Source: Thalassospira profundimaris
Lineage (GTDB): Bacteria > Pseudomonadota > Alphaproteobacteria > Rhodospirillales > Thalassospiraceae
Direction: 5' to 3'
Assembly: GCF_003326795.1 (NCBI RefSeq)
Contig: NZ_JPWI01000001.1
Span: 558,001 to 622,000, forward strand
DNA: 64,000 nt
This document shows, piece after piece, positions 1 to 64,000 of the stretch. Below the pieces are notes generated by a model that searched no databases, had not been told where the DNA came from, and saw nothing but the letters and a program-made list of their open reading frames with translations. Within the stretch, counting starts at the first letter, position 1. Each line of letters starts with the position of its first letter. The translations under genes were made by a program, and so were the position numbers.

Positions 1-1
1 G

Positions 2-211
2 CCTGAATTTGAATGGAGCGGCAAGTTCATTCTGGCCTTTACCGCCGCAGCAATTGATGCGGCGTGGTATTGCCTTGTGGCGATCGGGTTATCGCACGGG
101 GCGGTCTTGCCCTGGTTGCGCGATCACGCGTCCTGGATCGAGCGTATCATTGCCATTCTGTTTGTTCTGATTGCCCTTCGGGTTCTGTGGGGGGTGACCG
201 CTTTTGTATAA
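2..211 (+). CDS. LysE/RhtB-family exporter, C-terminal fragment
   Basis: The reading frame is open from the left edge and ends at TAA 209-211, so only the last 69 residues are visible. They contain two hydrophobic stretches separated by a charged loop (residues ILAFTAAAIDAAWYCLVAIG and later IIAILFVLIALRVLWG). This is the layout of the last two membrane helices of LysE/RhtB amino-acid exporters, and an ending like ALRVLWG is common in that family. If so, it is an inner-membrane amino-acid efflux protein. The start, and therefore the family signature, lies outside the window. It could be another small multi-pass exporter. No terminator is evident before the next gene, which begins 93 bases downstream on the same strand. 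Confidence 0.55.
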   Translation, partial: PEFEWSGKFILAFTAAAIDAAWYCLVAIGLSHGAVLPWLRDHASWIERIIAILFVLIALRVLWGVTAFV

Positions 212-304
212 GGGCGGTCTGATGCATTCCTGAATTTACGTATTCTGATCGTGCCACCATCACGACGTAACCCGGATCATGACTGATCCAGACGGAGTTT
301 TCCG

Positions 305-1534
305 ATGACTGACAAGACGGCCCCATCAACCGACCAGCACAGCGACGCCGGGCGCGGATTTCACCGGCTTGGCGCGCATATCGGCTTTTTGTTTGCCATT
401 TTGCTTCTGGCCGCAAATATGCGTGGCAGTATTGTCGGGCTTGGTCCGTTGGCTGAGATCATCGGAACGGATTTGTCGCTGTCGGGAACCCAGCTTGGTC
501 TTTTGACCACATTGCCGGTTCTGAGTTTCGGGGTTCTGTCGATTTTTGCACCGCGACTGGGACAAAAATTCGGGCTTGAGGCAACGCTTCTTACGATGTT
601 GCTGTTTATTGCCCTTGGGCAGGGGCTTCGTGCCAGCGGAGCCTATGACATCATGGTGATCGGGACGATCATTCTGGGTGCTGCGATTGCCGTGATGAAT
701 GTGCTGACTCCGTCGCTGGTGCGGCGCAGCTTCCCGACCCATGTTGCCTTTGTGACCGCCCTTTACACCTTTACCATGTCGAGTGGCGCGACCATTGCCG
801 CATTCATTTCTATTCCGATACGGAATGCCGTAGATGGGGACTGGCGCTGGTCACTGGGTGTGTGGGCGGTGTTTGCAGCCATTGCCTTTGTCTGCTGGTT
901 GCCGATGTTGCGCTACCGCCACAAGGCCCCGGCACCGGCGATGAATGCCAAAATATCGCTTTGGAAAAATACAGAAGCATGGTGGCTGGCGCTGTTCTTT
1001 GGCTGTCAGTCCCTGATGTTTTACACAGGGGTTGCCTGGCTTGCGAAGGTTTTCATCGATCACGGCATTACCGAGGCCGAGGCCGCAACACTTTTGTCGA
1101 TCTTTAACGTCTTTGGTATTCCTGCGGCCTTTGCGGCACCGCTGATCTATTCGAAAATTGCCAACAAGAAACTGGCGATGCTGGTGCTGCACATCCCGCT
1201 GATCATTGCGATTCCGGGCTTTGTGTTTGCCACGACCGAGCTTCCCTATCTTTGGGCAGTATGCCTTGGTCTGGGTCAGGGCAGCATGATCAGCATTGCC
1301 TTGACGCTGGTGGGGATGCGCGGGGCTGATCCGCAAACTTCCGCCCGTCTTTCAGGGATGGCGCAATCCGTCGGCTATCTGTTTGCGGCGATTGGTCCGG
1401 TATTGTTTGGCGCCCTTCATGATCTTCTGGGCGACTGGCAGGTCGCGCTTTATTTCCTGTTCATCGTGGTTGCAGTCCAGCTTGTCGCTGCAATGCGTGC
1501 CGGTTCGTCCGAGAAGATCGGCGTCAGCAACTAG
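305..1534 (+). CDS. CynX/NimT-like major facilitator transporter
   Basis: This is a 409-residue hydrophobic protein with about 12 predicted membrane helices, the usual MFS size. The first helix carries NMRGSIVGLGPL at residues 38-49, matching the helix-1 signature of the CynX/NimT branch (cyanate or nitroimidazole/organic anion transporters). The central cytoplasmic loop (around residues 205-225) is short and basic. It sits in the inner membrane. The substrate cannot be told from the sequence. It stands alone between a LysE-like exporter end and the heme locus, and a strong hairpin follows its stop. The ATG at 305 is chosen because it opens the frame just before the soluble N-terminal tail; AUGs further in would cut the first helix. 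Confidence 0.8.
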   Translation: MTDKTAPSTDQHSDAGRGFHRLGAHIGFLFAILLLAANMRGSIVGLGPLAEIIGTDLSLSGTQLGLLTTLPVLSFGVLSIFAPRLGQKFGLEATLLTMLLFIALGQGLRASGAYDIMVIGTIILGAAIAVMNVLTPSLVRRSFPTHVAFVTALYTFTMSSGATIAAFISIPIRNAVDGDWRWSLGVWAVFAAIAFVCWLPMLRYRHKAPAPAMNAKISLWKNTEAWWLALFFGCQSLMFYTGVAWLAKVFIDHGITEAEAATLLSIFNVFGIPAAFAAPLIYSKIANKKLAMLVLHIPLIIAIPGFVFATTELPYLWAVCLGLGQGSMISIALTLVGMRGADPQTSARLSGMAQSVGYLFAAIGPVLFGALHDLLGDWQVALYFLFIVVAVQLVAAMRAGSSEKIGVSN

Positions 1535-1575
1535 GTAGTATTCCCTCACCGCCATCAGTTCAGGGTTCTTATGCA

Positions 1576-1610
1576 AAAGGCCATATTTCCAACCCGGAAA
1601 TGTGGCCTTT
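1576..1610 (+). terminator. Rho-independent terminator after the MFS gene
   Basis: Fifteen-base arms at 1576-1590 and 1596-1610 pair with one G-U wobble around a 5-base loop. The 3' arm ends in TTT but the following T-run is short, so termination may be partial. It separates the transporter from the heme-uptake region. Confidence 0.7.
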
Positions 1611-1654
1611 GTCACATAATGGGACGGTAATTGACCCGCATTCATGTTTTGGCG

Positions 1655-1741
1655 CAACTGCGCAGTTGACTTTCATTCGCAATTGCATATAGGAATGCAA
1701 ATCATTATTAATATAGTCGGTGCATAAACAAGGAGTTTGTG
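1655..1741 (+). promoter_or_regulatory. Promoter/operator region of the heme-uptake operon
   Basis: A sigma70-like pair, TTGACT (1666-1671) and TATAGG (1688-1693) with a 16-base spacer, lies upstream of hemP. It is wrapped in symmetrical elements. CAACTGCGCAGTTG (1655-1668) is a perfect 14-bp palindrome overlapping the -35. TTGCAT (1683-1688) and ATGCAA (1695-1700) form a dyad over the -10. ATGCAAATCATTATTA (1695-1710) resembles a Fur-type site. AAGGAG follows just before hemP. Iron or heme control is inferred from position and AT-rich dyads; which regulator binds (Fur/Mur, Irr or RirA) cannot be decided here. Confidence 0.5.
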
Positions 1742-1909
1742 ATGCCTGACATCACAGGCAGGATTGAAAAACCGGGCGTTCCAGCTCAGGCGAAACATAT
1801 TCAGGTGGAAGAACTGATGGGAACTGACCGCGAGGTCATTATTATCCATCAGGGAGACGAATACCGCCTTCGTATGACGTCGAACAACAAGCTAATCCTG
1901 ACGAAATAA
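1742..1909 (+). CDS. hemP: HemP/HmuP-family small heme-uptake protein
   Basis: This is a 55-residue protein. Its C-terminal half matches the HemP family: a Gly/Asp-rich turn, IIIHQGDEYRLRMTSNNKLI (residues 33-52) and the closing LTK. The family is typically 50-65 residues and sits beside heme receptor genes. In Bradyrhizobium, HmuP acts with Irr as a co-activator of hmuR; whether this copy does so is inference. AAGGAG lies upstream (about 1730-1735) with good spacing to the ATG. The gene is the first of the heme locus, 121 bases before the receptor gene. Confidence 0.85.
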   Translation: MPDITGRIEKPGVPAQAKHIQVEELMGTDREVIIIHQGDEYRLRMTSNNKLILTK

Positions 1910-1978
1910 GGCGTCTAACTAACGCCACACAATCAAATCTGACCAGATTTGCCAGCCAGCGCGCCAGTGCCCCGCACA

Positions 1979-1994
1979 AGCCAGCCAGCCAGCC
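1979..1994 (+). repeat. Short AGCC tetranucleotide tract before the heme receptor
   Basis: Four perfect AGCC units lie 36 bases upstream of the receptor ATG, inside the presumed 5' untranslated region. A second partial GCCAGCCAG run sits at about 1951-1959. Four units is near the lower limit for slippage, so a regulatory role is only a possibility. Confidence 0.6.
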
Positions 1995-2030
1995 GAAATC
2001 GGTACCAAAGCTGCCTTACAGGGGAAAATT

Positions 2031-4100
2031 ATGGCTTTCAACAAGTCTGTGCGCTTGCTTATGGCGACAGTATCAACATTTGCGCTTGGCACTGCTGCAT
2101 ATGCGCAAGATGCTACGAATATATCGGGCACCGATGCCGCAGATGTATCTGCAACCACCGACCAACCGGTCCTGATTGCCGAAAACAGCATTGCACTTGA
2201 TGCAATCACGATTACCGCCAACAAGCTTGAAACATCGGTCATCGACGCACCGGCATCAATTTCGGTTGTCGATGAAGAAGAACTGGAACGACGTCAGCCA
2301 TCCGATCTGAGCGACATCTTGCGCGGAATGCCCGGCGTCGAGATTTATGGTGGCCCGCGCAGCACGGTTCAGGAGCCGATCATTCGCGGTTTGACCGGTG
2401 ACCGTGTGGTTGTGCGTGTTGACGGTGCCCGCGCCAATATGAGTGTGGGCCACAAAGGTCGTTTCTTCTTCGATCCGGAAGTCCTTAAATCGGTCGAAGT
2501 CTATCGTGGTGCGGCATCGACCATGCAGGGCACCGGTGCATTGGGGGGTGTCATTGCACTCACTACCAAGGACGCCAATGATCTGCTTGATCCGGGCCAG
2601 AAAATTGGTGCGCGGGTCAAGGTTGGATATGCGTCTGTTGATCACGGTTTGACGACAAATGGCATGGCCTATGGTCGCCCGACCGACAATACCGACATTC
2701 TGGTCAGCGTCACCCGCGAAAGCACGGGTAATTTTGAATCCGGTGATGGCGTAAAGCAGCAATATACCGATGATGATTACATCAATGGCATGTTCAAGGG
2801 CGGGATCGACATCAATGATGCGAGCCGTCTGACCCTGAGCGTTCAGCGCTATAGCGATGATCACCAGTTGCCTGCTGCCCCGGATAGTGGTGCAGCTGTA
2901 AACAGCACCAGCAACTATCTTGTGGATCGCGAAAGCGAAGAATCCTCGCTGGTCCTGAGATACAGCTATCACGATTTGGGTAACGACTGGATTGATGCAA
3001 ACGTAAATGCCTATGGCATGCGTACGGATCTGGATGAAAAGCGTGTCAGCGACGGTCGTCATGATGAACGCACACTTGATACCATCGGCATTGATGGCAA
3101 CAACACGTCGCGCTTTGATCTGGCCGGTCGTGAACTGGCAGTAACGGTTGGCGGGGAGCTTTATCAGGATTCACAGGAAGGCCGTCGTAACGGCGTTGCT
3201 GTAGCCAACCTGTTTCCCGATGCGGAAATGACTATCTATGGCGTTTATGTCGATAATGCCTTTGCAGTTACCGACGCGCTTGATCTGACCGTAGGTGTGC
3301 GGTTTGACTCCTATGACCTGTCGGCGGAAGGTCAGCGGTCGCGTGAGGACAGCGCGATTTCCCCGCGCTTCTCGGCAAGCTACCGTGTGACGTCCTGGAT
3401 GCAGCCCTATGTCAGTTATGCCGAAGCGTTCCGTGCTCCGGCCATGACCGAAATGTATGCCAGCGGTTATCACTTCCCGGGCAACAATTTTGTCGCCAAC
3501 CCCGATCTGGAAGCTGAAAAGGCCAAGACCTGGGAATTCGGGACAAACTTCAAGTCTGACAACCTTCTGACGGCGGGCGACGCTTTCCGCGCCAAAGTTG
3601 CCTATTTCCATAACGAAATCGAAGACTACATCGAACAGCAAGGTGCGACTTTCGGTAGTTCCGAAACCAAAAGTGTCAACGTTCCCGAAGCTGAAATCAA
3701 AGGTTTCGAAGCAGAGCTAAGTTATGACACCGGTGTTGTCTTTGCCGGTTTGGCCGCATCGCGTTTGCGTGGGGAAAACACCCGTACCGGTGAAAATCTT
3801 GCCAATATTCCGGCCGACAAGGTTGCTGTATCGGGCGGGTATCGCTTCGAGGATTACGGTGTCGAACTTGGCGGCCGCGCCAATATGGTTGATCGCCTGA
3901 CCCGCATTGCTTCGGGCAGCGAAGTTCCCGGTTATGCAACCTTCGATCTGTTTGCCCGCTGGGATGCAAGCGAAACCGTTCCGGGTCTGACGGTCAATGC
4001 CGGGATCGATAACCTGTTTGATCACAATTATCAGGTTGCTGATCAGGGGCTTTATGAGCCGGGCCGCAACTTCAAAATTTCCGCAAGCATGAAATTCTAA
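2031..4100 (+). CDS. hmuR: TonB-dependent heme/hemoglobin outer-membrane receptor
   Basis: A 689-residue outer-membrane receptor that imports heme using TonB energy. A signal peptide ends near AYA-Q (residue 25/26). The TonB box is DAITITANK (57-65), followed by the plug domain (about 70-185), and a 22-strand barrel ends in an aromatic residue (F689). The heme-receptor hallmarks are present: FRAP at 467-470, NPDL at 490-493, and a histidine (H481) between them, the position of the heme-ligand histidine in Yersinia HemR. The length is usual for the hemoglobin/transferrin/lactoferrin receptor family. The SD is AGGGGAAAATT just before the ATG. It lies between hemP and hmuS and is separated from hmuS by a strong hairpin. 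Confidence 0.92.
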   Translation: MAFNKSVRLLMATVSTFALGTAAYAQDATNISGTDAADVSATTDQPVLIAENSIALDAITITANKLETSVIDAPASISVVDEEELERRQPSDLSDILRGMPGVEIYGGPRSTVQEPIIRGLTGDRVVVRVDGARANMSVGHKGRFFFDPEVLKSVEVYRGAASTMQGTGALGGVIALTTKDANDLLDPGQKIGARVKVGYASVDHGLTTNGMAYGRPTDNTDILVSVTRESTGNFESGDGVKQQYTDDDYINGMFKGGIDINDASRLTLSVQRYSDDHQLPAAPDSGAAVNSTSNYLVDRESEESSLVLRYSYHDLGNDWIDANVNAYGMRTDLDEKRVSDGRHDERTLDTIGIDGNNTSRFDLAGRELAVTVGGELYQDSQEGRRNGVAVANLFPDAEMTIYGVYVDNAFAVTDALDLTVGVRFDSYDLSAEGQRSREDSAISPRFSASYRVTSWMQPYVSYAEAFRAPAMTEMYASGYHFPGNNFVANPDLEAEKAKTWEFGTNFKSDNLLTAGDAFRAKVAYFHNEIEDYIEQQGATFGSSETKSVNVPEAEIKGFEAELSYDTGVVFAGLAASRLRGENTRTGENLANIPADKVAVSGGYRFEDYGVELGGRANMVDRLTRIASGSEVPGYATFDLFARWDASETVPGLTVNAGIDNLFDHNYQVADQGLYEPGRNFKISASMKF

Positions 4101-4108
4101 CGCACGAG

Positions 4109-4141
4109 GATCAGACGATGCGTGTCTTGCATCGTCTGATC
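4109..4141 (+). terminator. Intercistronic hairpin between hmuR and hmuS
   Basis: A perfect 13-bp stem (4109-4121 with 4129-4141) has a 7-base loop, starts 8 bases after the hmuR stop and is followed by only CTTTC before the hmuS Shine-Dalgarno AGGAGG (4146-4151). Without a real T-run it is more likely a partial terminator or 3'-end stabiliser that keeps receptor mRNA above hmuSTUV mRNA. Confidence 0.65.
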
Positions 4142-4163
4142 TTTCAGGAGGTATAAAAACGCC

Positions 4164-5237
4164 ATGAATGAAAACAATTTCAAAACACCACAGGAAGCCT
4201 GGGCGGCCTTTTCTGCCGGAGAAGCCAAAGGATATGCCGTCGATATCGCATCAGAACTTGGTTTGACCGAGGGTGAACTGGTTGCAGCCGGTACCGGGAA
4301 AAACGTTATTCGTCTGGATGTGGATTGGGGTGACCTGATCAAACGTCTTGAAGAACTGGGCGAGGTCAAGATTCTGACCCGCAATCCAAGTGTGGTTCAT
4401 GAAAAGATCGGAACGTTCGGGGCGGTCAGCATCAATGGTGAAATGGGACTGGTGCTGAATGGTGATGTAGACCTTCGCCTGTTTCTGGGGCGTTGGGGCC
4501 ATGGATTTGCGGTAGAAACCAACAATCCGCGCGCAGGACGTCGTCGCAGCCTGCAGTTTTTTGATCATGAAGGCCAGGCGATCCACAAGATTTTCCTGAC
4601 CGCCAAATCGAACGAAGCCGGATATGACGCGCTGGTCGATGAATTCCGCGCGGAAAATCAGGAACCGGGGATCGAAACCCTGCCGCCGTTGCCCAAAGCC
4701 GTGACGCGCAAGGATGAAGAGGTCGATGTGGATAATCTTCGAGCCCATTGGCGCAAGATGACCGATGTGCATCAGTTCCACGGGTTGCTGAAAGATTTCA
4801 ATGTCGGACGACAGCAGGGACTGCGTCTTGTCGGGACAGAATTTGCCGAACGGCTGAGCAATGATGCGCTTAAAACCATGCTGGAATCAGCATCGGAAAG
4901 CGGTTTGCCGATCATGGTGTTTGTTGGCAATGCCGGTGCCATCCAGATCCATACCGGTCCGGTCAAAACCATCCGCGAGATGGGGGACTGGATCAATGTC
5001 ATGGACCCGCGTTTCACCCTGCATCTGCGTATGGACATGATTGCCGAGGCATGGATTGTCCGTAAACCTGTCCGCGAAGGTGTGATCACCACGGTCGAGC
5101 TTTATGACGCAGATCTCAACAACTTTGCGATCTTCTGCGGCGAACGTGCACCCAAGGATCCCGAGAATCCGGAATGGCAGAAGCTTGCAGAAGAGCTGCC
5201 GCGTTTTAACGCCAAAGAGCATGCTCTTGCGGGGTAG
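4164..5237 (+). CDS. hmuS: Hemin-degrading/heme-trafficking factor HmuS
   Basis: A 357-residue cytosolic protein of the HmuS/HemS/ChuS family, built of two repeated halves (about 1-180 and 190-357) as is usual for the family. These proteins bind incoming heme and either degrade it or hand it on. Family-like segments include GTFGAVSINGEMGLVLNGDV (88-107) in the N half, and FVGNAGAIQIHTGPV with NVMDPRFTLHLRMD in the C half. The conserved aromatic/histidine context (QFHGLLKDF, LHLRMD) is seen. An AGGAGG SD precedes it. Its stop TAG abuts the hmuT ATG, so translation is coupled. It fits between receptor and ABC transporter in the standard hmuRSTUV order. Confidence 0.9.
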   Translation: MNENNFKTPQEAWAAFSAGEAKGYAVDIASELGLTEGELVAAGTGKNVIRLDVDWGDLIKRLEELGEVKILTRNPSVVHEKIGTFGAVSINGEMGLVLNGDVDLRLFLGRWGHGFAVETNNPRAGRRRSLQFFDHEGQAIHKIFLTAKSNEAGYDALVDEFRAENQEPGIETLPPLPKAVTRKDEEVDVDNLRAHWRKMTDVHQFHGLLKDFNVGRQQGLRLVGTEFAERLSNDALKTMLESASESGLPIMVFVGNAGAIQIHTGPVKTIREMGDWINVMDPRFTLHLRMDMIAEAWIVRKPVREGVITTVELYDADLNNFAIFCGERAPKDPENPEWQKLAEELPRFNAKEHALAG

Positions 5238-6098
5238 ATGATGCGCAGCTTTACCACAATTCTATGTGCCATTTTCAGCTTCGCCATGCTTGGTGCGAAT
5301 GCCCATGGCACCGAGCGTCCCGGCCGTGTAATCACGGTCGGGGCCCCGGCGACCGAAATTGTCTTTGCGCTTGGTGCCGGTGACAGCGTTATTGCGACCG
5401 ATACCACCAGTACCCGACCGGAGGTGGTCGAAGCCCTGCCAAAGGTTGGTTATATGCGCCAACTGGCGTCCGAGGGGATCATCAGCCTGAAGCCCGATCT
5501 GATTGTCGCAGTCGAGAAATCAGGTCCGGAAAATGTGTTGCAGGAACTGGGCGATCTGGGGATACCGATTGTCAAACTGCCATCACTCGACGAGATGAAA
5601 AATCTGCCCGATGCGATTGCCATTGCGGGCGCGGCGCTGGGGCGTGTTGTCGAGGCGCAAACACTTACACAAAAGATTCGTGCCGATATTGCCGATCTGG
5701 GGGCCGTAGTCGAGCCGAACCGCCCAAGTATCATATTCCTGATGGCGGTTGGTCATGGTAAGCCGCTTTCGGCCGGGAACCATACGACAGCTGCAGAAAT
5801 CATTGATCTGGTTGGCGGTCGAAATCCGATGGCAGAATTTGACGGCTTCAAACCGGTATCAGCCGAAGTCATCGCCGCAGATCAGTCTGATTATGTATTG
5901 CTGCCGCAATCGACCGTTGATCAATATGGCGGCTTCGAAGGCCTTAAAACCGATCCGGTTCTGGGGCTGAACAAGGCCGTGGCAAATGGCAGGGTTCTGA
6001 CAGTTTCATCGTCAACGATACTTGGGTTCGGGCCGGAATCCGCGTCTGAAATCCGCGATGTGGCGGCATTTCTGCACAAGCAAGAACAAGGTCGATGA
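5238..6098 (+). CDS. hmuT: Heme ABC transporter substrate-binding protein
   Basis: A 286-residue periplasmic protein with a clear signal peptide (MMRSFTTILCAIFSFAMLGA, cleavage near ANA-HG). The remainder is a class III periplasmic binding fold, starting with RVITVGAPATEIVFALGAGD and containing VGYMR, typical of HmuT/BtuF-like heme binders. The conserved Tyr in GYMR is a candidate heme ligand, as in HmuT/ShuT. It receives heme from HmuR and delivers it to HmuUV. The start could be ATG 5238 or the next ATG 5241; 5238 directly follows the hmuS stop. Its last bases overlap hmuU by ATGA. Confidence 0.92.
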   Translation: MMRSFTTILCAIFSFAMLGANAHGTERPGRVITVGAPATEIVFALGAGDSVIATDTTSTRPEVVEALPKVGYMRQLASEGIISLKPDLIVAVEKSGPENVLQELGDLGIPIVKLPSLDEMKNLPDAIAIAGAALGRVVEAQTLTQKIRADIADLGAVVEPNRPSIIFLMAVGHGKPLSAGNHTTAAEIIDLVGGRNPMAEFDGFKPVSAEVIAADQSDYVLLPQSTVDQYGGFEGLKTDPVLGLNKAVANGRVLTVSSSTILGFGPESASEIRDVAAFLHKQEQGR

Positions 6099-7180
6099 AA
6101 ACGGTGAAGCTGATGGCATCATCGCTGCGGCAGTTCGGGCCGGTTCGTCGACCTGTGGTGGTTCTTGTCCTCATGATGTTGGTGCTGGCAAGTGCGGTCC
6201 TGATTTCACTCGGGATTGGTGGTGCGCCGATCGCGTCGGGCGATGTGCTTGCGCATCTGGCCCATCGTATCGGTATTTCCGGCATTGGTATTGATGCATT
6301 TGATGCCCGTGTTCTTGATACCTTGCGCTTGCCCCGTATTCTGCGGGCCATTGTGATTGGCGGCGGGCTTGGTCTTGCCGGGGCGGTGATGCAAAGCCTG
6401 TTTCGCAATCCCATTGCCGATCCGGGTATCATTGGGGTGTCTGCCAGCGCTGCTCTGGGGGCGGTGGCCATGATTGTTGCCGGTCACATCATTTTGGGCA
6501 GTTTCTATACGGTGATCGGGCCTTATGGTGTGCCGGTTGCCGCATTTGGCGGTGCGGTCATTGCAACGGCGGTTATTCGGGTTCTGTCCCGCCAGGATGG
6601 ACAAACCGATGCCGCAATCATGTTGCTGATCGGGGTGGCGATCAATGCCATGGCATTTGCCGGTGTTGGTGTCTTTACCTATATGGCCGATGATGCGCAG
6701 TTGCGCAGTCTGACATTCTGGCAGATGGGGGCGCTTGCCGGAAACGGCCCGACCGATATGCCCGCCATGATCATTATGACCCTGGGCATCGTCTATTTGC
6801 TGACGCTGGGAACACCGCTTAATCTGTTTTTGCTGGGCGAGGCCGAGGCACGCCATCTTGGTGTCGAGGTCGAACATCTTAAACGCCGGGCAACCGTTGC
6901 CACGGCATTGGTTGTGGGTGCAGCGGTTGCTGTGTCAGGCATTATCGGGTTTGTCGGGTTGGTGGCCCCGCATCTGGTGCGGCTGGTGACCGGGCCGGAT
7001 AACCGGTATGTGTTGCCTGCATCTGCAATTTGCGGGGCGATCATGCTGACCGGGGCGGATGCTGTGGCCCGTATCATTGTATTGCCGGCAGAATTGCCGA
7101 TTGGTCTGGTAACGGGGATCGTTGGCGGGCCGTTCTTCCTTGGATTGCTGATGCGTGAAAAGAAAAGGCGCAGATTATGA
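6095..7180 (+). CDS. hmuU: Heme ABC transporter permease
   Basis: A 361-residue FecCD-family permease with about nine to ten membrane helices. Family landmarks are LRLPRILRAIVIGGGLGLAG (residues 75-94), the FRNPIADPGIIGVSASAALG region, and near the C-terminus GFVGLVAPHLVRLVTG, the EAA-like loop that contacts the ATPase. Length is normal. The N-terminal 20 residues are a cytoplasmic leader. It overlaps hmuT and hmuV by ATGA at each end, so the three proteins are translationally coupled. It forms the HmuU2V2 importer in the inner membrane. Confidence 0.93.
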   Translation: MKTVKLMASSLRQFGPVRRPVVVLVLMMLVLASAVLISLGIGGAPIASGDVLAHLAHRIGISGIGIDAFDARVLDTLRLPRILRAIVIGGGLGLAGAVMQSLFRNPIADPGIIGVSASAALGAVAMIVAGHIILGSFYTVIGPYGVPVAAFGGAVIATAVIRVLSRQDGQTDAAIMLLIGVAINAMAFAGVGVFTYMADDAQLRSLTFWQMGALAGNGPTDMPAMIIMTLGIVYLLTLGTPLNLFLLGEAEARHLGVEVEHLKRRATVATALVVGAAVAVSGIIGFVGLVAPHLVRLVTGPDNRYVLPASAICGAIMLTGADAVARIIVLPAELPIGLVTGIVGGPFFLGLLMREKKRRRL

Positions 7181-8004
7181 GCCTGATGGCAAAGGACGTG
7201 AGCTTTGTGGCGCGTGGCCGCCATTTGCTGCGTGATATTTCGCTGGCTTTGGCGCCGGGGGAAGTATTGGCAATTCTGGGCCCCAATGGTGCCGGGAAAT
7301 CCACATTGCTGCGTGTGCTGGCAGGTGAATACCAACCAGCCAAAGGGTGCGTCATGCAAAATGGGCAGGATATATCCAGCTTGTCGGCCCTGAACCTTGC
7401 GCAAAGGCGGGCGGTAATGCCGCAAGCCGCCTCAATGACATTCCCGTTCGGTGTGCGTGATGTGGTTGCCTTGGGCCGTGCGCCGTTTCGGAAAATCTCG
7501 ACGCGCCAGCTTGATCAGAAACTGGTGGCCGGTGCGATTGCTGTTGCCGATATCAATCATCTTGCAGATCGGCCCTATCCGGCCTTGTCCGGCGGGGAAA
7601 AACAGCGGGTCCATCTGGCCCGTGCCCTGGTGCAAATCTGGGGAATGGGTGGATTTGATGTGACATCAGATGCCGTGCATGACCCGCAGTGTGGTTCTGA
7701 CCGGTTCCTTTTGCTTGATGAGCCCACAGCGGGGCTTGATGTTTCCCATCAACACGCATTGCTGGCTGTTGCACGACGTGAAGCCCACGACAACAATGTC
7801 GGGGTCTTGATGATCCTGCATGATTTCAATCAGGTCACGGCCTATGCCGACCGGGTCGCTGTTTTGCAGTCCGGCGAGATCGTGGCACAGGGAGAAGTTG
7901 CAGACGTCATGCAGCCCGACTTGCTGTCAGCGGTGTTCAAAAGTCCGATCCGCGCGATTGATGATCCCAAGGGCGGACATGTTCTGGTCAGTCAGGCGGT
8001 CTGA
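7177..8004 (+). CDS. hmuV: Heme ABC transporter ATP-binding protein
   Basis: A 275-residue ATPase. Walker A is GPNGAGKS (35-42), the Q-loop lies in MPQAAS, the signature is LSGGEKQRV (137-145), Walker B is FLLLDEPTAG (177-186) and the switch histidine is in ILHDFNQV. A longer stretch between signature and Walker B (about residues 151-176) is common in HmuV proteins. It energises HmuU. It is the last gene of the heme operon; its TGA abuts the stop of the convergent LysR gene in the shared palindrome TGATCA, with no terminator between them. Confidence 0.95.
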   Translation: MSLMAKDVSFVARGRHLLRDISLALAPGEVLAILGPNGAGKSTLLRVLAGEYQPAKGCVMQNGQDISSLSALNLAQRRAVMPQAASMTFPFGVRDVVALGRAPFRKISTRQLDQKLVAGAIAVADINHLADRPYPALSGGEKQRVHLARALVQIWGMGGFDVTSDAVHDPQCGSDRFLLLDEPTAGLDVSHQHALLAVARREAHDNNVGVLMILHDFNQVTAYADRVAVLQSGEIVAQGEVADVMQPDLLSAVFKSPIRAIDDPKGGHVLVSQAV

Positions 8005-8937
8005 TCAGGCGGCGTTGCCTGATGATGATCCGCGTTCTTCCTGTTCGGCCTTGCAGGTCGCAACCAGCCAGTCGCGAAAGGCGCGGACGGCAAAGTTGTT
8101 TTCCTTTTCCTTGGGATAGACAACGTAATAGGCGTGATGATTGGGGATCGAGACATCAAAGGGGGCAACGAGCCGCCCGTTTTCAAGCTCTTCGCGCACC
8201 AGAAATTCCGGCAATAGCGCCAATCCAAGCCCGGCGACGGCGGCCTGAATGACCATGTGGAAATGTTCAAACCTTGGTCCGGCAAGCTCGTCGACCACGG
8301 CAACGCCGGTTGCTGCCAGCCAGTCCTGCCAGGCGCGTGGACGGGTGGAATGTTGCAAAAGCGTGCAGTTGCGCACGCGTTCGCGCGCAATCGGCAGATC
8401 ATCATTTTCCTTAAGCAGTTTGGGCGCGCAAACCGCAATCAGGGTTTCACCCATCAGGCGGTGAAACACGCATCCGGGCAGATTGTCATCGCCGAAATGG
8501 ATCGCGATATCGATGCCTTCGCGGTCGAAATTGAACTCGCGCGTCTGGGTGATCAGATTAAGCTGGATATCCGGCCAGGTTGCCTTGAAATCGCCAAGAC
8601 GTGGCACAAGCCAGCGCGCACCAAATGTTGGCAACGTCCCGACATTGAGCATCCCGCCCGCATCGGAATAGGCCATGACCTGAAGCGTTGCGGCCTCTGC
8701 CCGGTCCAAAAGATCGCGCACCTGTGCGGCATAGGCTTCGCCCGCAGCAGTCAGTTTCAGGCGCTTTTTGACCCGGCGAAACAGATCGCGTCCCAGATAT
8801 TCCTCAAGCGTTCTGATCTGACGGCTGATCGCGCTTTGCGTGACGTTAAGTTCCTCGGCTGCCCGGGTAAAGGATAGATGACGGGCCGAACTTTCAAAGA
8901 ATTGCAAGGCAGTCAGGGATGGCAGGAAGCGGCGCAT
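8005..8937 (-). CDS. LysR-family regulator, GcvA-like
   Basis: A 310-residue transcription regulator. The winged helix-turn-helix occupies residues 5-64 (FTRAAEELNVTQSAISRQIR is the HTH core). A linker helix follows, then a periplasmic-binding-like effector domain (about 90-295). The opening RRFLPSLTALQFFESSARHL and the effector motif DIAIHFGDD are typical of the GcvA branch. It is divergent from the FAD oxidoreductase/aminotransferase/ALDH cluster across a 281-base gap, the normal arrangement for a LysR regulator and its target, so it probably controls that cluster. The effector is unknown. A 5-bp dyad ATTCC (8942-8946)/GGAAT (8962-8966) close to its start is a possible operator. Confidence 0.9.
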   Translation of the reverse strand: MRRFLPSLTALQFFESSARHLSFTRAAEELNVTQSAISRQIRTLEEYLGRDLFRRVKKRLKLTAAGEAYAAQVRDLLDRAEAATLQVMAYSDAGGMLNVGTLPTFGARWLVPRLGDFKATWPDIQLNLITQTREFNFDREGIDIAIHFGDDNLPGCVFHRLMGETLIAVCAPKLLKENDDLPIARERVRNCTLLQHSTRPRAWQDWLAATGVAVVDELAGPRFEHFHMVIQAAVAGLGLALLPEFLVREELENGRLVAPFDVSIPNHHAYYVVYPKEKENNFAVRAFRDWLVATCKAEQEERGSSSGNAA

Positions 8938-9218
8938 GGAAATTCCGGTTCATAACAAAATGGAATGATATGGTGCGAATATATCGTTTGTTTGCTGTTC
9001 AGCCAAGGCGTAACGTTTTAAACGGTTCCAAGCCTCCTCGCGCCACCATATGAAGCGTTCAGGCCAAGGGCCATCGCGCTGGAATGTGATCAGTTTGTAA
9101 TGTTTCGGAAGGATGTCTCCCCGTTCCGGACAGGGATTGCATCCAGCGCACCAACCATAAAATGTCCGGGATGAAAGTGGCCGGAAGGCTTCAACAATTT
9201 ATCGGGTAGAAGGCGAGA

Positions 9219-10406
9219 ATGGGTTCTGTTGACGCAAATTATGATGTGATCATTGTCGGTGGTGCGGTTATTGGCAGCTCCATCGCATGGCATTTGACCG
9301 GCCGGGATGATTTCAAGGGCCGGGTTCTGGTGATCGAAAAAGATCCCAATTACGAATTCTGTTCGACGACCCTTTCGGCGGCGTCGATCCGTCAGCAATT
9401 TTCGACCCCGGTCAATATCGAAATGTCGGCTTATGGCATCGAGTTCTTGCGCAATCTGAAGCGCGACCTTGATCCCGAAGTCGACATTGCCCTGCATGAA
9501 AAGGGCTATCTTATTCTGGCAACCGATCAGGGCCGTGACATCCTCAAGCAGAACCACGCGACCCAGACCGAATTTGGTGCTGATATCGTCTGGATGGAAC
9601 CCGATGAACTGGCCGCCAAATATCCGTGGATGAATACATCCGATCTGTCGGCTGGCTGCTGGGGCCGCACGGGCGAAGGCTGGTTTGATGCCTATTCCCT
9701 GATGCAGTCTTTCCGCAAACAGGCCCGCAGTCGCGGTGCCGAATATATCGACGGCGAAGTCGTTGAAGTCACCCGCGAAGGCGATCAGATTACCGGTGTT
9801 GTCCTGAAAGACGGGCGTCGGTTTGGCTGTGGCACCCTGATCAATGCGGCCGGAACCGGCGGGTCCAGGGTTGCAAAAATGGCTGGTCTTGAAATTCCGG
9901 TCGAACCGCGCAAACGCTGCATTTTCGTATTTAACTGCCGCGATGCTGCCGACATTACCGCGACCTGTCCGATGCTGATCGATCCGAGCGGGCTTTATGT
10001 CCGTCCTGAAGGTGAGTTTTTCATCACCGGGATCGCCCCGCCCAAGGATCGTGATCCGGAATGCTGGGATTTCGAAGTCGATCACAGCCTGTTTGACGAC
10101 ATCATCTGGCCGGGCCTGTATGAGCGTTGTGAACGGTTTGAGGCGATCAAGGTCGTCAATGCCTGGGCCGGTCACTATTCCTATAACCTGCTTGATCAGA
10201 ACGCGATCCTTGGCCGTCATACCGATGTGAAGAACTTTGTCTTTGCCAATGGTTTCTCGGGCCACGGGTTGCAGCAAAGCCCGGCGGTTGGTCGCGGGAT
10301 TGCCGAGCTCGTCACCACGGGCGGCTATCAGACCCTTGATCTGTCGGTCTTCGGCTATGAGCGTATCCGGGATAATGCCCCGGTTCTCGAACTTAACGTT
10401 ATTTAA
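9219..10406 (+). CDS. FAD-dependent oxidoreductase, DAO family (pipecolate/amino-acid oxidase-like)
   Basis: A 395-residue flavoprotein of the D-amino-acid oxidase/sarcosine oxidase superfamily. The dinucleotide-binding beta-alpha-beta is YDVIIVGGAVIGSSIAWHL (8-26). A mid-protein LINAAGTGGSRVAKMAG segment and the C-terminal FANGFSGHGLQQSPAVGRGI close the FAD site; the FSGHG pattern is a superfamily hallmark. It resembles FOXRED1-like proteins. Neighbours are an aminotransferase and an ALDH7-type dehydrogenase, so an imino-forming step in lysine/pipecolate breakdown (for example L-pipecolate oxidase, AmaA-like) is a reasonable inference but is not shown by the sequence. It is the first gene after the LysR divergent promoter. 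Confidence 0.75.
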   Translation: MGSVDANYDVIIVGGAVIGSSIAWHLTGRDDFKGRVLVIEKDPNYEFCSTTLSAASIRQQFSTPVNIEMSAYGIEFLRNLKRDLDPEVDIALHEKGYLILATDQGRDILKQNHATQTEFGADIVWMEPDELAAKYPWMNTSDLSAGCWGRTGEGWFDAYSLMQSFRKQARSRGAEYIDGEVVEVTREGDQITGVVLKDGRRFGCGTLINAAGTGGSRVAKMAGLEIPVEPRKRCIFVFNCRDAADITATCPMLIDPSGLYVRPEGEFFITGIAPPKDRDPECWDFEVDHSLFDDIIWPGLYERCERFEAIKVVNAWAGHYSYNLLDQNAILGRHTDVKNFVFANGFSGHGLQQSPAVGRGIAELVTTGGYQTLDLSVFGYERIRDNAPVLELNVI

Positions 10407-10467
10407 TTCGATTTCGTAACGAATATGCGAAATCAGATACTTAAACCAATGGTCGGAGCAGGCCCCA

Positions 10468-11784
10468 ATGCCCCGTGATGATGCTAACAAAACTGCTGGA
10501 ACTCTTGGCGCTTCCATTCGTGATCGTCAGACCGTCTCGGTTTCGAGCGGGGTGCGTAATGTGCATCCTGTCTATCTTGACTGCGCACTGAATGCTGAAG
10601 CCTGGGATAGCGAAGGCAATCGCTATATCGATTTCGTTGGCGGGATCGGTGTTTTGACTGTCGGCCATCGCAACCCGGTTGTGATGGATCGTGTGATCGC
10701 CCAGTGCGACCGTTTTACCCATAGCTGCTTTAACGCGCTGCCCCATGAACCCTATGTCGCGGTCACCGACTGGCTGGCGAAAAACTGCCCGATTGAAGGC
10801 CCGGCAAAGTCGATGCTGACCAATTCCGGGGCCGAGGCCATGGAAAACGCCCTGAAACTGGCCCGTGCCTTTACCGGCCGGACCGGGGTGATCGCCTTTG
10901 AAGGGGCGTTTCATGGCAGAACCCTTGCGACCCTTGCACTGACCGGCAAGACAAAGCCCTATAAAACCGGTCTTGGGCCGCTTCCGGGGCCGGTCTGGCA
11001 TCTGCCATATCCTTGCCCGGAAACCGGTGTATCGGTTGAGGATGCGATGAATGCCATCGCCAAACTGTTTGCGGTTTCTGCCGATCCGAAATCGGTCGGG
11101 GCCATCGTCATCGAACCGGTTCAGGGTGAGGGCGGTTTCCGCGCCTGTGACGGCGAATTCCTTGTGGCGTTGCGTCGTCTGTGTGATGAAAACGGCATGG
11201 TTCTGATTGCCGATGAAATCCAGTCTGGGTTTGCGCGCTCGGGCAAGATGTTTGCCATCGAGCATGCCGGTGTGGCCCCCGATATCCTTGTCATGGGCAA
11301 GGGGATTGGCGGTGGTTTCCCGCTGGCGGCGATCACCGGGGCCGAGGATGTGATGAACGCACTTGCACCGGGCGGTCTTGGCGGGACCTATTCGGGCAAC
11401 CCGGTTGCCTGTGCGGCGGCAACCGGTGTGTTCGAGGTGCTCGAAGCTGAAAACATTCTGGGTCGTGCCAAGCAGCTTGGCGAAAAATACGCGACCCATA
11501 TCGCATGGTTGCGCGATCTGCCCGGCGGGCATGTGATCGGCAATATGCGCGGAATTGGCGCAATGCGCGCCTTCGAGATGATTGCAGATGACGGCAAACC
11601 GTCGCCCAATCGTCTGCAAAGCCTGTTGCAACTGGCGCGTGAAAGCGGGCTATTGTTAATGCCAAGTGGTGAACACGCCAATGTGGTGCGCCTGCTGGCA
11701 CCTTTGACCATTCCGTTCGATCAGGTTGATGAGGCCTTTGCCATCATTGCCAAGCTTCTGCCCAAGGTGGCGCAAGTCACATAG
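10468..11784 (+). CDS. Class III PLP-dependent aminotransferase (GabT-like)
   Basis: A 438-residue omega-aminotransferase. Features are the DFVGGIGVLTVGHRNP substrate-pocket strand (55-70), NSGAEAMENALKLAR, FHGRTLA (148-154), ADEIQSGFARSGK with the cofactor-binding Asp at 249, and the PLP lysine K278 in VMGKGIGGG. It is annotated GabT-like by similarity. Its position between an amino-acid oxidase and an ALDH7 dehydrogenase suggests lysine, 5-aminovalerate or 2-aminoadipate as amino donor rather than GABA. It lies 61 bases after the oxidase and 71 before the dehydrogenase, consistent with one transcript. Confidence 0.85.
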   Translation: MPRDDANKTAGTLGASIRDRQTVSVSSGVRNVHPVYLDCALNAEAWDSEGNRYIDFVGGIGVLTVGHRNPVVMDRVIAQCDRFTHSCFNALPHEPYVAVTDWLAKNCPIEGPAKSMLTNSGAEAMENALKLARAFTGRTGVIAFEGAFHGRTLATLALTGKTKPYKTGLGPLPGPVWHLPYPCPETGVSVEDAMNAIAKLFAVSADPKSVGAIVIEPVQGEGGFRACDGEFLVALRRLCDENGMVLIADEIQSGFARSGKMFAIEHAGVAPDILVMGKGIGGGFPLAAITGAEDVMNALAPGGLGGTYSGNPVACAAATGVFEVLEAENILGRAKQLGEKYATHIAWLRDLPGGHVIGNMRGIGAMRAFEMIADDGKPSPNRLQSLLQLARESGLLLMPSGEHANVVRLLAPLTIPFDQVDEAFAIIAKLLPKVAQVT

Positions 11785-11855
11785 ATCGCGGAACGATATC
11801 AAACGGAATGGCCGGTGGTGATCACCGGAAAGTTTAAAAAGAAGGGAGTTTTACT

Positions 11856-13355
11856 GTGAGTTTCAAATCCATCCTGACCGAGCTTGGTCTGACTGACGCC
11901 GAGATCGCCAATGGCACCCTTAAGGTTCAGACCCCGGTTGACGGGTCCGAGATTGCGGTTGTTGCTGAAACCGATCCGGCGGAGATGACCGACATCATCA
12001 GCAATGCCAAAAAGGCATTCGGTGCATGGCGTCAGGTTCCGGGTCCGCGTCGCGGTGAACTGGCCCGTCTTCTGGGTGAAGAACTGCGCGCTGCCAAGGA
12101 ACCGCTGGGCCGTCTGGTGTCGCTTGAATGCGGCAAGATCTATCAGGAAGGTCTCGGCGAAGTTCAGGAAATGATTGATATCTGCGATTTCGCAGTCGGT
12201 CTGTCGCGTCAGCTTTATGGTCTGACCATCGCATCCGAACGTCCGGGCCACAAGATGATGGAAACCTGGCATCCGCTGGGTGTCGTTGGCGTGATTTCGG
12301 CGTTCAACTTCCCGGTTGCGGTCTGGTCCTGGAACACCGCGCTTGCGCTGGTTTGCGGTAACGCCGTGATCTGGAAACCGTCGGAAAAGACCCCGCTGAC
12401 CGCCCTTGCCTGCCAGAAAATCTTTGAAAAGGCACTGGCGAAATTCGGTGATGCGCCAGAAGGCCTGCATCAGATCGTCATCGGTGATCGCAAGATCGGC
12501 GAAGCCATGACCGACAGCCACGACGTGGCACTGGTTTCGGCAACCGGTTCGACCCGCATGGGCCGCGAAGTTGCCCCGCGTGTTGCCGAACGTTTTGGCC
12601 GCACCATTCTGGAACTTGGCGGCAACAACGCCATGATCGTAACCCCGTCGGCCGATCTTGATATGACCGTTCGCGCGGTTGTGTTCTCCGCTGTTGGTAC
12701 CTGTGGTCAGCGTTGCACCTCGCTTCGTCGTCTGATCGTTCACAAGGACATCAAGGATCAGCTGCTTCCGAAAATCGTTGCTGCCTACAAGTCGGTCAAA
12801 ATCGGTGATCCGCTTGCCGATGGCACCCTTGTTGGTCCGCTGATCGATGAAGACAGCTTCAACAACATGCAGACTGCCCTTGCCAATGCCAAGAAAGACG
12901 GTGGCGTTGTTCATGGTGGCGAACGCGTGCTGGAATCCGAATATCCGAACGCCTTCTATGTCAGCCCGTCTGTGGTTGAAATGCCGGCTCAGACCGAGAC
13001 CGTTCGCAACGAGACCTTTGCACCGATCCTGTATGTCATGACCTATGAAACCCTTGAAGAAGCCATTGCGCTTCAGAACGGTGTGCCACAGGGTCTGTCA
13101 TCTTGCATCTTCTCGACCGATGTGCGTGAAACCGAACTGTTCCTGTCGGCTGTTGGTTCCGATTGTGGCATTGCCAACGTCAATATCGGCCCGTCGGGTG
13201 CAGAAATCGGCGGCGCGTTCGGCGGCGAGAAAGAAACCGGTGGCGGTCGTGAATCCGGTTCGGACGCCTGGAAAGGCTATATGCGCCGTGCAACCAACAC
13301 GATCAACTATTCCCGAGAGCTGCCGCTGGCTCAGGGCATAAAATTCGACATCTGA
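11856..13355 (+). CDS. amaB: ALDH7-family aldehyde dehydrogenase (aminoadipate semialdehyde/P6C dehydrogenase-like)
   Basis: A 499-residue NAD-dependent aldehyde dehydrogenase. Catalytic Cys287 is in GTCGQRCTSLRR and the general base Glu253 in ILELGGNNAMIV. The GGNNA and CTSLRR signatures and the C-terminal FGGEKETGGGRESGSDAWKG are characteristic of the ALDH7/antiquitin branch, whose members oxidise 2-aminoadipate semialdehyde (in equilibrium with piperideine-6-carboxylate) to 2-aminoadipate. It starts at GTG 11856 behind AAGGGAG. It is the last gene of the cluster, followed by a terminator. The exact substrate is inferred from the family. Confidence 0.85.
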   Translation: MSFKSILTELGLTDAEIANGTLKVQTPVDGSEIAVVAETDPAEMTDIISNAKKAFGAWRQVPGPRRGELARLLGEELRAAKEPLGRLVSLECGKIYQEGLGEVQEMIDICDFAVGLSRQLYGLTIASERPGHKMMETWHPLGVVGVISAFNFPVAVWSWNTALALVCGNAVIWKPSEKTPLTALACQKIFEKALAKFGDAPEGLHQIVIGDRKIGEAMTDSHDVALVSATGSTRMGREVAPRVAERFGRTILELGGNNAMIVTPSADLDMTVRAVVFSAVGTCGQRCTSLRRLIVHKDIKDQLLPKIVAAYKSVKIGDPLADGTLVGPLIDEDSFNNMQTALANAKKDGGVVHGGERVLESEYPNAFYVSPSVVEMPAQTETVRNETFAPILYVMTYETLEEAIALQNGVPQGLSSCIFSTDVRETELFLSAVGSDCGIANVNIGPSGAEIGGAFGGEKETGGGRESGSDAWKGYMRRATNTINYSRELPLAQGIKFDI

Positions 13356-13383
13356 TCACGCGTTTGATCAAGTTCGCTTCAAA

Positions 13384-13405
13384 CCCCGTCGGTTCACCGG
13401 CGGGG
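13384..13405 (+). terminator. Terminator of the LysR-linked catabolic cluster
   Basis: CCCCGTCGG (13384-13392) pairs with CCGGCGGGG (13397-13405) with one wobble around TTCA, and is followed by TTTCTTTG. It sits 28 bases after the ALDH stop. Confidence 0.8.
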
Positions 13406-13412
13406 TTTCTTT

Positions 13413-13695
13413 GTAATCCGCCGATTGCTTACAGTATGCAATCGATCAGTAACATCAGCAATTCTCGCCAATAGAAATCGACCAGACTGTCGGCAAGGTG
13501 AAAATACTTGAATGCTCGGATAGCGGTTCGTGTCAGCCAGAGGATTGTTTGCCAAAATCCGTTTTTGTTGCCTTTCATTTTTAAGGACTCCTTCCCGGAT
13601 AATCCGGGTTTAAGGTTTATGCCGTTTCAACGGCTGTCCTTATTTACAGTTCAGGGTATTTTCGTCGGTCACGTTTGGGGTGGATGCTCTAACTG
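13413..13695. other. Intergenic stretch between two terminators, no convincing gene
   Basis: Bounded by the ALDH terminator and the sodB terminator. It holds two small inverted repeats: CGATTGC (13422-13428)/GCAATCG (13438-13444), and CCCGGAT (13594-13600)/ATCCGGG (13602-13608). A 63-codon frame at 13508-13699 has no good ribosome site and no recognisable content. A small RNA cannot be excluded. Confidence 0.4.
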
Positions 13696-13702
13696 GTGAA
13701 AA

Positions 13703-13728
13703 AAAACGGCCCCCGAAGGAGCCGTTTT
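13703..13728 (-). terminator. sodB terminator
   Basis: AAAACGGC (13703-13710) and GCCGTTTT (13721-13728) form the stem. Read on the minus strand the hairpin is followed by eight T residues, a strong intrinsic terminator 30 bases after the sodB stop. Confidence 0.85.
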
Positions 13729-13757
13729 CTTTAATTCTGTCTCAAAGCGGGGGCTGA

Positions 13758-14363
13758 TTAGCCAGCTTTGGAGAAGCGCTCTGCGACATATTCCCAGTTA
13801 ACCAGGCTGTCGAGGAAGGCTTTGACATAGTCCGGACGCGCGTTGCGGTAATCGATGTAGTAGGAATGTTCCCAAACATCACAACCGAGCAGCGGGGTCT
13901 GACCATGAACCAGCGGGTTTTCCGCGTTCGGGGTTTTGGTCACAACCAGTTTGCCCGACTTGTCCATTGCCAGCCAGCACCAGCCCGAACCGAACTGGGT
14001 AACGCCAGCCTGAATGAAGGCTTCCTTGAAGGCATCAACAGAGCCGAAATCTTCGACGATTTTCTTTTCCAGTTCGCCCGGAATGTTACCGCCGCCGTTT
14101 TTCTTCATCATCTGCCAGAACTCGATATGGTTCCAGTGCTGGGCAGCGTTGTTGAACAGGCCTGCTTTGGAAGCGTCGCCATAGGATGCAACAACGACTT
14201 CTTCGAGCGACTTGCCTTCAAGGCCCGAACCTTCGAGCAGCTTGTTGCCGTTCACAACGTATGCGTTGTGGTGCTTGTCATGGTGAAACTCAAGGGTTTC
14301 AGACGACATGACCGGTGCAAGCGCGTCATATGCATACGGAAGTGCTGGGAGTTCAAATGCCAT
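13758..14363 (-). CDS. sodB: Iron superoxide dismutase
   Basis: A 201-residue cytosolic enzyme that dismutates superoxide. Metal ligands are His27, His79 (in NNAAQHWNH), Asp162 and His166 (in DVWEHSYY). Gln75 in NNAAQ is the outer-sphere Gln position typical of Fe-type enzymes, and FGSGWCWL also fits the iron form. Length is normal. GAGGAA lies upstream of the ATG. It is monocistronic: a strong terminator follows and 366 non-coding bases precede it. Control by iron supply would be expected but no clear operator was recognised. Confidence 0.95.
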   Translation of the reverse strand: MAFELPALPYAYDALAPVMSSETLEFHHDKHHNAYVVNGNKLLEGSGLEGKSLEEVVVASYGDASKAGLFNNAAQHWNHIEFWQMMKKNGGGNIPGELEKKIVEDFGSVDAFKEAFIQAGVTQFGSGWCWLAMDKSGKLVVTKTPNAENPLVHGQTPLLGCDVWEHSYYIDYRNARPDYVKAFLDSLVNWEYVAERFSKAG

Positions 14364-14729
14364 GATACAGTTCCTCGACTTTCATTATTGGTCTGTGCGG
14401 TAACGCAACATATCCCTTTTTGCACCTTGGGTGAAAGTGAAAATCCCGTGCAACCTGTTGGAAACCTTTGTTGCAGGGATCATTTCCCCGGGCAGGGAGG
14501 ATGCCTCTGGGCCTTTATCTAGGTCGATGGGCCGTTTATGCAATGCACCCCTTGGAAATTGCAGGGAAACTGAGGGGTAATTACACGGAACAAGGTCGCA
14601 GAAGCAGGGCTATGGTGTTGCGCCTTCTGAAGGCTAAACAGTCGGGCGACCGAAACGTTCCGGGTATTTGTCGAAAAATTTCGGGTGTCGAGTCACATGG
14701 GCCCGGTTACGCCGTTAAGGCGTGACATC
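14364..14729. other. Non-coding gap upstream of sodB
   Basis: No convincing coding frame. The sodB promoter must lie in the first ~100 bases on the minus strand; a TATGTT-like -10 about 40-50 bases upstream of the sodB ATG is possible. ACGCC/GGCGT (about 14709-14723) forms a weak hairpin just after the stop of the small exported protein, without a T-run. Confidence 0.4.
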
Positions 14730-15038
14730 CTATTCCTTATAAAGTGCATTGCGATGCTCGATATCGGTGCCATTGCGAATCATGACGGCATATTCGCCGG
14801 TTGGCAGCGACGAGATATCAAGCTTGCATGGAAAGGTATGGCAGTCCCGATCAAGCGCGATTGTCCCGTCCTGATGGGTCAGGATGACTTCACCGGCCGG
14901 TTTTTCAGAATTGATTGTAACGCTATCAGTTGTCGGTTTCGGCGCAATCCGGATTGCAGCCACAGCGGCTGTTGTTCCTGTCAGGATACAGATCAGGGCA
15001 ATCGCAACCGGCTTTTTGCTGCGCATAGATTTCAACAT
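14730..15038 (-). CDS. Small exported protein of unknown function
   Basis: I do not recognise this 102-residue protein. Start chosen at ATG 15038 because GAGGG lies 5-6 bases upstream; an in-frame ATG at 15086 has no such site. The N-terminus is basic (MLKSMRSKKP) then hydrophobic (VAIALICILTGTTAAVAAI), a signal peptide or single anchor. The remaining ~70 residues would be periplasmic. They contain two cysteines seven residues apart in DRDCHTFPCKLDISSLPTGEY that could form a disulfide, and a small beta-rich domain ending in NALYKE. It lies downstream of thiE on the same strand but past a terminator, so it is probably independent. Confidence 0.55.
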   Translation of the reverse strand: MLKSMRSKKPVAIALICILTGTTAAVAAIRIAPKPTTDSVTINSEKPAGEVILTHQDGTIALDRDCHTFPCKLDISSLPTGEYAVMIRNGTDIEHRNALYKE

Positions 15039-15175
15039 GACATCCCTCGCGCTTGTGTGCATCGTTCTCATGAAACCAAGATGCACCCCGAAGCCGGAGA
15101 ATTAGCGGCGCAATTGAGGCATTTCCGTGCGGTTTCGTGCAAGTCGCGAGGGGCAGCCATGCGCGTACCCCAAAA

Positions 15176-15213
15176 TCACCCCCTGCCAGACGGGGTGATC
15201 GGGCAGGGGGTGA
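15176..15213 (-). terminator. thiE terminator with an alternative nested hairpin
   Basis: TCACCCCCTGCC (15176-15187) pairs perfectly with GGCAGGGGGTGA (15202-15213). On the minus strand TTTT follows. A competing 8-bp stem uses ATCACCCC (15175-15182) with GGGGTGAT (15192-15199), so two exclusive folds are possible. Confidence 0.75.
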
Positions 15214-15273
15214 AAGCGTTCAGGATCGTCGGCGCAATCGCGACCCTGTCTTTAGGATATTGATATCGATGGG

Positions 15274-15906
15274 CTATTTCAGTGCTGCAATCGCATCGGC
15301 GATGGCACGGGTAGCACCTTCGGGGTCGGGTTGGCCGCAAATGGCCGATACAACCGCAATGCCATTGGCCCCGGCGCCAAAGACCGGTTCGACATGATTT
15401 TTTTTCAGGCCGCCAATCGCAACAGAAGGCAGACCGGCGATCTTTACCAGATCGGCCAGACCATCAAATCCGATGGCGGGTTTATGGTCGGGTTTGGTTG
15501 ATGTGGCAAAGACCGGGCCGATGCCGACATAGTCGACAATGCCCGGGTCGACCTTGCGTGCGACCGTTTCATCCTCGATCGAAAGGCCGATGATCTTGTC
15601 ACGTCCCAGTCGTTCACGGGCCATTTGTGATGGCAAATCATCCTGACCGACATGCAGCCCGTCTGCGCCAATCGCAATTGCGGCTTCGATATCGTCATTG
15701 ACGATAAGCGGGACTCCGGTGCCAGCCATGGCTTTGATCAGTTCCCGGCCAATGCGAATAAGCCCCTCGGTCCCGGCCTTTTTATCGCGAAGCTGAACGA
15801 TGGTTGCACCGCCCGCGATGGCCGCCATGGTGGTTTCAACCATCGAATGGGTGCGGCACAGATCGGGATCAAGCACCAGATAAAGCGACAGATCAAAGGA
15901 TTTCAT
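15274..15906 (-). CDS. thiE: Thiamine-phosphate synthase
   Basis: A 210-residue TIM-barrel enzyme that joins hydroxymethylpyrimidine diphosphate and thiazole phosphate to give thiamine monophosphate. Family features are IVQLRDKKA (residues 36-44), the LIVNDDIEAAIAIGADGLHV stretch with GQDDLP (pyrophosphate-binding region), YVGIGPVFATSTKPDH and AIGGLKKNHVEPVFGAGANG. Length is typical. It overlaps thiM by ATGA (15903-15906), so the pair is translated together under the upstream TPP riboswitch. Confidence 0.93.
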   Translation of the reverse strand: MKSFDLSLYLVLDPDLCRTHSMVETTMAAIAGGATIVQLRDKKAGTEGLIRIGRELIKAMAGTGVPLIVNDDIEAAIAIGADGLHVGQDDLPSQMARERLGRDKIIGLSIEDETVARKVDPGIVDYVGIGPVFATSTKPDHKPAIGFDGLADLVKIAGLPSVAIGGLKKNHVEPVFGAGANGIAVVSAICGQPDPEGATRAIADAIAALK

Positions 15907-16712
15907 AGGGCCTCAATGCGTGCAGTGTCGTTAAAGGTTGTGGCGTCAAGACTATGAAGCCCGTCAACAAAGGCCGTCATGAAAGATGCCGGGCCGTTTG
16001 CGGATTGTGAGGCAAAGCTTCCGGCAACGGCAAAATTGGTCAGGGCGGCAATAGTGGCCTCAAACGCCTGATCTTTGGCAATTGCGACATAGGCCCCAAC
16101 AAGTCCGGTCAACGCACAGCCCATGGCGGTGATTTTCGGCATCAGCGGCGAACCACCGGCAATACGAACCGCACGGGTGCCATCGGTGACAAAATCGATC
16201 TCGCCGGTTACTGCGACAACGGCCTTCTGTGCTGTGGCAAGGGCGCGTGCAGCGCCTTCGGCCTGTTCAACGGGATCGCCACTATCGACCCCCTGTCCAG
16301 CACTTTGTCCGCCAGCAAGGGCGATGATTTCGGACGCGTTGCCGCGAATGACGGTCGGGTTCAGTTTCAGCAATTCTGCGACAACGTCGCGGCGATACCG
16401 GGTCGCGAAATGCGCCACCGGGTCAAGCACCCAGGGCTTTCCGGCCGCATTGGCGGATTGGGCCGCGGCAATCATGCCTTCGACCCAGTGGGGTGACAGG
16501 GTGCCGATATTGACCGTCAATGCACCGGCAATTGCGGCAAATTCACCGGATTCTTCGGGGGTATGCACCATCGCGGGCGATGCACCGGCTGCCAGCAGGA
16601 CATTGGCGGCATAGTTCATTGCGACATAGTTGGTGATGCAATGGACCAGCGGATTGGTCGCACGCATCTTTTCAAACAGGGCGGTGGCGGTTGAGGAAAG
16701 ATCAGTCGTCAT
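15903..16712 (-). CDS. thiM: Hydroxyethylthiazole kinase
   Basis: A 269-residue kinase that phosphorylates the thiazole moiety salvaged from thiamine. The ribokinase-like fold shows PLVHCITNYVAMNYAANVLL near the N-terminus, WVLDPVA, TVIRGNASEIIALAG, VAVTGEIDFVTDG and the catalytic ITAMGCALTGLVGAY. Start chosen at ATG 16712 because GGAG (complement of 16720-16723) is 7 bases upstream; the frame extends 27 bases further but without support. It is the first gene of thiM-thiE. No thiD is next to them. Confidence 0.93.
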   Translation of the reverse strand: MTTDLSSTATALFEKMRATNPLVHCITNYVAMNYAANVLLAAGASPAMVHTPEESGEFAAIAGALTVNIGTLSPHWVEGMIAAAQSANAAGKPWVLDPVAHFATRYRRDVVAELLKLNPTVIRGNASEIIALAGGQSAGQGVDSGDPVEQAEGAARALATAQKAVVAVTGEIDFVTDGTRAVRIAGGSPLMPKITAMGCALTGLVGAYVAIAKDQAFEATIAALTNFAVAGSFASQSANGPASFMTAFVDGLHSLDATTFNDTARIEAL

Positions 16713-16802
16713 GTCGAGGCTCCAATGCAGCAAATTCAAGTGCGTTTGGAGACCCAGTTCGAAGTCGGAAAGATGGAGAACGCCGGAAAATCGCGTTCAC
16801 AC

Positions 16803-16897
16803 CGTCCCTACGCCAGTATGAACTGGATCAGGTTCAACGGGTCACTGCGCTGATGGCTCACGGCAGTTTCTCAGCCCCCTGACGGGGCTCCCCTTGG
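16803..16897 (-). ncRNA. TPP riboswitch (THI box)
   Basis: Read on the minus strand, the region begins CACCAAGGGGAGCC, continues with a P3 stem into GGCTGAGAAA, then ACCCGTTGAACCTGATC and CTGGCGTAGGGA. CTGAGA and the CCTGATC...GTAGGGA blocks are the conserved pyrimidine- and pyrophosphate-binding parts of the TPP aptamer. It ends about 90 bases before the thiM start, leaving room for an expression platform that would shut off thiME when thiamine pyrophosphate is abundant. Confidence 0.95.
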
Positions 16898-17029
16898 TGA
16901 GTGCTCAAAATGGGTTTTAATCCGCTTTCTGTCAATTCATCCCGTTGGTCCTGGTGCCTGAATATGAAAATGGCGAGACAGCCCAGGCCATCCCGCCATT
17001 TGAAAGATCATCCCGATGGTTGATTGCAG

Positions 17030-19408
<2,379 letters not shown>

Positions 19409-19658
19409 GGTTTCTCCTTGTTTTGCTCGTCTGCCTGAAATAGCGGCTTTGGGCTCCCACGGAAAGAGTCTGTTTTCCCCAAAATTTTGCCAAAGCGCGG
19501 ATCGCGATTCAGTGTTTGATTCCAAAGGACTGAAATCCCATGCGTTTTGTGCGGTTCGGATGCGCCGGACCAAAGCTTGCGGGCCGGGACTGATGACGCT
19601 ATTTCTTTGGCAAATGTGAATTCAAGAGCGCGCAAGCGTGCAAAGCAGGAGAAACCGG

Positions 19659-19931
19659 ATGGCCGGAAAGTTCCGCGAGACCGTCATTCATAATGTCGCG
19701 CCCAAAGAAAAGGCCGAACCGCAAGCCGATGCCAATCCGGCAGATCAGGCAGGCGAGATCGCTGGTGCCGACGTTGCCCCGCAATTGTCGCAAGATGCGA
19801 TCAATGCACTGGCCGAAGCAAAGGCGTTCAAGGAAGCCGCTGCCAAGGCCCGGGAAATCGGTGGTCCCAAAGGCCCGGAACCAACACGCTTTGGCGATTG
19901 GGAAAACAAGGGCCGCTGTATCGATTTCTGA
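19659..19931 (+). CDS. DUF1674/SDHAF4-like succinate dehydrogenase assembly factor
   Basis: A 90-residue protein whose last ~22 residues carry the DUF1674 signature, GPKGPEPTRFGDWENKGRC followed by IDF. The mitochondrial homologue SDHAF4/Sdh8 binds flavinylated SdhA during complex II assembly; the same role here is inferred. The N-terminal two thirds are low-complexity and Ala/Glu-rich. Start is ATG 19659 with AGGAG 7 bases upstream. It is a single gene, terminated by a strong hairpin shared with convergent rpe. Confidence 0.85.
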   Translation: MAGKFRETVIHNVAPKEKAEPQADANPADQAGEIAGADVAPQLSQDAINALAEAKAFKEAAAKAREIGGPKGPEPTRFGDWENKGRCIDF

Positions 19932-19958
19932 TCGGCGATGGTCCATATCAAGATATGA

Positions 19959-19989
19959 AAAAGGCCGGAGCATCATGCTCCGGCCTTTT
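19959..19989. terminator. Bidirectional terminator between SDHAF4 gene and rpe
   Basis: AAAAGGCCGGAGCAT (19959-19973) and ATGCTCCGGCCTTTT (19975-19989) form a perfect GC-rich stem flanked by A and T runs, usable from both sides. Confidence 0.9.
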
Positions 19990-20018
19990 GTCATTTCAGG
20001 CGATCAGCGTTCTACGAT

Positions 20019-20684
20019 TTACGCGCCGCGGATTGCCTTGATGTTGTTGGCATATTCGGACGGGCCGCCTTTGAAGGTTGCCGATCCTGCGACCAGAACG
20101 TTTGCACCAGCAGCGATGACCTGCGGGGCGATTTCCGGGTTCACACCGCCATCGACTTCAAGGTCGATATCACGCCCGGTCGCGTCGATCATCTTGCGGA
20201 TGCGCTTGATTTTCTCAAGCTGGCTCGGAATGAATTTCTGACCACCAAAGCCCGGGTTCACGGTCATGACCAGAACCAGATCAACCATGTCCATGACATA
20301 TTCAATGACACTTTCCGGCGTCGACGGGTTCAGCGACACACCGGCCTTTTTGCCCAGTGACTTGATCAGCTGAAGCGAACGATGCAGGTGCGGGCCTGCT
20401 TCGGCGTGGATGGTGATGATATCGGAACCGGCATTGGCGAAGGCTTCGATATAGGGATCGACCGGCGCAATCATCAGATGCACGTCAAACACCTTGTCGG
20501 AATGCGGGCGCAGTGCCTTGACCACGTCCGGGCCGATGGTGATGTTGGGCACATAATGGCCATCCATCACATCAATGTGGATATAGTCGGCGCCAGCTGC
20601 GTCAACAGCGCGGACATCAACGCCCAACTGGGCGAAATCGGCCGAAAGGATCGAAGGTGCGATTTTGATATTCGACGTGGTCAT
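20019..20684 (-). CDS. rpe: Ribulose-phosphate 3-epimerase
   Basis: A 221-residue TIM-barrel epimerase interconverting ribulose 5-phosphate and xylulose 5-phosphate. Signatures are [34 protein letters not shown] (metal His and catalytic Asp), [21 protein letters not shown] and DGGVNPE. The metal-site residues and the phosphate-binding loop VAGSATF are present. It lies 132 bases downstream of rsmB on the same strand, a pairing common in alphaproteobacteria, so it is probably co-transcribed. Confidence 0.95.
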
Positions 20685-20816
20685 GCGTCACGGGTCCTGA
20701 AGCAATGCGGGATATGGGAAATTCGGGCTTCTCATAACCCAAATCGGACGCCCTGTCACCCGAATGGGACTCATGGCTGCCTTGTTTGCGCGTTTGGCGG
20801 TTATTCTGACTCGAAA

Positions 20817-22163
20817 TCAGGCCTTTTTGACAAGCCGGGCACAGAAAAAGCCGTCCATGCCGCCAAAATCCTGCATATGGATTGGCAGAACACGCAGTTC
20901 CCCGGCATCGTTGATGGCCTCGTCCCAGCCGCCAAGTTCCGTGGCGGTGATGGGTTTGCGTTCATAATTCGGATGATCGGCCAGGAATGATTTGACCTGA
21001 TGTTCGCCTTCTTCGGGTTGCAGCGAACAGGTACAATAGATCAGCTCCCCACCAACATTCAGAAGCTTGTCGGCCTGATTAAGCAGTTTGGTCTGAATTG
21101 GCAAAAGCGAGCGCATCAGTTTGTCATTCTGACGCAACAAAATATCAGGATGGCGGCGAATGGTGCCGGTTGCCGAACAGGGCGCATCCAGAAGAACTGC
21201 ATCAGCACGCGGGGTGTCGGGGGCCAGATCGGTGGCATCCCCGGTGACAACTGCCGCCCCCAATGCAACGCGTTCAAGATTTTCAAAAACGCGTTTCAGG
21301 CGGCCTTCGGATTTATCAACCGCAATCGCACTGGCACCAAGCGATGCCAACTGCATGGTTTTGCCGCCCGGTGCGGCGCAAAGATCATAGATCGTCTTGC
21401 CCTTATAGGCCGAAAACAGGGTTGCCGGGATGGCAGCGGCGGCATCCTGCACCCACCAGTCGCCATCGCGATAACCCGGAAGGTCGCGAATACGACGACC
21501 GCTTTCAAGGCGGACCGAACCGGTCGGAAGAACAAGGCCATCCATCTTTTCGGCCCACTCGGCAGAGGTGCTGCGATCCTTGATCGACAGGTCGAGCATG
21601 GCGTGGCCAAGGCTTGCCTCGGCAATGGCCTGTGCGGTTTCGGCGCCATAGGCTTTCTTCCACGATCCGCGCAGCCATGCCGGGATGTTAAGTTGCCAGT
21701 CTTCGACACCTTCGGGCCATTCAAAGCCGTCACGCTGCAATCCGCGCAGGACTGCGTTGATCAGTTTGGTGTATTTGTGCAGTCCCGCATCACGGGCCAG
21801 ATTGACCGTACTGTCGACCGCACCGTAATCAGACGTGTCCATAAAGAACAGCTGTGCCACACCAAGACGCAGGATGTTGGTCAGGCGCGCAGCAACGCGG
21901 TCTTGCGGCGGCTGATAGCGCGGGGCCAGAACAGCATCGATTTCGCCCAGATGGCGCAGCGTGGTCCCAAGCAACTGACGCAGGAAATTGCGATCAAGTG
22001 ATGGCATGCCATAGCCATGCTTTGACAGAAGTTCGTCCAGGGTCACTTCGCCGCCACGCAATTCCTGCAATGTTTTAAGTGCAAGCATACGCGGATCGGG
22101 TGCCTCGACCGGCTGTTTGCGCGGGGCATTGCGTAGTGCTGGACGGGAACGACGTTCTGTCAA
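20817..22163 (-). CDS. rsmB: 16S rRNA m5C967 methyltransferase-like protein
   Basis: A 448-residue RsmB/Fmu protein. The N-terminal NusB-like domain (about 25-150; ALKTLQELRGGEVTLDELLS) precedes an AdoMet methyltransferase domain with YDLCAAPGGKTMQLASLGA (AdoMet loop). The two catalytic cysteines are in LLDAPCSATGTIRRHPD and YCTCSLQPEE. It methylates a cytosine in 16S rRNA. An N-terminal basic/proline-rich leader (RRSRPALRNAPRKQPVEAPD) precedes the NusB domain; the ATG at 22163 sits in a weak SD context. It heads rsmB-rpe. Confidence 0.93.
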   Translation of the reverse strand: MTERRSRPALRNAPRKQPVEAPDPRMLALKTLQELRGGEVTLDELLSKHGYGMPSLDRNFLRQLLGTTLRHLGEIDAVLAPRYQPPQDRVAARLTNILRLGVAQLFFMDTSDYGAVDSTVNLARDAGLHKYTKLINAVLRGLQRDGFEWPEGVEDWQLNIPAWLRGSWKKAYGAETAQAIAEASLGHAMLDLSIKDRSTSAEWAEKMDGLVLPTGSVRLESGRRIRDLPGYRDGDWWVQDAAAAIPATLFSAYKGKTIYDLCAAPGGKTMQLASLGASAIAVDKSEGRLKRVFENLERVALGAAVVTGDATDLAPDTPRADAVLLDAPCSATGTIRRHPDILLRQNDKLMRSLLPIQTKLLNQADKLLNVGGELIYCTCSLQPEEGEHQVKSFLADHPNYERKPITATELGGWDEAINDAGELRVLPIHMQDFGGMDGFFCARLVKKA

Positions 22164-22384
22164 AGGGATATCTCCGGTTTCGTGTTGTCTCGTGTAGTTA
22201 AGGCCGCCATGGCCAAGTGTAAAGCATCAAGCGTGTGTTTGAACGGCATGGCAGCCTTGTGTGACAGGTCATATTAACCTGTATCCGGCCCTGATTTGAG
22301 GGTGAAAAACCTTGCGATCAGGGGGCTGTCCGGCTAATCCAGACGGATCAGTTTACACCGATCAGGGACAGGGGCGCCCAAACG

Positions 22385-23398
22385 ATGACTTTCGCCGGAC
22401 TTGCGACCTTTTCGAGCATCTTTCTGATTGGCTCGATGTTGCTGACCTGGGTGGTTCTGAACTATCTGCGGCGCAAGGCGATCCTTGATATGCCCAACCA
22501 TCGGTCCAGTCACGCGGTGCCAACCCCGCGCGGTGGCGGATTGGCGGTTACCCCGCTTCTGATCATTCTGGTTGCTGTTGTCTTTATCCATACCGGCGTT
22601 ACGGCGATCAGCCACTGGCTGATGCTGGCCGCAGCAGCCGGTCTTGGTTTGTTAAGCTGGCTTGATGATCGCCATGATCTGTCGGCGGCGGTACGTTTTG
22701 CCCTGCAATTCGTTGCGGTGATTATTGGTGTCTTTGCCATCGACAAGCCGGTTCTGGGCGGGATTGTGCCGATATGGCTTGATCATGTTCTGGTGGTGTT
22801 TGCCTGGGTCTGGTTCATCAATCTGTTTAATTTCATGGACGGGATTGACGGCATTTCCGGTGTTGAGGCCGGATCAATAGGACTTGGCGTTTTCATTCTC
22901 GCACTTTTGGTGCCGCTGCCGCAGTTTATCGGGCTTGGCTATATCGGGCTTGGCATCCTTGCGATCATGATCGGGTTCCTGATCTGGAACTGGCATCCGG
23001 CGAAGCTGTTTCTTGGCGATGTCGGATCGGTGCCGCTTGGCTTTGTTCTGGGCTGGATGCTTTTGGATCTGGCATCCCAGGGGGCGTGGGTGGTGGCGCT
23101 TATCCTGCCGTCCTATTACCTGTTTGATGCGACCTTTACCCTGATCAAGCGAGCGTTACGTCGCGAAAAAATCTGGCAGGCCCATCGCGAACATTTCTAT
23201 CAGTTAGCCACCCAGCGCGGATTTTCCCATGCACGGGTTTCCACCATGATCGCGATCAGCAACCTGATCCTGATCGGGGTGTGTTTTGCGCAAAGTGAAA
23301 CACCCGACTGGATGCGGGTAATTGCCGCGATGATCATTGTCCTGTCACTGGTTGGCATGATGGTTCGCATGCCGGTCAAAGGCCGGTCGGAGCCGTGA
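22385..23398 (+). CDS. WecA/WbpL-like polyprenyl-phosphate sugar-1-phosphate transferase
   Basis: A 337-residue integral membrane glycosyltransferase with about ten helices. Motifs of the family are DMPNHRSSHAVPTPRGGG (35-52), WLDDRHD (92-98, catalytic Asp pair D94/D95), NLFNFMDGIDGISG (146-159), FLGDVGSVPLG (nucleotide-binding loop) and a late cytoplasmic AHREHFYQ. Such enzymes start lipid-linked glycans by moving a HexNAc-1-phosphate onto undecaprenyl phosphate. It is followed 125 bases later by a WbpM-like dehydratase, as in the Pseudomonas aeruginosa wbpL-wbpM pair, which supports a role in O-antigen or capsule initiation. The sugar is unknown. Confidence 0.88.
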   Translation: MTFAGLATFSSIFLIGSMLLTWVVLNYLRRKAILDMPNHRSSHAVPTPRGGGLAVTPLLIILVAVVFIHTGVTAISHWLMLAAAAGLGLLSWLDDRHDLSAAVRFALQFVAVIIGVFAIDKPVLGGIVPIWLDHVLVVFAWVWFINLFNFMDGIDGISGVEAGSIGLGVFILALLVPLPQFIGLGYIGLGILAIMIGFLIWNWHPAKLFLGDVGSVPLGFVLGWMLLDLASQGAWVVALILPSYYLFDATFTLIKRALRREKIWQAHREHFYQLATQRGFSHARVSTMIAISNLILIGVCFAQSETPDWMRVIAAMIIVLSLVGMMVRMPVKGRSEP

Positions 23399-23523
23399 TT
23401 GCGGTGACGCGGATGCGCATTGCTTGACTTGTTTCCGGGCGGGCGCGAAAAGAAAGCCTTATCCGCGCGGTATCAAGCGGGTATATCCTTTGACTAAATA
23501 GAAAACTGCCGTTTAGGAACCGC

Positions 23524-25485
23524 ATGTCGCGCATTTTACAGCGAAGCCATATTGCCTTTGCCCATGATGTTTTCATGGCTGCAATTTCATTTCCGCTGGC
23601 CCTGTATCTGCGGGTTGGCGATGGCGTGCGTTTCTATGCGACGGAAAACATTCTGTTTTCGGCAGGCCTGTTTACACTGATTGCGGCGGCATCATTCTGG
23701 TATTTCGGTCTTTATCGCGGCATCTGGCGCTATGCGTCACTCAATGATCTGACCCGTATTGCCAAGGCCGTTTCGGTCGCAGTTGCGGTCCTGTTCCTTG
23801 TGCTGTTTTTGACCACGCGCCTTGACTGGATGCCGCGTTCGGCCCCGATCATTCAATGGTTTCTGTTGATGGCGTTGCTGGGCGGGGCGCGCCTGACCTA
23901 TCGAATTGCCAAGGATAAATCGACTGCGCGGGCACTGGTGCGTCAGGGAACGACGCGTCTGCCGGTCCTGTTGATTGGCGCAGGTGACGAGGCCGAGGCC
24001 TTTATTCGTGAAACCGAGCGTTCCTCAGACACGCCGTTCAAGGTTGTCGGTATTGTGTCACTGACCGAGGGGCGTGTCGGGCGTAACATGCATGGCGTGG
24101 ATGTTCTTGCAACGGTCGACAAGCTTGAAGAGGTCATCAACAAGCTTGAAATCAGCAAGCATGGCCTGCCGCGCCGACTGGTTCTGACCGGTGATGCGCT
24201 GCGCCATGAAGACAATGTCAAATGGGTCGAGATTGCCGAACGTTTTGGCATGACGTTGGCCCGCCTGCCAAAGCTTGGTGATTTGCGCGAAGGTTTGGCT
24301 GATCCGCTGCAAATTCGCCCTGTTGCCATCGAAGACCTTTTGGGGCGTCCGCAGGCCCGCCTTGATCGCGACCGTGTGCGCGAGATGATTGGCGGCAAGC
24401 GGGTTCTGATTACCGGTGCGGGTGGTTCTATCGGGTCGGAACTGGTGCGCCAGATCGCATCTTACGGTCCGGCCAGCGTCACACTTGTCGATGCCGGGGA
24501 ATATAATCTTTATGCCATCGATATGGAGATGGCGGAAAAATACCCCGATTTGCCGCGCGAAAGCATTCTGGGTGATGTCCGTGACCGGACCCGGATCGGT
24601 CAGGTTTTTGATCGCTATCACCCGGAAATCGTGTTCCATGCTGCGGCCTACAAGCATGTGCCACTGGTCGAACATAACCCCAATGAAGGCATTCTGACCA
24701 ACACGCTTGGCACACGAAATGTTGCCGAAGCCTGCCGGGCGGCAGGTGTTTCGACCATGGTCCTGATTTCGACTGACAAGGCTGTGAACCCCGCCAATGT
24801 GATGGGGGCATCGAAACGTCTGGCCGAATGTTACTGCCAGGCGCTTGAAACCCTTCCGGCGGATCAGCGCGGACCAACGCGCTTTGTCACGGTACGGTTC
24901 GGCAATGTTCTTGGCTCGACCGGATCGGTTGTACCGTTGTTCCGTCGCCAGCTTGAAGCTGGCGGGCCGCTGACCGTGACCCACGAAGGTATTACGCGAT
25001 ATTTCATGACGATTGCCGAGGCGGTCGAGCTTGTTCTGCAATCAGCCGAGCTGGGACGTCATGGTGTGACCGATGGCGGGAAAATCTTTGTTCTTGATAT
25101 GGGGCGGCCGGTCAAAATCATTGATCTGGCACGTCAGATGATCCTGTTGTCAGGGCTGCAACCGGGCAAGGATGTCGAGATCAGGGTGACCGGCCTGCGT
25201 CCGGGGGAAAAGCTTTATGAAGAACTGTTTCATGACAGCGAACCACCCGCACCGACCGAGACTGACGGTGTGATGCTGGCAAGCCCGCGTGTTGTCGATT
25301 ATGCCCTGATCCGGCAGGTGTTTGACGCACTGGAAGACAGCGCAACCAATCGCAACACCCACAAAACCCTTGAGCTGATCAGTCAGCTTGTTCCGGAATT
25401 CCAGCCACCGGAAATCGGCGTAAAGTCGATCTTTGCCGATGCATCGGACGATAGCGGTACCGAACAGGCCAGCGGTTCCGTTTAG
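23524..25485 (+). CDS. WbpM/CapD-like membrane nucleotide-sugar 4,6-dehydratase
   Basis: A 653-residue protein. The N-terminal region has about four membrane helices (14-125), followed by a CoA-binding-like Rossmann domain (about 145-270) and an extended SDR dehydratase domain (about 290-600) with GAGGSIGSE (298-306) for NAD, ISTDK (415-419), and MGASK (427-431) where most SDRs have YxxxK. The Met replacement is the known hallmark of long WbpM/PglF-type UDP-GlcNAc 4,6-dehydratases. It would make UDP-4-keto-6-deoxy sugars for the glycan initiated by the preceding gene. Confidence 0.9.
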   Translation: MSRILQRSHIAFAHDVFMAAISFPLALYLRVGDGVRFYATENILFSAGLFTLIAAASFWYFGLYRGIWRYASLNDLTRIAKAVSVAVAVLFLVLFLTTRLDWMPRSAPIIQWFLLMALLGGARLTYRIAKDKSTARALVRQGTTRLPVLLIGAGDEAEAFIRETERSSDTPFKVVGIVSLTEGRVGRNMHGVDVLATVDKLEEVINKLEISKHGLPRRLVLTGDALRHEDNVKWVEIAERFGMTLARLPKLGDLREGLADPLQIRPVAIEDLLGRPQARLDRDRVREMIGGKRVLITGAGGSIGSELVRQIASYGPASVTLVDAGEYNLYAIDMEMAEKYPDLPRESILGDVRDRTRIGQVFDRYHPEIVFHAAAYKHVPLVEHNPNEGILTNTLGTRNVAEACRAAGVSTMVLISTDKAVNPANVMGASKRLAECYCQALETLPADQRGPTRFVTVRFGNVLGSTGSVVPLFRRQLEAGGPLTVTHEGITRYFMTIAEAVELVLQSAELGRHGVTDGGKIFVLDMGRPVKIIDLARQMILLSGLQPGKDVEIRVTGLRPGEKLYEELFHDSEPPAPTETDGVMLASPRVVDYALIRQVFDALEDSATNRNTHKTLELISQLVPEFQPPEIGVKSIFADASDDSGTEQASGSV

Positions 25486-25573
25486 GGTCGCTGCTTCCAC
25501 ATTCCCAAATTCATGTGACGTCGACTGGTGTGATATTCATTCCGTGGGCGAATGAACTCGTGCGGAATTGTCG

Positions 25574-25620
25574 TTTGTCATTGCCAAAAGTGGACAATAT
25601 CTTGCGTTCAGAATGACAAA
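25574..25620 (+). promoter_or_regulatory. Inverted repeat upstream of hglS
   Basis: TTTGTCATT (25574-25582) and AATGACAAA (25612-25620) are perfect 9-bp inverted copies with centres about 38 bases apart (four helical turns), 64 bases before the hglS start. A further TGTC/GACA pair lies between. The shape suits two half-sites of a dimeric regulator; no regulator is identified. Confidence 0.4.
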
Positions 25621-25683
25621 TTGGAATGACCGAGGCGTTTGGCCATTCCGGTTTCTTGCACGATCCGTCTTTTGGAGGCCCAC

Positions 25684-27090
25684 ATGTCGGCAAACGCATT
25701 TGTCCATCCTGATGAAATCCGTTCGATGTTTTCCAGTGCGATGTCGGACATGTATCGCGCAGAGGTGCCGCAATATGGCACGCTGATGGAGCTGGTTTCT
25801 GACATCAATCGGCAAAAGCTCTCAGCCGATCCGGAGCTCCGAGACGGTCTTGCACATAATGACGAGCTTGGTCGCATTGATCTTGAACGTCATGGCGCGA
25901 TCCGTCTGGGTAAACCCGAAGAGCTGTTTAACATGCGCCGCCTGTTTGCGGTGATGGGCATGCATCCGGTTGGCTATTACGATCTGTCGGTGGCAGGTGT
26001 TCCGGTGCATTCAACGGCCTTTCGCCCGATTGATGACGAAGCCCTGCGCCGTAATCCGTTTCGTGTTTTCACATCCCTTCTGCGTCTTGAACTGATCGAG
26101 GATGAAGGCCTTCGCACCGAGGCCGAAGCGATCCTAGCGGAGCGCGAAATCTTTACCCCGGACGCGCTGAAACTGATTTATCTGGCAGAAAAGAATGGCG
26201 GTCTTGATCGCATTCAGGCCGAACAGTTTGTTGCCGAGGCACTGGAAACATTCCGCTGGCACAGTGATGCGACGGTTTCGCTTGAAACCTATCAGAAGCT
26301 TCATGATGCCCATCGTCTGATTGCCGATGTTGTCTGCTTCAAGGGGCCGCATATCAATCACCTGACCCCGCGAACCCTTGATATCGATGCGGTTCAGCGT
26401 GATATGCCCAAACGCGGCATTTCGCCCAAGGCCATTGTTGAAGGCCCGCCCACCCGTAACTGCCCGATCCTTCTGCGACAGACCAGCTTCAAGGCGCTTG
26501 AAGAACAGGTCTATTTTGTCGGCGGCAGCGCAAAGGGGACGGCTGGTACCCATACCGCACGTTTTGGCGAGATCGAGCAGCGCGGGATTGCCCTGACCGC
26601 CGAGGGACGCAAGCTTTATGACACCCTTTTGGCATCTGTCCGTCATGCGGTTCAGGTCAGTGCGGGCGGATCGAATGCGCGCGATTATGAGACCGAACTG
26701 GCAGAACGTTTTGCGGCCTTCCCGGATGATTACGAGACACTCCGCGTCGAGAAACTTGCATTCTTCCGCTATAGCGTGACCAAGGCTGGTCGCAATGCGG
26801 TGGAAAATGTCGATCTTGAAGCGTCGGTGAATGATCTGGTCGATCAGGGATATCTGCGTGCCGATCCGATCATTTACGAAGACTTCCTGCCGGTCAGTGC
26901 GGCGGGCATCTTCCAGTCGAATCTTGGCAGTGACGAACAGAAAAACTATGCCGAACAATCCAATCAGGACGTGTTCGAGCAATGTCTTGGCGCGCCGGTT
27001 GCCGATGAGCTGGCCCTTTATGCCGCCCACGAGAAGGCATCGCTTGAAGCAGCCCTTGAAACCCTTGGGGTTCAGAAAAACGTTGCCTGA
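25684..27090 (+). CDS. hglS: 2-oxoadipate dioxygenase/decarboxylase (DUF1338, HglS family)
   Basis: A 468-residue protein starting at ATG 25684 behind GGAGG. It matches DUF1338. In Pseudomonas putida this family (HglS) converts 2-oxoadipate to D-2-hydroxyglutarate in D-lysine/aminoadipate breakdown. As I recall, the P. putida metal ligands are His70, His226 and Glu294, and substrate contacts are Arg74 and Val402/Ser403. Here H70 and R74 (ERHGAIR), H226 (GPHINHLTPR), E296 (RFGEIEQ) and V404/S405 (FLPVSAAG) fall at the same positions with a two-residue shift. It is single, with its own terminator, and complements the ALDH7 cluster at 9-13 kb. Confidence 0.9.
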   Translation: MSANAFVHPDEIRSMFSSAMSDMYRAEVPQYGTLMELVSDINRQKLSADPELRDGLAHNDELGRIDLERHGAIRLGKPEELFNMRRLFAVMGMHPVGYYDLSVAGVPVHSTAFRPIDDEALRRNPFRVFTSLLRLELIEDEGLRTEAEAILAEREIFTPDALKLIYLAEKNGGLDRIQAEQFVAEALETFRWHSDATVSLETYQKLHDAHRLIADVVCFKGPHINHLTPRTLDIDAVQRDMPKRGISPKAIVEGPPTRNCPILLRQTSFKALEEQVYFVGGSAKGTAGTHTARFGEIEQRGIALTAEGRKLYDTLLASVRHAVQVSAGGSNARDYETELAERFAAFPDDYETLRVEKLAFFRYSVTKAGRNAVENVDLEASVNDLVDQGYLRADPIIYEDFLPVSAAGIFQSNLGSDEQKNYAEQSNQDVFEQCLGAPVADELALYAAHEKASLEAALETLGVQKNVA

Positions 27091-27113
27091 TCCTGAACTT
27101 GGCAAGAATGAAG

Positions 27114-27137
27114 CGGGGTGGCCAGAGTGCCACCCCG
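27114..27137 (+). terminator. hglS terminator
   Basis: CGGGGTGGC (27114-27122) pairs perfectly with GCCACCCCG (27129-27137), loop CAGAGT, followed by TTTTCGTT. Confidence 0.85.
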
Positions 27138-27275
27138 TTTTCGTTACGGGTACTTGGCTCAGGTGGCGGCTTTGTTAAAAGCCGCCATGCAAGAATTCGG
27201 GGTCCACATTTTGCGCTGCACATGGTAAAGCTCCGCGCGAAACATGGTTCGGACTCATTGATCATGTGTCGGCCC

Positions 27276-27301
27276 GGACCGGAATGACATCATTCTGGTC
27301 C
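27276..27301 (+). other. Hairpin in the purH leader
   Basis: GGACCGGAATG (27276-27286) pairs with CATTCTGGTCC (27291-27301) with one G-U wobble and an ACAT loop. It is followed by CGTTAAAAG rather than a T-run, about 120 bases before purH. It may be an RNA regulatory element or a protein-binding dyad. Confidence 0.5.
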
Positions 27302-27422
27302 CGTTAAAAGGCCGGTCTTGCCCGCAACATTGTCACATTCGCATGCACGAGCAGCCATGCAAGATGATGCTTTGAGGGCCGATATATCATCAATGGGTCC
27401 GCAACCTTCATCACATTGATGC

Positions 27423-29015
27423 ATGAAAGCGAACCCAATGACTGCTCGTATTGCGCGCGCGCTTATTTCCGTTTCCGACAAGACCGGTCTGGTCGAATTT
27501 GCCAAATCCCTTCATGAACAGGGCGTTGAAATCCTGTCGACTGGCGGCTCCGCCAAGGCGATTGAAGCTGCTGGTATTCCGGTCAAGGAAGTTGCCGATC
27601 ACACCGGTTTTCCCGAAATCATGGACGGTCGTGTCAAGACTCTTCATCCGAAGATTCACGGCGGCCTTCTGGGCCGCCGTTCTCTTTCCAGCCACATGCA
27701 GGCGATGAAAGATAACGACATTTCCCCGATCGATCTGGTTTGCGTGAACCTTTATCCGTTCGAAGAAACCGTTGCCAAGGGTGCCGATTTTGACACCTGC
27801 ATCGAAAATATCGATATCGGCGGACCGAGCATGATCCGCTCGGCGGCCAAAAACCATGAATCGGTCACGGTTGTTGTTGACCCGTCTGATTACGCCCGCG
27901 TTGTTGCGGAAATGTCAGAAAATAACGGTGCAACCACCGCAGAAACCCGCCGTGTTCTGGCTGCCAAGGCCTTTGCCCGGACTGGTGCCTATGACTCGGC
28001 CATTTCAACCTGGTTTGCCGGTCAGCTTGGTGAAACCTTCCCGCAGCGTCTTAATGTTTCAGCCGAACTGAAACAGACCCTGCGTTATGGTGAAAACCCC
28101 CATCAGCAGGCCGCGTTCTATACCAACGGTAAAAACCGTCCGGGTGTGGCAACCGCGACCCAGCTTCAGGGCAAGGAACTGTCGTTCAACAACCTGAACG
28201 ACACCGATGCCGCGTTTGAACTGGTTTCCGAGTTTGACGAAAAACCGGCGGTGGCGATCATCAAGCACGCCAACCCGTGCGGCGTTGCCGAGGGTGCGAC
28301 CCTGATCGAAGCCTATAACAAGGCGCTGTCTTGTGATCCGGTTTCAGCATTTGGTGGCATCATCGCGGTTAACCGTACCCTGGACAAAGAAACTGCCGAA
28401 GAAATCGCCAAGCTGTTTGCTGAAGTCGTGATTTGCCCGGACGCAGATGATGCGGCCAAGGAAGTTCTGGCCGCCAAGAAAAACCTGCGTTTGCTGGTGA
28501 CCGGTGGCATGGCCGATCCGGAAGGCGAAGACATGACCCTGCGTTCGCTGGCGGGCGGCTACCTGCTTCAGAACCGCGATGCCGGTCGTGTTAAACGTGA
28601 CGAGCTGAAAGTTGTCACCAAGCGCAAGCCGACTGAGGCGGAGCTTGATGATCTTCTGTTTGCCTTCCGCGTTGGCAAGCACGTCAAATCAAACGCCATC
28701 GTCTATGTCAAAGACGGCAAGACGGTTGGTGTTGGTGCCGGTCAGATGAGCCGCGTTGACAGCTCGCGCATTGCCGCCTGGAAAGCAGAAGAAGCTGGCA
28801 AGAATGCCGGTGAAGCTGAACTGCGGACCAAGGGTTCGGTCGTATCGTCCGATGCGTTCTTCCCGTTTGCCGATGGTCTTCTGGCTGCGGTCAAGGCCGG
28901 TGCAACGGCAGTGATCCAGCCGGGTGGTTCCATGCGGGATGAAGAAGTCATTGCCGCAGCGGATGAACATGACATTGCCATGGTCTTTACCGGCATGCGT
29001 CACTTCCGCCACTAG
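27423..29015 (+). CDS. purH: Bifunctional AICAR transformylase/IMP cyclohydrolase
   Basis: A 530-residue enzyme for the last two steps of IMP synthesis. The N-terminal MGS-like IMP cyclohydrolase domain ([53 protein letters not shown]) is followed by the AICAR transformylase domain with [25 protein letters not shown] (catalytic Lys-His pair), and the C-terminal [13 protein letters not shown] and FTGMRHFRH. Length is normal. The start may be ATG 27423 or, five codons on, ATG 27438 (MTARIARA); neither has a strong SD. It is monocistronic, between a leader hairpin and a bidirectional terminator. Confidence 0.95.
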
Positions 29016-29036
29016 GCGCGCTTGAGACCAAACTGA

Positions 29037-29064
29037 AAAACCCCGGGGATTTCCCCGGGGTTTT
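29037..29064. terminator. Bidirectional terminator between purH and hemY
   Basis: AAAACCCCGGGG (29037-29048) and CCCCGGGGTTTT (29053-29064) form a perfect 12-bp stem with T-runs on both sides, serving convergent purH and hemY. Confidence 0.9.
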
Positions 29065-29086
29065 GTTTTAGGTCGGTTTGCGATGA

Positions 29087-30526
29087 TTATAGCGCGGGTT
29101 GACTGCCCTTTGATGGCTGCCCGGTTGTCGCGGCGTCATCATCGTTACTATGATCAATAAGGGTACCATCCTGCTCAATCGCAACAGGTTCTTTGGAATT
29201 TGTTGCGTCAGTTGCAGGCTTGGCTGCCGGGTCCTGATGGACGCGCAGTGGTGCACGCCAATCGACACTGCCAAATGAATGACAGGACGGGCAGGACACC
29301 ACCCAGCGATCTGTTTCCGCACCACAGGCTCCGCACCGCCAATCGGGATCGGGGTTGGCGTGGCTTGCCTTGATCAGAAGGTCACGGGCCTTCGCACCAT
29401 CCTGATTTTCGCGCAATTCCAGATCGGCCAGAAGACGGTAATGGCGGGCTTCGGCCTTGCTTGCCATGGCCTTTTCAAGATTGCTGCGGGCAATTCCCCA
29501 AAGGTCGGCTTCAAGGGCAGCTTCGGCCAGAACGATCTGGCTTTCGACATGGTCGGGATTGGTCGCAACCAGCTTTTCGACCGATTTCACCTGTGCCAGC
29601 GGATTGCCGGTCAGGGTTTCACGGTAAATCGCGCCAAGTGCGGCCGACGGGGCAACCCGCCAGCTTTGCGTGACGACTTCGCGGGCCTTGGCATCCTGTT
29701 TGATATCGCGATAAAGACCGGCCAGCAACACGGCAGCCCCGGTAAAATCCGCCGAAGCATTCAGTGCCTTGCGCAGAAGTTTGATGGCCTCGGCATTTTC
29801 ACTGGCCGCAATTGCGTCTTCGGCCTTGGCCGTGATCAATAGCGCACGGCGGCGGGTGAGTTCCTGTTCACCGAAAACAGATGCCTTTTGTGCATCAACC
29901 AGAAGGCTAAGCGCTCGATCCCACCGACGCGATGTCAGCAGCAGATCAAACAGCGTGACTATCACAGCCGGGTTGCGCGGGCGCAAACGATGGGCGCGTT
30001 CGGCATAATCAAGGGCGGCTTCGCGATCATCGGCCTTAAGGGCCAGTTGCAACAGACCGCGCAGGCCAAAGAATGCCGAGTCCGGTTTTTCAAGCATCGC
30101 TTCGAACTGGCGTTTGGCGGCATCGTTATTGCCATCAAGCTCGGCGGCCTGTGCGGTCAACAGGCGCGTCAGCGTATCGTCTTCAAGGTAACGATCAACC
30201 GCACGGGTATGTTTAAGCGCCTGACGCACATCACCCGATGCCAGTTCAAGCAGGCCCATGGTCAATGCCTGCTGGCCTTTTTTGCGGCGGCGACTGCCCA
30301 GAAGACGCCCGATCCAGCCCGGCGAATTGGCAATCATCGTCCAGCCGCGCCATGCCAGAACCAGCACAACAGTCAGGGCAAGAAGGCCGAGTGCAACCAT
30401 GCCGATTGACCCGTCAAAGCGATAACCCAGCCAGACAATCGTCATATTGCCGGGATTATCAGCAAACCAGACGGTGCAGAAAACCAGCGCAGCGGTGATG
30501 AGGATAAAGGTCAGAAGACGGATCAT
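29087..30526 (-). CDS. hemY: HemY-family TPR membrane protein
   Basis: A 479-residue protein with two N-terminal membrane helices (about 4-22 and 40-62) and the HemY N-terminal signature FADNPGNMTIVWLGYRFDGS between them. A long TPR-like helical region (about 85-385) follows. Near residue 395-412 is CGACGAETDRWVVSCPSC, a rubredoxin-like zinc ribbon of two CxxC pairs, as seen in LapB. The C-terminal 50 residues are disordered and acidic. It is named for the hem operon but is not the protoporphyrinogen oxidase of the same symbol in Bacillus. Its start overlaps the mic60 stop by ATGA. Confidence 0.88.
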   Translation of the reverse strand: MIRLLTFILITAALVFCTVWFADNPGNMTIVWLGYRFDGSIGMVALGLLALTVVLVLAWRGWTMIANSPGWIGRLLGSRRRKKGQQALTMGLLELASGDVRQALKHTRAVDRYLEDDTLTRLLTAQAAELDGNNDAAKRQFEAMLEKPDSAFFGLRGLLQLALKADDREAALDYAERAHRLRPRNPAVIVTLFDLLLTSRRWDRALSLLVDAQKASVFGEQELTRRRALLITAKAEDAIAASENAEAIKLLRKALNASADFTGAAVLLAGLYRDIKQDAKAREVVTQSWRVAPSAALGAIYRETLTGNPLAQVKSVEKLVATNPDHVESQIVLAEAALEADLWGIARSNLEKAMASKAEARHYRLLADLELRENQDGAKARDLLIKASHANPDPDWRCGACGAETDRWVVSCPSCHSFGSVDWRAPLRVHQDPAAKPATDATNSKEPVAIEQDGTLIDHSNDDDAATTGQPSKGSQPAL

Positions 30527-31968
30527 TGGCTGCCCTCCGCCCCGGTCAGAAGGCCGATGGCGTGGGCGCTTAAGGTCGCGATGGCCGCGTTCAGGGTTTG
30601 ACGATGTTCCGCCGCACTCAGCCAGTCGCTGACAGCGGCCTGGGCATGTTCGCCCTCAACACCCTGAAGGGCTGCGACTGCGCCATCAAGGTCATCCTGT
30701 GCCAGGGCGTTTTCTGCCAGAACAAGACGGCCTTCAAGGGATTCTTCCCCGGCGGCGTCAACGCGACGGATCGGGACCAGTTTCTTGATATTGGCCCATG
30801 TCGCATCCAGAACACTGCCCGAATGATCATCAGTTGCGGCTGCAACCGCATCCTGTGCCATGACCGGGAAGGACTGACGCAGTTTTTCGATGGTCGGTGC
30901 GCCCTGTTCGGCTAGCGGTTTCAGGGTTTCGATCTGTTCGAGAATGAGCGCGTCATCCCCGGCACTGCGTTCAAGCTGATTAAGGGCAATCATGAATGGT
31001 CCACCGCGCTGAAGCGCATCACGCAGGATGGTCACAGCCATGGCAATTGCCTGTCCGCGGCTTTCAACACGCAGGCCTGTGGTTGCACGGACTTCTTCTT
31101 CCATGGTCGAAAGGCGGGCCGAGAGTTCGCGCATTTCATTGGCGACACCGGCAAGTTCGCTTTCAACGCGGGCCAGTTCTTCAATCGGTGCCGTACGGGT
31201 TTCGATTTCGGCCATGCGGCGGGCGACCGTATTGTTCAGCGTATCGCCACGTTCGCTGTTAAGGCGTTCGCGCAGGGCATTGATCGTGCCTTCAAGGCGC
31301 GACAGACGTTCGGTCAGGTCCGGGTCAAGGACAACGGCACCATCGGGGAGTGTTGTACTGTCCGCGATTTGGGAATCCGTTTCCGTAACGTCGGGAAGCG
31401 TATCGCCCGTCGTGACTTCGCCGTCGCCCTTTTCTGCCATGGTGGCATCTTCACTTGGTGCCGGAATGGCGTTTGAAGTGTCCTGATTGCTTTCGGGTAC
31501 CGGTGCGTTGGTGACGGTGACGTCATTGTTTGACGGATTATCTGTATCAAAGCCGTCCGGGGCAATTTCAGCAAGAATTTCATCAGGCACATATTGCGCC
31601 AGATGCGGCTGGGCATCGCGCCACCAGATTGCGCGTGTAAGCCAGCCTGCTGCCAAAGCCCCGACAATGATCAGAACGAACAGAACCAGCGCCTTGCCGC
31701 CAGCACCCTTGCGTTTCACAGGTGCTACCGGTTCCGCTGCGGATTTTGCGCCATCCTGTTTTGGATCAGAGGCCGGTTTTTTATCCGTATCGGGCTTTTT
31801 TGCACCGGCATCAGTCGACATGCCGGGCTTTGCTGCGGGGGCTGCATCCGCCTTTTTGGGGTCCGGGCTGGCATTTCCCTTGCTATCAACGGAAATGGTT
31901 TCGGACGGCTTTTCCGTTTCGGTCGATTTGGTGGAAGCGTTGGTTTTTGGCGTTTCTGGTGTTTTCAC
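30523..31968 (-). CDS. Mic60/mitofilin homologue (COG4223)
   Basis: A 481-residue inner-membrane protein. It has a long Lys/Pro/Ala-rich cytoplasmic tail (1-90), one membrane helix (93-113; ALVLFVLIIVGALAAGWL), an acidic linker, a coiled coil (about 215-290; LEGTINALRERLNSE...), and a C-terminal mitofilin-type helical domain (about 300-470) with VRRVDAAGEESLEGRL-like content. Alphaproteobacterial Mic60, proposed ancestor of the mitochondrial cristae organiser, is known to sit in the hem cluster between hemD and hemY, exactly as here. It probably shapes or tethers membranes at the envelope. Confidence 0.85.
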   Translation of the reverse strand: MKTPETPKTNASTKSTETEKPSETISVDSKGNASPDPKKADAAPAAKPGMSTDAGAKKPDTDKKPASDPKQDGAKSAAEPVAPVKRKGAGGKALVLFVLIIVGALAAGWLTRAIWWRDAQPHLAQYVPDEILAEIAPDGFDTDNPSNNDVTVTNAPVPESNQDTSNAIPAPSEDATMAEKGDGEVTTGDTLPDVTETDSQIADSTTLPDGAVVLDPDLTERLSRLEGTINALRERLNSERGDTLNNTVARRMAEIETRTAPIEELARVESELAGVANEMRELSARLSTMEEEVRATTGLRVESRGQAIAMAVTILRDALQRGGPFMIALNQLERSAGDDALILEQIETLKPLAEQGAPTIEKLRQSFPVMAQDAVAAATDDHSGSVLDATWANIKKLVPIRRVDAAGEESLEGRLVLAENALAQDDLDGAVAALQGVEGEHAQAAVSDWLSAAEHRQTLNAAIATLSAHAIGLLTGAEGSQ

Positions 31969-32008
31969 GATCGGACCATTGCAGTTTGCGGTTATTCCCA
32001 GAACGGCG

Positions 32009-32758
32009 TCAGGTACGGCAAGCCGTTACGACGGACCCTAATAAGGAAAGAAGGTATTCTTGTGTCGGTTGTGATGCAACGTACGTTCTATGCCATGTAA
32101 GGTCTGAGATCTTCGATTGCACCGCCGGACTGAGGCAAATTGCACTCACGCCTGACAAATCATCTTCAAGCTTATAGCTGTGCACAAGCTTAACAAAGGT
32201 TTCCGCAGTGCGGGGAGAGAAAAATAAAATGACGTCAATATGATGATGGCGAAGTGCAGTCAGCACATCAGGCGAAAGTTCGTCACTGGCGATTGCTTCA
32301 TAGACGGTCTGCCGGTCGATCTGAAATCCGTCATTGCGCAACATCTCGCCCAGATCACCGGCAGTCTTGCGAGCGGCTGGATGAAAAAGCGGCCCGGATG
32401 ACGGATCAATTTTTTGGCGAATGAGTGCAGCCAGATCGTGAATGTCACCATTGGCGGATTGAACCGTGGCAAAGCCAAGTTCCCGACACATGCGCGCGGT
32501 TGCATCCCCGACGCAAAGCGCAGGCAGGCTGCGATCATTGGTCAGCCGGTCAAAGGCACGAACGCCATTCGCGGAGGTGAATATCAGTGCCTGATAGGGG
32601 CTGATATCAAACGGCGTGTCGGTTGCCGGAAAAGAGATGGCAAGCATCGGTGCCGATAAATGACGAAAGCCGCGTGTTTCAAGCGCGGCCAGAAGGTCGG
32701 CAGAATCGGTTTCGGGCCGGGTATTTAACACCAAGGGTCCCATCTGCTTTCCCGTCAT
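32009..32758 (-). CDS. hemD: Uroporphyrinogen-III synthase
   Basis: A 249-residue enzyme closing hydroxymethylbilane into uroporphyrinogen III. The two-domain fold is recognisable from PLVLNTRPETDSADLLAALE at the start, YQALIFTSANGVRAFDR, LCVGDATARMCRELGF and VILFFSPRTAETFVKL. HemD is poorly conserved, so the call rests on these motifs and on its place 8 bases after hemC. The true start may be ATG 32743 (MGPLVL) rather than 32758. It precedes mic60 by 40 bases in one operon. Confidence 0.88.
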   Translation of the reverse strand: MTGKQMGPLVLNTRPETDSADLLAALETRGFRHLSAPMLAISFPATDTPFDISPYQALIFTSANGVRAFDRLTNDRSLPALCVGDATARMCRELGFATVQSANGDIHDLAALIRQKIDPSSGPLFHPAARKTAGDLGEMLRNDGFQIDRQTVYEAIASDELSPDVLTALRHHHIDVILFFSPRTAETFVKLVHSYKLEDDLSGVSAICLSPAVQSKISDLTWHRTYVASQPTQEYLLSLLGSVVTACRT

Positions 32759-32766
32759 TGCCGGGG

Positions 32767-33711
32767 TCAGGCCGAAATAAAGTCTGGCCCACCACGCTGT
32801 TTCAGTTCTTCACCGGCATCAGTTCCGGCCGCGGCGGCACTGTCCATATCCGGCTTGGCGATCAGGCGTTCGGTATCAAGTCGTTCGCTACCATCGGGAC
32901 GGACAATTGCAACACGCAAACGCAGGCTGCCATCATCATTAAACTCTGCCAGTGCTGCAATAGGGGTGCGGCACGAACCATCAAGGGCCTTAAGGGCTGC
33001 ACGTTCGGCAGCAACGCGGATGGCAGATTTTTCGCAATGTAATGCGTCAAGCCATTCTCTGGTTTGCGTATCGGTTTGGCGAATGGTGATGCCGATGGCG
33101 CCCTGTGCGACGGCGGGCAGCATATCGTCTTCGGCAATTGGTGCGGTGGCAATTTCGGGCTGTCCCAACCGGTTCAGGCCAGCCATTGCAAGCAGGGTGG
33201 CATCAACCTGTTCCTCGCCCAGTTTGCGCAAACGGGTCTGAACATTGCCACGGAATGTCACGACTTTCAGATCGGGATATTTATTGAGGATCATCGCCTG
33301 ACGGCGCAGCGACGCCGATCCGATAACAGATCCGGCCGGCATTTCAGCAAAGCTTTTATATTTCAGCGAAATAAACGCATCGCGGACATCTTCACGTGGC
33401 AGAATGGTTGGCAGGATCATGCCATCAGGAAGAACTGTCGGAACGTCCTTCATGCTGTGCACGGCCAGATCAATTTCGCCGCCCATCAGGGCGTCATCGA
33501 TTTCCTTGGTGAACAGGCCCTTGCCACCGATTTCAGACAAGGCCCGGTCAAGTATCTTGTCGCCAGTCGTGGTGATCACGGTAATGGCAATGGCCCCCTC
33601 GGCGGAAAGTTCCGGATGGGCCTTTGCGAGTTTGTCACGTACCTCGTGTGCCTGGGCGAGTGCCAAGGGAGAACCACGGGTACCGATGCAAAGTTTAGCT
33701 GTATCTGTCAT
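32767..33711 (-). CDS. hemC: Hydroxymethylbilane synthase
   Basis: A 314-residue porphobilinogen deaminase that polymerises four porphobilinogens. Signatures are CIGTRGSPLALAQAHEVRD, GDKILDRALSEIGGKGLFTK, DLAVHSMKDVPT, IGSASLRRQAM and, near the C-terminus, ALDGSCRTPIAA, whose Cys holds the dipyrromethane cofactor. Start taken at ATG 33711 (MTDTAKLCIGTR), which gives normal family length; the frame opens 54 bases upstream. It is the first gene of hemC-hemD-mic60-hemY and divergent from tsaD. Confidence 0.95.
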   Translation of the reverse strand: MTDTAKLCIGTRGSPLALAQAHEVRDKLAKAHPELSAEGAIAITVITTTGDKILDRALSEIGGKGLFTKEIDDALMGGEIDLAVHSMKDVPTVLPDGMILPTILPREDVRDAFISLKYKSFAEMPAGSVIGSASLRRQAMILNKYPDLKVVTFRGNVQTRLRKLGEEQVDATLLAMAGLNRLGQPEIATAPIAEDDMLPAVAQGAIGITIRQTDTQTREWLDALHCEKSAIRVAAERAALKALDGSCRTPIAALAEFNDDGSLRLRVAIVRPDGSERLDTERLIAKPDMDSAAAAGTDAGEELKQRGGPDFISA

Positions 33712-34031
33712 GGCTGAAGTCTTAGTCTTAAAATCGTTTAAAAACAAGGGTTGGCGGTGGTTCAAACCCCGAAAATCACATATGTGATACGGTTGATCCT
33801 AGTGCATTTCCCGGCGGTTTCATTGACTTATGTCCAGTGCGGGCAAAGGATGCCAAAGGATGATTGTCGGGAACAATTGGTCTGGTCATGCGTGAAGCGC
33901 GATAACTGCATATGGCACTTGCGCCCGTCGGGGGTGGAAAGAACACAAAGTTTCCGCTACATCATCGCCAGACATATTATGGATTCCGATTGCCGAACCT
34001 GTCGGCAGACCTGCATAAGCGGATCAAACAC
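33712..34031. other. Divergent hemC/tsaD intergenic region
   Basis: 320 bases carrying both promoters. CAAAGGATG occurs twice, at 33844-33852 and 33854-33862, with a 10-base period. No -35/-10 pair is compelling. An open frame extends tsaD upstream to 33912 but has no family similarity. Confidence 0.5.
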
Positions 34032-35090
34032 ATGATCGTACTTGGTATCGAAACAAGCTGTGATGAAACGGCCGCTGCTGTCGTCAATGACAAGCGCGAA
34101 ATTCTGGCAAACCGTGTTTTGTCCCAGCTTGACGATCATCGTCCCTATGGCGGGGTTGTGCCCGAAATTGCCGCACGCGCCCATCTTGAACATCTTGATC
34201 GTCTGGTTGCCGAGGCGATGGATGATGCCGGTGTCGAATTTGATGATCTTGATGCGGTGGCCTGTACCGGTGGTCCGGGCCTGATTGGCGGGGTGATGGT
34301 TGGCACCATGACCGCCAAGGCGATTGCCTTTGCCGCGCAGAAACCGTTCCTTGCGGTTAATCATCTTGAAGGTCATGCGCTTACGGTTCGTCTGACCGAT
34401 GATGTGGCTTTCCCGTATCTGCTGCTTCTGGTTTCAGGAGGGCATTGTCAGGTTCTGATTGTCGAGGGTGTTGGCAAATACAAGCGTATCGGCACCACCA
34501 TTGATGACGCGGTTGGCGAGGCATTTGATAAAACCGCCAAGATGATGGGATTGGGTTATCCCGGTGGACCGGCACTGGAAAAGATTGCTGCGAAAGGTGA
34601 TCCGAACCGGTTTGGCTTGCCGCGTCCGTTACGTGGTCGTCGGGGATGTGATTTCTCGTTCTCGGGCCTGAAAACGGCAGTCCGGACCTATCTTGACGGT
34701 TTCCCGGTCGAACAACAGACCGAAGAAGTCAAAGCCGATCTTGCCGCATCCTTCCAGCGCGCAGTCGGCGATACCCTTATTGATCGGGCGCGCAATGCGG
34801 TGTTTGAATTCATGCGCGACTATCCGGCAGGCAAGACCATGGTTCTTGCGGGCGGGGTTGCTGCGAACAAATATCTGCGCACACGCCTGACCGAACTCAC
34901 AGATCAGGCAGGGATGACGCTTGTTGCCCCACCGCTTGATCTTTGTACCGATAATGCCGCGATGATTGCCTGGGCCGGGTTGGAACGGTTCCGTCTGGGC
35001 GAGCGCGACGATCTTGATTTCAAACCACGTCCGCGCTGGCCGCTCGACCCCGAGGCACCCAAGCGTCCCGGTGCGGGGGTCAAGGCATAG
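34032..35090 (+). CDS. tsaD: tRNA t6A37 threonylcarbamoyltransferase
   Basis: A 352-residue Kae1/TsaD protein that moves threonylcarbamoyl onto A37 of ANN-decoding tRNAs with TsaB and TsaE. Start at ATG 34032 gives the canonical [18 protein letters not shown]. Metal ligands H111 and H115 are in HLEGHAL, and [32 protein letters not shown] and [11 protein letters not shown]-like motifs ([14 protein letters not shown]) follow. Its partner tsaE lies 20 kb away in this window. It heads a same-strand run with gpsA, yciI, EVE and Rieske genes. Confidence 0.96.
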
Positions 35091-35144
35091 GGACAATCGC
35101 GCAAGTCTGCGACCATCCAGAACGACTTCACTTTTGCCGGAACA

Positions 35145-36155
35145 ATGATCATGAAAAAGCGCATTACAGTTGTTGGTGGCGGTGCCTGGGGAACGGCCCT
35201 TGCCGTACAGGCAGTGCGGGCTGGCGAAGATGTCGAACTGATTTTGCGTAATCCTGATCTTGCCGACCGGATCAACAAAAACGGCGAGAATGATCTTTAT
35301 TTGCCCGGTGTCCAGTTGCCCGGTGCACTGCGTGCAACCACAAACTATGACGGCATTCGGGACTCCGATGCGGTACTTCTGGTAACCCCGGCGCAGCATT
35401 TGCGCGAAACCCTGACACGCTTTGCCGCCCATTGGCCAGACGAACTTCCGGCGGTGATTTGCTGCAAGGGAATTGAAAAGGAAACCGGTGCGCTGATGGC
35501 GCAGGTGGTCAATGAGACGCTTGGCAATGTGCCGGTTGCTGTTTTGTCGGGCCCGACATTTGCCCAGGAAGTTGCAGTCGGGTTGCCAGCGGCCATTACA
35601 CTTGCCTGTGAGGATCGTGTTTTGGGCAAACGTCTGGTCGATCTGATTGGTACGCCGGAATTCCGTCCCTATTTCAGTACCGATGTGGCCGGTGTTGAAG
35701 TGGCAGGCGCGATCAAGAACGTTCTTGCGATTGCAAGTGGCGTTGTGGCGGGCCTGAAGCTTGGCGATAATGCGCGTGCGGCCCTGATTACCCGCGGGAT
35801 TGCCGAAATGTCACGTCTGGCTGTCGCCATGGGTGGTCGGGTTGAAACCATGATGGGGCTGGCAGGCCTTGGTGACCTGACCCTGACCTGTACGGGGACA
35901 CTTTCGCGCAATTACACTTTTGGTGTCGCACTTGGCGAAGGTCGTAAAGCGCAGGATATTCTCTCGGAACGCCGATCTGTGACCGAAGGTGTTCATACCG
36001 CAGCCTCGATTACTGCAGTGGCCGCCAAATATGGTGTGGAGATGCCGATTTGTGCGGCTGTTGATCAGGTGGCAAACCATGATGCTGATCTGCGCAGCAC
36101 GATTAATGCCCTCTTGCAGCGTCCGTTCCGTGACGAGCTTGAAAGTAACGGCTGA
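35145..36155 (+). CDS. gpsA: Glycerol-3-phosphate dehydrogenase [NAD(P)+]
   Basis: A 336-residue cytosolic enzyme reducing dihydroxyacetone phosphate to glycerol 3-phosphate for phospholipids. The N-terminal Rossmann motif is VVGGGAWGTALAVQA. CCKGIEKETG, LSGPTFAQEVAVGLPAA (signature), the catalytic Lys in GAIKNVLAIASGVVAGL, and GLGDLTLTCTG follow. Length is normal. ATG 35145 or the second ATG 35151 (MKKRITVVGGG) could be used. It is 54 bases after tsaD. Confidence 0.96.
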   Translation: MIMKKRITVVGGGAWGTALAVQAVRAGEDVELILRNPDLADRINKNGENDLYLPGVQLPGALRATTNYDGIRDSDAVLLVTPAQHLRETLTRFAAHWPDELPAVICCKGIEKETGALMAQVVNETLGNVPVAVLSGPTFAQEVAVGLPAAITLACEDRVLGKRLVDLIGTPEFRPYFSTDVAGVEVAGAIKNVLAIASGVVAGLKLGDNARAALITRGIAEMSRLAVAMGGRVETMMGLAGLGDLTLTCTGTLSRNYTFGVALGEGRKAQDILSERRSVTEGVHTAASITAVAAKYGVEMPICAAVDQVANHDADLRSTINALLQRPFRDELESNG

Positions 36156-36270
36156 TTTCTGTCAGCCCCTTGTTCATAAGCAGGTTATTGCCGATTGGTT
36201 CGGCTTGAGAATGTCGTGTTGTTCTGTCACTTTATGGTCATTGATCCCATAAAGAAGCAGGAAACAGTCC

Positions 36271-36549
36271 ATGCATTTCTATATCCGTTGTGTTGATAAG
36301 CCCGGTCATCTTGATGTTCGCAAAGCCAATCGCGAAGACCATCTGGCCTATATCAAAGGCGGTTTTGCCGAACGTATCGTGGCGGCCGGTCCGACCCTTG
36401 ATCCTGATATGGAAGGCATGAACGGTTCGGTCTTTATCATCGAGTTTGATAAAATCGAGGATGCTCGCGAATTTGCAGCCAATGATCCCTATGCCAAGGC
36501 GGGTCTGTTTGAATCCGTAGTCATTCGCCCGTTCAAGAAGGTGTTCTGA
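36271..36549 (+). CDS. YciI family protein
   Basis: A 92-residue dimeric alpha+beta barrel protein (ferredoxin-like fold). It shows the family pattern MHFYIRCVDKPGH at the start, a central HLAYIKGG with the conserved His, GPTLDPD, and a C-terminal FAANDPYAKAGLFESVVIRP. The conserved His/Asp pair suggests catalysis but no reaction is established for the family. It is followed after 3 bases by the EVE gene. Conserved position after gpsA is common in alphaproteobacteria. Confidence 0.88.
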   Translation: MHFYIRCVDKPGHLDVRKANREDHLAYIKGGFAERIVAAGPTLDPDMEGMNGSVFIIEFDKIEDAREFAANDPYAKAGLFESVVIRPFKKVF

Positions 36550-36552
36550 TCC

Positions 36553-36966
36553 ATGGCATACTGGCTGGTTAAAACCGAACCGGGAAGCTGGTCGTGGGAC
36601 GACCAGGTCAGGAAAGATGTCGAAGGCTGGGATGGAGTTCGCAATCATCAGGCTGCCAAGAACTTGCGCACCATGAAGATCGGAGACAAGGCGTTCTTTT
36701 ATCATTCGGTAAATGAAAAACGCATTGTCGGCATTGTTGAAGTGGTGCGCGAATTCTATCCCGATCCAAGCGATGCCACCGGCAAATTTGTTCAGGTCGA
36801 TTTCAAGACGGTCGAGCCGCTGAAGACGCCGGTCAGCCTTGCCGATATCAAGGCTGATCCGCGTTTTGCCGAATTGTCATTGCTTAAACAATCGCGTCTC
36901 TCTGTGATGCCGATTGATGATGCGTCATGGGCTGCGATTTGTGAAATGGGCGGGGTTGCACCGTGA
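36553..36966 (+). CDS. EVE-domain protein
   Basis: A 137-residue single EVE domain (PUA-like fold), similar to human THYN1. It starts MAYWLVKTEPGSWSWDDQV, and includes GVRNHQAAKNLRTMKIGDKA with FFYHS, and IVGIVEVVREFYPDPSDATG. EVE domains bind modified bases in DNA or RNA; the ligand here is unknown. It overlaps the Rieske gene by GTGA (36963-36966). Confidence 0.9.
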   Translation: MAYWLVKTEPGSWSWDDQVRKDVEGWDGVRNHQAAKNLRTMKIGDKAFFYHSVNEKRIVGIVEVVREFYPDPSDATGKFVQVDFKTVEPLKTPVSLADIKADPRFAELSLLKQSRLSVMPIDDASWAAICEMGGVAP

Positions 36967-37298
36967 CCAGTCTTGCGGAATCCGGCACGGTTTTATGTGC
37001 GTTGCGTGATCTTGATGCCACCGGTGCCAAGGGCATCAATCTTGGCGGAACCGGCATTTTTGTGGTTCGAAGCGGGAGTGATGTTTTCGGCTATGTAAAC
37101 AGTTGCCCGCATATCGGTGTACCGCTTGATATGGAGCCTGATGAATTCATCAGCGATTTCGGTGAGGAAATCATCTGTTCCACCCACGGTGCGCGGTTCC
37201 GGATCGAAGACGGGGAATGTGTGTCTGGTCCTTGCACGGGGGATGCACTTGAACCGGTCGCGGTGGAAATCAGGGACGAGAACGTTGTTCTCGCCTGA
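36963..37298 (+). CDS. Rieske [2Fe-2S] protein
   Basis: A 111-residue soluble Rieske ferredoxin-like domain, start GTG 36963. Cluster ligands are Cys/His in NSCPHIGVPLD and Cys/His in ICSTHGARF, with the usual spacing. The final EPVAVEIRDENVVLA is typical of nitrite-reductase/dioxygenase-ferredoxin small Rieske proteins. It has no oxygenase partner nearby, so its electron partner is unknown. It is the last gene of the tsaD-gpsA-yciI-EVE-Rieske run. Confidence 0.9.
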   Translation: MTSLAESGTVLCALRDLDATGAKGINLGGTGIFVVRSGSDVFGYVNSCPHIGVPLDMEPDEFISDFGEEIICSTHGARFRIEDGECVSGPCTGDALEPVAVEIRDENVVLA

Positions 37299-37328
37299 TC
37301 TGGTTGCCAAACACTTTCAATCTGAGAG

Positions 37329-37350
37329 GACAGCAGGCTAGCCTGCTGTC
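37329..37350. terminator. Perfect palindrome spanning a stop codon between convergent genes
   Basis: A 22-bp perfect inverted repeat lies between the Rieske gene and the hydrolase gene and contains the hydrolase TAG stop and its last codons. TTTG follows on the plus strand. It probably acts as a weak two-way terminator. Confidence 0.6.
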
Positions 37351-38147
37351 TTTGCAATCATTTCATCAAGATGCTTGGTGATGACATCAAGCTGGTCGGG
37401 TTCAGACAGGCGGTGATCTCCTGACTTGATCAGATCGACCCGAACGTCATCTGTTGCCAGCGCCTCTGTCAGGCGAATGGCTGTTTGCCAGGGGACATCA
37501 GGATCCTGCATTCCCTGTACCAAGCGTACCGGGCAGGCAAGATCAATCGGTTTGCGCAATAACAGCTGCTCGCGCCCGTCTTCGATCAGGGCGCGGGTGA
37601 TGGTATAGGGATCGTCGCCATATTCGGTTGGCTCGATCAATGCCCCTTTTTCCATGATCACTTTTTTCTGATCGTCGCTAAATTGCGCCCACATCAGGTC
37701 TTCGGTGAAATCAGGTGCGGCTGCGATGCCAACAAGTCCTGCTATCCGTTCTTTGCGGGCAAGGGCTGCCAAAAGCATGATCCATCCACCCATGGATGAA
37801 CCGACAAGGATTTGTGGTCCGGATGTGATTTCGTCAAGAACGGCAATGGCATCACTGGCCCATTTACCAATTGTTCCATCGGCAAATTTACCCGACGATT
37901 GTCCGTGACCGGAATAGTCAAAGCGGGTATAAGCCACCCCCTGCCGAATGCAGTGCGCTTCAAGATGGGTTGCCTTGGTGCCGGTCATGTCCGACATGAA
38001 GCCACCAAGGAACATAACCCCGGGAGTATCAGGCGCCTGTACGTCAGATGGCTTGCCCGGTACGTGATGGTATGCGATTTTCAAACCGTCAGTCCGGTTA
38101 AGATATTCGGGCTTTTTACGCTGTGGCGTCGGCATGTCATGGGTCAT
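37338..38147 (-). CDS. Alpha/beta hydrolase, ABHD10-like
   Basis: A 269-residue serine hydrolase. Start at ATG 38147 (MTHDMPTPQRKK), since upstream in-frame sequence reads as low-quality, Arg/His-rich protein; ATG 38135 is also possible. The oxyanion segment VMFLGGFMSDMTGTKA precedes the nucleophile elbow VGSSMGGWIMLLA (Ser in GSSMGG). The Asp is likely in QGMQDPDVPW and the His in SGDHRLSEPDQLD. It resembles human ABHD10 and bacterial 2-hydroxymuconic-type hydrolases; the natural substrate is unknown. It is divergent from the GT4 gene with only 38 bases between starts. Confidence 0.82.
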   Translation of the reverse strand: MTHDMPTPQRKKPEYLNRTDGLKIAYHHVPGKPSDVQAPDTPGVMFLGGFMSDMTGTKATHLEAHCIRQGVAYTRFDYSGHGQSSGKFADGTIGKWASDAIAVLDEITSGPQILVGSSMGGWIMLLAALARKERIAGLVGIAAAPDFTEDLMWAQFSDDQKKVIMEKGALIEPTEYGDDPYTITRALIEDGREQLLLRKPIDLACPVRLVQGMQDPDVPWQTAIRLTEALATDDVRVDLIKSGDHRLSEPDQLDVITKHLDEMIAKTAG

Positions 38148-38185
38148 CCGGGGCGGAATCCTTGGGTGTTGATGGTTGGAGTTGC

Positions 38186-39418
38186 ATGAGCGCGTCAGAA
38201 GTAATGACAGAAACAGTCTATCGAACCGAGCCCCAAGCGCAAGACGGGGACTATCGTCCTGCCGTGATCTTGCAGGTGCTGCCCGAACTTGATGCCGGTG
38301 GTGTGGAACGCGGAACTGTCGATATTGCACGTGCCATTGTTGATGGCGGTGGCAAGGCACTTGTGGCGTCCCAGGGCGGCCGTCTGGAACGCGAGCTGGC
38401 GCGTTTTGGTGCTAAACACATCACTCTGCCGTTAAAATCCAAGAATATTCTGGTCATGCGCCGTAATATCGATGCGCTGGTCAAGCTGATTCGCGAAGAA
38501 GGCGTTGATATTATTCACGCCCGGTCACGTGCTCCGGCCTGGAGCGCCTATTTCGCTGCGCGCAAGACGGGTATTCCGTTTGTGACAACCTTCCATGGTA
38601 CCTATTCAGGACACAACAACCCGTTCAAGCGTCGCTACAACGCAATCATGACCATGGGTGATCAGGTGATTGCGATTTCCAAGCATATCGCCAATCACAT
38701 CAACAAATATTACAAGGTTGACCCGGAGCGCCTTAACATCGTTCCACGCGGTACGAATATCGATCTTTTCAATCCGGAAAATGTCAGCCAGGAACGGTTG
38801 ATAGCCCTTTCGACCCAATGGCGTCTGGACGGTGAAGAGTATGTGATCATGCTGCCCGGTCGAATTACGCGCTGGAAAGGGCACAGCTTCCTTATTCAGG
38901 CATTACCGGCCGTTCTTGAAGAACTGGGACACCGCAAGGTGCGTTGTCTGATTGTCGGATCGGATCAGGGGCGTACGGCGTATCGAGAAGAACTGTTGCA
39001 GCTTACCCGCAAACTTGGTCTCGAGGATGTTGTCCATATCGTCGATCACTGTGCTGATATGCCTGCAGCTTATATGCTGGCCGATGTGGTGGCTTGTCCG
39101 TCAATTGAGCCGGAAGCATTCGGGCGCATTCCATCCGAAGCACAGGCAATGGGACGACCGGTGGTTTCAACCGCACATGGTGGTGCGATGGAAACGGTGC
39201 TGCCCGGTGAAACCGGCTGGCTGGTGAGCCCGAATGAAGTTGATCAGCTGTCGCGTGCCCTTATTCAGGTTCTTAGCCTGACTCCGGAAAAACGGGCGAT
39301 CCTTGCGACCAAGGGCCGCAATCACGTGATCGAGGAATTCTCGCTCGAACAAATGGCAGAAAGAACCTTGCGTGTTTATGCCAAGGCGCTCAAGCGCGTT
39401 ATCAGGAACGCGGTATGA
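38186..39418 (+). CDS. Glycosyltransferase family 4
   Basis: A 410-residue GT-B retaining glycosyltransferase, start ATG 38186 behind GGAG (38178-38181). The N-terminal Rossmann half begins VILQVLPELDAGGVERGTVD. The C-terminal half has MLPGRITRWKGHSFLIQALP and the E-x7-E nucleotide-sugar motif EPEAFGRIPSEAQAMGRPVV. It most likely adds a sugar to lipopolysaccharide core or another surface glycan. It overlaps the next gene, a GT9 heptosyltransferase-like protein, by ATGA, so they work in the same pathway. Confidence 0.9.
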   Translation: MSASEVMTETVYRTEPQAQDGDYRPAVILQVLPELDAGGVERGTVDIARAIVDGGGKALVASQGGRLERELARFGAKHITLPLKSKNILVMRRNIDALVKLIREEGVDIIHARSRAPAWSAYFAARKTGIPFVTTFHGTYSGHNNPFKRRYNAIMTMGDQVIAISKHIANHINKYYKVDPERLNIVPRGTNIDLFNPENVSQERLIALSTQWRLDGEEYVIMLPGRITRWKGHSFLIQALPAVLEELGHRKVRCLIVGSDQGRTAYREELLQLTRKLGLEDVVHIVDHCADMPAAYMLADVVACPSIEPEAFGRIPSEAQAMGRPVVSTAHGGAMETVLPGETGWLVSPNEVDQLSRALIQVLSLTPEKRAILATKGRNHVIEEFSLEQMAERTLRVYAKALKRVIRNAV

Positions 39419-40446
39419 CCGACCAGAAAATCGAAAGCGAACAGGAAACTCCGATGTCGGTCATCGAAGATGAAAGCTCTCTCCAAGCTGCAGACCTGCC
39501 CCGCCAGCGTATCCTTGTGATCAAACTGTCCGCGCTTGGCGACGTTGTTCTGGCGATGGGGCCGTTTGCGGCAATTCGTGCCGCCCATCCGGATGCGCAT
39601 ATTACCGTTCTGACCACGCGTCCCTATGTCGATCTGATGAAGGCGAGTGGTTATTTTGATTCGATTGCGATTGATCGTCGTCCGAAGTTGAGCCAGCCGC
39701 GCGAAGTTCTTGCGCTGCGGCGGTTTCTGCGGAATGGCAAGTTTGACCGGGTGTATGATCTTCAAACGTCAGATCGCAGCGGCTTTTATTACAAACTGTT
39801 CTGGCCGGGCCCGAAGCCGGAATGGTCGGGTATTGCCCGGGGATGTTCGCATCCCCATGCCAATCCGCATCGTGATTCCATGCATTCAATTGACCGCATG
39901 GCGGAGCAACTTCTGGATGCAGGTATCAAGGATGTGCCTGCTCCTTACCTTGAAGGACCGGATATTGATCTGGAACGGTTCGGCATTCGAAGCCCGTTTG
40001 TTTTGATTTGTCCGGGCGGTGCACCACATCGTCCGGCAAAACGCTGGCCTGCCGAACGTTTTGGTCTTCTGGCCAAGAAACTTGCCGATTATCGTCTGAC
40101 GCCGGTTCTGATTGGAACCGATAAGGAAGCCGAGGTGCTCAACAAGATTGATCAGATGTGCCCAAAGGCCCGCAATCTGATGGGGCGTACCGGTTTTCTA
40201 GAGATTGCATCACTTGCAGCGCGGTCGGTTCTGGCAATCGGGAATGATACCGGGCCGATGCATATCGCAGCCGCCGCAGCTGCACCTTCGATCGTGCTGT
40301 TTTCGAACGAGTCCGATCCGAAACTCAGCGCGCCACGCGGGATCGGAAAAGACGCGGTAAGCGTTATTCGCGAGAGCGATCTGCGGCAGTTGACCGTAAA
40401 TCGGGTGATGGATGAAGTCCGGCGCCGCCTTGATCTGACCGATTAG
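39415..40446 (+). CDS. Glycosyltransferase family 9 (heptosyltransferase-like)
   Basis: A 343-residue GT9 protein related to WaaC/WaaF. After a 35-residue acidic N-terminal leader comes RILVIKLSALGDVVLAMGPF with the conserved Asp, then YDLQTSDRSGFYYKLF, LICPGGAPHRPAKRWPAERF and IGNDTGPMHIAAAAAAPSIV, the nucleotide-binding signature. It is expected at the inner-membrane cytosolic face, adding heptose or a similar sugar to lipid A-core. Coupled to the preceding GT4 gene. No obvious terminator follows. Confidence 0.9.
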   Translation: MTDQKIESEQETPMSVIEDESSLQAADLPRQRILVIKLSALGDVVLAMGPFAAIRAAHPDAHITVLTTRPYVDLMKASGYFDSIAIDRRPKLSQPREVLALRRFLRNGKFDRVYDLQTSDRSGFYYKLFWPGPKPEWSGIARGCSHPHANPHRDSMHSIDRMAEQLLDAGIKDVPAPYLEGPDIDLERFGIRSPFVLICPGGAPHRPAKRWPAERFGLLAKKLADYRLTPVLIGTDKEAEVLNKIDQMCPKARNLMGRTGFLEIASLAARSVLAIGNDTGPMHIAAAAAAPSIVLFSNESDPKLSAPRGIGKDAVSVIRESDLRQLTVNRVMDEVRRRLDLTD

Positions 40447-40533
40447 GAAATCGGTGCGGGTGGCGTTATCGGTGCTCCTGAATGAAAGGCCCGGAAAATG
40501 GCGCTTTGCGACCAGTGTAATTGCCTAAAAACA

Positions 40534-40561
40534 TTGCTTTCTGAACGCATGCGGATATGCT
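40534..40561 (+). promoter_or_regulatory. Candidate infC promoter
   Basis: TTGCTT (40534-40539) and TATGCT (40556-40561) with a 16-base spacer. Transcription from here would give a leader of about 90 bases that includes the hairpin at 40581-40602. Confidence 0.5.
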
Positions 40562-40580
40562 AGGTCAGGTTGGAACGAAA

Positions 40581-40602
40581 ACACTGTTTGATCAAGCAGT
40601 GT
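40581..40602 (+). other. Hairpin in the infC leader
   Basis: ACACTGTTT and AAGCAGTGT pair (one G-U) around GATC, followed by a pyrimidine-rich stretch (CTTTCGTCGTTTCTGTTTCTG). It could be a leaky attenuator or a feedback element ahead of infC. Confidence 0.5.
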
Positions 40603-40656
40603 CTTTCGTCGTTTCTGTTTCTGACCGATTTGTTTGATTACCATAGGAGATTATCC

Positions 40657-41193
40657 ATAGCACGACCACGCAAACCGATGCAGCCGACCAAGGAAGGTCC
40701 GCGCGTCAATGAGGATATCAAAGCCCGTTCCATCTGTGTTGTCGACGCCGAAGGCAATATGTCGGAGCCGATGACGGTGCGTGAAGGCATTGAAATGGCA
40801 GCGGAAGTCGGACTCGACCTGGTCGAAGTTGCGCCCAATGCCGAACCGCCTGTGTGCAAGCTGATCGACTACGGCAAGTTCAAATACGAACAAAGCAAGA
40901 AGCAGAACGAGGCCAAAAAGAAACAGAAGGTTATCGAGGTCAAGGAGATCAAGCTCCGTCCGAACATCGATACCCATGACTACAATGTCAAACTGCGTGC
41001 TGCGCAGAAGTTTCTTGGCGGTGGAGATAAGGTGAAAGTTACGTTGCGCTTCCGCGGACGTGAAATGGCTCACCAGGATCTCGGTCTTGGCATGTTGCAG
41101 CGTTTTTCGGGGGATCTTGAAGACCTCGCAAAACCGGAAATGATGCCAAAGATGGAAGGCCGTATTATGATTATGGTGCTGGCGCCGCGTTAA
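40657..41193 (+). CDS. infC: Translation initiation factor IF-3
   Basis: A 178-residue IF-3 that keeps 30S subunits free and proofreads start codons. The N-domain holds EGPRVNEDIKARSICVVDAE and the linker is Lys-rich (EQSKKQNEAKKKQK), before the C-domain VKEIKLRPNIDTHDYNVKL. The best start is ATA 40657: AGGAG (40645-40649) lies 7 bases upstream and the product begins ARPRKPMQPTKEG, close in length to E. coli IF-3 (180). The first ATG (40678) has no SD. A rare start codon is the known device by which IF-3 represses its own mRNA (AUU in E. coli). A terminator overlaps the stop. Confidence 0.9.
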   Translation: MARPRKPMQPTKEGPRVNEDIKARSICVVDAEGNMSEPMTVREGIEMAAEVGLDLVEVAPNAEPPVCKLIDYGKFKYEQSKKQNEAKKKQKVIEVKEIKLRPNIDTHDYNVKLRAAQKFLGGGDKVKVTLRFRGREMAHQDLGLGMLQRFSGDLEDLAKPEMMPKMEGRIMIMVLAPR

Positions 41194-41206
41194 GACGCGG
41201 CGTTTT
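41183..41206 (+). terminator. infC terminator overlapping its stop codon
   Basis: CGCCGCGT (41183-41190) and ACGCGGCG (41195-41202) form an 8-bp GC stem with the TAA inside the TAAG loop, followed by TTTT. It limits read-through into the response-regulator gene. Confidence 0.75.
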
Positions 41207-41247
41207 GCCGTTCTGCCCCAAAAGGTCCAAGCCAAAGAGGGAATGCC

Positions 41248-41652
41248 ATGCCAGCAGGAAATGATCTTCTGATCGTTGGTGTCGACGATGACCCGAAAAG
41301 TCTGGTCTTGCTGAAACGAATCGTCGAGAGCGGCGGGTTCACGTTTCAGGGTGTTTCCTCTGGCAAGGATCTTCTCAAACTTTTGAAGACCAAACGTCCG
41401 CGCATCATTTTGATGGATATCATGATGCCTGACATGAACGGGTTTGAAACCGCACTTAATGTGCGGACCCATTTCCCCGATCTGGCCTGTGCGATCATTT
41501 ATGTCACCGCCCGTCAGGGCGAAGAAGACTTGCGTGGCGGTGTGGCCGCAGGTGGCAATGACTTCGTTCTCAAGCCGATTAACCGTGAAAAACTGATGAG
41601 CCGAATCGAGAAATGGATCGGCCGCGCACATACCATCAAAACGGCTGTTTAG
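41248..41652 (+). CDS. Single-domain response regulator (CheY-like)
   Basis: A 134-residue receiver with no output domain. The acidic pocket is D13/D14/D15, phospho-acceptor D57 in LMDIMMPDMNG, T87 in YVTARQ and K109 in FVLKPIN, all in place, so phosphorylation is expected. GTGTCGACGATGACCC-like codon use matches its neighbours. AGAGGGA lies ahead of the ATG. It follows infC by 55 bases past a terminator and no histidine kinase is adjacent; the orphan kinase at 47.9-49.9 kb is a possible but unproven partner. Confidence 0.9.
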   Translation: MPAGNDLLIVGVDDDPKSLVLLKRIVESGGFTFQGVSSGKDLLKLLKTKRPRIILMDIMMPDMNGFETALNVRTHFPDLACAIIYVTARQGEEDLRGGVAAGGNDFVLKPINREKLMSRIEKWIGRAHTIKTAV

Positions 41653-41763
41653 CTGTTTTTCACGGCCAAGCGACAATTTCCGATGCGATCAGCAAAATAA
41701 AATTGCGCCGAGACCAAGCGGAGCGGGTCGTGACAGTTTTGAGCGTCGCGCCTTTTCTGTGGT

Positions 41764-42723
41764 TCAGGGGGCAACGCTGTCAAGCAATGCAATAATCGGA
41801 TCGATATACAGCGAGAAGATCGAAAAGGTGATGACACCAAGGGCTGTCGTTACCAGCACAATCGATGAACTGCGTACGATATACCGGTCATAAGTCGTCG
41901 CAACGACAAAGACATTGCCCGCTGTTGGCAGGGCCGCAAGCAGGAAAACAGCTTTGGCTTCAAGGCCGGTCACGGTCCCGACCAGATAGAATCCGATAAA
42001 AACAATCAGCGGATGGATCACTAGTTTGGCAATCGACATTGCAGCAAGCTCTGCCCGTTTTTCGGCAATCGGGCGACCGACAAGGGCAACGCCAATGGCA
42101 AAGAGTGCCGCCGGTCCCGCACTTCGACCAAGCAATTCAAGCAGATAGTCGACGCCCTCGGGCCAGCTGAGGTCAAGCAAACTGGCAATCACGCCTGCAA
42201 TAATGGCCAGAACGACCGGATTGGTCAGCGTTCCGCGAATGATTTTGCCAAGGGAGTTTCTGCCCTGCGCATGTTTTGCACCCTCAAGTAAAAGAAGCGA
42301 AAGTGACAGCATCACAATCAAGTCAAAGGCAAGGGCCACAATCAGGGGCACGGTGGCCTCGGGGCCCAGCAAACCGATAATCAGCGGCAAGCCCATAAAG
42401 CCGACATTGGACATGGTTCCGGCAAAGGAAAACAGTGTCTGACTGGTTGGGTCGAGATCAAAGAATTTGGCTGCAACCAGTCGGGTCAGGCCATAAACAA
42501 CCAGTGTTGCCCCGCCATAGGCCAAAAGGATGTCAGGTTGCCAGATTTCAGACGGTGTACGGGTGGCAAGGGCGCGGAATAACAGGGCGGGCAGGGCAAA
42601 ATAAAAGACGAACCCATTGATGCCACGCATGCCTTCAGGCGTGACGATCCTGAATTTCCCGCCGAGCCAGCCAAGGCCGATCAGGGCAAAGAATGGCAGA
42701 ATGATAGACGTAATTTGTGACAT
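41764..42723 (-). CDS. AEC-family auxin efflux carrier-like transporter
   Basis: A 319-residue membrane protein with about ten helices in a 5+5 arrangement. Start at ATG 42723 (MSQITSIILPFFALIGLGWL), which opens directly into the first helix; upstream in-frame sequence is not family-like. AEC landmarks are GMRGINGFVFYFALPALLFR, TLFSFAGTMSNVGFMGLPLI and LLAALPTAGNVFVVATTYD. Substrates of bacterial members include organic acids such as malate; the substrate here is not evident. It lies on the opposite strand between the infC-response regulator pair and rpmI. Confidence 0.88.
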   Translation of the reverse strand: MSQITSIILPFFALIGLGWLGGKFRIVTPEGMRGINGFVFYFALPALLFRALATRTPSEIWQPDILLAYGGATLVVYGLTRLVAAKFFDLDPTSQTLFSFAGTMSNVGFMGLPLIIGLLGPEATVPLIVALAFDLIVMLSLSLLLLEGAKHAQGRNSLGKIIRGTLTNPVVLAIIAGVIASLLDLSWPEGVDYLLELLGRSAGPAALFAIGVALVGRPIAEKRAELAAMSIAKLVIHPLIVFIGFYLVGTVTGLEAKAVFLLAALPTAGNVFVVATTYDRYIVRSSSIVLVTTALGVITFSIFSLYIDPIIALLDSVAP

Positions 42724-42837
42724 GTGATCAGTCAGATAGCTGAAACCGGGATGCGGGCGGACAGGCAAATATGCCAGACAAAGGCACAATGGCGGGTCTG
42801 GGCCGCAAAATGCAAGGGGAAAGGGGCGAATTGGCCC

Positions 42838-42866
42838 TTGAAAAAGGCTATCCCGGAGTCTATAAC
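42838..42866 (+). promoter_or_regulatory. rpmI-rplT promoter
   Basis: TTGAAA (42838-42843) and TATAAC (42861-42866) with a 17-base spacer form a near-consensus sigma70 promoter about 110 bases before rpmI. Confidence 0.7.
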
Positions 42867-42940
42867 CACCCGTCCCCAAAACAGGTGGTGAGGCTGGAAG
42901 AACTGTAATGGTCCTTCAGGGCATGCCCAGCCGCCGAAGG
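42865..42940 (+). other. Structured rpmI leader
   Basis: ACCACC (42865-42870) pairs with GGTGGT (42884-42889). CCTTC (42913-42917) pairs with GAAGG (42936-42940), enclosing the palindrome GGGCATGCCC (42919-42928). In several bacteria ribosomal protein L20 represses this operon through a structured leader; such a role here is inference. Confidence 0.4.
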
Positions 42941-42976
42941 GGATTTCGTTTTCATTGCTTATGCAAGGATAGAAAA

Positions 42977-43174
42977 ATGCCCAAGATGAAGACTAAATCG
43001 AGTGCGAAAAAACGCTTTCGCCTGACTGCAAGCGGGAAGGTCCGTCACAACGTGGCAAACAAGCGCCACCTTCTGACTGCGAAACCGACCAAGATGAAGC
43101 GCCAGGCTCGTGGCACGGAGATCCTCTGTGACGCAGATGCCCGCATCGTCAAAAAATTCCTGCCGTACGGTTAA
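42977..43174 (+). CDS. rpmI: 50S ribosomal protein L35
   Basis: A 65-residue highly basic protein beginning [20 protein letters not shown] and ending [12 protein letters not shown], as in other L35 proteins. Start ATG 42977 with AAGGAT six bases upstream; the frame extends further but without support. It is followed by rplT after 17 bases, the conserved order. Confidence 0.96.
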
Positions 43175-43191
43175 GGTTGAAGGAGAGTTAA

Positions 43192-43548
43192 ATGGCTCGT
43201 GTAAAAGGGGGCGTGACTTCTCACGCTCGTCACCGCAAGGTTATTAAGGCTGCCAAGGGTTACCGCGGTCGCCGCAACAATACTTTCCGCACCGCCGTTC
43301 AGGCTGTGGAAAAAGGTCTGCAGTATGCATACCGCGATCGTCGCGTTAAGAAACGCCAGTTCCGCTCGCTCTGGATCCAGCGTATCAACGCTGGCGCACG
43401 TGAGAACGGTCTGAGCTATTCGCAGTTCATGAATGGCCTCAAAAAGGCTGGCGTTGAACTGGACCGCAAGGTGCTTGCTGACATCGCAGTACGTGAGCCG
43501 GAAGCTTTCAAAGCTCTGGTTTCCCAGGCGCAGGCTGCACTCGGCTAA
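43192..43548 (+). CDS. rplT: 50S ribosomal protein L20
   Basis: A 118-residue protein of normal length, beginning [20 protein letters not shown] and containing [40 protein letters not shown] and [10 protein letters not shown]. It binds 23S rRNA early in 50S assembly. GGAGAG lies upstream. It is co-transcribed with rpmI and separated from pheS by an intrinsic terminator. Confidence 0.97.
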
Positions 43549-43593
43549 TAAACCTTTGTTAAAAGGTTTAATCGGCACTTGCCTGATTTGATC

Positions 43594-43618
43594 GGGGGCG
43601 GCCATATTGGCCGTCCCC
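43594..43618 (+). terminator. Terminator between rplT and pheS
   Basis: GGGGGCGGCC (43594-43603) pairs with GGCCGTCCCC (43609-43618), loop ATATT, followed by TTTCTTTTTG. It may be an attenuator if pheST is transcribed from upstream. Confidence 0.8.
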
Positions 43619-43662
43619 TTTCTTTTTGTAATTTTTAAACCCAAGCCAAAGCGTCGGAAGTT

Positions 43663-44733
43663 ATGGAAAACATCGAAGCATTGCGCGAAGAGGTTCTGTC
43701 GGAAGTCGAAAAGGCAGTTGATCTTGCTGCCCTTGAAGAAGTCCGCATCAGCGCCCTTGGCAAGAAAGGCCGTATTACCGGCCTTATGAAAAACCTTGGC
43801 AAGATGGACCCGGATCAGCGTCGTGAATTTGGTCAGACGCTGAACCTTGTCAAAGACCAGGTAGCAGGCGCAATCGACACCCGCAAAACCGCCCTCGAAG
43901 ATGCGGCCCTTGAGGCACGCCTTTCGGGTGAACGGATCGACGTCACCCTGTCATCGCGCCCGGATGAAACGGCGGGCCGTATTCATCCGATCAGCCAGAC
44001 GATTGATGAAATTGTCTCGATCTTTGGCGAGATGGGCTTTGCTCTGGCCGAAGGGCCGGATGTTGAAGACGACTTCCATAACTTTACTGCGCTTAACATT
44101 CCGCCGGAACATCCGGCGCGTGAAATGCAGGACACCTTCTATCTGCCCGAACAGGAAGATGGCTCGCGCCTTGTGCTGCGTACCCATACCTCGCCGGTGC
44201 AGATCAGAACCATGCAGAGCAAAACTCCGCCGATCCGCATCATCGCGCCGGGTCGCACCTATCGTTCCGATAGCGATATGACACATACCCCGATGTTCCA
44301 TCAGGTCGAAGGTCTGGTGATCGACAAGAAAACCCATATGGGTCATCTGAAGGGCTGCCTGCTTGAGTTCGTCAAAACCTATTTCGAACTTGATGATGTG
44401 CCGGTGCGCTATCGCCCGAGCTTCTTCCCGTTCACCGAGCCGAGTGCCGAAATGGATATCGGCTGTTCGCGCAAGGGCGGCGAGCTGAAAATTGGTGAAG
44501 GCGATGACTGGCTCGAAATTCTGGGCTGCGGCATGGTTCATCCGCGCGTCTTGGCGGCTTGTGGTCTGGACCCCAATGAATATCAGGGCTTTGCCTTTGG
44601 TATGGGAATCGAACGTATCGCCATGCTGAAATACGGCATTCCTGATCTTCGCACCTTCTTCGATACCGATCTGCGCTGGCTGAAACATTATGGTTTCGTG
44701 CCGCTGGATGTACCGAACATGGTAAGGGGCTGA
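43663..44733 (+). CDS. pheS: Phenylalanine-tRNA ligase alpha subunit
   Basis: A 356-residue subunit of the (alpha-beta)2 enzyme charging tRNA-Phe. An N-terminal coiled coil (1-90) is followed by the class II catalytic core: [31 protein letters not shown] (motif 2 region), [27 protein letters not shown] and [20 protein letters not shown] (motif 3). Length is normal. GGAAG precedes the ATG. pheT follows after 4 bases. Confidence 0.97.
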
Positions 44734-44737
44734 GATT

Positions 44738-47146
44738 ATGAAATTCACACTTGATTGGCTGAAACAGCACCTTGATACCGATGCTTCGATCAAGGTGGTT
44801 GCCGAAAAACTGACCGATATCGGTCTTGAAATCGAAAATGTCACTGATCGTGCAGCAGCTCTTGCTGACATTCGTGTCGCCTATATCGAAGAAGCAGGTC
44901 AGCACCCGGATGCCGACCGCCTGAAACTGTGCCGGGTCAATACCGGTGACAAGATCATCCAGGTCGTCTGTGGTGCGCCGAATGCGCGCACGGGTCTTAA
45001 GGTTGCTTTGGCACAGCCGGGCGCGATCATTCCGATTGATGGTTCCAAGCTGAAGCCGGGCAAGATCCGTGGCATCGAAAGCCAGGGTATGATGTGCTCC
45101 ACCCGTGAGCTTTGCCTGGGTGAAGACCATGACGGCATCATCGAACTGCCCGAAGATGCAGAAATCGGTGCGCCGGTTGCAGGCGTTCTCGGTGCTGATG
45201 ATCCGATCATTGAAATCGGCCTGACCCCGAACCGTCCCGATTGCACCGGTGTGCGCGGTATTGCCCGCGATCTGGCAGCAGCAGGCATCGGCACGCTTAA
45301 GGCCGATCCGCGTCAGGAAGCGGTTGCCGGTTCGTTTGACAGCCCGATTGGCGTCACCATTTCCGGCGAGATCGCTGAAAACAATGCAGTTCCAGCATTC
45401 TACGGTCGCTATATTCGTGGCGTGAAAAATGGCGAAAGCCCGGATTGGCTCAAAGCCCGTCTTGAGGCCATCGGCCTGCGTCCGATTTCGGCGCTGGTTG
45501 ATATCACTAATCTTGTGACCCACGATCTTGGCCGTCCGCTGCACGTTTTTGATGCCGACAAACTGTCGGGTGACATCAATGTTCGTTACGCGACCGACGG
45601 TGAAAAGCTTGCTGCCCTTGATAACAAGGAATACGAGCTTTCCGATTCCATGGTTGTCATTGCCGATCAGGCAAAGGCACTTGGCATCGGTGGCATCATT
45701 GGTGGTGAAGAAACCGGTTGCCTTCAAGAAACCGTCAATGTCTTCGTCGAATGCGCACTGTTTGACCCGATCAGCATCGCCAAAACCGGTCGCAAGCTTC
45801 AGGTCAATTCCGATGCGCGCTATCGTTTCGAGCGTGGCGTTGATCCGCAGTCGGTCGCATGGGGCATGGAAGTTGCCACCCATCTGATCACCGAGATCTG
45901 TGGGGGTGAAGTCTCCCACGTCGTCAAGGCAGGCGACGTTCCCAATCCGCGCAATGCCTTTGATTTGCGGATCGACCGGATTCTTGAGCTGGGCGGTGTT
46001 GCTGTTGATGCCGACCGCGCGATTGAAATCCTCACCGCTCTTGGCTTTGAGGTCAGTGGTTCGGCACCGGTCATTACCGCTGTTGCCCCGACCTGGCGTC
46101 CGGACATCATCGGTGAAGCCGATCTGGTCGAGGAAGTTCTGCGTATCGTCGGTTATGACAAAATCCCGACTGTTCCGCTTGAACGTGAAACGAGTCTTCC
46201 GGTCCCGGCTCTGTCACCGATGCAGAAACGTGTTGGTCTGACCCGTCGCATTCTGGCGTCGCGTGGTCTTTATGAAACCGTGACCTGGTCCTTCACCGAT
46301 TCACGCTGGGCAAAACTGTTTGGCGAACTCAAGGAAGGCCTGTTCCTTGCCAACCCGATCAGTTCCGATCTGGATGTCATGCGTCCGAACGCCCTGATCA
46401 ACATGATCGCAGCAGCCGGCCGCAATCAGGCTCGCGGTTTTGCCGATCTTTCACTGTTTGAGGTTGGTCCGGAATTCTTTGGTGACCAGCCGGGTGATCA
46501 GCGTCTGGTGGCGGCGGGCCTTCGTGCAGGTTCGACCACCCAGCGCAGCTGGACCGGTTCGCGTCGTGACGTTGACGTCTTTGACGTCAAGGCCGATGTC
46601 GAAGCACTGGTTGATGCACTTGGGACCAATGCCGCAAACCTTCAGGTCAACACCGAAGGTGCACCGGCCTGGTATCATCCGGGTCGTTCGGCGGCCCTGC
46701 AGCTGGGTCCGAAAAACGTTCTTGGCTATTTCGGTGAACTGCACCCCAAAGTGCTCAAGGCGCTGGGTGTCAAAGGCCGTGTCGTGGCGTTCGAACTGTT
46801 TGTTGAAAACATTCCGATGCCAAAGAAAAAAGGCACTGCCCGCCCATCCCTGAACGCATCAAGCTTCCAGTCGGTCGAGCGTGACTTTGCCTTCCTGCTT
46901 GATAGCGACGTCAAGGCCGAGGCGATCATCAAGGCTGCGCGTGGTGCAGACCGTAACCTGATCACCGAGGTTACAATCTTTGACCTTTATGCAGGCAAAG
47001 GTATCGAAGATGGCAAGAAATCACTCGCTTTCTCGATCACCTTGCAGCCGACCAAGGCAACCCTGACCGACGAAGAAATTGAAGCGGTCAGCAAAAAGGT
47101 TGTTGATGCGGTTGAAAAGGCAACAGGTGGATCGTTGCGCGCCTAG
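44738..47146 (+). CDS. pheT: Phenylalanine-tRNA ligase beta subunit
   Basis: An 802-residue subunit with the usual order. tRNA-binding domain (about 40-150, HPDADRLKLCRVNTGD), B3/B4 editing domain (about 210-390, YGRYIRGVKNGESPDWLKAR), B5 domain (about 405-475), catalytic-like core (about 480-690, VTWSFTDSRWAKLF), and a C-terminal ferredoxin-fold anticodon-binding domain (about 710-802, SFQSVERDFAFLLDSDVKAE). Motif spacing is family-like. It is followed by a terminator with an internal duplication. Confidence 0.97.
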   Translation: MKFTLDWLKQHLDTDASIKVVAEKLTDIGLEIENVTDRAAALADIRVAYIEEAGQHPDADRLKLCRVNTGDKIIQVVCGAPNARTGLKVALAQPGAIIPIDGSKLKPGKIRGIESQGMMCSTRELCLGEDHDGIIELPEDAEIGAPVAGVLGADDPIIEIGLTPNRPDCTGVRGIARDLAAAGIGTLKADPRQEAVAGSFDSPIGVTISGEIAENNAVPAFYGRYIRGVKNGESPDWLKARLEAIGLRPISALVDITNLVTHDLGRPLHVFDADKLSGDINVRYATDGEKLAALDNKEYELSDSMVVIADQAKALGIGGIIGGEETGCLQETVNVFVECALFDPISIAKTGRKLQVNSDARYRFERGVDPQSVAWGMEVATHLITEICGGEVSHVVKAGDVPNPRNAFDLRIDRILELGGVAVDADRAIEILTALGFEVSGSAPVITAVAPTWRPDIIGEADLVEEVLRIVGYDKIPTVPLERETSLPVPALSPMQKRVGLTRRILASRGLYETVTWSFTDSRWAKLFGELKEGLFLANPISSDLDVMRPNALINMIAAAGRNQARGFADLSLFEVGPEFFGDQPGDQRLVAAGLRAGSTTQRSWTGSRRDVDVFDVKADVEALVDALGTNAANLQVNTEGAPAWYHPGRSAALQLGPKNVLGYFGELHPKVLKALGVKGRVVAFELFVENIPMPKKKGTARPSLNASSFQSVERDFAFLLDSDVKAEAIIKAARGADRNLITEVTIFDLYAGKGIEDGKKSLAFSITLQPTKATLTDEEIEAVSKKVVDAVEKATGGSLRA

Positions 47147-47169
47147 GCGTCTTCCACATCCCCGATAAC

Positions 47170-47220
47170 AAAGCGGGCTGCCCTTATCCAGGGGCAGCCT
47201 ATCCAGGGGCAGCCCGCTTT
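47170..47220 (+). terminator. pheT terminator with a duplicated 3' arm
   Basis: The 5' arm 47170-47183 pairs perfectly over 14 bp with 47207-47220 and is followed by TTGTTT. The unit TATCCAGGGGCAGCC occurs twice in tandem (47185-47199 and 47200-47214), so the first copy offers an alternative, shorter stem. Confidence 0.85.
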
Positions 47221-47272
47221 TGTTTGGGATGAGTTACGGGTTGGTCATATATCTGGCCCGACCGGGTCAAAT

Positions 47273-47746
47273 TTACCGACCGGGGCGTTTTCGCAAGATG
47301 GCATATTCATCTTCATCAAGATCAAGTGCGATCAGGTCCGGGCCATTGGTAAAGATGTGCCATTCCATATCGGTGTCATCGCATTCGATGGCCAGCTGAT
47401 CCATCATGGTGTTCCACACGCACCTTTCGCGATCATCATTGGCTTCAAGGCGGCCTTCGCCATTGTCATAAAGATGCATGACCAGAAGCTGTTCGTCTTC
47501 GTCAATGGAATAGACGGCATATGTTTCGTTTGCAAAACGGTAATTGATTTCTGCGCCATCAAGGCGTCTCCAACCGCGTGGCAAGGGCTCACCCGGTTCG
47601 TGATTGGCAAAGAAGTAGGCCAGCTTTTGCATGTGGCTGTCATTCATGGTCCGCATGTCAGAACCACACGCGCCCAGCGTGAGCACGCCCAGCATGGTGA
47701 CAAGAACGGATATTCGCGACCGTGATAGGGCGGGTATTGTGAACAT
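47273..47746 (-). CDS. Putative acidic lipoprotein of unknown function
   Basis: I do not recognise this 157-residue protein. The N-terminus is a lipoprotein signal peptide: basic MFTIPALSRSRISV, hydrophobic LVTMLGVLTLGAC, with lipobox LGAC and lipidation site C27. The mature part is acidic (DEDEQ, NDDRERC, CDDTD, DLDEDEY) and mostly beta-strand-like, with two further cysteines that could pair. Asp at +3 (CGSD) does not give a clear sorting signal. It lies downstream of, and on the same strand as, the sensor kinase, 150 bases apart; a functional link is possible only by position. Confidence 0.7.
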   Translation of the reverse strand: MFTIPALSRSRISVLVTMLGVLTLGACGSDMRTMNDSHMQKLAYFFANHEPGEPLPRGWRRLDGAEINYRFANETYAVYSIDEDEQLLVMHLYDNGEGRLEANDDRERCVWNTMMDQLAIECDDTDMEWHIFTNGPDLIALDLDEDEYAILRKRPGR

Positions 47747-47896
47747 GCATTACTCCTTTGGCCACCACAGGGCAGCTTTTACCCGGCTGCTCCGATACCA
47801 GCTTATCCAAGCAATATGCTTGCCACTCAGGACTCGCAAAAGGTGCACGGATCCTTTGCCTGCGAGATGTGATCGGTCGGGTGTTATGGTCGGGGG

Positions 47897-49945
47897 TTAT
47901 TCGGGTCGATTGACACGCAGGGTAAAAATGATGGTTGTGCCCGGATCGCTGACCGGGCGGCTGGTATCAAGCCAGATGCGTCCGCCATGCTGTTCGACAA
48001 TCTTGCGACACAGCGATAATCCAAGCCCGGTTCCGGAAAACTCGTCTTTATGCAGGCGCTGGAACAGGCGGAAAATGCGTTGTGCATGTTCCGGATGGAT
48101 GCCAATCCCGTTGTCCCGAACCGAAAACCGCCAGAAGTCGCCCAGTACCGGATCGGGTTCGACCGTAATTTCAATATGCGGGGGGACTCCCGGGCGGCGA
48201 TATTTGATGGCGTTGGATAGAAGATTCTGGAACAGGCGCGAAAGGGCGATCCGGTCCCCCTTGATCGTGGGCAGATCATCATGGGTGATTGTCGCGTGTT
48301 CCTGGCTGATCACGGCCTTAAGGTCTGCCTGTGCCTCGTTGAGAACAAGGTTGCAATCAATCTCGGTAAGGTCTTCGCTGGTGCCGGTTTTGGCATATTC
48401 AAGCAGATGGCTGATCAGCTTGTGCATCCGTTTGGCGCCATCAACCGCATAATCGATATATTCGTCAGCTTCCTGATCAAGCGTGCCGCCATAACGACGT
48501 TTGAGAAGCTGGGTATAGCTTGCCACCATGCGAAGGGGTTGTTGCAAGTCGTGAGACGCGACATAGGCGAATTGTTCAAGATCCTCGTTGCTGCGTTTAA
48601 GCTGATCAAGGGTATCGCGTAGCTTGTTGGCATTCTCGACAAACTCGGTCACGTCACGTGCACTGGCAAAGGTCATGCCGTCAATCGGCCCAATACCCCG
48701 CCAGGCCAGCCAGCGTACCGATCCGTCATGATGGCGTACCCGCAAGATTGTTTGCCCATCCCCGATCATGATGGGCCCGCCGCTCTGGCCAAAGGCTGTC
48801 ATCGCCGATTGCTGGTCTTCGTGTTCGAACAGGTTAAAGAAATTCATGCCGGTCAGGTCATGAAGTTTCGGACCAATCAGCTCTTCAAGTGCCGGGCTGA
48901 ATCCACGCAAAATGCCATCCTGATCAACGGCAATTGATGGTTCCGGTGTATGCCGAAGATAGGTCTCAAACGGATGGCATAATTCCTGTTGCTCGGCAGT
49001 TTCCAGAAGCAGCACGGAAATGATGTCGGCGTCATTATCCTTAAGGCGTTGCGCCATCAGATAAAAACGCTGTGACTGCTGGGCGGTAACCCGAAGATCG
49101 ACCATTGCTCCGATCCGTTCGGTCGGCCAGTTGTTATCAATCAGTGGGCCTTTGAGCTTCGCGCGCGATGACGGTGAAAGACGATCAAGGAAGTCGGTCA
49201 TTAACGGACGCACTGTCTCGTCAGTCGGGCCAAGGATTTCCGGCCAGTTCAACTGGGTGCTGAGCTTTCCATCCTTGCTGTCAACCGGCCAGCTGATCAC
49301 CGCACAGCCGCATTGTGACAGGGTGTTTTCGGTTTCGCTGAAATGCTCGGTCAGATTGATCGCACGCAGATGCTGGCGTTTCAGGCGCTGCCACAGCCAG
49401 AATGACAGGCCGCTCATGATGACCAGCGCCATGACAAACATCAGGGCATGCAAAATGATGGCCTGACGCCAGTTTTCCATCATCACACTGCGCGGGGTAT
49501 AGGCAACAACAATACGGTCAATGTCATGAAGCTTGCTGTAAGCCAAGATCATGACCTGCTGATTGTGAACACATAGCAGGGACGCACGATCAGCTTTTTG
49601 TTCGCGAATAAAGTCCGACAGATCACCAATCAGATGTGGCGGGATAAAGCCCTTGATCTGATGAAATTCTTCATCAAGGACGCCGATGGTGATGGTGGAA
49701 TTGTCATCAACAATCTGTTGCAGATCGATATCCTGATGCTGAAACAGCATCAGACCAAGCCGATATGCCGTTGCCTCAAGCTCGGCGCGGGCGTGATCAA
49801 CTGCACTGTCATAAAGCGTTTTCTGAATAAAGAAGAACGAAAACAGCAAGACAAACACGCCCGTCAGGGTCAGGGCTGCGAGCCTTTTGCGCAGTTTAAC
49901 CAGACTGCGCTGGGACAGGGATGGCTCGATGGATGTCATGAACAT
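47897..49945 (-). CDS. Membrane sensor histidine kinase with PAS domain
   Basis: A 682-residue kinase. A membrane helix (about 22-44) leads to a ~115-residue periplasmic sensor region, then a second helix (about 160-187). A cytoplasmic PAS-like domain spans about 325-435. HisKA has the phospho-acceptor H465 in ASHDLQQPLRM, and the ATPase domain has N-box LFQNLLSNAIKYR (571-583), G1 DNGIGI (611-616) and G2 GTGLGL (638-643). The SHDLQQPLR box is of the type seen in phytochrome-like kinases, but no GAF/PHY is present. No response regulator is adjacent. Start could also be ATG 49939. Confidence 0.9.
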   Translation of the reverse strand: MFMTSIEPSLSQRSLVKLRKRLAALTLTGVFVLLFSFFFIQKTLYDSAVDHARAELEATAYRLGLMLFQHQDIDLQQIVDDNSTITIGVLDEEFHQIKGFIPPHLIGDLSDFIREQKADRASLLCVHNQQVMILAYSKLHDIDRIVVAYTPRSVMMENWRQAIILHALMFVMALVIMSGLSFWLWQRLKRQHLRAINLTEHFSETENTLSQCGCAVISWPVDSKDGKLSTQLNWPEILGPTDETVRPLMTDFLDRLSPSSRAKLKGPLIDNNWPTERIGAMVDLRVTAQQSQRFYLMAQRLKDNDADIISVLLLETAEQQELCHPFETYLRHTPEPSIAVDQDGILRGFSPALEELIGPKLHDLTGMNFFNLFEHEDQQSAMTAFGQSGGPIMIGDGQTILRVRHHDGSVRWLAWRGIGPIDGMTFASARDVTEFVENANKLRDTLDQLKRSNEDLEQFAYVASHDLQQPLRMVASYTQLLKRRYGGTLDQEADEYIDYAVDGAKRMHKLISHLLEYAKTGTSEDLTEIDCNLVLNEAQADLKAVISQEHATITHDDLPTIKGDRIALSRLFQNLLSNAIKYRRPGVPPHIEITVEPDPVLGDFWRFSVRDNGIGIHPEHAQRIFRLFQRLHKDEFSGTGLGLSLCRKIVEQHGGRIWLDTSRPVSDPGTTIIFTLRVNRPE

Positions 49946-50487
49946 GTTTTCAGCGTATCCCTGTCAGGATGGTTTCCGGTTTCCACCCTTGAAACCTATG
50001 TTCTTTTCGTGTGGTTGAAAAGATGACAAACAGATGAATTCATGGGGGCAAACCAAGAAAAAGTGTTTATCCACGCCAGTTTGGCAGTTCTTTGATGTGT
50101 TTGGTACCAATCGGCACCGGTTTGATCAAAAGGCCTGCGTGCCAGACATGTGAATTCGTTGGGGGCGAAACACAACACAACGCTTCTAATTCCGGGCAAA
50201 AACCCCTATAAACCCGCTGGTGATTGATCCGGGAAATTGAAAAGACAGTTTTCCGAATGATATGGCGATCACGCAAGGCGGGTTTTCCTGTTCATGCCAG
50301 TCCGGCAATCGGATGTGATCCGGCCTCTGAGTCGCGGCCTTTGGGTGCGCAGACCGGGGCGGAACGCAACAGGACAGCTTGCTGATTGCGCCGAACGTAT
50401 CAGCCCGGTTCGGGTGATCACACCGTTTCGAAACAAATGTGCCACGCGGCGAAATGCCAGCCAATTTTAGTGCCAGAAGCAGCCAAA
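49946..50487. other. Long non-coding gap between the kinase and lepA
   Basis: 542 bases without a credible gene. TATAAA at 50207-50212 and TTGAAA at 50237-50242 are AT-rich promoter-like pieces but lack a good partner. lepA frames extend to 50386 without family similarity or SD. No tRNA or known RNA fold was recognised. Confidence 0.45.
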
Positions 50488-52293
50488 ATGACTGACCTTA
50501 AGAACATTCGTAACTTTTCGATCATCGCGCATATTGACCACGGTAAATCGACCCTGGCCGATCGTCTGATCCAGTTGACCGGTGGCCTGACCGAACGTGA
50601 AATGGCCGATCAGGTTCTCGATTCGATGGATATCGAACGTGAACGTGGCATCACCATCAAATCGCAGGCCGTGCGTCTCAAATATACCGCCAAGGATGGG
50701 CAGGAATATACGCTCAATCTGATGGATACGCCCGGCCACGTTGACTTTGCCTATGAAGTGTCGCGCTCGCTTGCCGCGTGCGAAGGATCGCTTCTGGTGG
50801 TCGATGCTGCGCAAGGCGTAGAAGCACAGACACTGGCCAACGTTTATCAGGCGATTGAAAATAACCACGAAATCGTTCCGGTCCTGAACAAGGTTGACCT
50901 TCCGGCGGCCGAACCCGACCAGGTCAAGGAACAGATCGAGGAAGTGATCGGCATTGATGCGTCAGATGCGGTGATGATTTCAGCCAAGACTGGTCTTGGC
51001 GTTCCCGATGTGCTCGAAGCACTGGTTCATCGTCTGCCGGCACCGACCGGTGATGCGACCGCGCCGCTTGAAGTTTTGCTGGTTGATAGCTGGTATGACA
51101 CCTATCTCGGCGTGATGATTCTGGTGCGTGTGAAGGAAGGGACGCTCAAAAAAGGGCAGAAAGTCCGCTTCATGAACGCCAAGGTCAGCCACACGATTGA
51201 ACGTGTTGGTGTCTTTACGCCAAAACCGCTGGCGCTTGATGAACTGGGCCCGGGCGAGGTTGGCTTTATCAACTGCGGTATGAAAACCGTTGCCGAATGC
51301 GAAGTCGGTGACACCATTACCGAAGAAAAACGCCCCTGCGCCAAGCCGCTGGCCGGTTTCAAACCGTCCATTCCGGTGGTGTTCTGTGGTATTTTCCCGG
51401 TTGATACCAGCGAATATGAAGTGCTGCGCGATGCGCTTGAAAAGCTGCATCTCAATGACGCGTCCTTCCAGTTCGAACCGGAAAACTCGACCGCACTTGG
51501 ACTTGGTTTCCGCTGTGGTTTCCTTGGTCTTCTGCATCTTGAAATCATTCAGGAACGCCTGGAACGCGAGTTCGAGCTTGATCTGATCACGACGGCACCG
51601 TCGGTTTCCTACAAGATCACCATGACCAAGGGCGAAGAAATCCTGCTGCATAACCCGGCAGATTTCCCCGACGTCACCAAGGTCAAGACGATTGAAGAAC
51701 CGTGGATCAAGGCATCGATCATGGTTCCGGACGAATATCTTGGCGGTATTCTGACCCTTTGCACCGAACGTCGTGGTATCCAGCTTGATCTGACCTATGT
51801 CGGTAACCGTGCAATGGCGGTTTACAAACTGCCGCTTAACGAAGTTGTCTTTGACTTCTATGACCGTCTGAAATCGATTTCGCGCGGCTATGCAAGCTTC
51901 GATTACGAGATTGCCGGTTATGACGAAAGCGATCTGGTCAAGGTTTCCATCCTTGTGAACGAGGAACCGGTCGATGCGCTGGCGCTGATGGTGCACCGGT
52001 CGGCGGCTGAATATCGTGGTCGCGAGATCTGCAAGCGTCTCAAAGACCTGATCCCGCGTCAGATGTTCCGTATCGCCATTCAGGCCGCCATCGGTGGCAA
52101 GGTGATTGCCCGTGAAACCGTATCAGCACTCCGTAAGGACGTGACGGCAAAATGTTACGGCGGTGACGTTTCGCGTAAACGTAAACTTCTGGAAAAACAG
52201 AAGGCCGGTAAGAAAAAGATGCGTCAGTTCGGCAAGGTCGAAATTCCGCAGTCGGCCTTTATCAATGCGCTCAAGATGGGCGACGAAAAATAG
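50488..52293 (+). CDS. lepA: Elongation factor 4 (LepA)
   Basis: A 601-residue translational GTPase associated with back-translocation and 30S maturation. G1 is AHIDHGKST, the switch region holds [15 protein letters not shown]3 is DTPGHVDF and G4 NKVDLP. Domains II, III and V (EF-G-like) are followed by the LepA-specific C-terminal domain with [20 protein letters not shown] and [19 protein letters not shown]. Start ATG 50488 gives the canonical [20 protein letters not shown]. Monocistronic with a strong terminator. Confidence 0.97.
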
Positions 52294-52315
52294 ACCGAAA
52301 TTACGATATCGAAAC

Positions 52316-52347
52316 AAAGGCTGTATCATATTGTTGATGCAGCCTTT
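52316..52347 (+). terminator. lepA terminator
   Basis: AAAGGCTGTATCA (52316-52328) and TGATGCAGCCTTT (52335-52347) pair with one wobble, followed by TTTCTTT. Confidence 0.88.
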
Positions 52348-52434
52348 TTTCTTTGCTGTTTCCAGTATCCCTTTTGCTGGGGTATGGATGGTTCAAACCG
52401 ACACTTTGCGACATATCTGCCCAAGGAGCCTTCC

Positions 52435-52893
52435 ATGGATCTCGACCTTCTCGCCAGACAGGAAGCAAAACTGATCTTTGATCGCTTTGATGAGGATACA
52501 GCTTGGGCGATTGGTACCAAACTCTTTGCGGTGGCAAAGACGCAAAACGCCCCGGTGGTAATTGATATCCGCACCCCGGACCGCACACTGTTTCATGCAG
52601 CCCTTCCGGGTGCCAAGCCGGCCAATGATTCTTGGGCGCGGCGCAAAAGCAATCTGACCTTGCGCGAACATGAAAGTTCGATGCGTTTCGGGCTGGCGCT
52701 TAAGGCCAAGGGCAAAACCCTTGCCGATCACGGGGTTGATTTCGCCGATTTTGCCGATCATGGCGGCAGCTTTCCGATCCGGGTTGCCGGTGTCGGGGTG
52801 ATTGGCGCCATTACAGTTTCGGGGCTGGCATCACACGAAGATCACGGCATGATTGTCGATGTTCTGACCAAACATCTTGGCGTTTCGATCTGA
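52435..52893 (+). CDS. UPF0303/HbpS-like heme-degrading-domain protein
   Basis: A 152-residue protein of the UPF0303 family (related to the GlcG/HbpS fold and yeast Ybr137w). Start ATG 52435 behind AAGGAG (52423-52428). Family-like segments are FAVAKTQNAPVVIDIRTPDR, LFHAALPGAKPANDSWARRK, and the C-terminal GGSFPIRVAGVGVIGAITVS with GLASHEDHGMIVDVL. Some relatives bind heme or oligomerise; no activity can be assigned. It follows lepA on the same strand beyond a terminator. Confidence 0.82.
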   Translation: MDLDLLARQEAKLIFDRFDEDTAWAIGTKLFAVAKTQNAPVVIDIRTPDRTLFHAALPGAKPANDSWARRKSNLTLREHESSMRFGLALKAKGKTLADHGVDFADFADHGGSFPIRVAGVGVIGAITVSGLASHEDHGMIVDVLTKHLGVSI

Positions 52894-52899
52894 TCGAAC

Positions 52900-53298
52900 T
52901 CAGTCGAGATGTTCGATGTCGGGATCAATTCCGGCAAAGCTTTCAAGGGCGGTGCTCATCCACAGATGTTTGCGGGCCTTGAACGGACGGGGGTCATCAA
53001 AACTGCCAAGGCGGAAATCAATCTCGCTGTCTTTGGCACCATTCCGCCAGGTCAGGCTTGATCCGCATTTCGGGCAAAATCCACGGAACTTACCGGGCGA
53101 GCTTTCATAATCGGTTGGCATGCCATTCCATGTGACGGCACTGGTCGGAAAGCAGACAAAGCTTGAAACACCCGAACCGCTATCCTTGCGGCACATGCCG
53201 CAATGGCAATGATTGCCGCCAATTGGATCACCGGAAGCAACAAAGCGCACCGCGCCACAAAGACATCCGCCGGAATGGGTCGGTTTGTTTGTGGTCAT
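52900..53298 (-). CDS. GFA/CENP-V family zinc protein
   Basis: A 132-residue protein with three Cys clusters of the GFA (glutathione-dependent formaldehyde-activating) fold: GGCLCGAVRF, HCHCGMCRKDSG and GFCPKCGSSLTW. These bind two zinc ions in the family. Most bacterial members have no confirmed reaction, and the formaldehyde role of Gfa itself is disputed. It is convergent with the UPF0303 gene, 6 bases apart, and co-directional with the reductase gene upstream. Confidence 0.9.
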   Translation of the reverse strand: MTTNKPTHSGGCLCGAVRFVASGDPIGGNHCHCGMCRKDSGSGVSSFVCFPTSAVTWNGMPTDYESSPGKFRGFCPKCGSSLTWRNGAKDSEIDFRLGSFDDPRPFKARKHLWMSTALESFAGIDPDIEHLD

Positions 53299-53337
53299 GG
53301 TGCGCTTTCCTTAAATACAGGCTATGACGGGCTTCGA

Positions 53338-54360
53338 TTATTCGTTGGGAACACCCGTGGTGGTCGAATATTCGAAGTGGAATTCCTTGTCCGGGAACAG
53401 ATAGGAACGTGCGGCATGGATCGCGCTGGCCCCTTCGGCAAAGCCCGACAGGATCAGTTTCAGTTTGTGCTCATAGGTCGCGATATCGCCAATCGCAAAG
53501 ATGCCGGGAACCGACGTCTGCATGGTCGCCTGGGTCACACCGATATGGTTTTTATCAAGGTTCAGTCCCCAATCGGCAATCGGGCCAAGCTCCATGGCAA
53601 GGCCAAAGAACGGCAGAAGATGGTCGGCTTCAAGTTCGAGCTCTTCGCCCTTAAGCGTTGCGACAACAACGTGGGAAAGCTGTCCATTTTCGCCCTTAAG
53701 GCCCTTAAGCTGATAGGGGATGACCATTTCGATCTTGCCAGCTTCTGCCAGTGCCTGAAGCTTTGCGCTGCTATCGGGTGCTGCACGGAATTTCGGGCGA
53801 CGGTGCACGACCATGACTTTTTCAGCCACGTCATGAAGCGACAATGCCCAGTCAACGGCCGAATCACCGCCACCGGCAATCACGACTTTCTTGCCTGCGA
53901 AATCGGCACGACGTTTGACGTAATACTGAACGCCACCCGACCCTTCGTAATCTTCGAGGCCCTCCATCGGGGGCTTGTTCGGGCCAAAGGCCCCGCAGCC
54001 TGCGGCAATTACAACCGCACCCGCATCAATGACCGTGCCGGTATTGGTTTCAAGCGTGAAACGGCCATCATCGCGTTTTTCAAGTTTGATGACCTGCTGG
54101 CCCAGATGATAGGTCGGTTCAAACGGTTCCGCCTGTTTGGCAAGCTGGTCAATCAGGTCCTGACCGGCAATGTGCGGATGGGCCGGGATGTCAAAAATCG
54201 GCTTTTCCGGATAGAGCGCGCTGCACTGGCCGCCGACCATTTCAAGCGCATCAACCACATGGGATTTAAGCCCCAGCATACCGGCTTCGAAAACCGCAAA
54301 AAGCCCAACCGGGCCTGCGCCAATAATGGCAATATCTGTGCTGTGTGATGCGTCTGACAT
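53338..54360 (-). CDS. Ferredoxin-NADP+ reductase, thioredoxin-reductase-like type
   Basis: A 340-residue flavoprotein. The FAD site is IAIIGAGPVGLFAVFEAGML, the NADPH site VVIAGGGDSAVDWALSLHDV, and PGIFAIGDIATYEHKLKLIL closes FAD binding. No CxxC redox disulfide is present in the NADPH domain, which distinguishes it from thioredoxin reductase and fits the FNR2-type ferredoxin/flavodoxin reductases. Its C-terminal FEYSTTTG holds the aromatic that stacks on FAD in this type. Start at ATG 54360 (MSDASHS) with GGATGGA upstream; ATG 54375 is possible. Confidence 0.9.
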   Translation of the reverse strand: MSDASHSTDIAIIGAGPVGLFAVFEAGMLGLKSHVVDALEMVGGQCSALYPEKPIFDIPAHPHIAGQDLIDQLAKQAEPFEPTYHLGQQVIKLEKRDDGRFTLETNTGTVIDAGAVVIAAGCGAFGPNKPPMEGLEDYEGSGGVQYYVKRRADFAGKKVVIAGGGDSAVDWALSLHDVAEKVMVVHRRPKFRAAPDSSAKLQALAEAGKIEMVIPYQLKGLKGENGQLSHVVVATLKGEELELEADHLLPFFGLAMELGPIADWGLNLDKNHIGVTQATMQTSVPGIFAIGDIATYEHKLKLILSGFAEGASAIHAARSYLFPDKEFHFEYSTTTGVPNE

Positions 54361-54613
54361 ATTCATTCCATCCAAATAAAATCAAATTTGGGCTCGGTTC
54401 GATCTTCGGCCCGGCGGTGTGCGGGAAATCTGTTCATCGCGAAATAACATCTGGGGGCATATATCGCAATGTAAACCGGGCGAATTCGGGTTGTTTGGCT
54501 GGAAATGCTGTGTGCCTGATCACGACCACGTAAAATCATTGCGAATGGTGGGCTTCACACCCTACAAAAGAGGACATAAACGCATCCTGTCGCCAAATCG
54601 ATAAACGGACATC

Positions 54614-55090
54614 ATGAGCAAGACAGTCACTGTCAGCGATCAAACCGGGACCGAAGCCCTTGCCGCCCAACTTGCAGCCGTCGCCAAACCCGGCGATGTC
54701 ATCCTGATGCATGGCACATTGGGGATGGGGAAAAGTGCGTTTTGCCGGGCCTTTATCCGTGCGGTTGCCAATAACCCCCATGAAGAAGTCCCAAGCCCGA
54801 CCTTCACGCTGGTCCAGATTTACGAGCTTGATCGTCTGCCGGTCTGGCATTTTGATCTCTATCGCCTGTCCGATCCCGAAGAAATCCATGAACTGGATAT
54901 CGAGGATGCCTTTGCCGACGCCGTCAGCCTGATTGAATGGCCCGACCGGCTGGAATATCTGACCCCGGAAAACCGGCTTGATATTCATATCGAACCCGGA
55001 TCGAACCCTGATGGGCGGGTGTTTATCCTTGAGCCAAGCGGGGATGACTGGATTAAACGCATTGATCAGTTGTCAAGGGATCAGGCATGA
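54614..55090 (+). CDS. tsaE: tRNA t6A biosynthesis ATPase TsaE
   Basis: A 158-residue P-loop protein that powers the TsaBDE complex. Walker A is GTLGMGKSAFCRAF (about 34-47), EVPSPTFTLVQIYEL holds the switch region, WHFDLYRLSDPEEI the Walker B, and SLIEWPDRL the conserved Glu-Trp-Pro. Length is usual. It overlaps amgK by ATGA. It heads tsaE-amgK-murU-addB-addA, with tsaD located 20 kb away. Confidence 0.95.
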   Translation: MSKTVTVSDQTGTEALAAQLAAVAKPGDVILMHGTLGMGKSAFCRAFIRAVANNPHEEVPSPTFTLVQIYELDRLPVWHFDLYRLSDPEEIHELDIEDAFADAVSLIEWPDRLEYLTPENRLDIHIEPGSNPDGRVFILEPSGDDWIKRIDQLSRDQA

Positions 55091-56211
55091 GCCGCGCAAC
55101 CCCCGATCAGGAACGTCGCAATTTCGAACGCCAGGATTTTCTGGTGTCCTGTGGCTGGCAGAATGCACAGGTCTCGCCCCTTGTCGATGATGCGTCGGCG
55201 CGCAAATATTTCCGTCTTGAACGCCGTCATGACACGGCCCTTTTGATGGATTTCCCGCCATACGAGATTCATGTCGATCCGCACGGGATTTATGATGATC
55301 CCGAACGCCAGGCATCGGTTGCCCCGGTTCTTCACACAACGGCGCTGTTTGAACGTGCGGGCTGGCGGGTGCCGGAAATCCACGCCTCGGATGAAAAACG
55401 CGGTCTGGTCCTGATCGAGGATTTTGGTGATATCACCTTTACCCGTGCGCTTCAGGCGGGTGGCATCATGGATGGCACAGGTCAGGACGGGCTTTACCTG
55501 CGTGCGGTCGAACAACTGATCACCCTGCACCGGTTTTGTGATGAAGGCGGGATGGCGAATTGCGGGCTGGTGCAATATGGCCCGGATAATTTCCGCAAGA
55601 TGCTGGCCAGTTTCAAGAACGACTATTTGCCACTGATCATCGGTGACGAGGGCAAGCGTATTGCGGCGATTACGGCATTTGACCGGTTGCTTGATGAAGT
55701 GCTGCCAATGTGCTGGCAGGCGGGCGAGGTGATCATTCATCGCGATTATCATGTCGATAACCTGATGCTGGTTGAAAATGGCGATGGTGGGGATGATTGC
55801 GGCATCATTGATTTTCAGGACGCGGCAATTGCCACGCGGCCCTATGATCTGGTCTCGCTTCTGCGCGATGTCCGCCATGATATCGGCCCGGACCTTGAAG
55901 CCCGGATGAAGCAGTTCTATCTGGCGGCTTTCCCCGACATTGATCGTTCTGGATTCGAAATGTCTTATGTCGCGACCTCGATGGTGCGCAATTTCCGCAT
56001 TTTGGGCCGGTTCGGCTGGCTTGCGGTCAAGGCGGGGAAAACCCGTTATTTTGATTATATCCCGCGTTGCTGGGAATTAATCCTGCGCGGGGCAGCCGAT
56101 CATTTGCCCGCACTCGAAGAATGGGTGCAAACCCATATCCCCGATCCGGCGCGCAAGGCCCCAGATCTTGCAAAGACCACAACAGATTTAACCCGCGAGG
56201 CGCATTCATGA
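55087..56211 (+). CDS. amgK: MurNAc/GlcNAc kinase-like aminoglycoside phosphotransferase fold protein
   Basis: A 374-residue APH-fold kinase. It contains a small nucleotide lobe (SARKYFRLERRHDTALLMDF), the catalytic Brenner motif IIHRDYHVDNLML and the metal site CGIIDFQDAAIATRPYD. In Pseudomonas, AmgK phosphorylates MurNAc at C1 and MurU makes UDP-MurNAc; the gene here is followed directly by the MurU-like gene with an ATGA overlap. So a peptidoglycan-recycling bypass of fosfomycin-sensitive MurA is likely, by inference from the pair. C-terminus ends in a proline/lysine-rich helix. Confidence 0.88.
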   Translation: MSRATPDQERRNFERQDFLVSCGWQNAQVSPLVDDASARKYFRLERRHDTALLMDFPPYEIHVDPHGIYDDPERQASVAPVLHTTALFERAGWRVPEIHASDEKRGLVLIEDFGDITFTRALQAGGIMDGTGQDGLYLRAVEQLITLHRFCDEGGMANCGLVQYGPDNFRKMLASFKNDYLPLIIGDEGKRIAAITAFDRLLDEVLPMCWQAGEVIIHRDYHVDNLMLVENGDGGDDCGIIDFQDAAIATRPYDLVSLLRDVRHDIGPDLEARMKQFYLAAFPDIDRSGFEMSYVATSMVRNFRILGRFGWLAVKAGKTRYFDYIPRCWELILRGAADHLPALEEWVQTHIPDPARKAPDLAKTTTDLTREAHS

Positions 56212-56969
56212 CCGGCACCCCAAAAAGCGCACAGGCAATGGTACTGGCCGCCGGACTTGGCAAACGGATGCGCCCGATTACCGATAATATGCCCAAACCA
56301 CTGGTGCCGGTGGCGGGCAAGCCGATGCTTGATCATGTGCTTGATAAGCTTGCCGCGTCCGGATTTGATCAGGCGGTAGTGAATTGTCATTACCTTGGCC
56401 AGATGATTGTCGATCACGTCGCGACACGGGCAGCACCCATGGTCATCACATCGCCCGAAGCCGACCTTCTGGAAACCGGCGGCGGGGTCAAAAAGGCCCT
56501 GCCGATGCTGGACCGTGATGCCATCCTGATTGCCAATGCCGATGTCTTCTGGACCGAGGGGCGGGATGCCTTGTTTGATCGTATGATCAGCGCCTTTGAT
56601 CCCGACCATATGGATGCGCTTCTGGCAATTCATCCGGTGGCGGACGGGTATGGCTATGACGGTGCTGGTGATTTCTTTTGGCAAGTCGACGGGCGGTTGA
56701 AACGTCGCGGGGAAGCAGCAAGCGCGCCCTATTTCTTTACCGGCGTGCAGGTCCTGTCGCCGCGTCTGTTTGAAAACACGCCCGACGGGGCCTTTTCGCT
56801 GAATGTTATCTATGACAAGGCGCTGGCGTGCGGGCGGTGTTACGGGCTTGTCCATGATGGCGGGTATTTCCATATCGGCACGCCCGAAGCGGTTTCGGAA
56901 TCCGAACCGGTGATAGCCAAGGCGCTTGAAATTGAGCGCAGCAAACAAGCCACATCCGGGGGCAAGTAA
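56208..56969 (+). CDS. murU: MurNAc-1-phosphate uridylyltransferase-like nucleotidyltransferase
   Basis: A 253-residue nucleotidyltransferase. Its start, ATG 56208, lies in the stop overlap of amgK. The N-terminal pyrophosphorylase loop AMVLAAGLGKRMRPITDNMP with KPLVPVAGKPMLDHV is followed by ETGGGVKKALPMLD, the metal Asp in IANADVFW and YFFTGVQVLSPRLF. It matches MurU, which makes UDP-MurNAc from MurNAc-1-phosphate. The stop TAA overlaps the addB ATG (TAATG). Confidence 0.88.
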   Translation: MTGTPKSAQAMVLAAGLGKRMRPITDNMPKPLVPVAGKPMLDHVLDKLAASGFDQAVVNCHYLGQMIVDHVATRAAPMVITSPEADLLETGGGVKKALPMLDRDAILIANADVFWTEGRDALFDRMISAFDPDHMDALLAIHPVADGYGYDGAGDFFWQVDGRLKRRGEAASAPYFFTGVQVLSPRLFENTPDGAFSLNVIYDKALACGRCYGLVHDGGYFHIGTPEAVSESEPVIAKALEIERSKQATSGGK

Positions 56970-59900
56970 TGGCGGACCTGTTTGATTACATGGACGCACC
57001 GGAATATCCCGACGATGGCGCGGACCCGTTTGGCGTCCAAGATGCGCTCCGTCAAAATCTGTTCTTTATCCCGCCTGGCGAAGCCTTTGCCGATCTGATT
57101 GCCAAACAGCTGATGGCTGAAACGGCTGATCAGCCTGATGCGTTGCCTGATTATGTTTTGATGGTGCCCAACCGTCGTTCGGCCAAGGTCATGCGCGATG
57201 CCTTCCTGCGGCAATCAAACGGGGCGGTCACGTTGCTTCCGACCATCCGGCCACTTGGCGAGGCGGATGAGGATGAACTGGCGATCTATGGCGCGGGTGG
57301 GGAGCAGGCGGCTCTTGACCTCCAACCTGCCATTCCGGATCTGCAACGAAAACTGCTTTTGACTCGTTTGATCATGAACCGGCCCGATCATCGCGGTGAA
57401 AAACCGACCGCCGATCAGGCAGCCCGGTTGGCAGGCGAGCTTGCTCGTTTTCTCGATCAGGTACAGACGGAAAACTGTGCCTTTGATGACCTCGAAGGAC
57501 TGGTGCCCGAAGAATTCGCCGAACACTGGCAACTGACCCTTGAGTTCCTGCAAATCCTGACCCTGCACTGGCCGGGTATTCTGGCGTCACAGGATGTTAG
57601 TGACCGGGCGATGCGTCGAAATGCCCTGATCAAGGCGCAGATTGATCTTTGGGCGGCCAATCCGCCGCAAACTCCGGTGCTGATTGTCGGGTCGACCGGT
57701 CCGTTCCCGGCATTGCGCGATTTGATGCGTGCGGTTCTCGGGATGCCGATGGGGCGGGTGGTTCTGCCCGGCCTGATGAAGGGACTTACGCACGAAGACT
57801 GGGCCGCCATCCGCGAAGACGCCACCCATCCGCAGCATTTGCTGGGCAAGACATTGCGCCATATCGGACGACACGCCGACAGTGTTCTGCTTTGGCCGGC
57901 TGTGACAGATGAAACCGAGGCCACCATCGAACGCCGCCGTTTGGCCCGCGAAGCCCTGCGTCCGGCCAAAACCACGCATCACTGGCGTCATATTACGGGC
58001 TTTGGCCCGGATGTACTGGATGGTGTGTTGCGCGTGGACTGTTCGGGTGCCCGTGAAGAGGCAACCACAATCGCCCTTATGATGCGCGAGGCCCTTGAAC
58101 ATCCGGGCAAGACCTGTGCGCTGGTAACCCCGGATCGTGGTTTGGCGCGCCGTGTCGCGACCGAGCTTCGGCGGTGGGAAGTTGAAATTGATGACTCGGC
58201 GGGTATCCCGCTCCATGACACGGCGCCTGCCATTTATCTGCGTCTTGTCGTGCGTGCGGTTCAGGAAGAATTCGCACCGGTTCCGTTGCTGGAATTGCTG
58301 AAACACCCATTGTCGGCCGCGGGTCTGTCGCCAGAAACCTTCCGTGTTCTGACCCGGCTTCTGGAAAAAGAGGTCTTGCGTGGGGCGCGTCCGGGACCCG
58401 GACTGGATGGTTTGCAAACCGCCCTTGATGGCTGGCGTGACGAGGGGATCGAACGCCTGACAGCAAGCGGGTCGGAAAGTGCACCCGCCCGAATTGAACG
58501 TCTGCGCGATGATCATGATCGGCTATCTGATCTGGTGGCGCGTTGTGCGGCCTGTCTTGAAAGTCTTTCGGACCTGAATGCGGACAAGGCCCTGTCACCG
58601 GTTCATGCCCTGCGCTGCCATATCACGGCTGCCGAGGCATTGGCGGCAAGCGACACCCAATCCGGTGCAGATCGTCTGTGGCGTGGCGAAGCGGGCGAGG
58701 CACTGGCGGATTTCGTCCATGAATTGCTTAATGCGCTTGGCGAGTTCGTGCCGATGCCTGGCAATCGTTATGGCGCGTTTCTTGATGCATTGATGGCTGA
58801 TCGCGCGGTACGCCCGCGTTATGGCAAACATCCGCGCCTGTTTATCTGGGGAACGGTCGAAGCCCAGATGCAGCAGGCCGATCTGACCATTCTGGGCGGC
58901 CTGAATGAAGGTGTCTGGCCACCCGAAGCCGGTGCCGATCCATGGATGAGCCGCCCCATGCGGACCAAATTCGGCCTGCCCGCCCCCGAACACCGGGTCG
59001 GGCAATCGGCCCATGATTTCCAGCAGCTGTTCTGTTCGCCCGATGTGGTGATGACCCGCGCATTGCGTATCGAAGGCACGCCGACCGTGCCGTCACGGTG
59101 GTTGTTACGGATTGAAAACATTCTTCGGAAATCGGGCGTTTTGATGGAAAAACCCGATGCGAGCGACTGGCGTGCCTTGGCCGAGACCCTTGATGAGCCG
59201 ACCGATGACATGAAAATCCGGATCGGACGACCAGCACCCAAGCCACCTGTTTCTGCCCGTCCGCAACGCCTGTCGGTGACCCAGATCGAAACATGGATGC
59301 GTGACCCCTATGCGATTTATGCCCGTCATATTCTGGGCCTGCGCAAGCTTGACGGGGTGGATGAAGATCCCGGTGCGGCCGATTACGGTAATCTGATCCA
59401 TGATGCACTGGATCAGTTCATTGCGCGTCATCCCGATCATCTGCCGCCCGATGGGGAACATGAATTGCTGATCATCGGGCGCGAAGTCTTCAAGCCGCTG
59501 GCAGCCCGTCCGGGGCTTTGGGCATTCTGGTGGCCACGTTTTGAACGTATCGCCAAATGGTTTATCCAGACCGAAGCCACAAGGCGCGATGCGGTGCGCA
59601 GGTCCTATACTGAACAGGCAGGCACCCTTGATACCAGCAGTGGTTTTCAGGTCTATGCTCGTGCCGACCGCATTGATCAGCTTCGCGATGGCGGGATTGC
59701 GATCATTGACTATAAAACCGGTGCGCCGCCCAGTCAGGGTGACGTTGCCAATGGCTTTGCCCCGCAATTGCCACTTGAGGCCGCCATTGCCGAAAAGGGT
59801 GGCTTTGGCGATGTGCCGGCCGGACCGCCGGCCAGCATGGCATTCTGGAAGCTGTCCGGCGGTGATCCGGCCGGCGAGATTGTCGAGATCAATACAGTAC

Positions 59901-60130
59901 GCATGAAAACCACCCCGGCGGCACTGGCCCATGAGGCGATTGACGGGGTGAATGGTCTGGCGGCGGCCTTCGCCGATCCCGATACGCCGTACCTCAGCGT
60001 GCCGCATCCCGACCACGCGCCGAAATATTCGGATTATGTGCATCTGTCGCGCCTGCGGGAATGGATGGGCAGCGAAGATGCCGATGAAACTGATGATATG
60101 CATGATGCTGGGGAAGGGGATCCGTCATGA
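56969..60130 (+). CDS. addB: Double-strand break repair protein AddB
   Basis: A 1053-residue subunit of the AddAB helicase-nuclease. The N-terminal helicase-like part (to about 760) lacks a functional Walker A, as expected in this branch. The C-terminal PD-(D/E)xK nuclease has IAIIDYKTGAPP at about 908-919. The Fe-S cluster cysteine normally in a CPF/CPY box is Asp here (WMRDPYAIYARHILG), and no cysteine occurs in the last ~280 residues, so the cluster is absent. It starts in the TAATG overlap with murU and overlaps addA by ATGA. Confidence 0.94.
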   Translation: MADLFDYMDAPEYPDDGADPFGVQDALRQNLFFIPPGEAFADLIAKQLMAETADQPDALPDYVLMVPNRRSAKVMRDAFLRQSNGAVTLLPTIRPLGEADEDELAIYGAGGEQAALDLQPAIPDLQRKLLLTRLIMNRPDHRGEKPTADQAARLAGELARFLDQVQTENCAFDDLEGLVPEEFAEHWQLTLEFLQILTLHWPGILASQDVSDRAMRRNALIKAQIDLWAANPPQTPVLIVGSTGPFPALRDLMRAVLGMPMGRVVLPGLMKGLTHEDWAAIREDATHPQHLLGKTLRHIGRHADSVLLWPAVTDETEATIERRRLAREALRPAKTTHHWRHITGFGPDVLDGVLRVDCSGAREEATTIALMMREALEHPGKTCALVTPDRGLARRVATELRRWEVEIDDSAGIPLHDTAPAIYLRLVVRAVQEEFAPVPLLELLKHPLSAAGLSPETFRVLTRLLEKEVLRGARPGPGLDGLQTALDGWRDEGIERLTASGSESAPARIERLRDDHDRLSDLVARCAACLESLSDLNADKALSPVHALRCHITAAEALAASDTQSGADRLWRGEAGEALADFVHELLNALGEFVPMPGNRYGAFLDALMADRAVRPRYGKHPRLFIWGTVEAQMQQADLTILGGLNEGVWPPEAGADPWMSRPMRTKFGLPAPEHRVGQSAHDFQQLFCSPDVVMTRALRIEGTPTVPSRWLLRIENILRKSGVLMEKPDASDWRALAETLDEPTDDMKIRIGRPAPKPPVSARPQRLSVTQIETWMRDPYAIYARHILGLRKLDGVDEDPGAADYGNLIHDALDQFIARHPDHLPPDGEHELLIIGREVFKPLAARPGLWAFWWPRFERIAKWFIQTEATRRDAVRRSYTEQAGTLDTSSGFQVYARADRIDQLRDGGIAIIDYKTGAPPSQGDVANGFAPQLPLEAAIAEKGGFGDVPAGPPASMAFWKLSGGDPAGEIVEINTVRMKTTPAALAHEAIDGVNGLAAAFADPDTPYLSVPHPDHAPKYSDYVHLSRLREWMGSEDADETDDMHDAGEGDPS

Positions 60131-63100
60131 CCGAAATGCGCGGTACTGATCCCAATATCCTGCAACGCGACGCATCTGATCCCAATGCATCGGTTTGGGT
60201 GTCGGCGTCGGCGGGTGCGGGCAAGACCAAGGTGCTTTCGGACCGGGTGTTGCGTTTGATGCTTTCGGGCACCGAACCCCACCGGATTTTGTGTCTGACC
60301 TTTACCAAGGCCGCCGCGGCCGAGATGGCCAACCGTGTCAATGAACGGCTGGGCCGTTGGGCGACGATGGAAGATCGCGAACTTCATGACGATCTTGCCA
60401 ATCTCGCCGGGGCATCGCCCGGTTCAGATGAAACCATTCGTGCGCGTCAGCTCTTTGCCCGCGTTCTGGATGCGCCGGGCGGGATGAAAATCCAGACCAT
60501 CCACGCGTTCTGTCAGTCGCTGTTGCGTCGTTTTCCGCTCGAAGCGGGGCTTGCCCCGCATTTCGAAATCATGGATGACCGCACAGCGGCCGAAACCATG
60601 GCCGATGTGCAGGAAGAAGTTCTGGCCTTTGCCCGAACCGGGCGCGATGAAGATCTGGCCAAGGCGCTGTCGGTGGTGACCGGTCAGGTGCGCGAAGGTG
60701 CCTTTGGTGAAGTGATGGGCGAACTGGCCCGTGAACGCGGGCGTCTTAAACGGATGCTGGCCAATCTGGGCGGCGCAAACCGGATGCGCGATGCGGTCTA
60801 TAAGGCGCTTGGCGTGCCGGTCGGATTGAGCGAGGAAGCGATTCTTGCCAAGGCGCTGTCTGATGATGCCTTTGATCGCGATGGTCTGATGCGCGGTCTT
60901 GCCGCGCTTGAAGCCGGAACCAAAACCGATCAGGCCCGTGTGCCTGCGCTCGCGCAGTTTCTGGAAAAAACCACGGTCGAAGACCGGCTTGCGGTGTTTA
61001 GTGATTATCGCAGCGTGTTCTTCACTACCGCGGGCGAACCGCGCGCCAAACTGATCACCAAGACAGCGGCTGAAAATCATCCGATGGGGGCTGATGCACT
61101 TGAACAGGAATGCGCACGTCTGATCGAAATTGACCGTCAACGCAAGGCCGCGGCCATGGCAGGCGCGACATCGGCCCTGATCACCATCGGCAATGCGATG
61201 CTTGATCGCTATGCCACCAAAAAGGCGCTTCATGCCCGTCTTGATTATGATGACCTGATCCTGACCAGTCTGGGACTGCTTGAACAGCACAGTAAAATGG
61301 CCAGTTGGGTGTTGTTCAAACTCGACGAAGGCCTTGATCACATCCTGATTGACGAGGCGCAGGATACCAACCCGGAGCAGTGGAAAGTCGTCAGTATTCT
61401 GGCAGATGTTTTCTTTGAAGATGCTGCGCGTCACGCCGAAAAACCGCGCACTATCTTTGCCGTTGGGGATACGAAACAATCTATTTACAGCTTCCAGCGC
61501 GCTGATCCGGAAAAGTTCGCCGAAATGCGTCGTTATTTCCGGGAGCGGGCAACTGAAATCGCCGCCGTTTGGCGCGAAGTTCCAATGAATATCTCGTTCC
61601 GTTCTACCGATGCGGTGTTGGGCACGGTCGACCGTGTCTTTGCCGGACCGGTGGCAAGGCAGGGCGTTGGCGATGATGGTGCGGATGTCGCCCATAGTCC
61701 GTTTCGTGTCGGGCAGGCCGGCCGGATTGAGCTTTGGCCCGCCGTGGAACCACAGGAACGTGCATCCGAAGACCCCTGGACGCCACCAACCCGGATCGTG
61801 CGTCTCGAAGACCCGGAAATCCGTCTGGCGCGGGTGATTGCTGGGCGTATTCGTCATGCGATTGATGAAAAGGAAATCCTGACATCGCGTGGTCGCCCGG
61901 TGAGGGCGGGCGATTTCATGATCCTGGTGCGCCGTCGTACTGCCTTCGTTGACGAGGTCGTCAAGGCGCTTAAGGAGCGCAACGTTCCGGTCGCAGGTGT
62001 CGACCGTATGCAGATCACCGATCAGCTTGCAGTGATGGACCTTGTGGCATTTGGCCGCTTCCTGTTGATGCCCGAAGATGATCTGACATTGGCGGAATTG
62101 CTTAAAAGTCCGCTGGTCGGGCTTGATGATGATCAGTTGTTTGAAATCGCCCATAACCGTCCCAGAACCCTTTGGCATGCGTTGCGTGAAAAGGCAGGCG
62201 CGGTGGATGAGGGTTCAATCTTTGCCCGTGCTTACGCGTTTCTGTTCAAATGGCTTGGCCGGGTGGATTACGAGCGCCCGTTTGAGCTTTATGCCGAATT
62301 GCTGGGTGGTCGTGGCGAGGATGCGCGCGGTGCCCGTGCCCGTCTGGTCGGGCGTTTGGGGATCGAGGCCAATGACCCGATTGACGAATTCCTGAACCTT
62401 GCCATGGGCTATGAGGCCGATCATGCCCCGACCTTGCAAGGTTTCCTGCACTGGCTGATGGCCGGTGATGCGGAAATCAAGCGTGACCTTGAACAAAGCG
62501 GACGTGATGAAGTCCGCATCATGACGGTGCATGGGGCAAAGGGCCTTCAGGCGCCGATTGTGTTCCTGCCCGATACCATGCAGGTCCCGACACAGGCCCC
62601 GAACCTGTTCTGGCAGGAAGACAAGAATCTGATGTTCTGGTTGCCGCGCGTGGCACTGGAAACCGATGTAGTGTCACGTCTGCGCGATGCCATCGCGGTC
62701 AAGCGCGATCAGGAATATAACCGCCTGCTCTATGTCGCCCTGACCCGTGCGGAAGATCGGCTTTATATCTGTGGCTGGCAAGGACGGCGCAAGGCACCCG
62801 AACATTGCTGGTACAATCTGTGCCAGCAGGCGATGGAAGGCTACGCCAAACCCGCCCGGATTGATCTGGCAACCTATTCAGGGTCTGGTTGGGACGGGGA
62901 AGGCTGGATTTGGGAAACCGATCAGTCCGAGCTGCCAAAGCCGGATAAAGTCGATATCGTTTCGGATAGTCAACAAAAACTCAGGCGCAGCCTGATCCGC
63001 AATATTGCCCCCGAAGAGGCCTTTCCGCCCAAACCACTGGCACCAAGTCGCCCGCTTGAGGAAGAACCCGCTGTTCAATCGCCATTGGGCGGGGATCAGG

Positions 63101-63591
63101 GGCAAAGCTTCAAGCGTGGAATTTTAATTCACAAGCTTCTGGAATTGTTGCCAGACTTGCCCATTGATGCGCGCCGTATAGCTGCGGAGCGTTTTTTGGC
63201 CCAACCCGTTCACGCACTTGAAGCCGATCAGCAAGCCGAGATTGCCGATGAAACCATCGCCATTTTCAACAATCCGGACTTCGCCCCGGTCTTTGCATCC
63301 GGATCACGGGCCGAGGTGCCACTGGTCGGGATTGTCGGCGGGGATGTTGTTTCAGCCCAGATTGACCGGCTTGTCGTGCGGGATGATGATGTGATGATTG
63401 TGGATTATAAAACCAATCGTCCGCCGCCGCGTGATGTCGAAGGAACGCCACGCGCCTATCGTCGACAGATGTCGATTTACCGTGCGGCACTGGCGCAAAT
63501 GTATCCGGGAAAAAAGGTGCGTTGTTTCATTCTTTGGACAAACGGACCATGGATGGTCGAACTTCCCGATCATATTCTGACATTTAGCTAA
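60127..63591 (+). CDS. addA: Double-strand break repair helicase AddA
   Basis: A 1154-residue UvrD-like helicase/nuclease. Walker A is SASAGAGKTKVLSDR (26-40), Walker B lies in HILIDEAQDTNPEQWK, motif III-IV in AVGDTKQSIYSFQRADPEKF, motif V in VRIMTVHGAKGLQAPIVFLP and motif VI in RLLYVALTRAEDRLYICG. The C-terminal nuclease has MIVDYKTNRPP at about 1090. With AddB it processes double-strand breaks to load RecA, the RecBCD equivalent in this lineage. It is followed by trxA after 162 bases. Confidence 0.96.
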   Translation: MTEMRGTDPNILQRDASDPNASVWVSASAGAGKTKVLSDRVLRLMLSGTEPHRILCLTFTKAAAAEMANRVNERLGRWATMEDRELHDDLANLAGASPGSDETIRARQLFARVLDAPGGMKIQTIHAFCQSLLRRFPLEAGLAPHFEIMDDRTAAETMADVQEEVLAFARTGRDEDLAKALSVVTGQVREGAFGEVMGELARERGRLKRMLANLGGANRMRDAVYKALGVPVGLSEEAILAKALSDDAFDRDGLMRGLAALEAGTKTDQARVPALAQFLEKTTVEDRLAVFSDYRSVFFTTAGEPRAKLITKTAAENHPMGADALEQECARLIEIDRQRKAAAMAGATSALITIGNAMLDRYATKKALHARLDYDDLILTSLGLLEQHSKMASWVLFKLDEGLDHILIDEAQDTNPEQWKVVSILADVFFEDAARHAEKPRTIFAVGDTKQSIYSFQRADPEKFAEMRRYFRERATEIAAVWREVPMNISFRSTDAVLGTVDRVFAGPVARQGVGDDGADVAHSPFRVGQAGRIELWPAVEPQERASEDPWTPPTRIVRLEDPEIRLARVIAGRIRHAIDEKEILTSRGRPVRAGDFMILVRRRTAFVDEVVKALKERNVPVAGVDRMQITDQLAVMDLVAFGRFLLMPEDDLTLAELLKSPLVGLDDDQLFEIAHNRPRTLWHALREKAGAVDEGSIFARAYAFLFKWLGRVDYERPFELYAELLGGRGEDARGARARLVGRLGIEANDPIDEFLNLAMGYEADHAPTLQGFLHWLMAGDAEIKRDLEQSGRDEVRIMTVHGAKGLQAPIVFLPDTMQVPTQAPNLFWQEDKNLMFWLPRVALETDVVSRLRDAIAVKRDQEYNRLLYVALTRAEDRLYICGWQGRRKAPEHCWYNLCQQAMEGYAKPARIDLATYSGSGWDGEGWIWETDQSELPKPDKVDIVSDSQQKLRRSLIRNIAPEEAFPPKPLAPSRPLEEEPAVQSPLGGDQGQSFKRGILIHKLLELLPDLPIDARRIAAERFLAQPVHALEADQQAEIADETIAIFNNPDFAPVFASGSRAEVPLVGIVGGDVVSAQIDRLVVRDDDVMIVDYKTNRPPPRDVEGTPRAYRRQMSIYRAALAQMYPGKKVRCFILWTNGPWMVELPDHILTFS

Positions 63592-63753
63592 TCTAATCGA
63601 CTCTGCAGAACACAAGGCATAGCGCGGGTGACATGACCGCTGATCACCCAATGCGCTTGACGTTTGCATTCGTGCTGCCTACCTTGGCCTCATACAGCGG
63701 ATCGAGGTTAACGGGGAATACCCCTTGCCTCGTAACAACTAGGATCTGAAAGT

Positions 63754-64000
63754 ATGACCACGATTAAAGTTTCCGACGGTTCGTTCGATTCCGACGTTCT
63801 GGGTTCCAACGACCCGGTATTGGTCGATTTCTGGGCTGAATGGTGCGGTCCGTGTAAACAGATTGCGCCGTATCTCGATGAAATCGCCGGTGAACTGGGC
63901 GGCAAGCTCAAGATCGCCAAGGTGAATATCGACGAAAACCCGAACACCCCGGCGAAATACGGTGTTCGTGGCATCCCGACCCTGATGATCTTCAAGGGCG
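63754..64000 (+). CDS. trxA: Thioredoxin, truncated by the window edge
   Basis: The first 82 residues of thioredoxin. The active site is [10 protein letters not shown] (CGPC), preceded by [10 protein letters not shown], and followed by [20 protein letters not shown] with the cis-Pro in GIPT. The rest lies beyond base 64000. AGGAT is upstream of the ATG. The addA-trxA order is common in alphaproteobacteria. Confidence 0.95.

Follow-up and report, generated by a model that had tools for sequence, protein, structure and literature searches.

AUA as the predicted infC start codon of Thalassospira and the commonest infC start in alphaproteobacterial samples

At which codon does translation of infC, the gene for initiation factor IF-3, begin in Thalassospira, and why would a codon that IF-3 rejects stand there? 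AUA, AUU, and AUC are listed as non-canonical starts subject to IF-3 discrimination in an excerpt of one source (PMC4611024), and an excerpt of another names IF-3, EF-G, and RRF as sensing the strength of codon-anticodon pairing (PMC10158994). We analyzed a 64,000-nucleotide stretch of the Thalassospira profundimaris genome (contig NZ_JPWI01000001.1), here referred to as “the window,” and compared its infC locus (Table 1) with those of relatives. The product is an IF-3: it scores 236.4 bits against NCBIfam TIGR00168 (cut-off, 60), exceeds the cut-off of PF05198, and aligns with IF-3 chains of the PDB. In the alignment with chain 8jsg_A, the GKFxYE Tyr is conserved, as are most of the basic residues in the C-terminal domain; some of these may belong to the codon-discrimination surface. 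On either side of infC lie genes for a family 9 glycosyltransferase and a response regulator (41248-41652); the latter, together with a membrane transport gene on the opposite strand (PF03547; 41764-42720), separates infC from the L35 and L20 genes, which were recognized by eye.

Table 1. Features at the infC locus, in window coordinates.
Feature	Position	Strand	Basis or remark
Predicted infC promoter: TTGCTT (40534-40539), 16 bases, TATGCT (40556-40561)	40534..40561	+	Recurrence in the genus
Predicted 22-pair hairpin in the leader, after the promoter and before the ribosome site	40568..40626	+	Fold of 40566-40720
U-rich stretch, possible S1 binding	40610..40644	+	Precedes the ribosome site; role of S1 presumed
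Shine-Dalgarno sequence AGGAG	40645..40649	+	Read in the window; kept in 29/29 Thalassospira
Proposed infC start codon ATA	40657..40659	+	Window sequence; ATA in 29/29 Thalassospira
infC, IF-3 gene	40657..41193	+	178 codons plus stop (41191-41193); TIGR00168, PF05198, PDB IF-3 chains
In-frame ATG, codon 8 of infC, first after ATA	40678..40680	+	Not the preferred start

As read from the sequence, infC appears to start, behind a Shine-Dalgarno sequence, at a codon other than ATG, GTG, or TTG. Seven bases (ATTATCC) lie between AGGAG and the in-frame ATA, which is followed by GCA CGA CCA CGC AAA CCG ATG. This layout, with the 178-residue IF-3 that it yields, was the core of an earlier sequence-only reading of the locus, and it is borne out by the window and by every Thalassospira genome compared. 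The frame also holds canonical codons on both sides of the ATA. Translation might instead begin at the ATG at 40678, which would give an IF-3 of 171 residues and leave AGGAG-ATA as a relic or a site with some other use; the residues lost in this way precede the part of the protein that aligns with IF-3 structures. However, the sequence-only reading had found no ribosome site at this ATG, and our scoring agrees, at 1.5 against 6.5 for the ATA, with no purine-rich stretch before the ATG in the window sequence. Alternatively, the ATA could be an internal Ile codon of a protein begun upstream, where 31 codons pass without a stop and TTG stands at codons −29, −23, and −9 (40570, 40588, and 40630), yet these TTG codons score at most 3.0 in this species.

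The motif itself carries little of the argument. The window contains a single AGGAG-N7-ATA where 0.40 would be expected, with at least one occurrence in 32 of 100 shuffles, and a looser form occurs 12 times against 10.5 expected; because the window count is at chance level, we dropped rarity of the motif as evidence for the ATA start. The 4.68-Mb genome has 37 sites, compared with 18 for a backward control. Reading 20 of the 36 sites other than infC turned up three open frames of more than 100 codons, all with a canonical codon at the first to fourth position past the ATA (in one, a 408-codon frame at L383, ATG follows the ATA immediately), and no second convincing ATA-started gene among those 20. 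What goes beyond chance is the location of the motif at infC and its conservation there.

The layout is fully conserved among the Thalassospira genomes searched. The sequence-only reading had stated that its absence from near relations would tell against an ATA start; infC was found in each of the 29 genomes, and none of them lacks AGGAG-N7-ATA. Across the genus, the ribosome site, the ATA, and the codons next to it are nearly unchanged, which speaks against a start at the ATG. Synonymous variation reaches 3 of 10 usable sites in codons 2 to 14, whereas 109 of 131 sites vary further downstream (Fisher p = 6e-4). The ATG at codon 8 is likewise present in 29/29, a point in favor of a start there. 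For an upstream start, the TTG at −9 is kept in 23 of the 29 species, and in one of the 29 (L019) the TTG at −23 scores 6.3, next to 6.5 for the ATA; against it, four of the 29 (L024 to L027) have no upstream in-frame canonical codon, and in L027 a stop lies 5 codons before the ATA. One of the 29 genomes carries, in addition, a second and divergent IF-3 gene (L030; G028:C1:41383-44592, IF-3 frame 1216-1770, minus strand), with 63% identity to its best match among the compared loci (L162), GGAG 6 bases before an in-frame ATA, and an in-frame ATG that overlaps the GGAG. This gene may be assembly contamination.

We surveyed infC starts beyond the genus in three sets. An order sample (96 of 100 genomes matched, 7 of them Thalassospira) supplied 89 loci; a class sample (143 of 144 genomes matched) supplied 140 that were not already included; and named relatives, among which at least 592 matches were confirmed, supplied 77 from the 80 best, after 3 from Thalassospira were set aside. 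The resulting 306 loci comprise 302 distinct ones, since four of the named set duplicate loci of the other sets, and one named locus (L067) bears the title of a Nitrosovibrio MAG. A fourth set comprises the 26 best-scoring loci from 44 genomes outside the class. We located infC frames by profile and scored in-frame codons for a suitably spaced ribosome site. Ambiguous and canonical calls were inspected, and starts were set by hand at 38 loci (30 among the 306 and 8 outside the class); doubtful automatic calls include L231, L238, and L273. The same score threshold gave calls at 301 of 306 loci in frame but also at 194 in the +1 and 73 in the +2 control frame, where they were spread over all start codons, so that a call at one locus alone is not decisive.

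Automatic calls gave 58 ATA, 29 ATC, 1 ATT, and 1 TTG in the order sample (n = 89); 78 ATA, 34 ATC, 12 ATT, 4 each of GTG, ATG, and TTG, and 4 without a call in the class sample (n = 140); and 51 ATA, 17 ATT, 4 ATC, 4 CTG, and 1 without a call in the named set (n = 77). When all 64 codons competed on ribosome-site score, ATA (148), ATC (46), and ATT (17) took 211 of the 306 loci. After curation, the 306 comprised 190 ATA, 60 ATC, 29 ATT, and 4 CTG (together 283 “poor-codon” loci), 9 canonical starts, and 14 left without a call; removal of duplicate loci changes only ATA, to 186 of 302. A stricter rule gave 184 ATA, 56 ATC, 26 ATT, 4 CTG, 5 canonical, and 31 without a call. Within the named set (best 80 of at least 592 matches), ATA was found in 8 of 8 Rhodobacterales and 9 of 9 Azospirillaceae, and ATT in 17 of 18 Hyphomicrobiales; the 17 Acetobacterales had 12 ATA, 4 CTG, and 1 without a call. 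The CTG loci (L081, L083, L095, and L102; three Roseomonadaceae and one Acetobacteraceae) have CTG in place of ATA after CAGGAG. At L115 (Asaia astilbis NZ_BAJT01000014.1), counted as without a call, ATA follows CAGGAG out of the IF-3 frame, and this draft seems to contain a frameshift near the infC start. Curated loci from outside the class had 15 ATC, 7 ATT, 3 ATA, and 1 without a call. AUA is thus the commonest infC start in the alphaproteobacterial samples and the usual choice among the relatives compared, rather than the rare departure from AUU, perhaps a variant of the loop, for which the sequence-only reading had taken it.

Both other placements of the start fare poorly against these loci. 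At 86 of the 283 poor-codon loci, there is no in-frame ATG, GTG, or TTG anywhere from the upstream stop to the conserved RVN, although the poor codon after its ribosome site is retained; a stop immediately precedes the poor codon at 33 of the 283. Internal Ile codons are dominated by ATC, with ATA making up 115 of 2,497 (4.6%), compared with 190 of 283 starts, and infC ATA is therefore unlike an ordinary Ile codon. Taken with the scores and conservation above, we regard initiation at the ATG at 40678 as improbable, although this codon may be a minor start, and initiation at an upstream TTG as more improbable still.

The pattern of change among start codons points to selection. FastTree was used to build a tree of 344 IF-3 proteins (leader omitted), on which the shortness of the protein means that parsimony counts give orders of magnitude. 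Alphaproteobacterial starts changed at least 60 times with all states counted and at least 53 times among poor-codon rows only (ATA/ATC/ATT/CTG), whereas poor versus canonical, treated as two states, changed 6 times. Shuffled start labels required a mean of 94 changes and a minimum of 87 (100 shuffles). Changes from ATA numbered approximately 33 to ATC, 9 to ATT, and 1.4 to ATG (32.6, 5.9, and 1.0, respectively, with strict calls). Among changes from A at fourfold sites in these genes, 109 of 366 (0.30) were A→G, a rate at which the binomial probability of two ATG in 44 changes is 3e-5 and that of four in 46 is 6e-4. By the measure set in this analysis, then, the poor codon is kept and the canonical one avoided, in the 53 versus 6 changes and in the A→G deficit. 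Such frequent swaps among poor codons, with ATA giving way to ATG once or twice, fit selection for codons that IF-3 rejects. The dozens of mutual replacements suggest that AUA, AUC, and AUU are interchangeable for this purpose.

Canonical starts were concentrated in small genomes. Seven of the eight in the class sample lie in genomes no larger than 1.8 Mb, or 7 of 29 small genomes with an assigned start compared with 1 of 98 large ones (Fisher p = 1e-4, with relatedness uncontrolled); starts in this comparison were left unassigned in 7 small and 6 large genomes. The ninth, a TTG in the order sample (L206), belongs to a 3.7-Mb genome, so that 7 of 9 are small overall, and three of the nine calls (L163, L310, and L206) have weak scores. 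These counts hint that the feedback loop was lost during genome reduction. For the class as a whole, we lean slightly toward a reading of the sequences in which the infC start would be selected as a member of the codon class that IF-3 rejects: AUA by default, with frequent switches to AUC and AUU, CUG recruited in Roseomonas-type bacteria, and the loop dropped in favor of ATG, GTG, or TTG chiefly where the genome is reduced. Such losses, scattered and found mainly in small genomes, would offer natural experiments on the purpose of the loop.

The leader upstream of infC shows further conserved elements. TTGCTT, a 16-base spacer, and TATGYT recur in all 24 distinct Thalassospira leaders, although a generic promoter scan did not include the TTGCTT-16-TATGCT pair in its list; given this recurrence, infC is probably transcribed on its own, with roughly 90 bases of leader. 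The U-rich stretch is mostly invariant in 14 aligned Thalassospira leaders and diverged but still U-rich in the others; its positions 40620-40626 are paired in the fold of the window leader. We considered the hairpin as a conserved regulator and rejected it: the fold is strong in the window species (z = −1.92), but the mean z over the 24 distinct leaders is −1.06, with values of −2 or below in 6. An RNAalifold consensus of 14 leaders was disbelieved because it pairs promoter bases with the ribosome-site region. Regulation of infC by an L20-type RNA leader is known from Bacillus. A scan of the whole window against Rfam gave no match to an RNA leader family before infC at the gathering score, and we set this type of regulation aside; the only match at that score in the window was a TPP riboswitch (16788-16904, minus strand).

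Translation of infC from the AUA at 40657 as part of negative feedback by IF-3 of the E. coli type is, we consider with good confidence, the best explanation of the locus, because the pattern fits selection for codons that IF-3 rejects. AGGAG and the U-rich leader would direct ribosomes to the AUA, where fMet-tRNA would pair imperfectly, the third position being mismatched. With abundant free IF-3, 30S complexes on the AUA would be ejected and infC translation would drop; when IF-3 is scarce, the AUA start would be tolerated and IF-3 produced. AUA, AUC, and AUU, and CUG in some Roseomonas-type relatives, would be interchangeable poor codons serving the same feedback. The layout, its conservation, and the avoidance of ATG are features of the sequences of Thalassospira and its relatives; that the loop runs in Thalassospira is inferred. 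Discrimination by IF-3 against such codons has been shown by others in other bacteria, and the loop in E. coli. The link to IF-3 autoregulation drawn in the sequence-only reading thus gains support from conservation, survey, and tree pattern alike, and the results suggest that this feedback, known from a single codon of E. coli, can be traced in the evolution of an entire class of bacteria.

It is also conceivable, though unlikely, that the AUA start is real but merely holds IF-3 low, without feedback by IF-3 in this organism. Non-AUG starts do lower expression: excerpted reporter results from Staphylococcus aureus put them at about 10% of AUG in RPMI and one AUA site at up to 30% in BHI (PMC13009471), and those from Listeria, where infC starts at ATT, rank ATG > ATA > ATT (PMC13068326). 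However, a weaker ribosome site or GTG or TTG would serve that end, yet a strong site and IF-3-rejected codons are kept, and codon swaps mostly stay within the rejected set.

Part of this is already known, namely non-AUG infC starts with IF-3 autoregulation and, in print for S. aureus, an AUA infC start. What may be new is the class-wide AUA default and the codon-class pattern, subject to arXiv 2008.10758, a preprint about genes that favor starts other than AUG, known to us from a citation, which may report part of the class-wide pattern. No paper among the matches listed in a search of open-licence literature presents AUA, by its title, as the usual alphaproteobacterial infC start.

Known systems resemble the Thalassospira gene in different respects. 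The RefSeq infC of an Azospirillum brasilense plasmid (NZ_CP033323.1, 113405-113938; L388) is annotated from ATA (position 377 of L388), as we propose for Thalassospira, but this IF-3 gene, unlike that of Thalassospira, is plasmid-borne. It adjoins rpsU and, like NZ_CP039640.1 (L389), has ATA after a GGAG-type site; of 76 plasmid records that match IF-3, Azospirillum supplies 15. For Azospirillum sp. TSH100, annotation places the infC start at an internal ATG and misses the ATA, one case of how gene finders restricted to ATG, GTG, and TTG would shorten or lengthen IF-3 in many genomes. In E. coli, infC directly precedes rpmI-rplT, which is not so in Thalassospira. The two otherwise share the gene, a non-canonical ATH start, and the predicted feedback, with AUA in Thalassospira and AUU in E. 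coli; an excerpt of PMC5472188 gives ATT for E. coli infC and ATC for Streptomyces and states that IF-3 autoregulates its own translation. Streptomyces with ATC, and Listeria and B. subtilis with ATT (AUU), thus use other IF-3-rejected codons (PMC5472188, PMC13068326, and PMC1805508, in excerpt). S. aureus shares both gene and codon with Thalassospira; the excerpted account describes an infC AUA start seen by Ribo-Ret, with a strong Shine-Dalgarno sequence and autoregulation proposed, as here (PMC13009471). Together with the Azospirillum annotation, this precedent tells against the rarity that the sequence-only reading had ascribed to AUA. S. aureus differs from Thalassospira in belonging to a distant phylum and in the evidence for its start, which is direct ribosome data there and sequence here.
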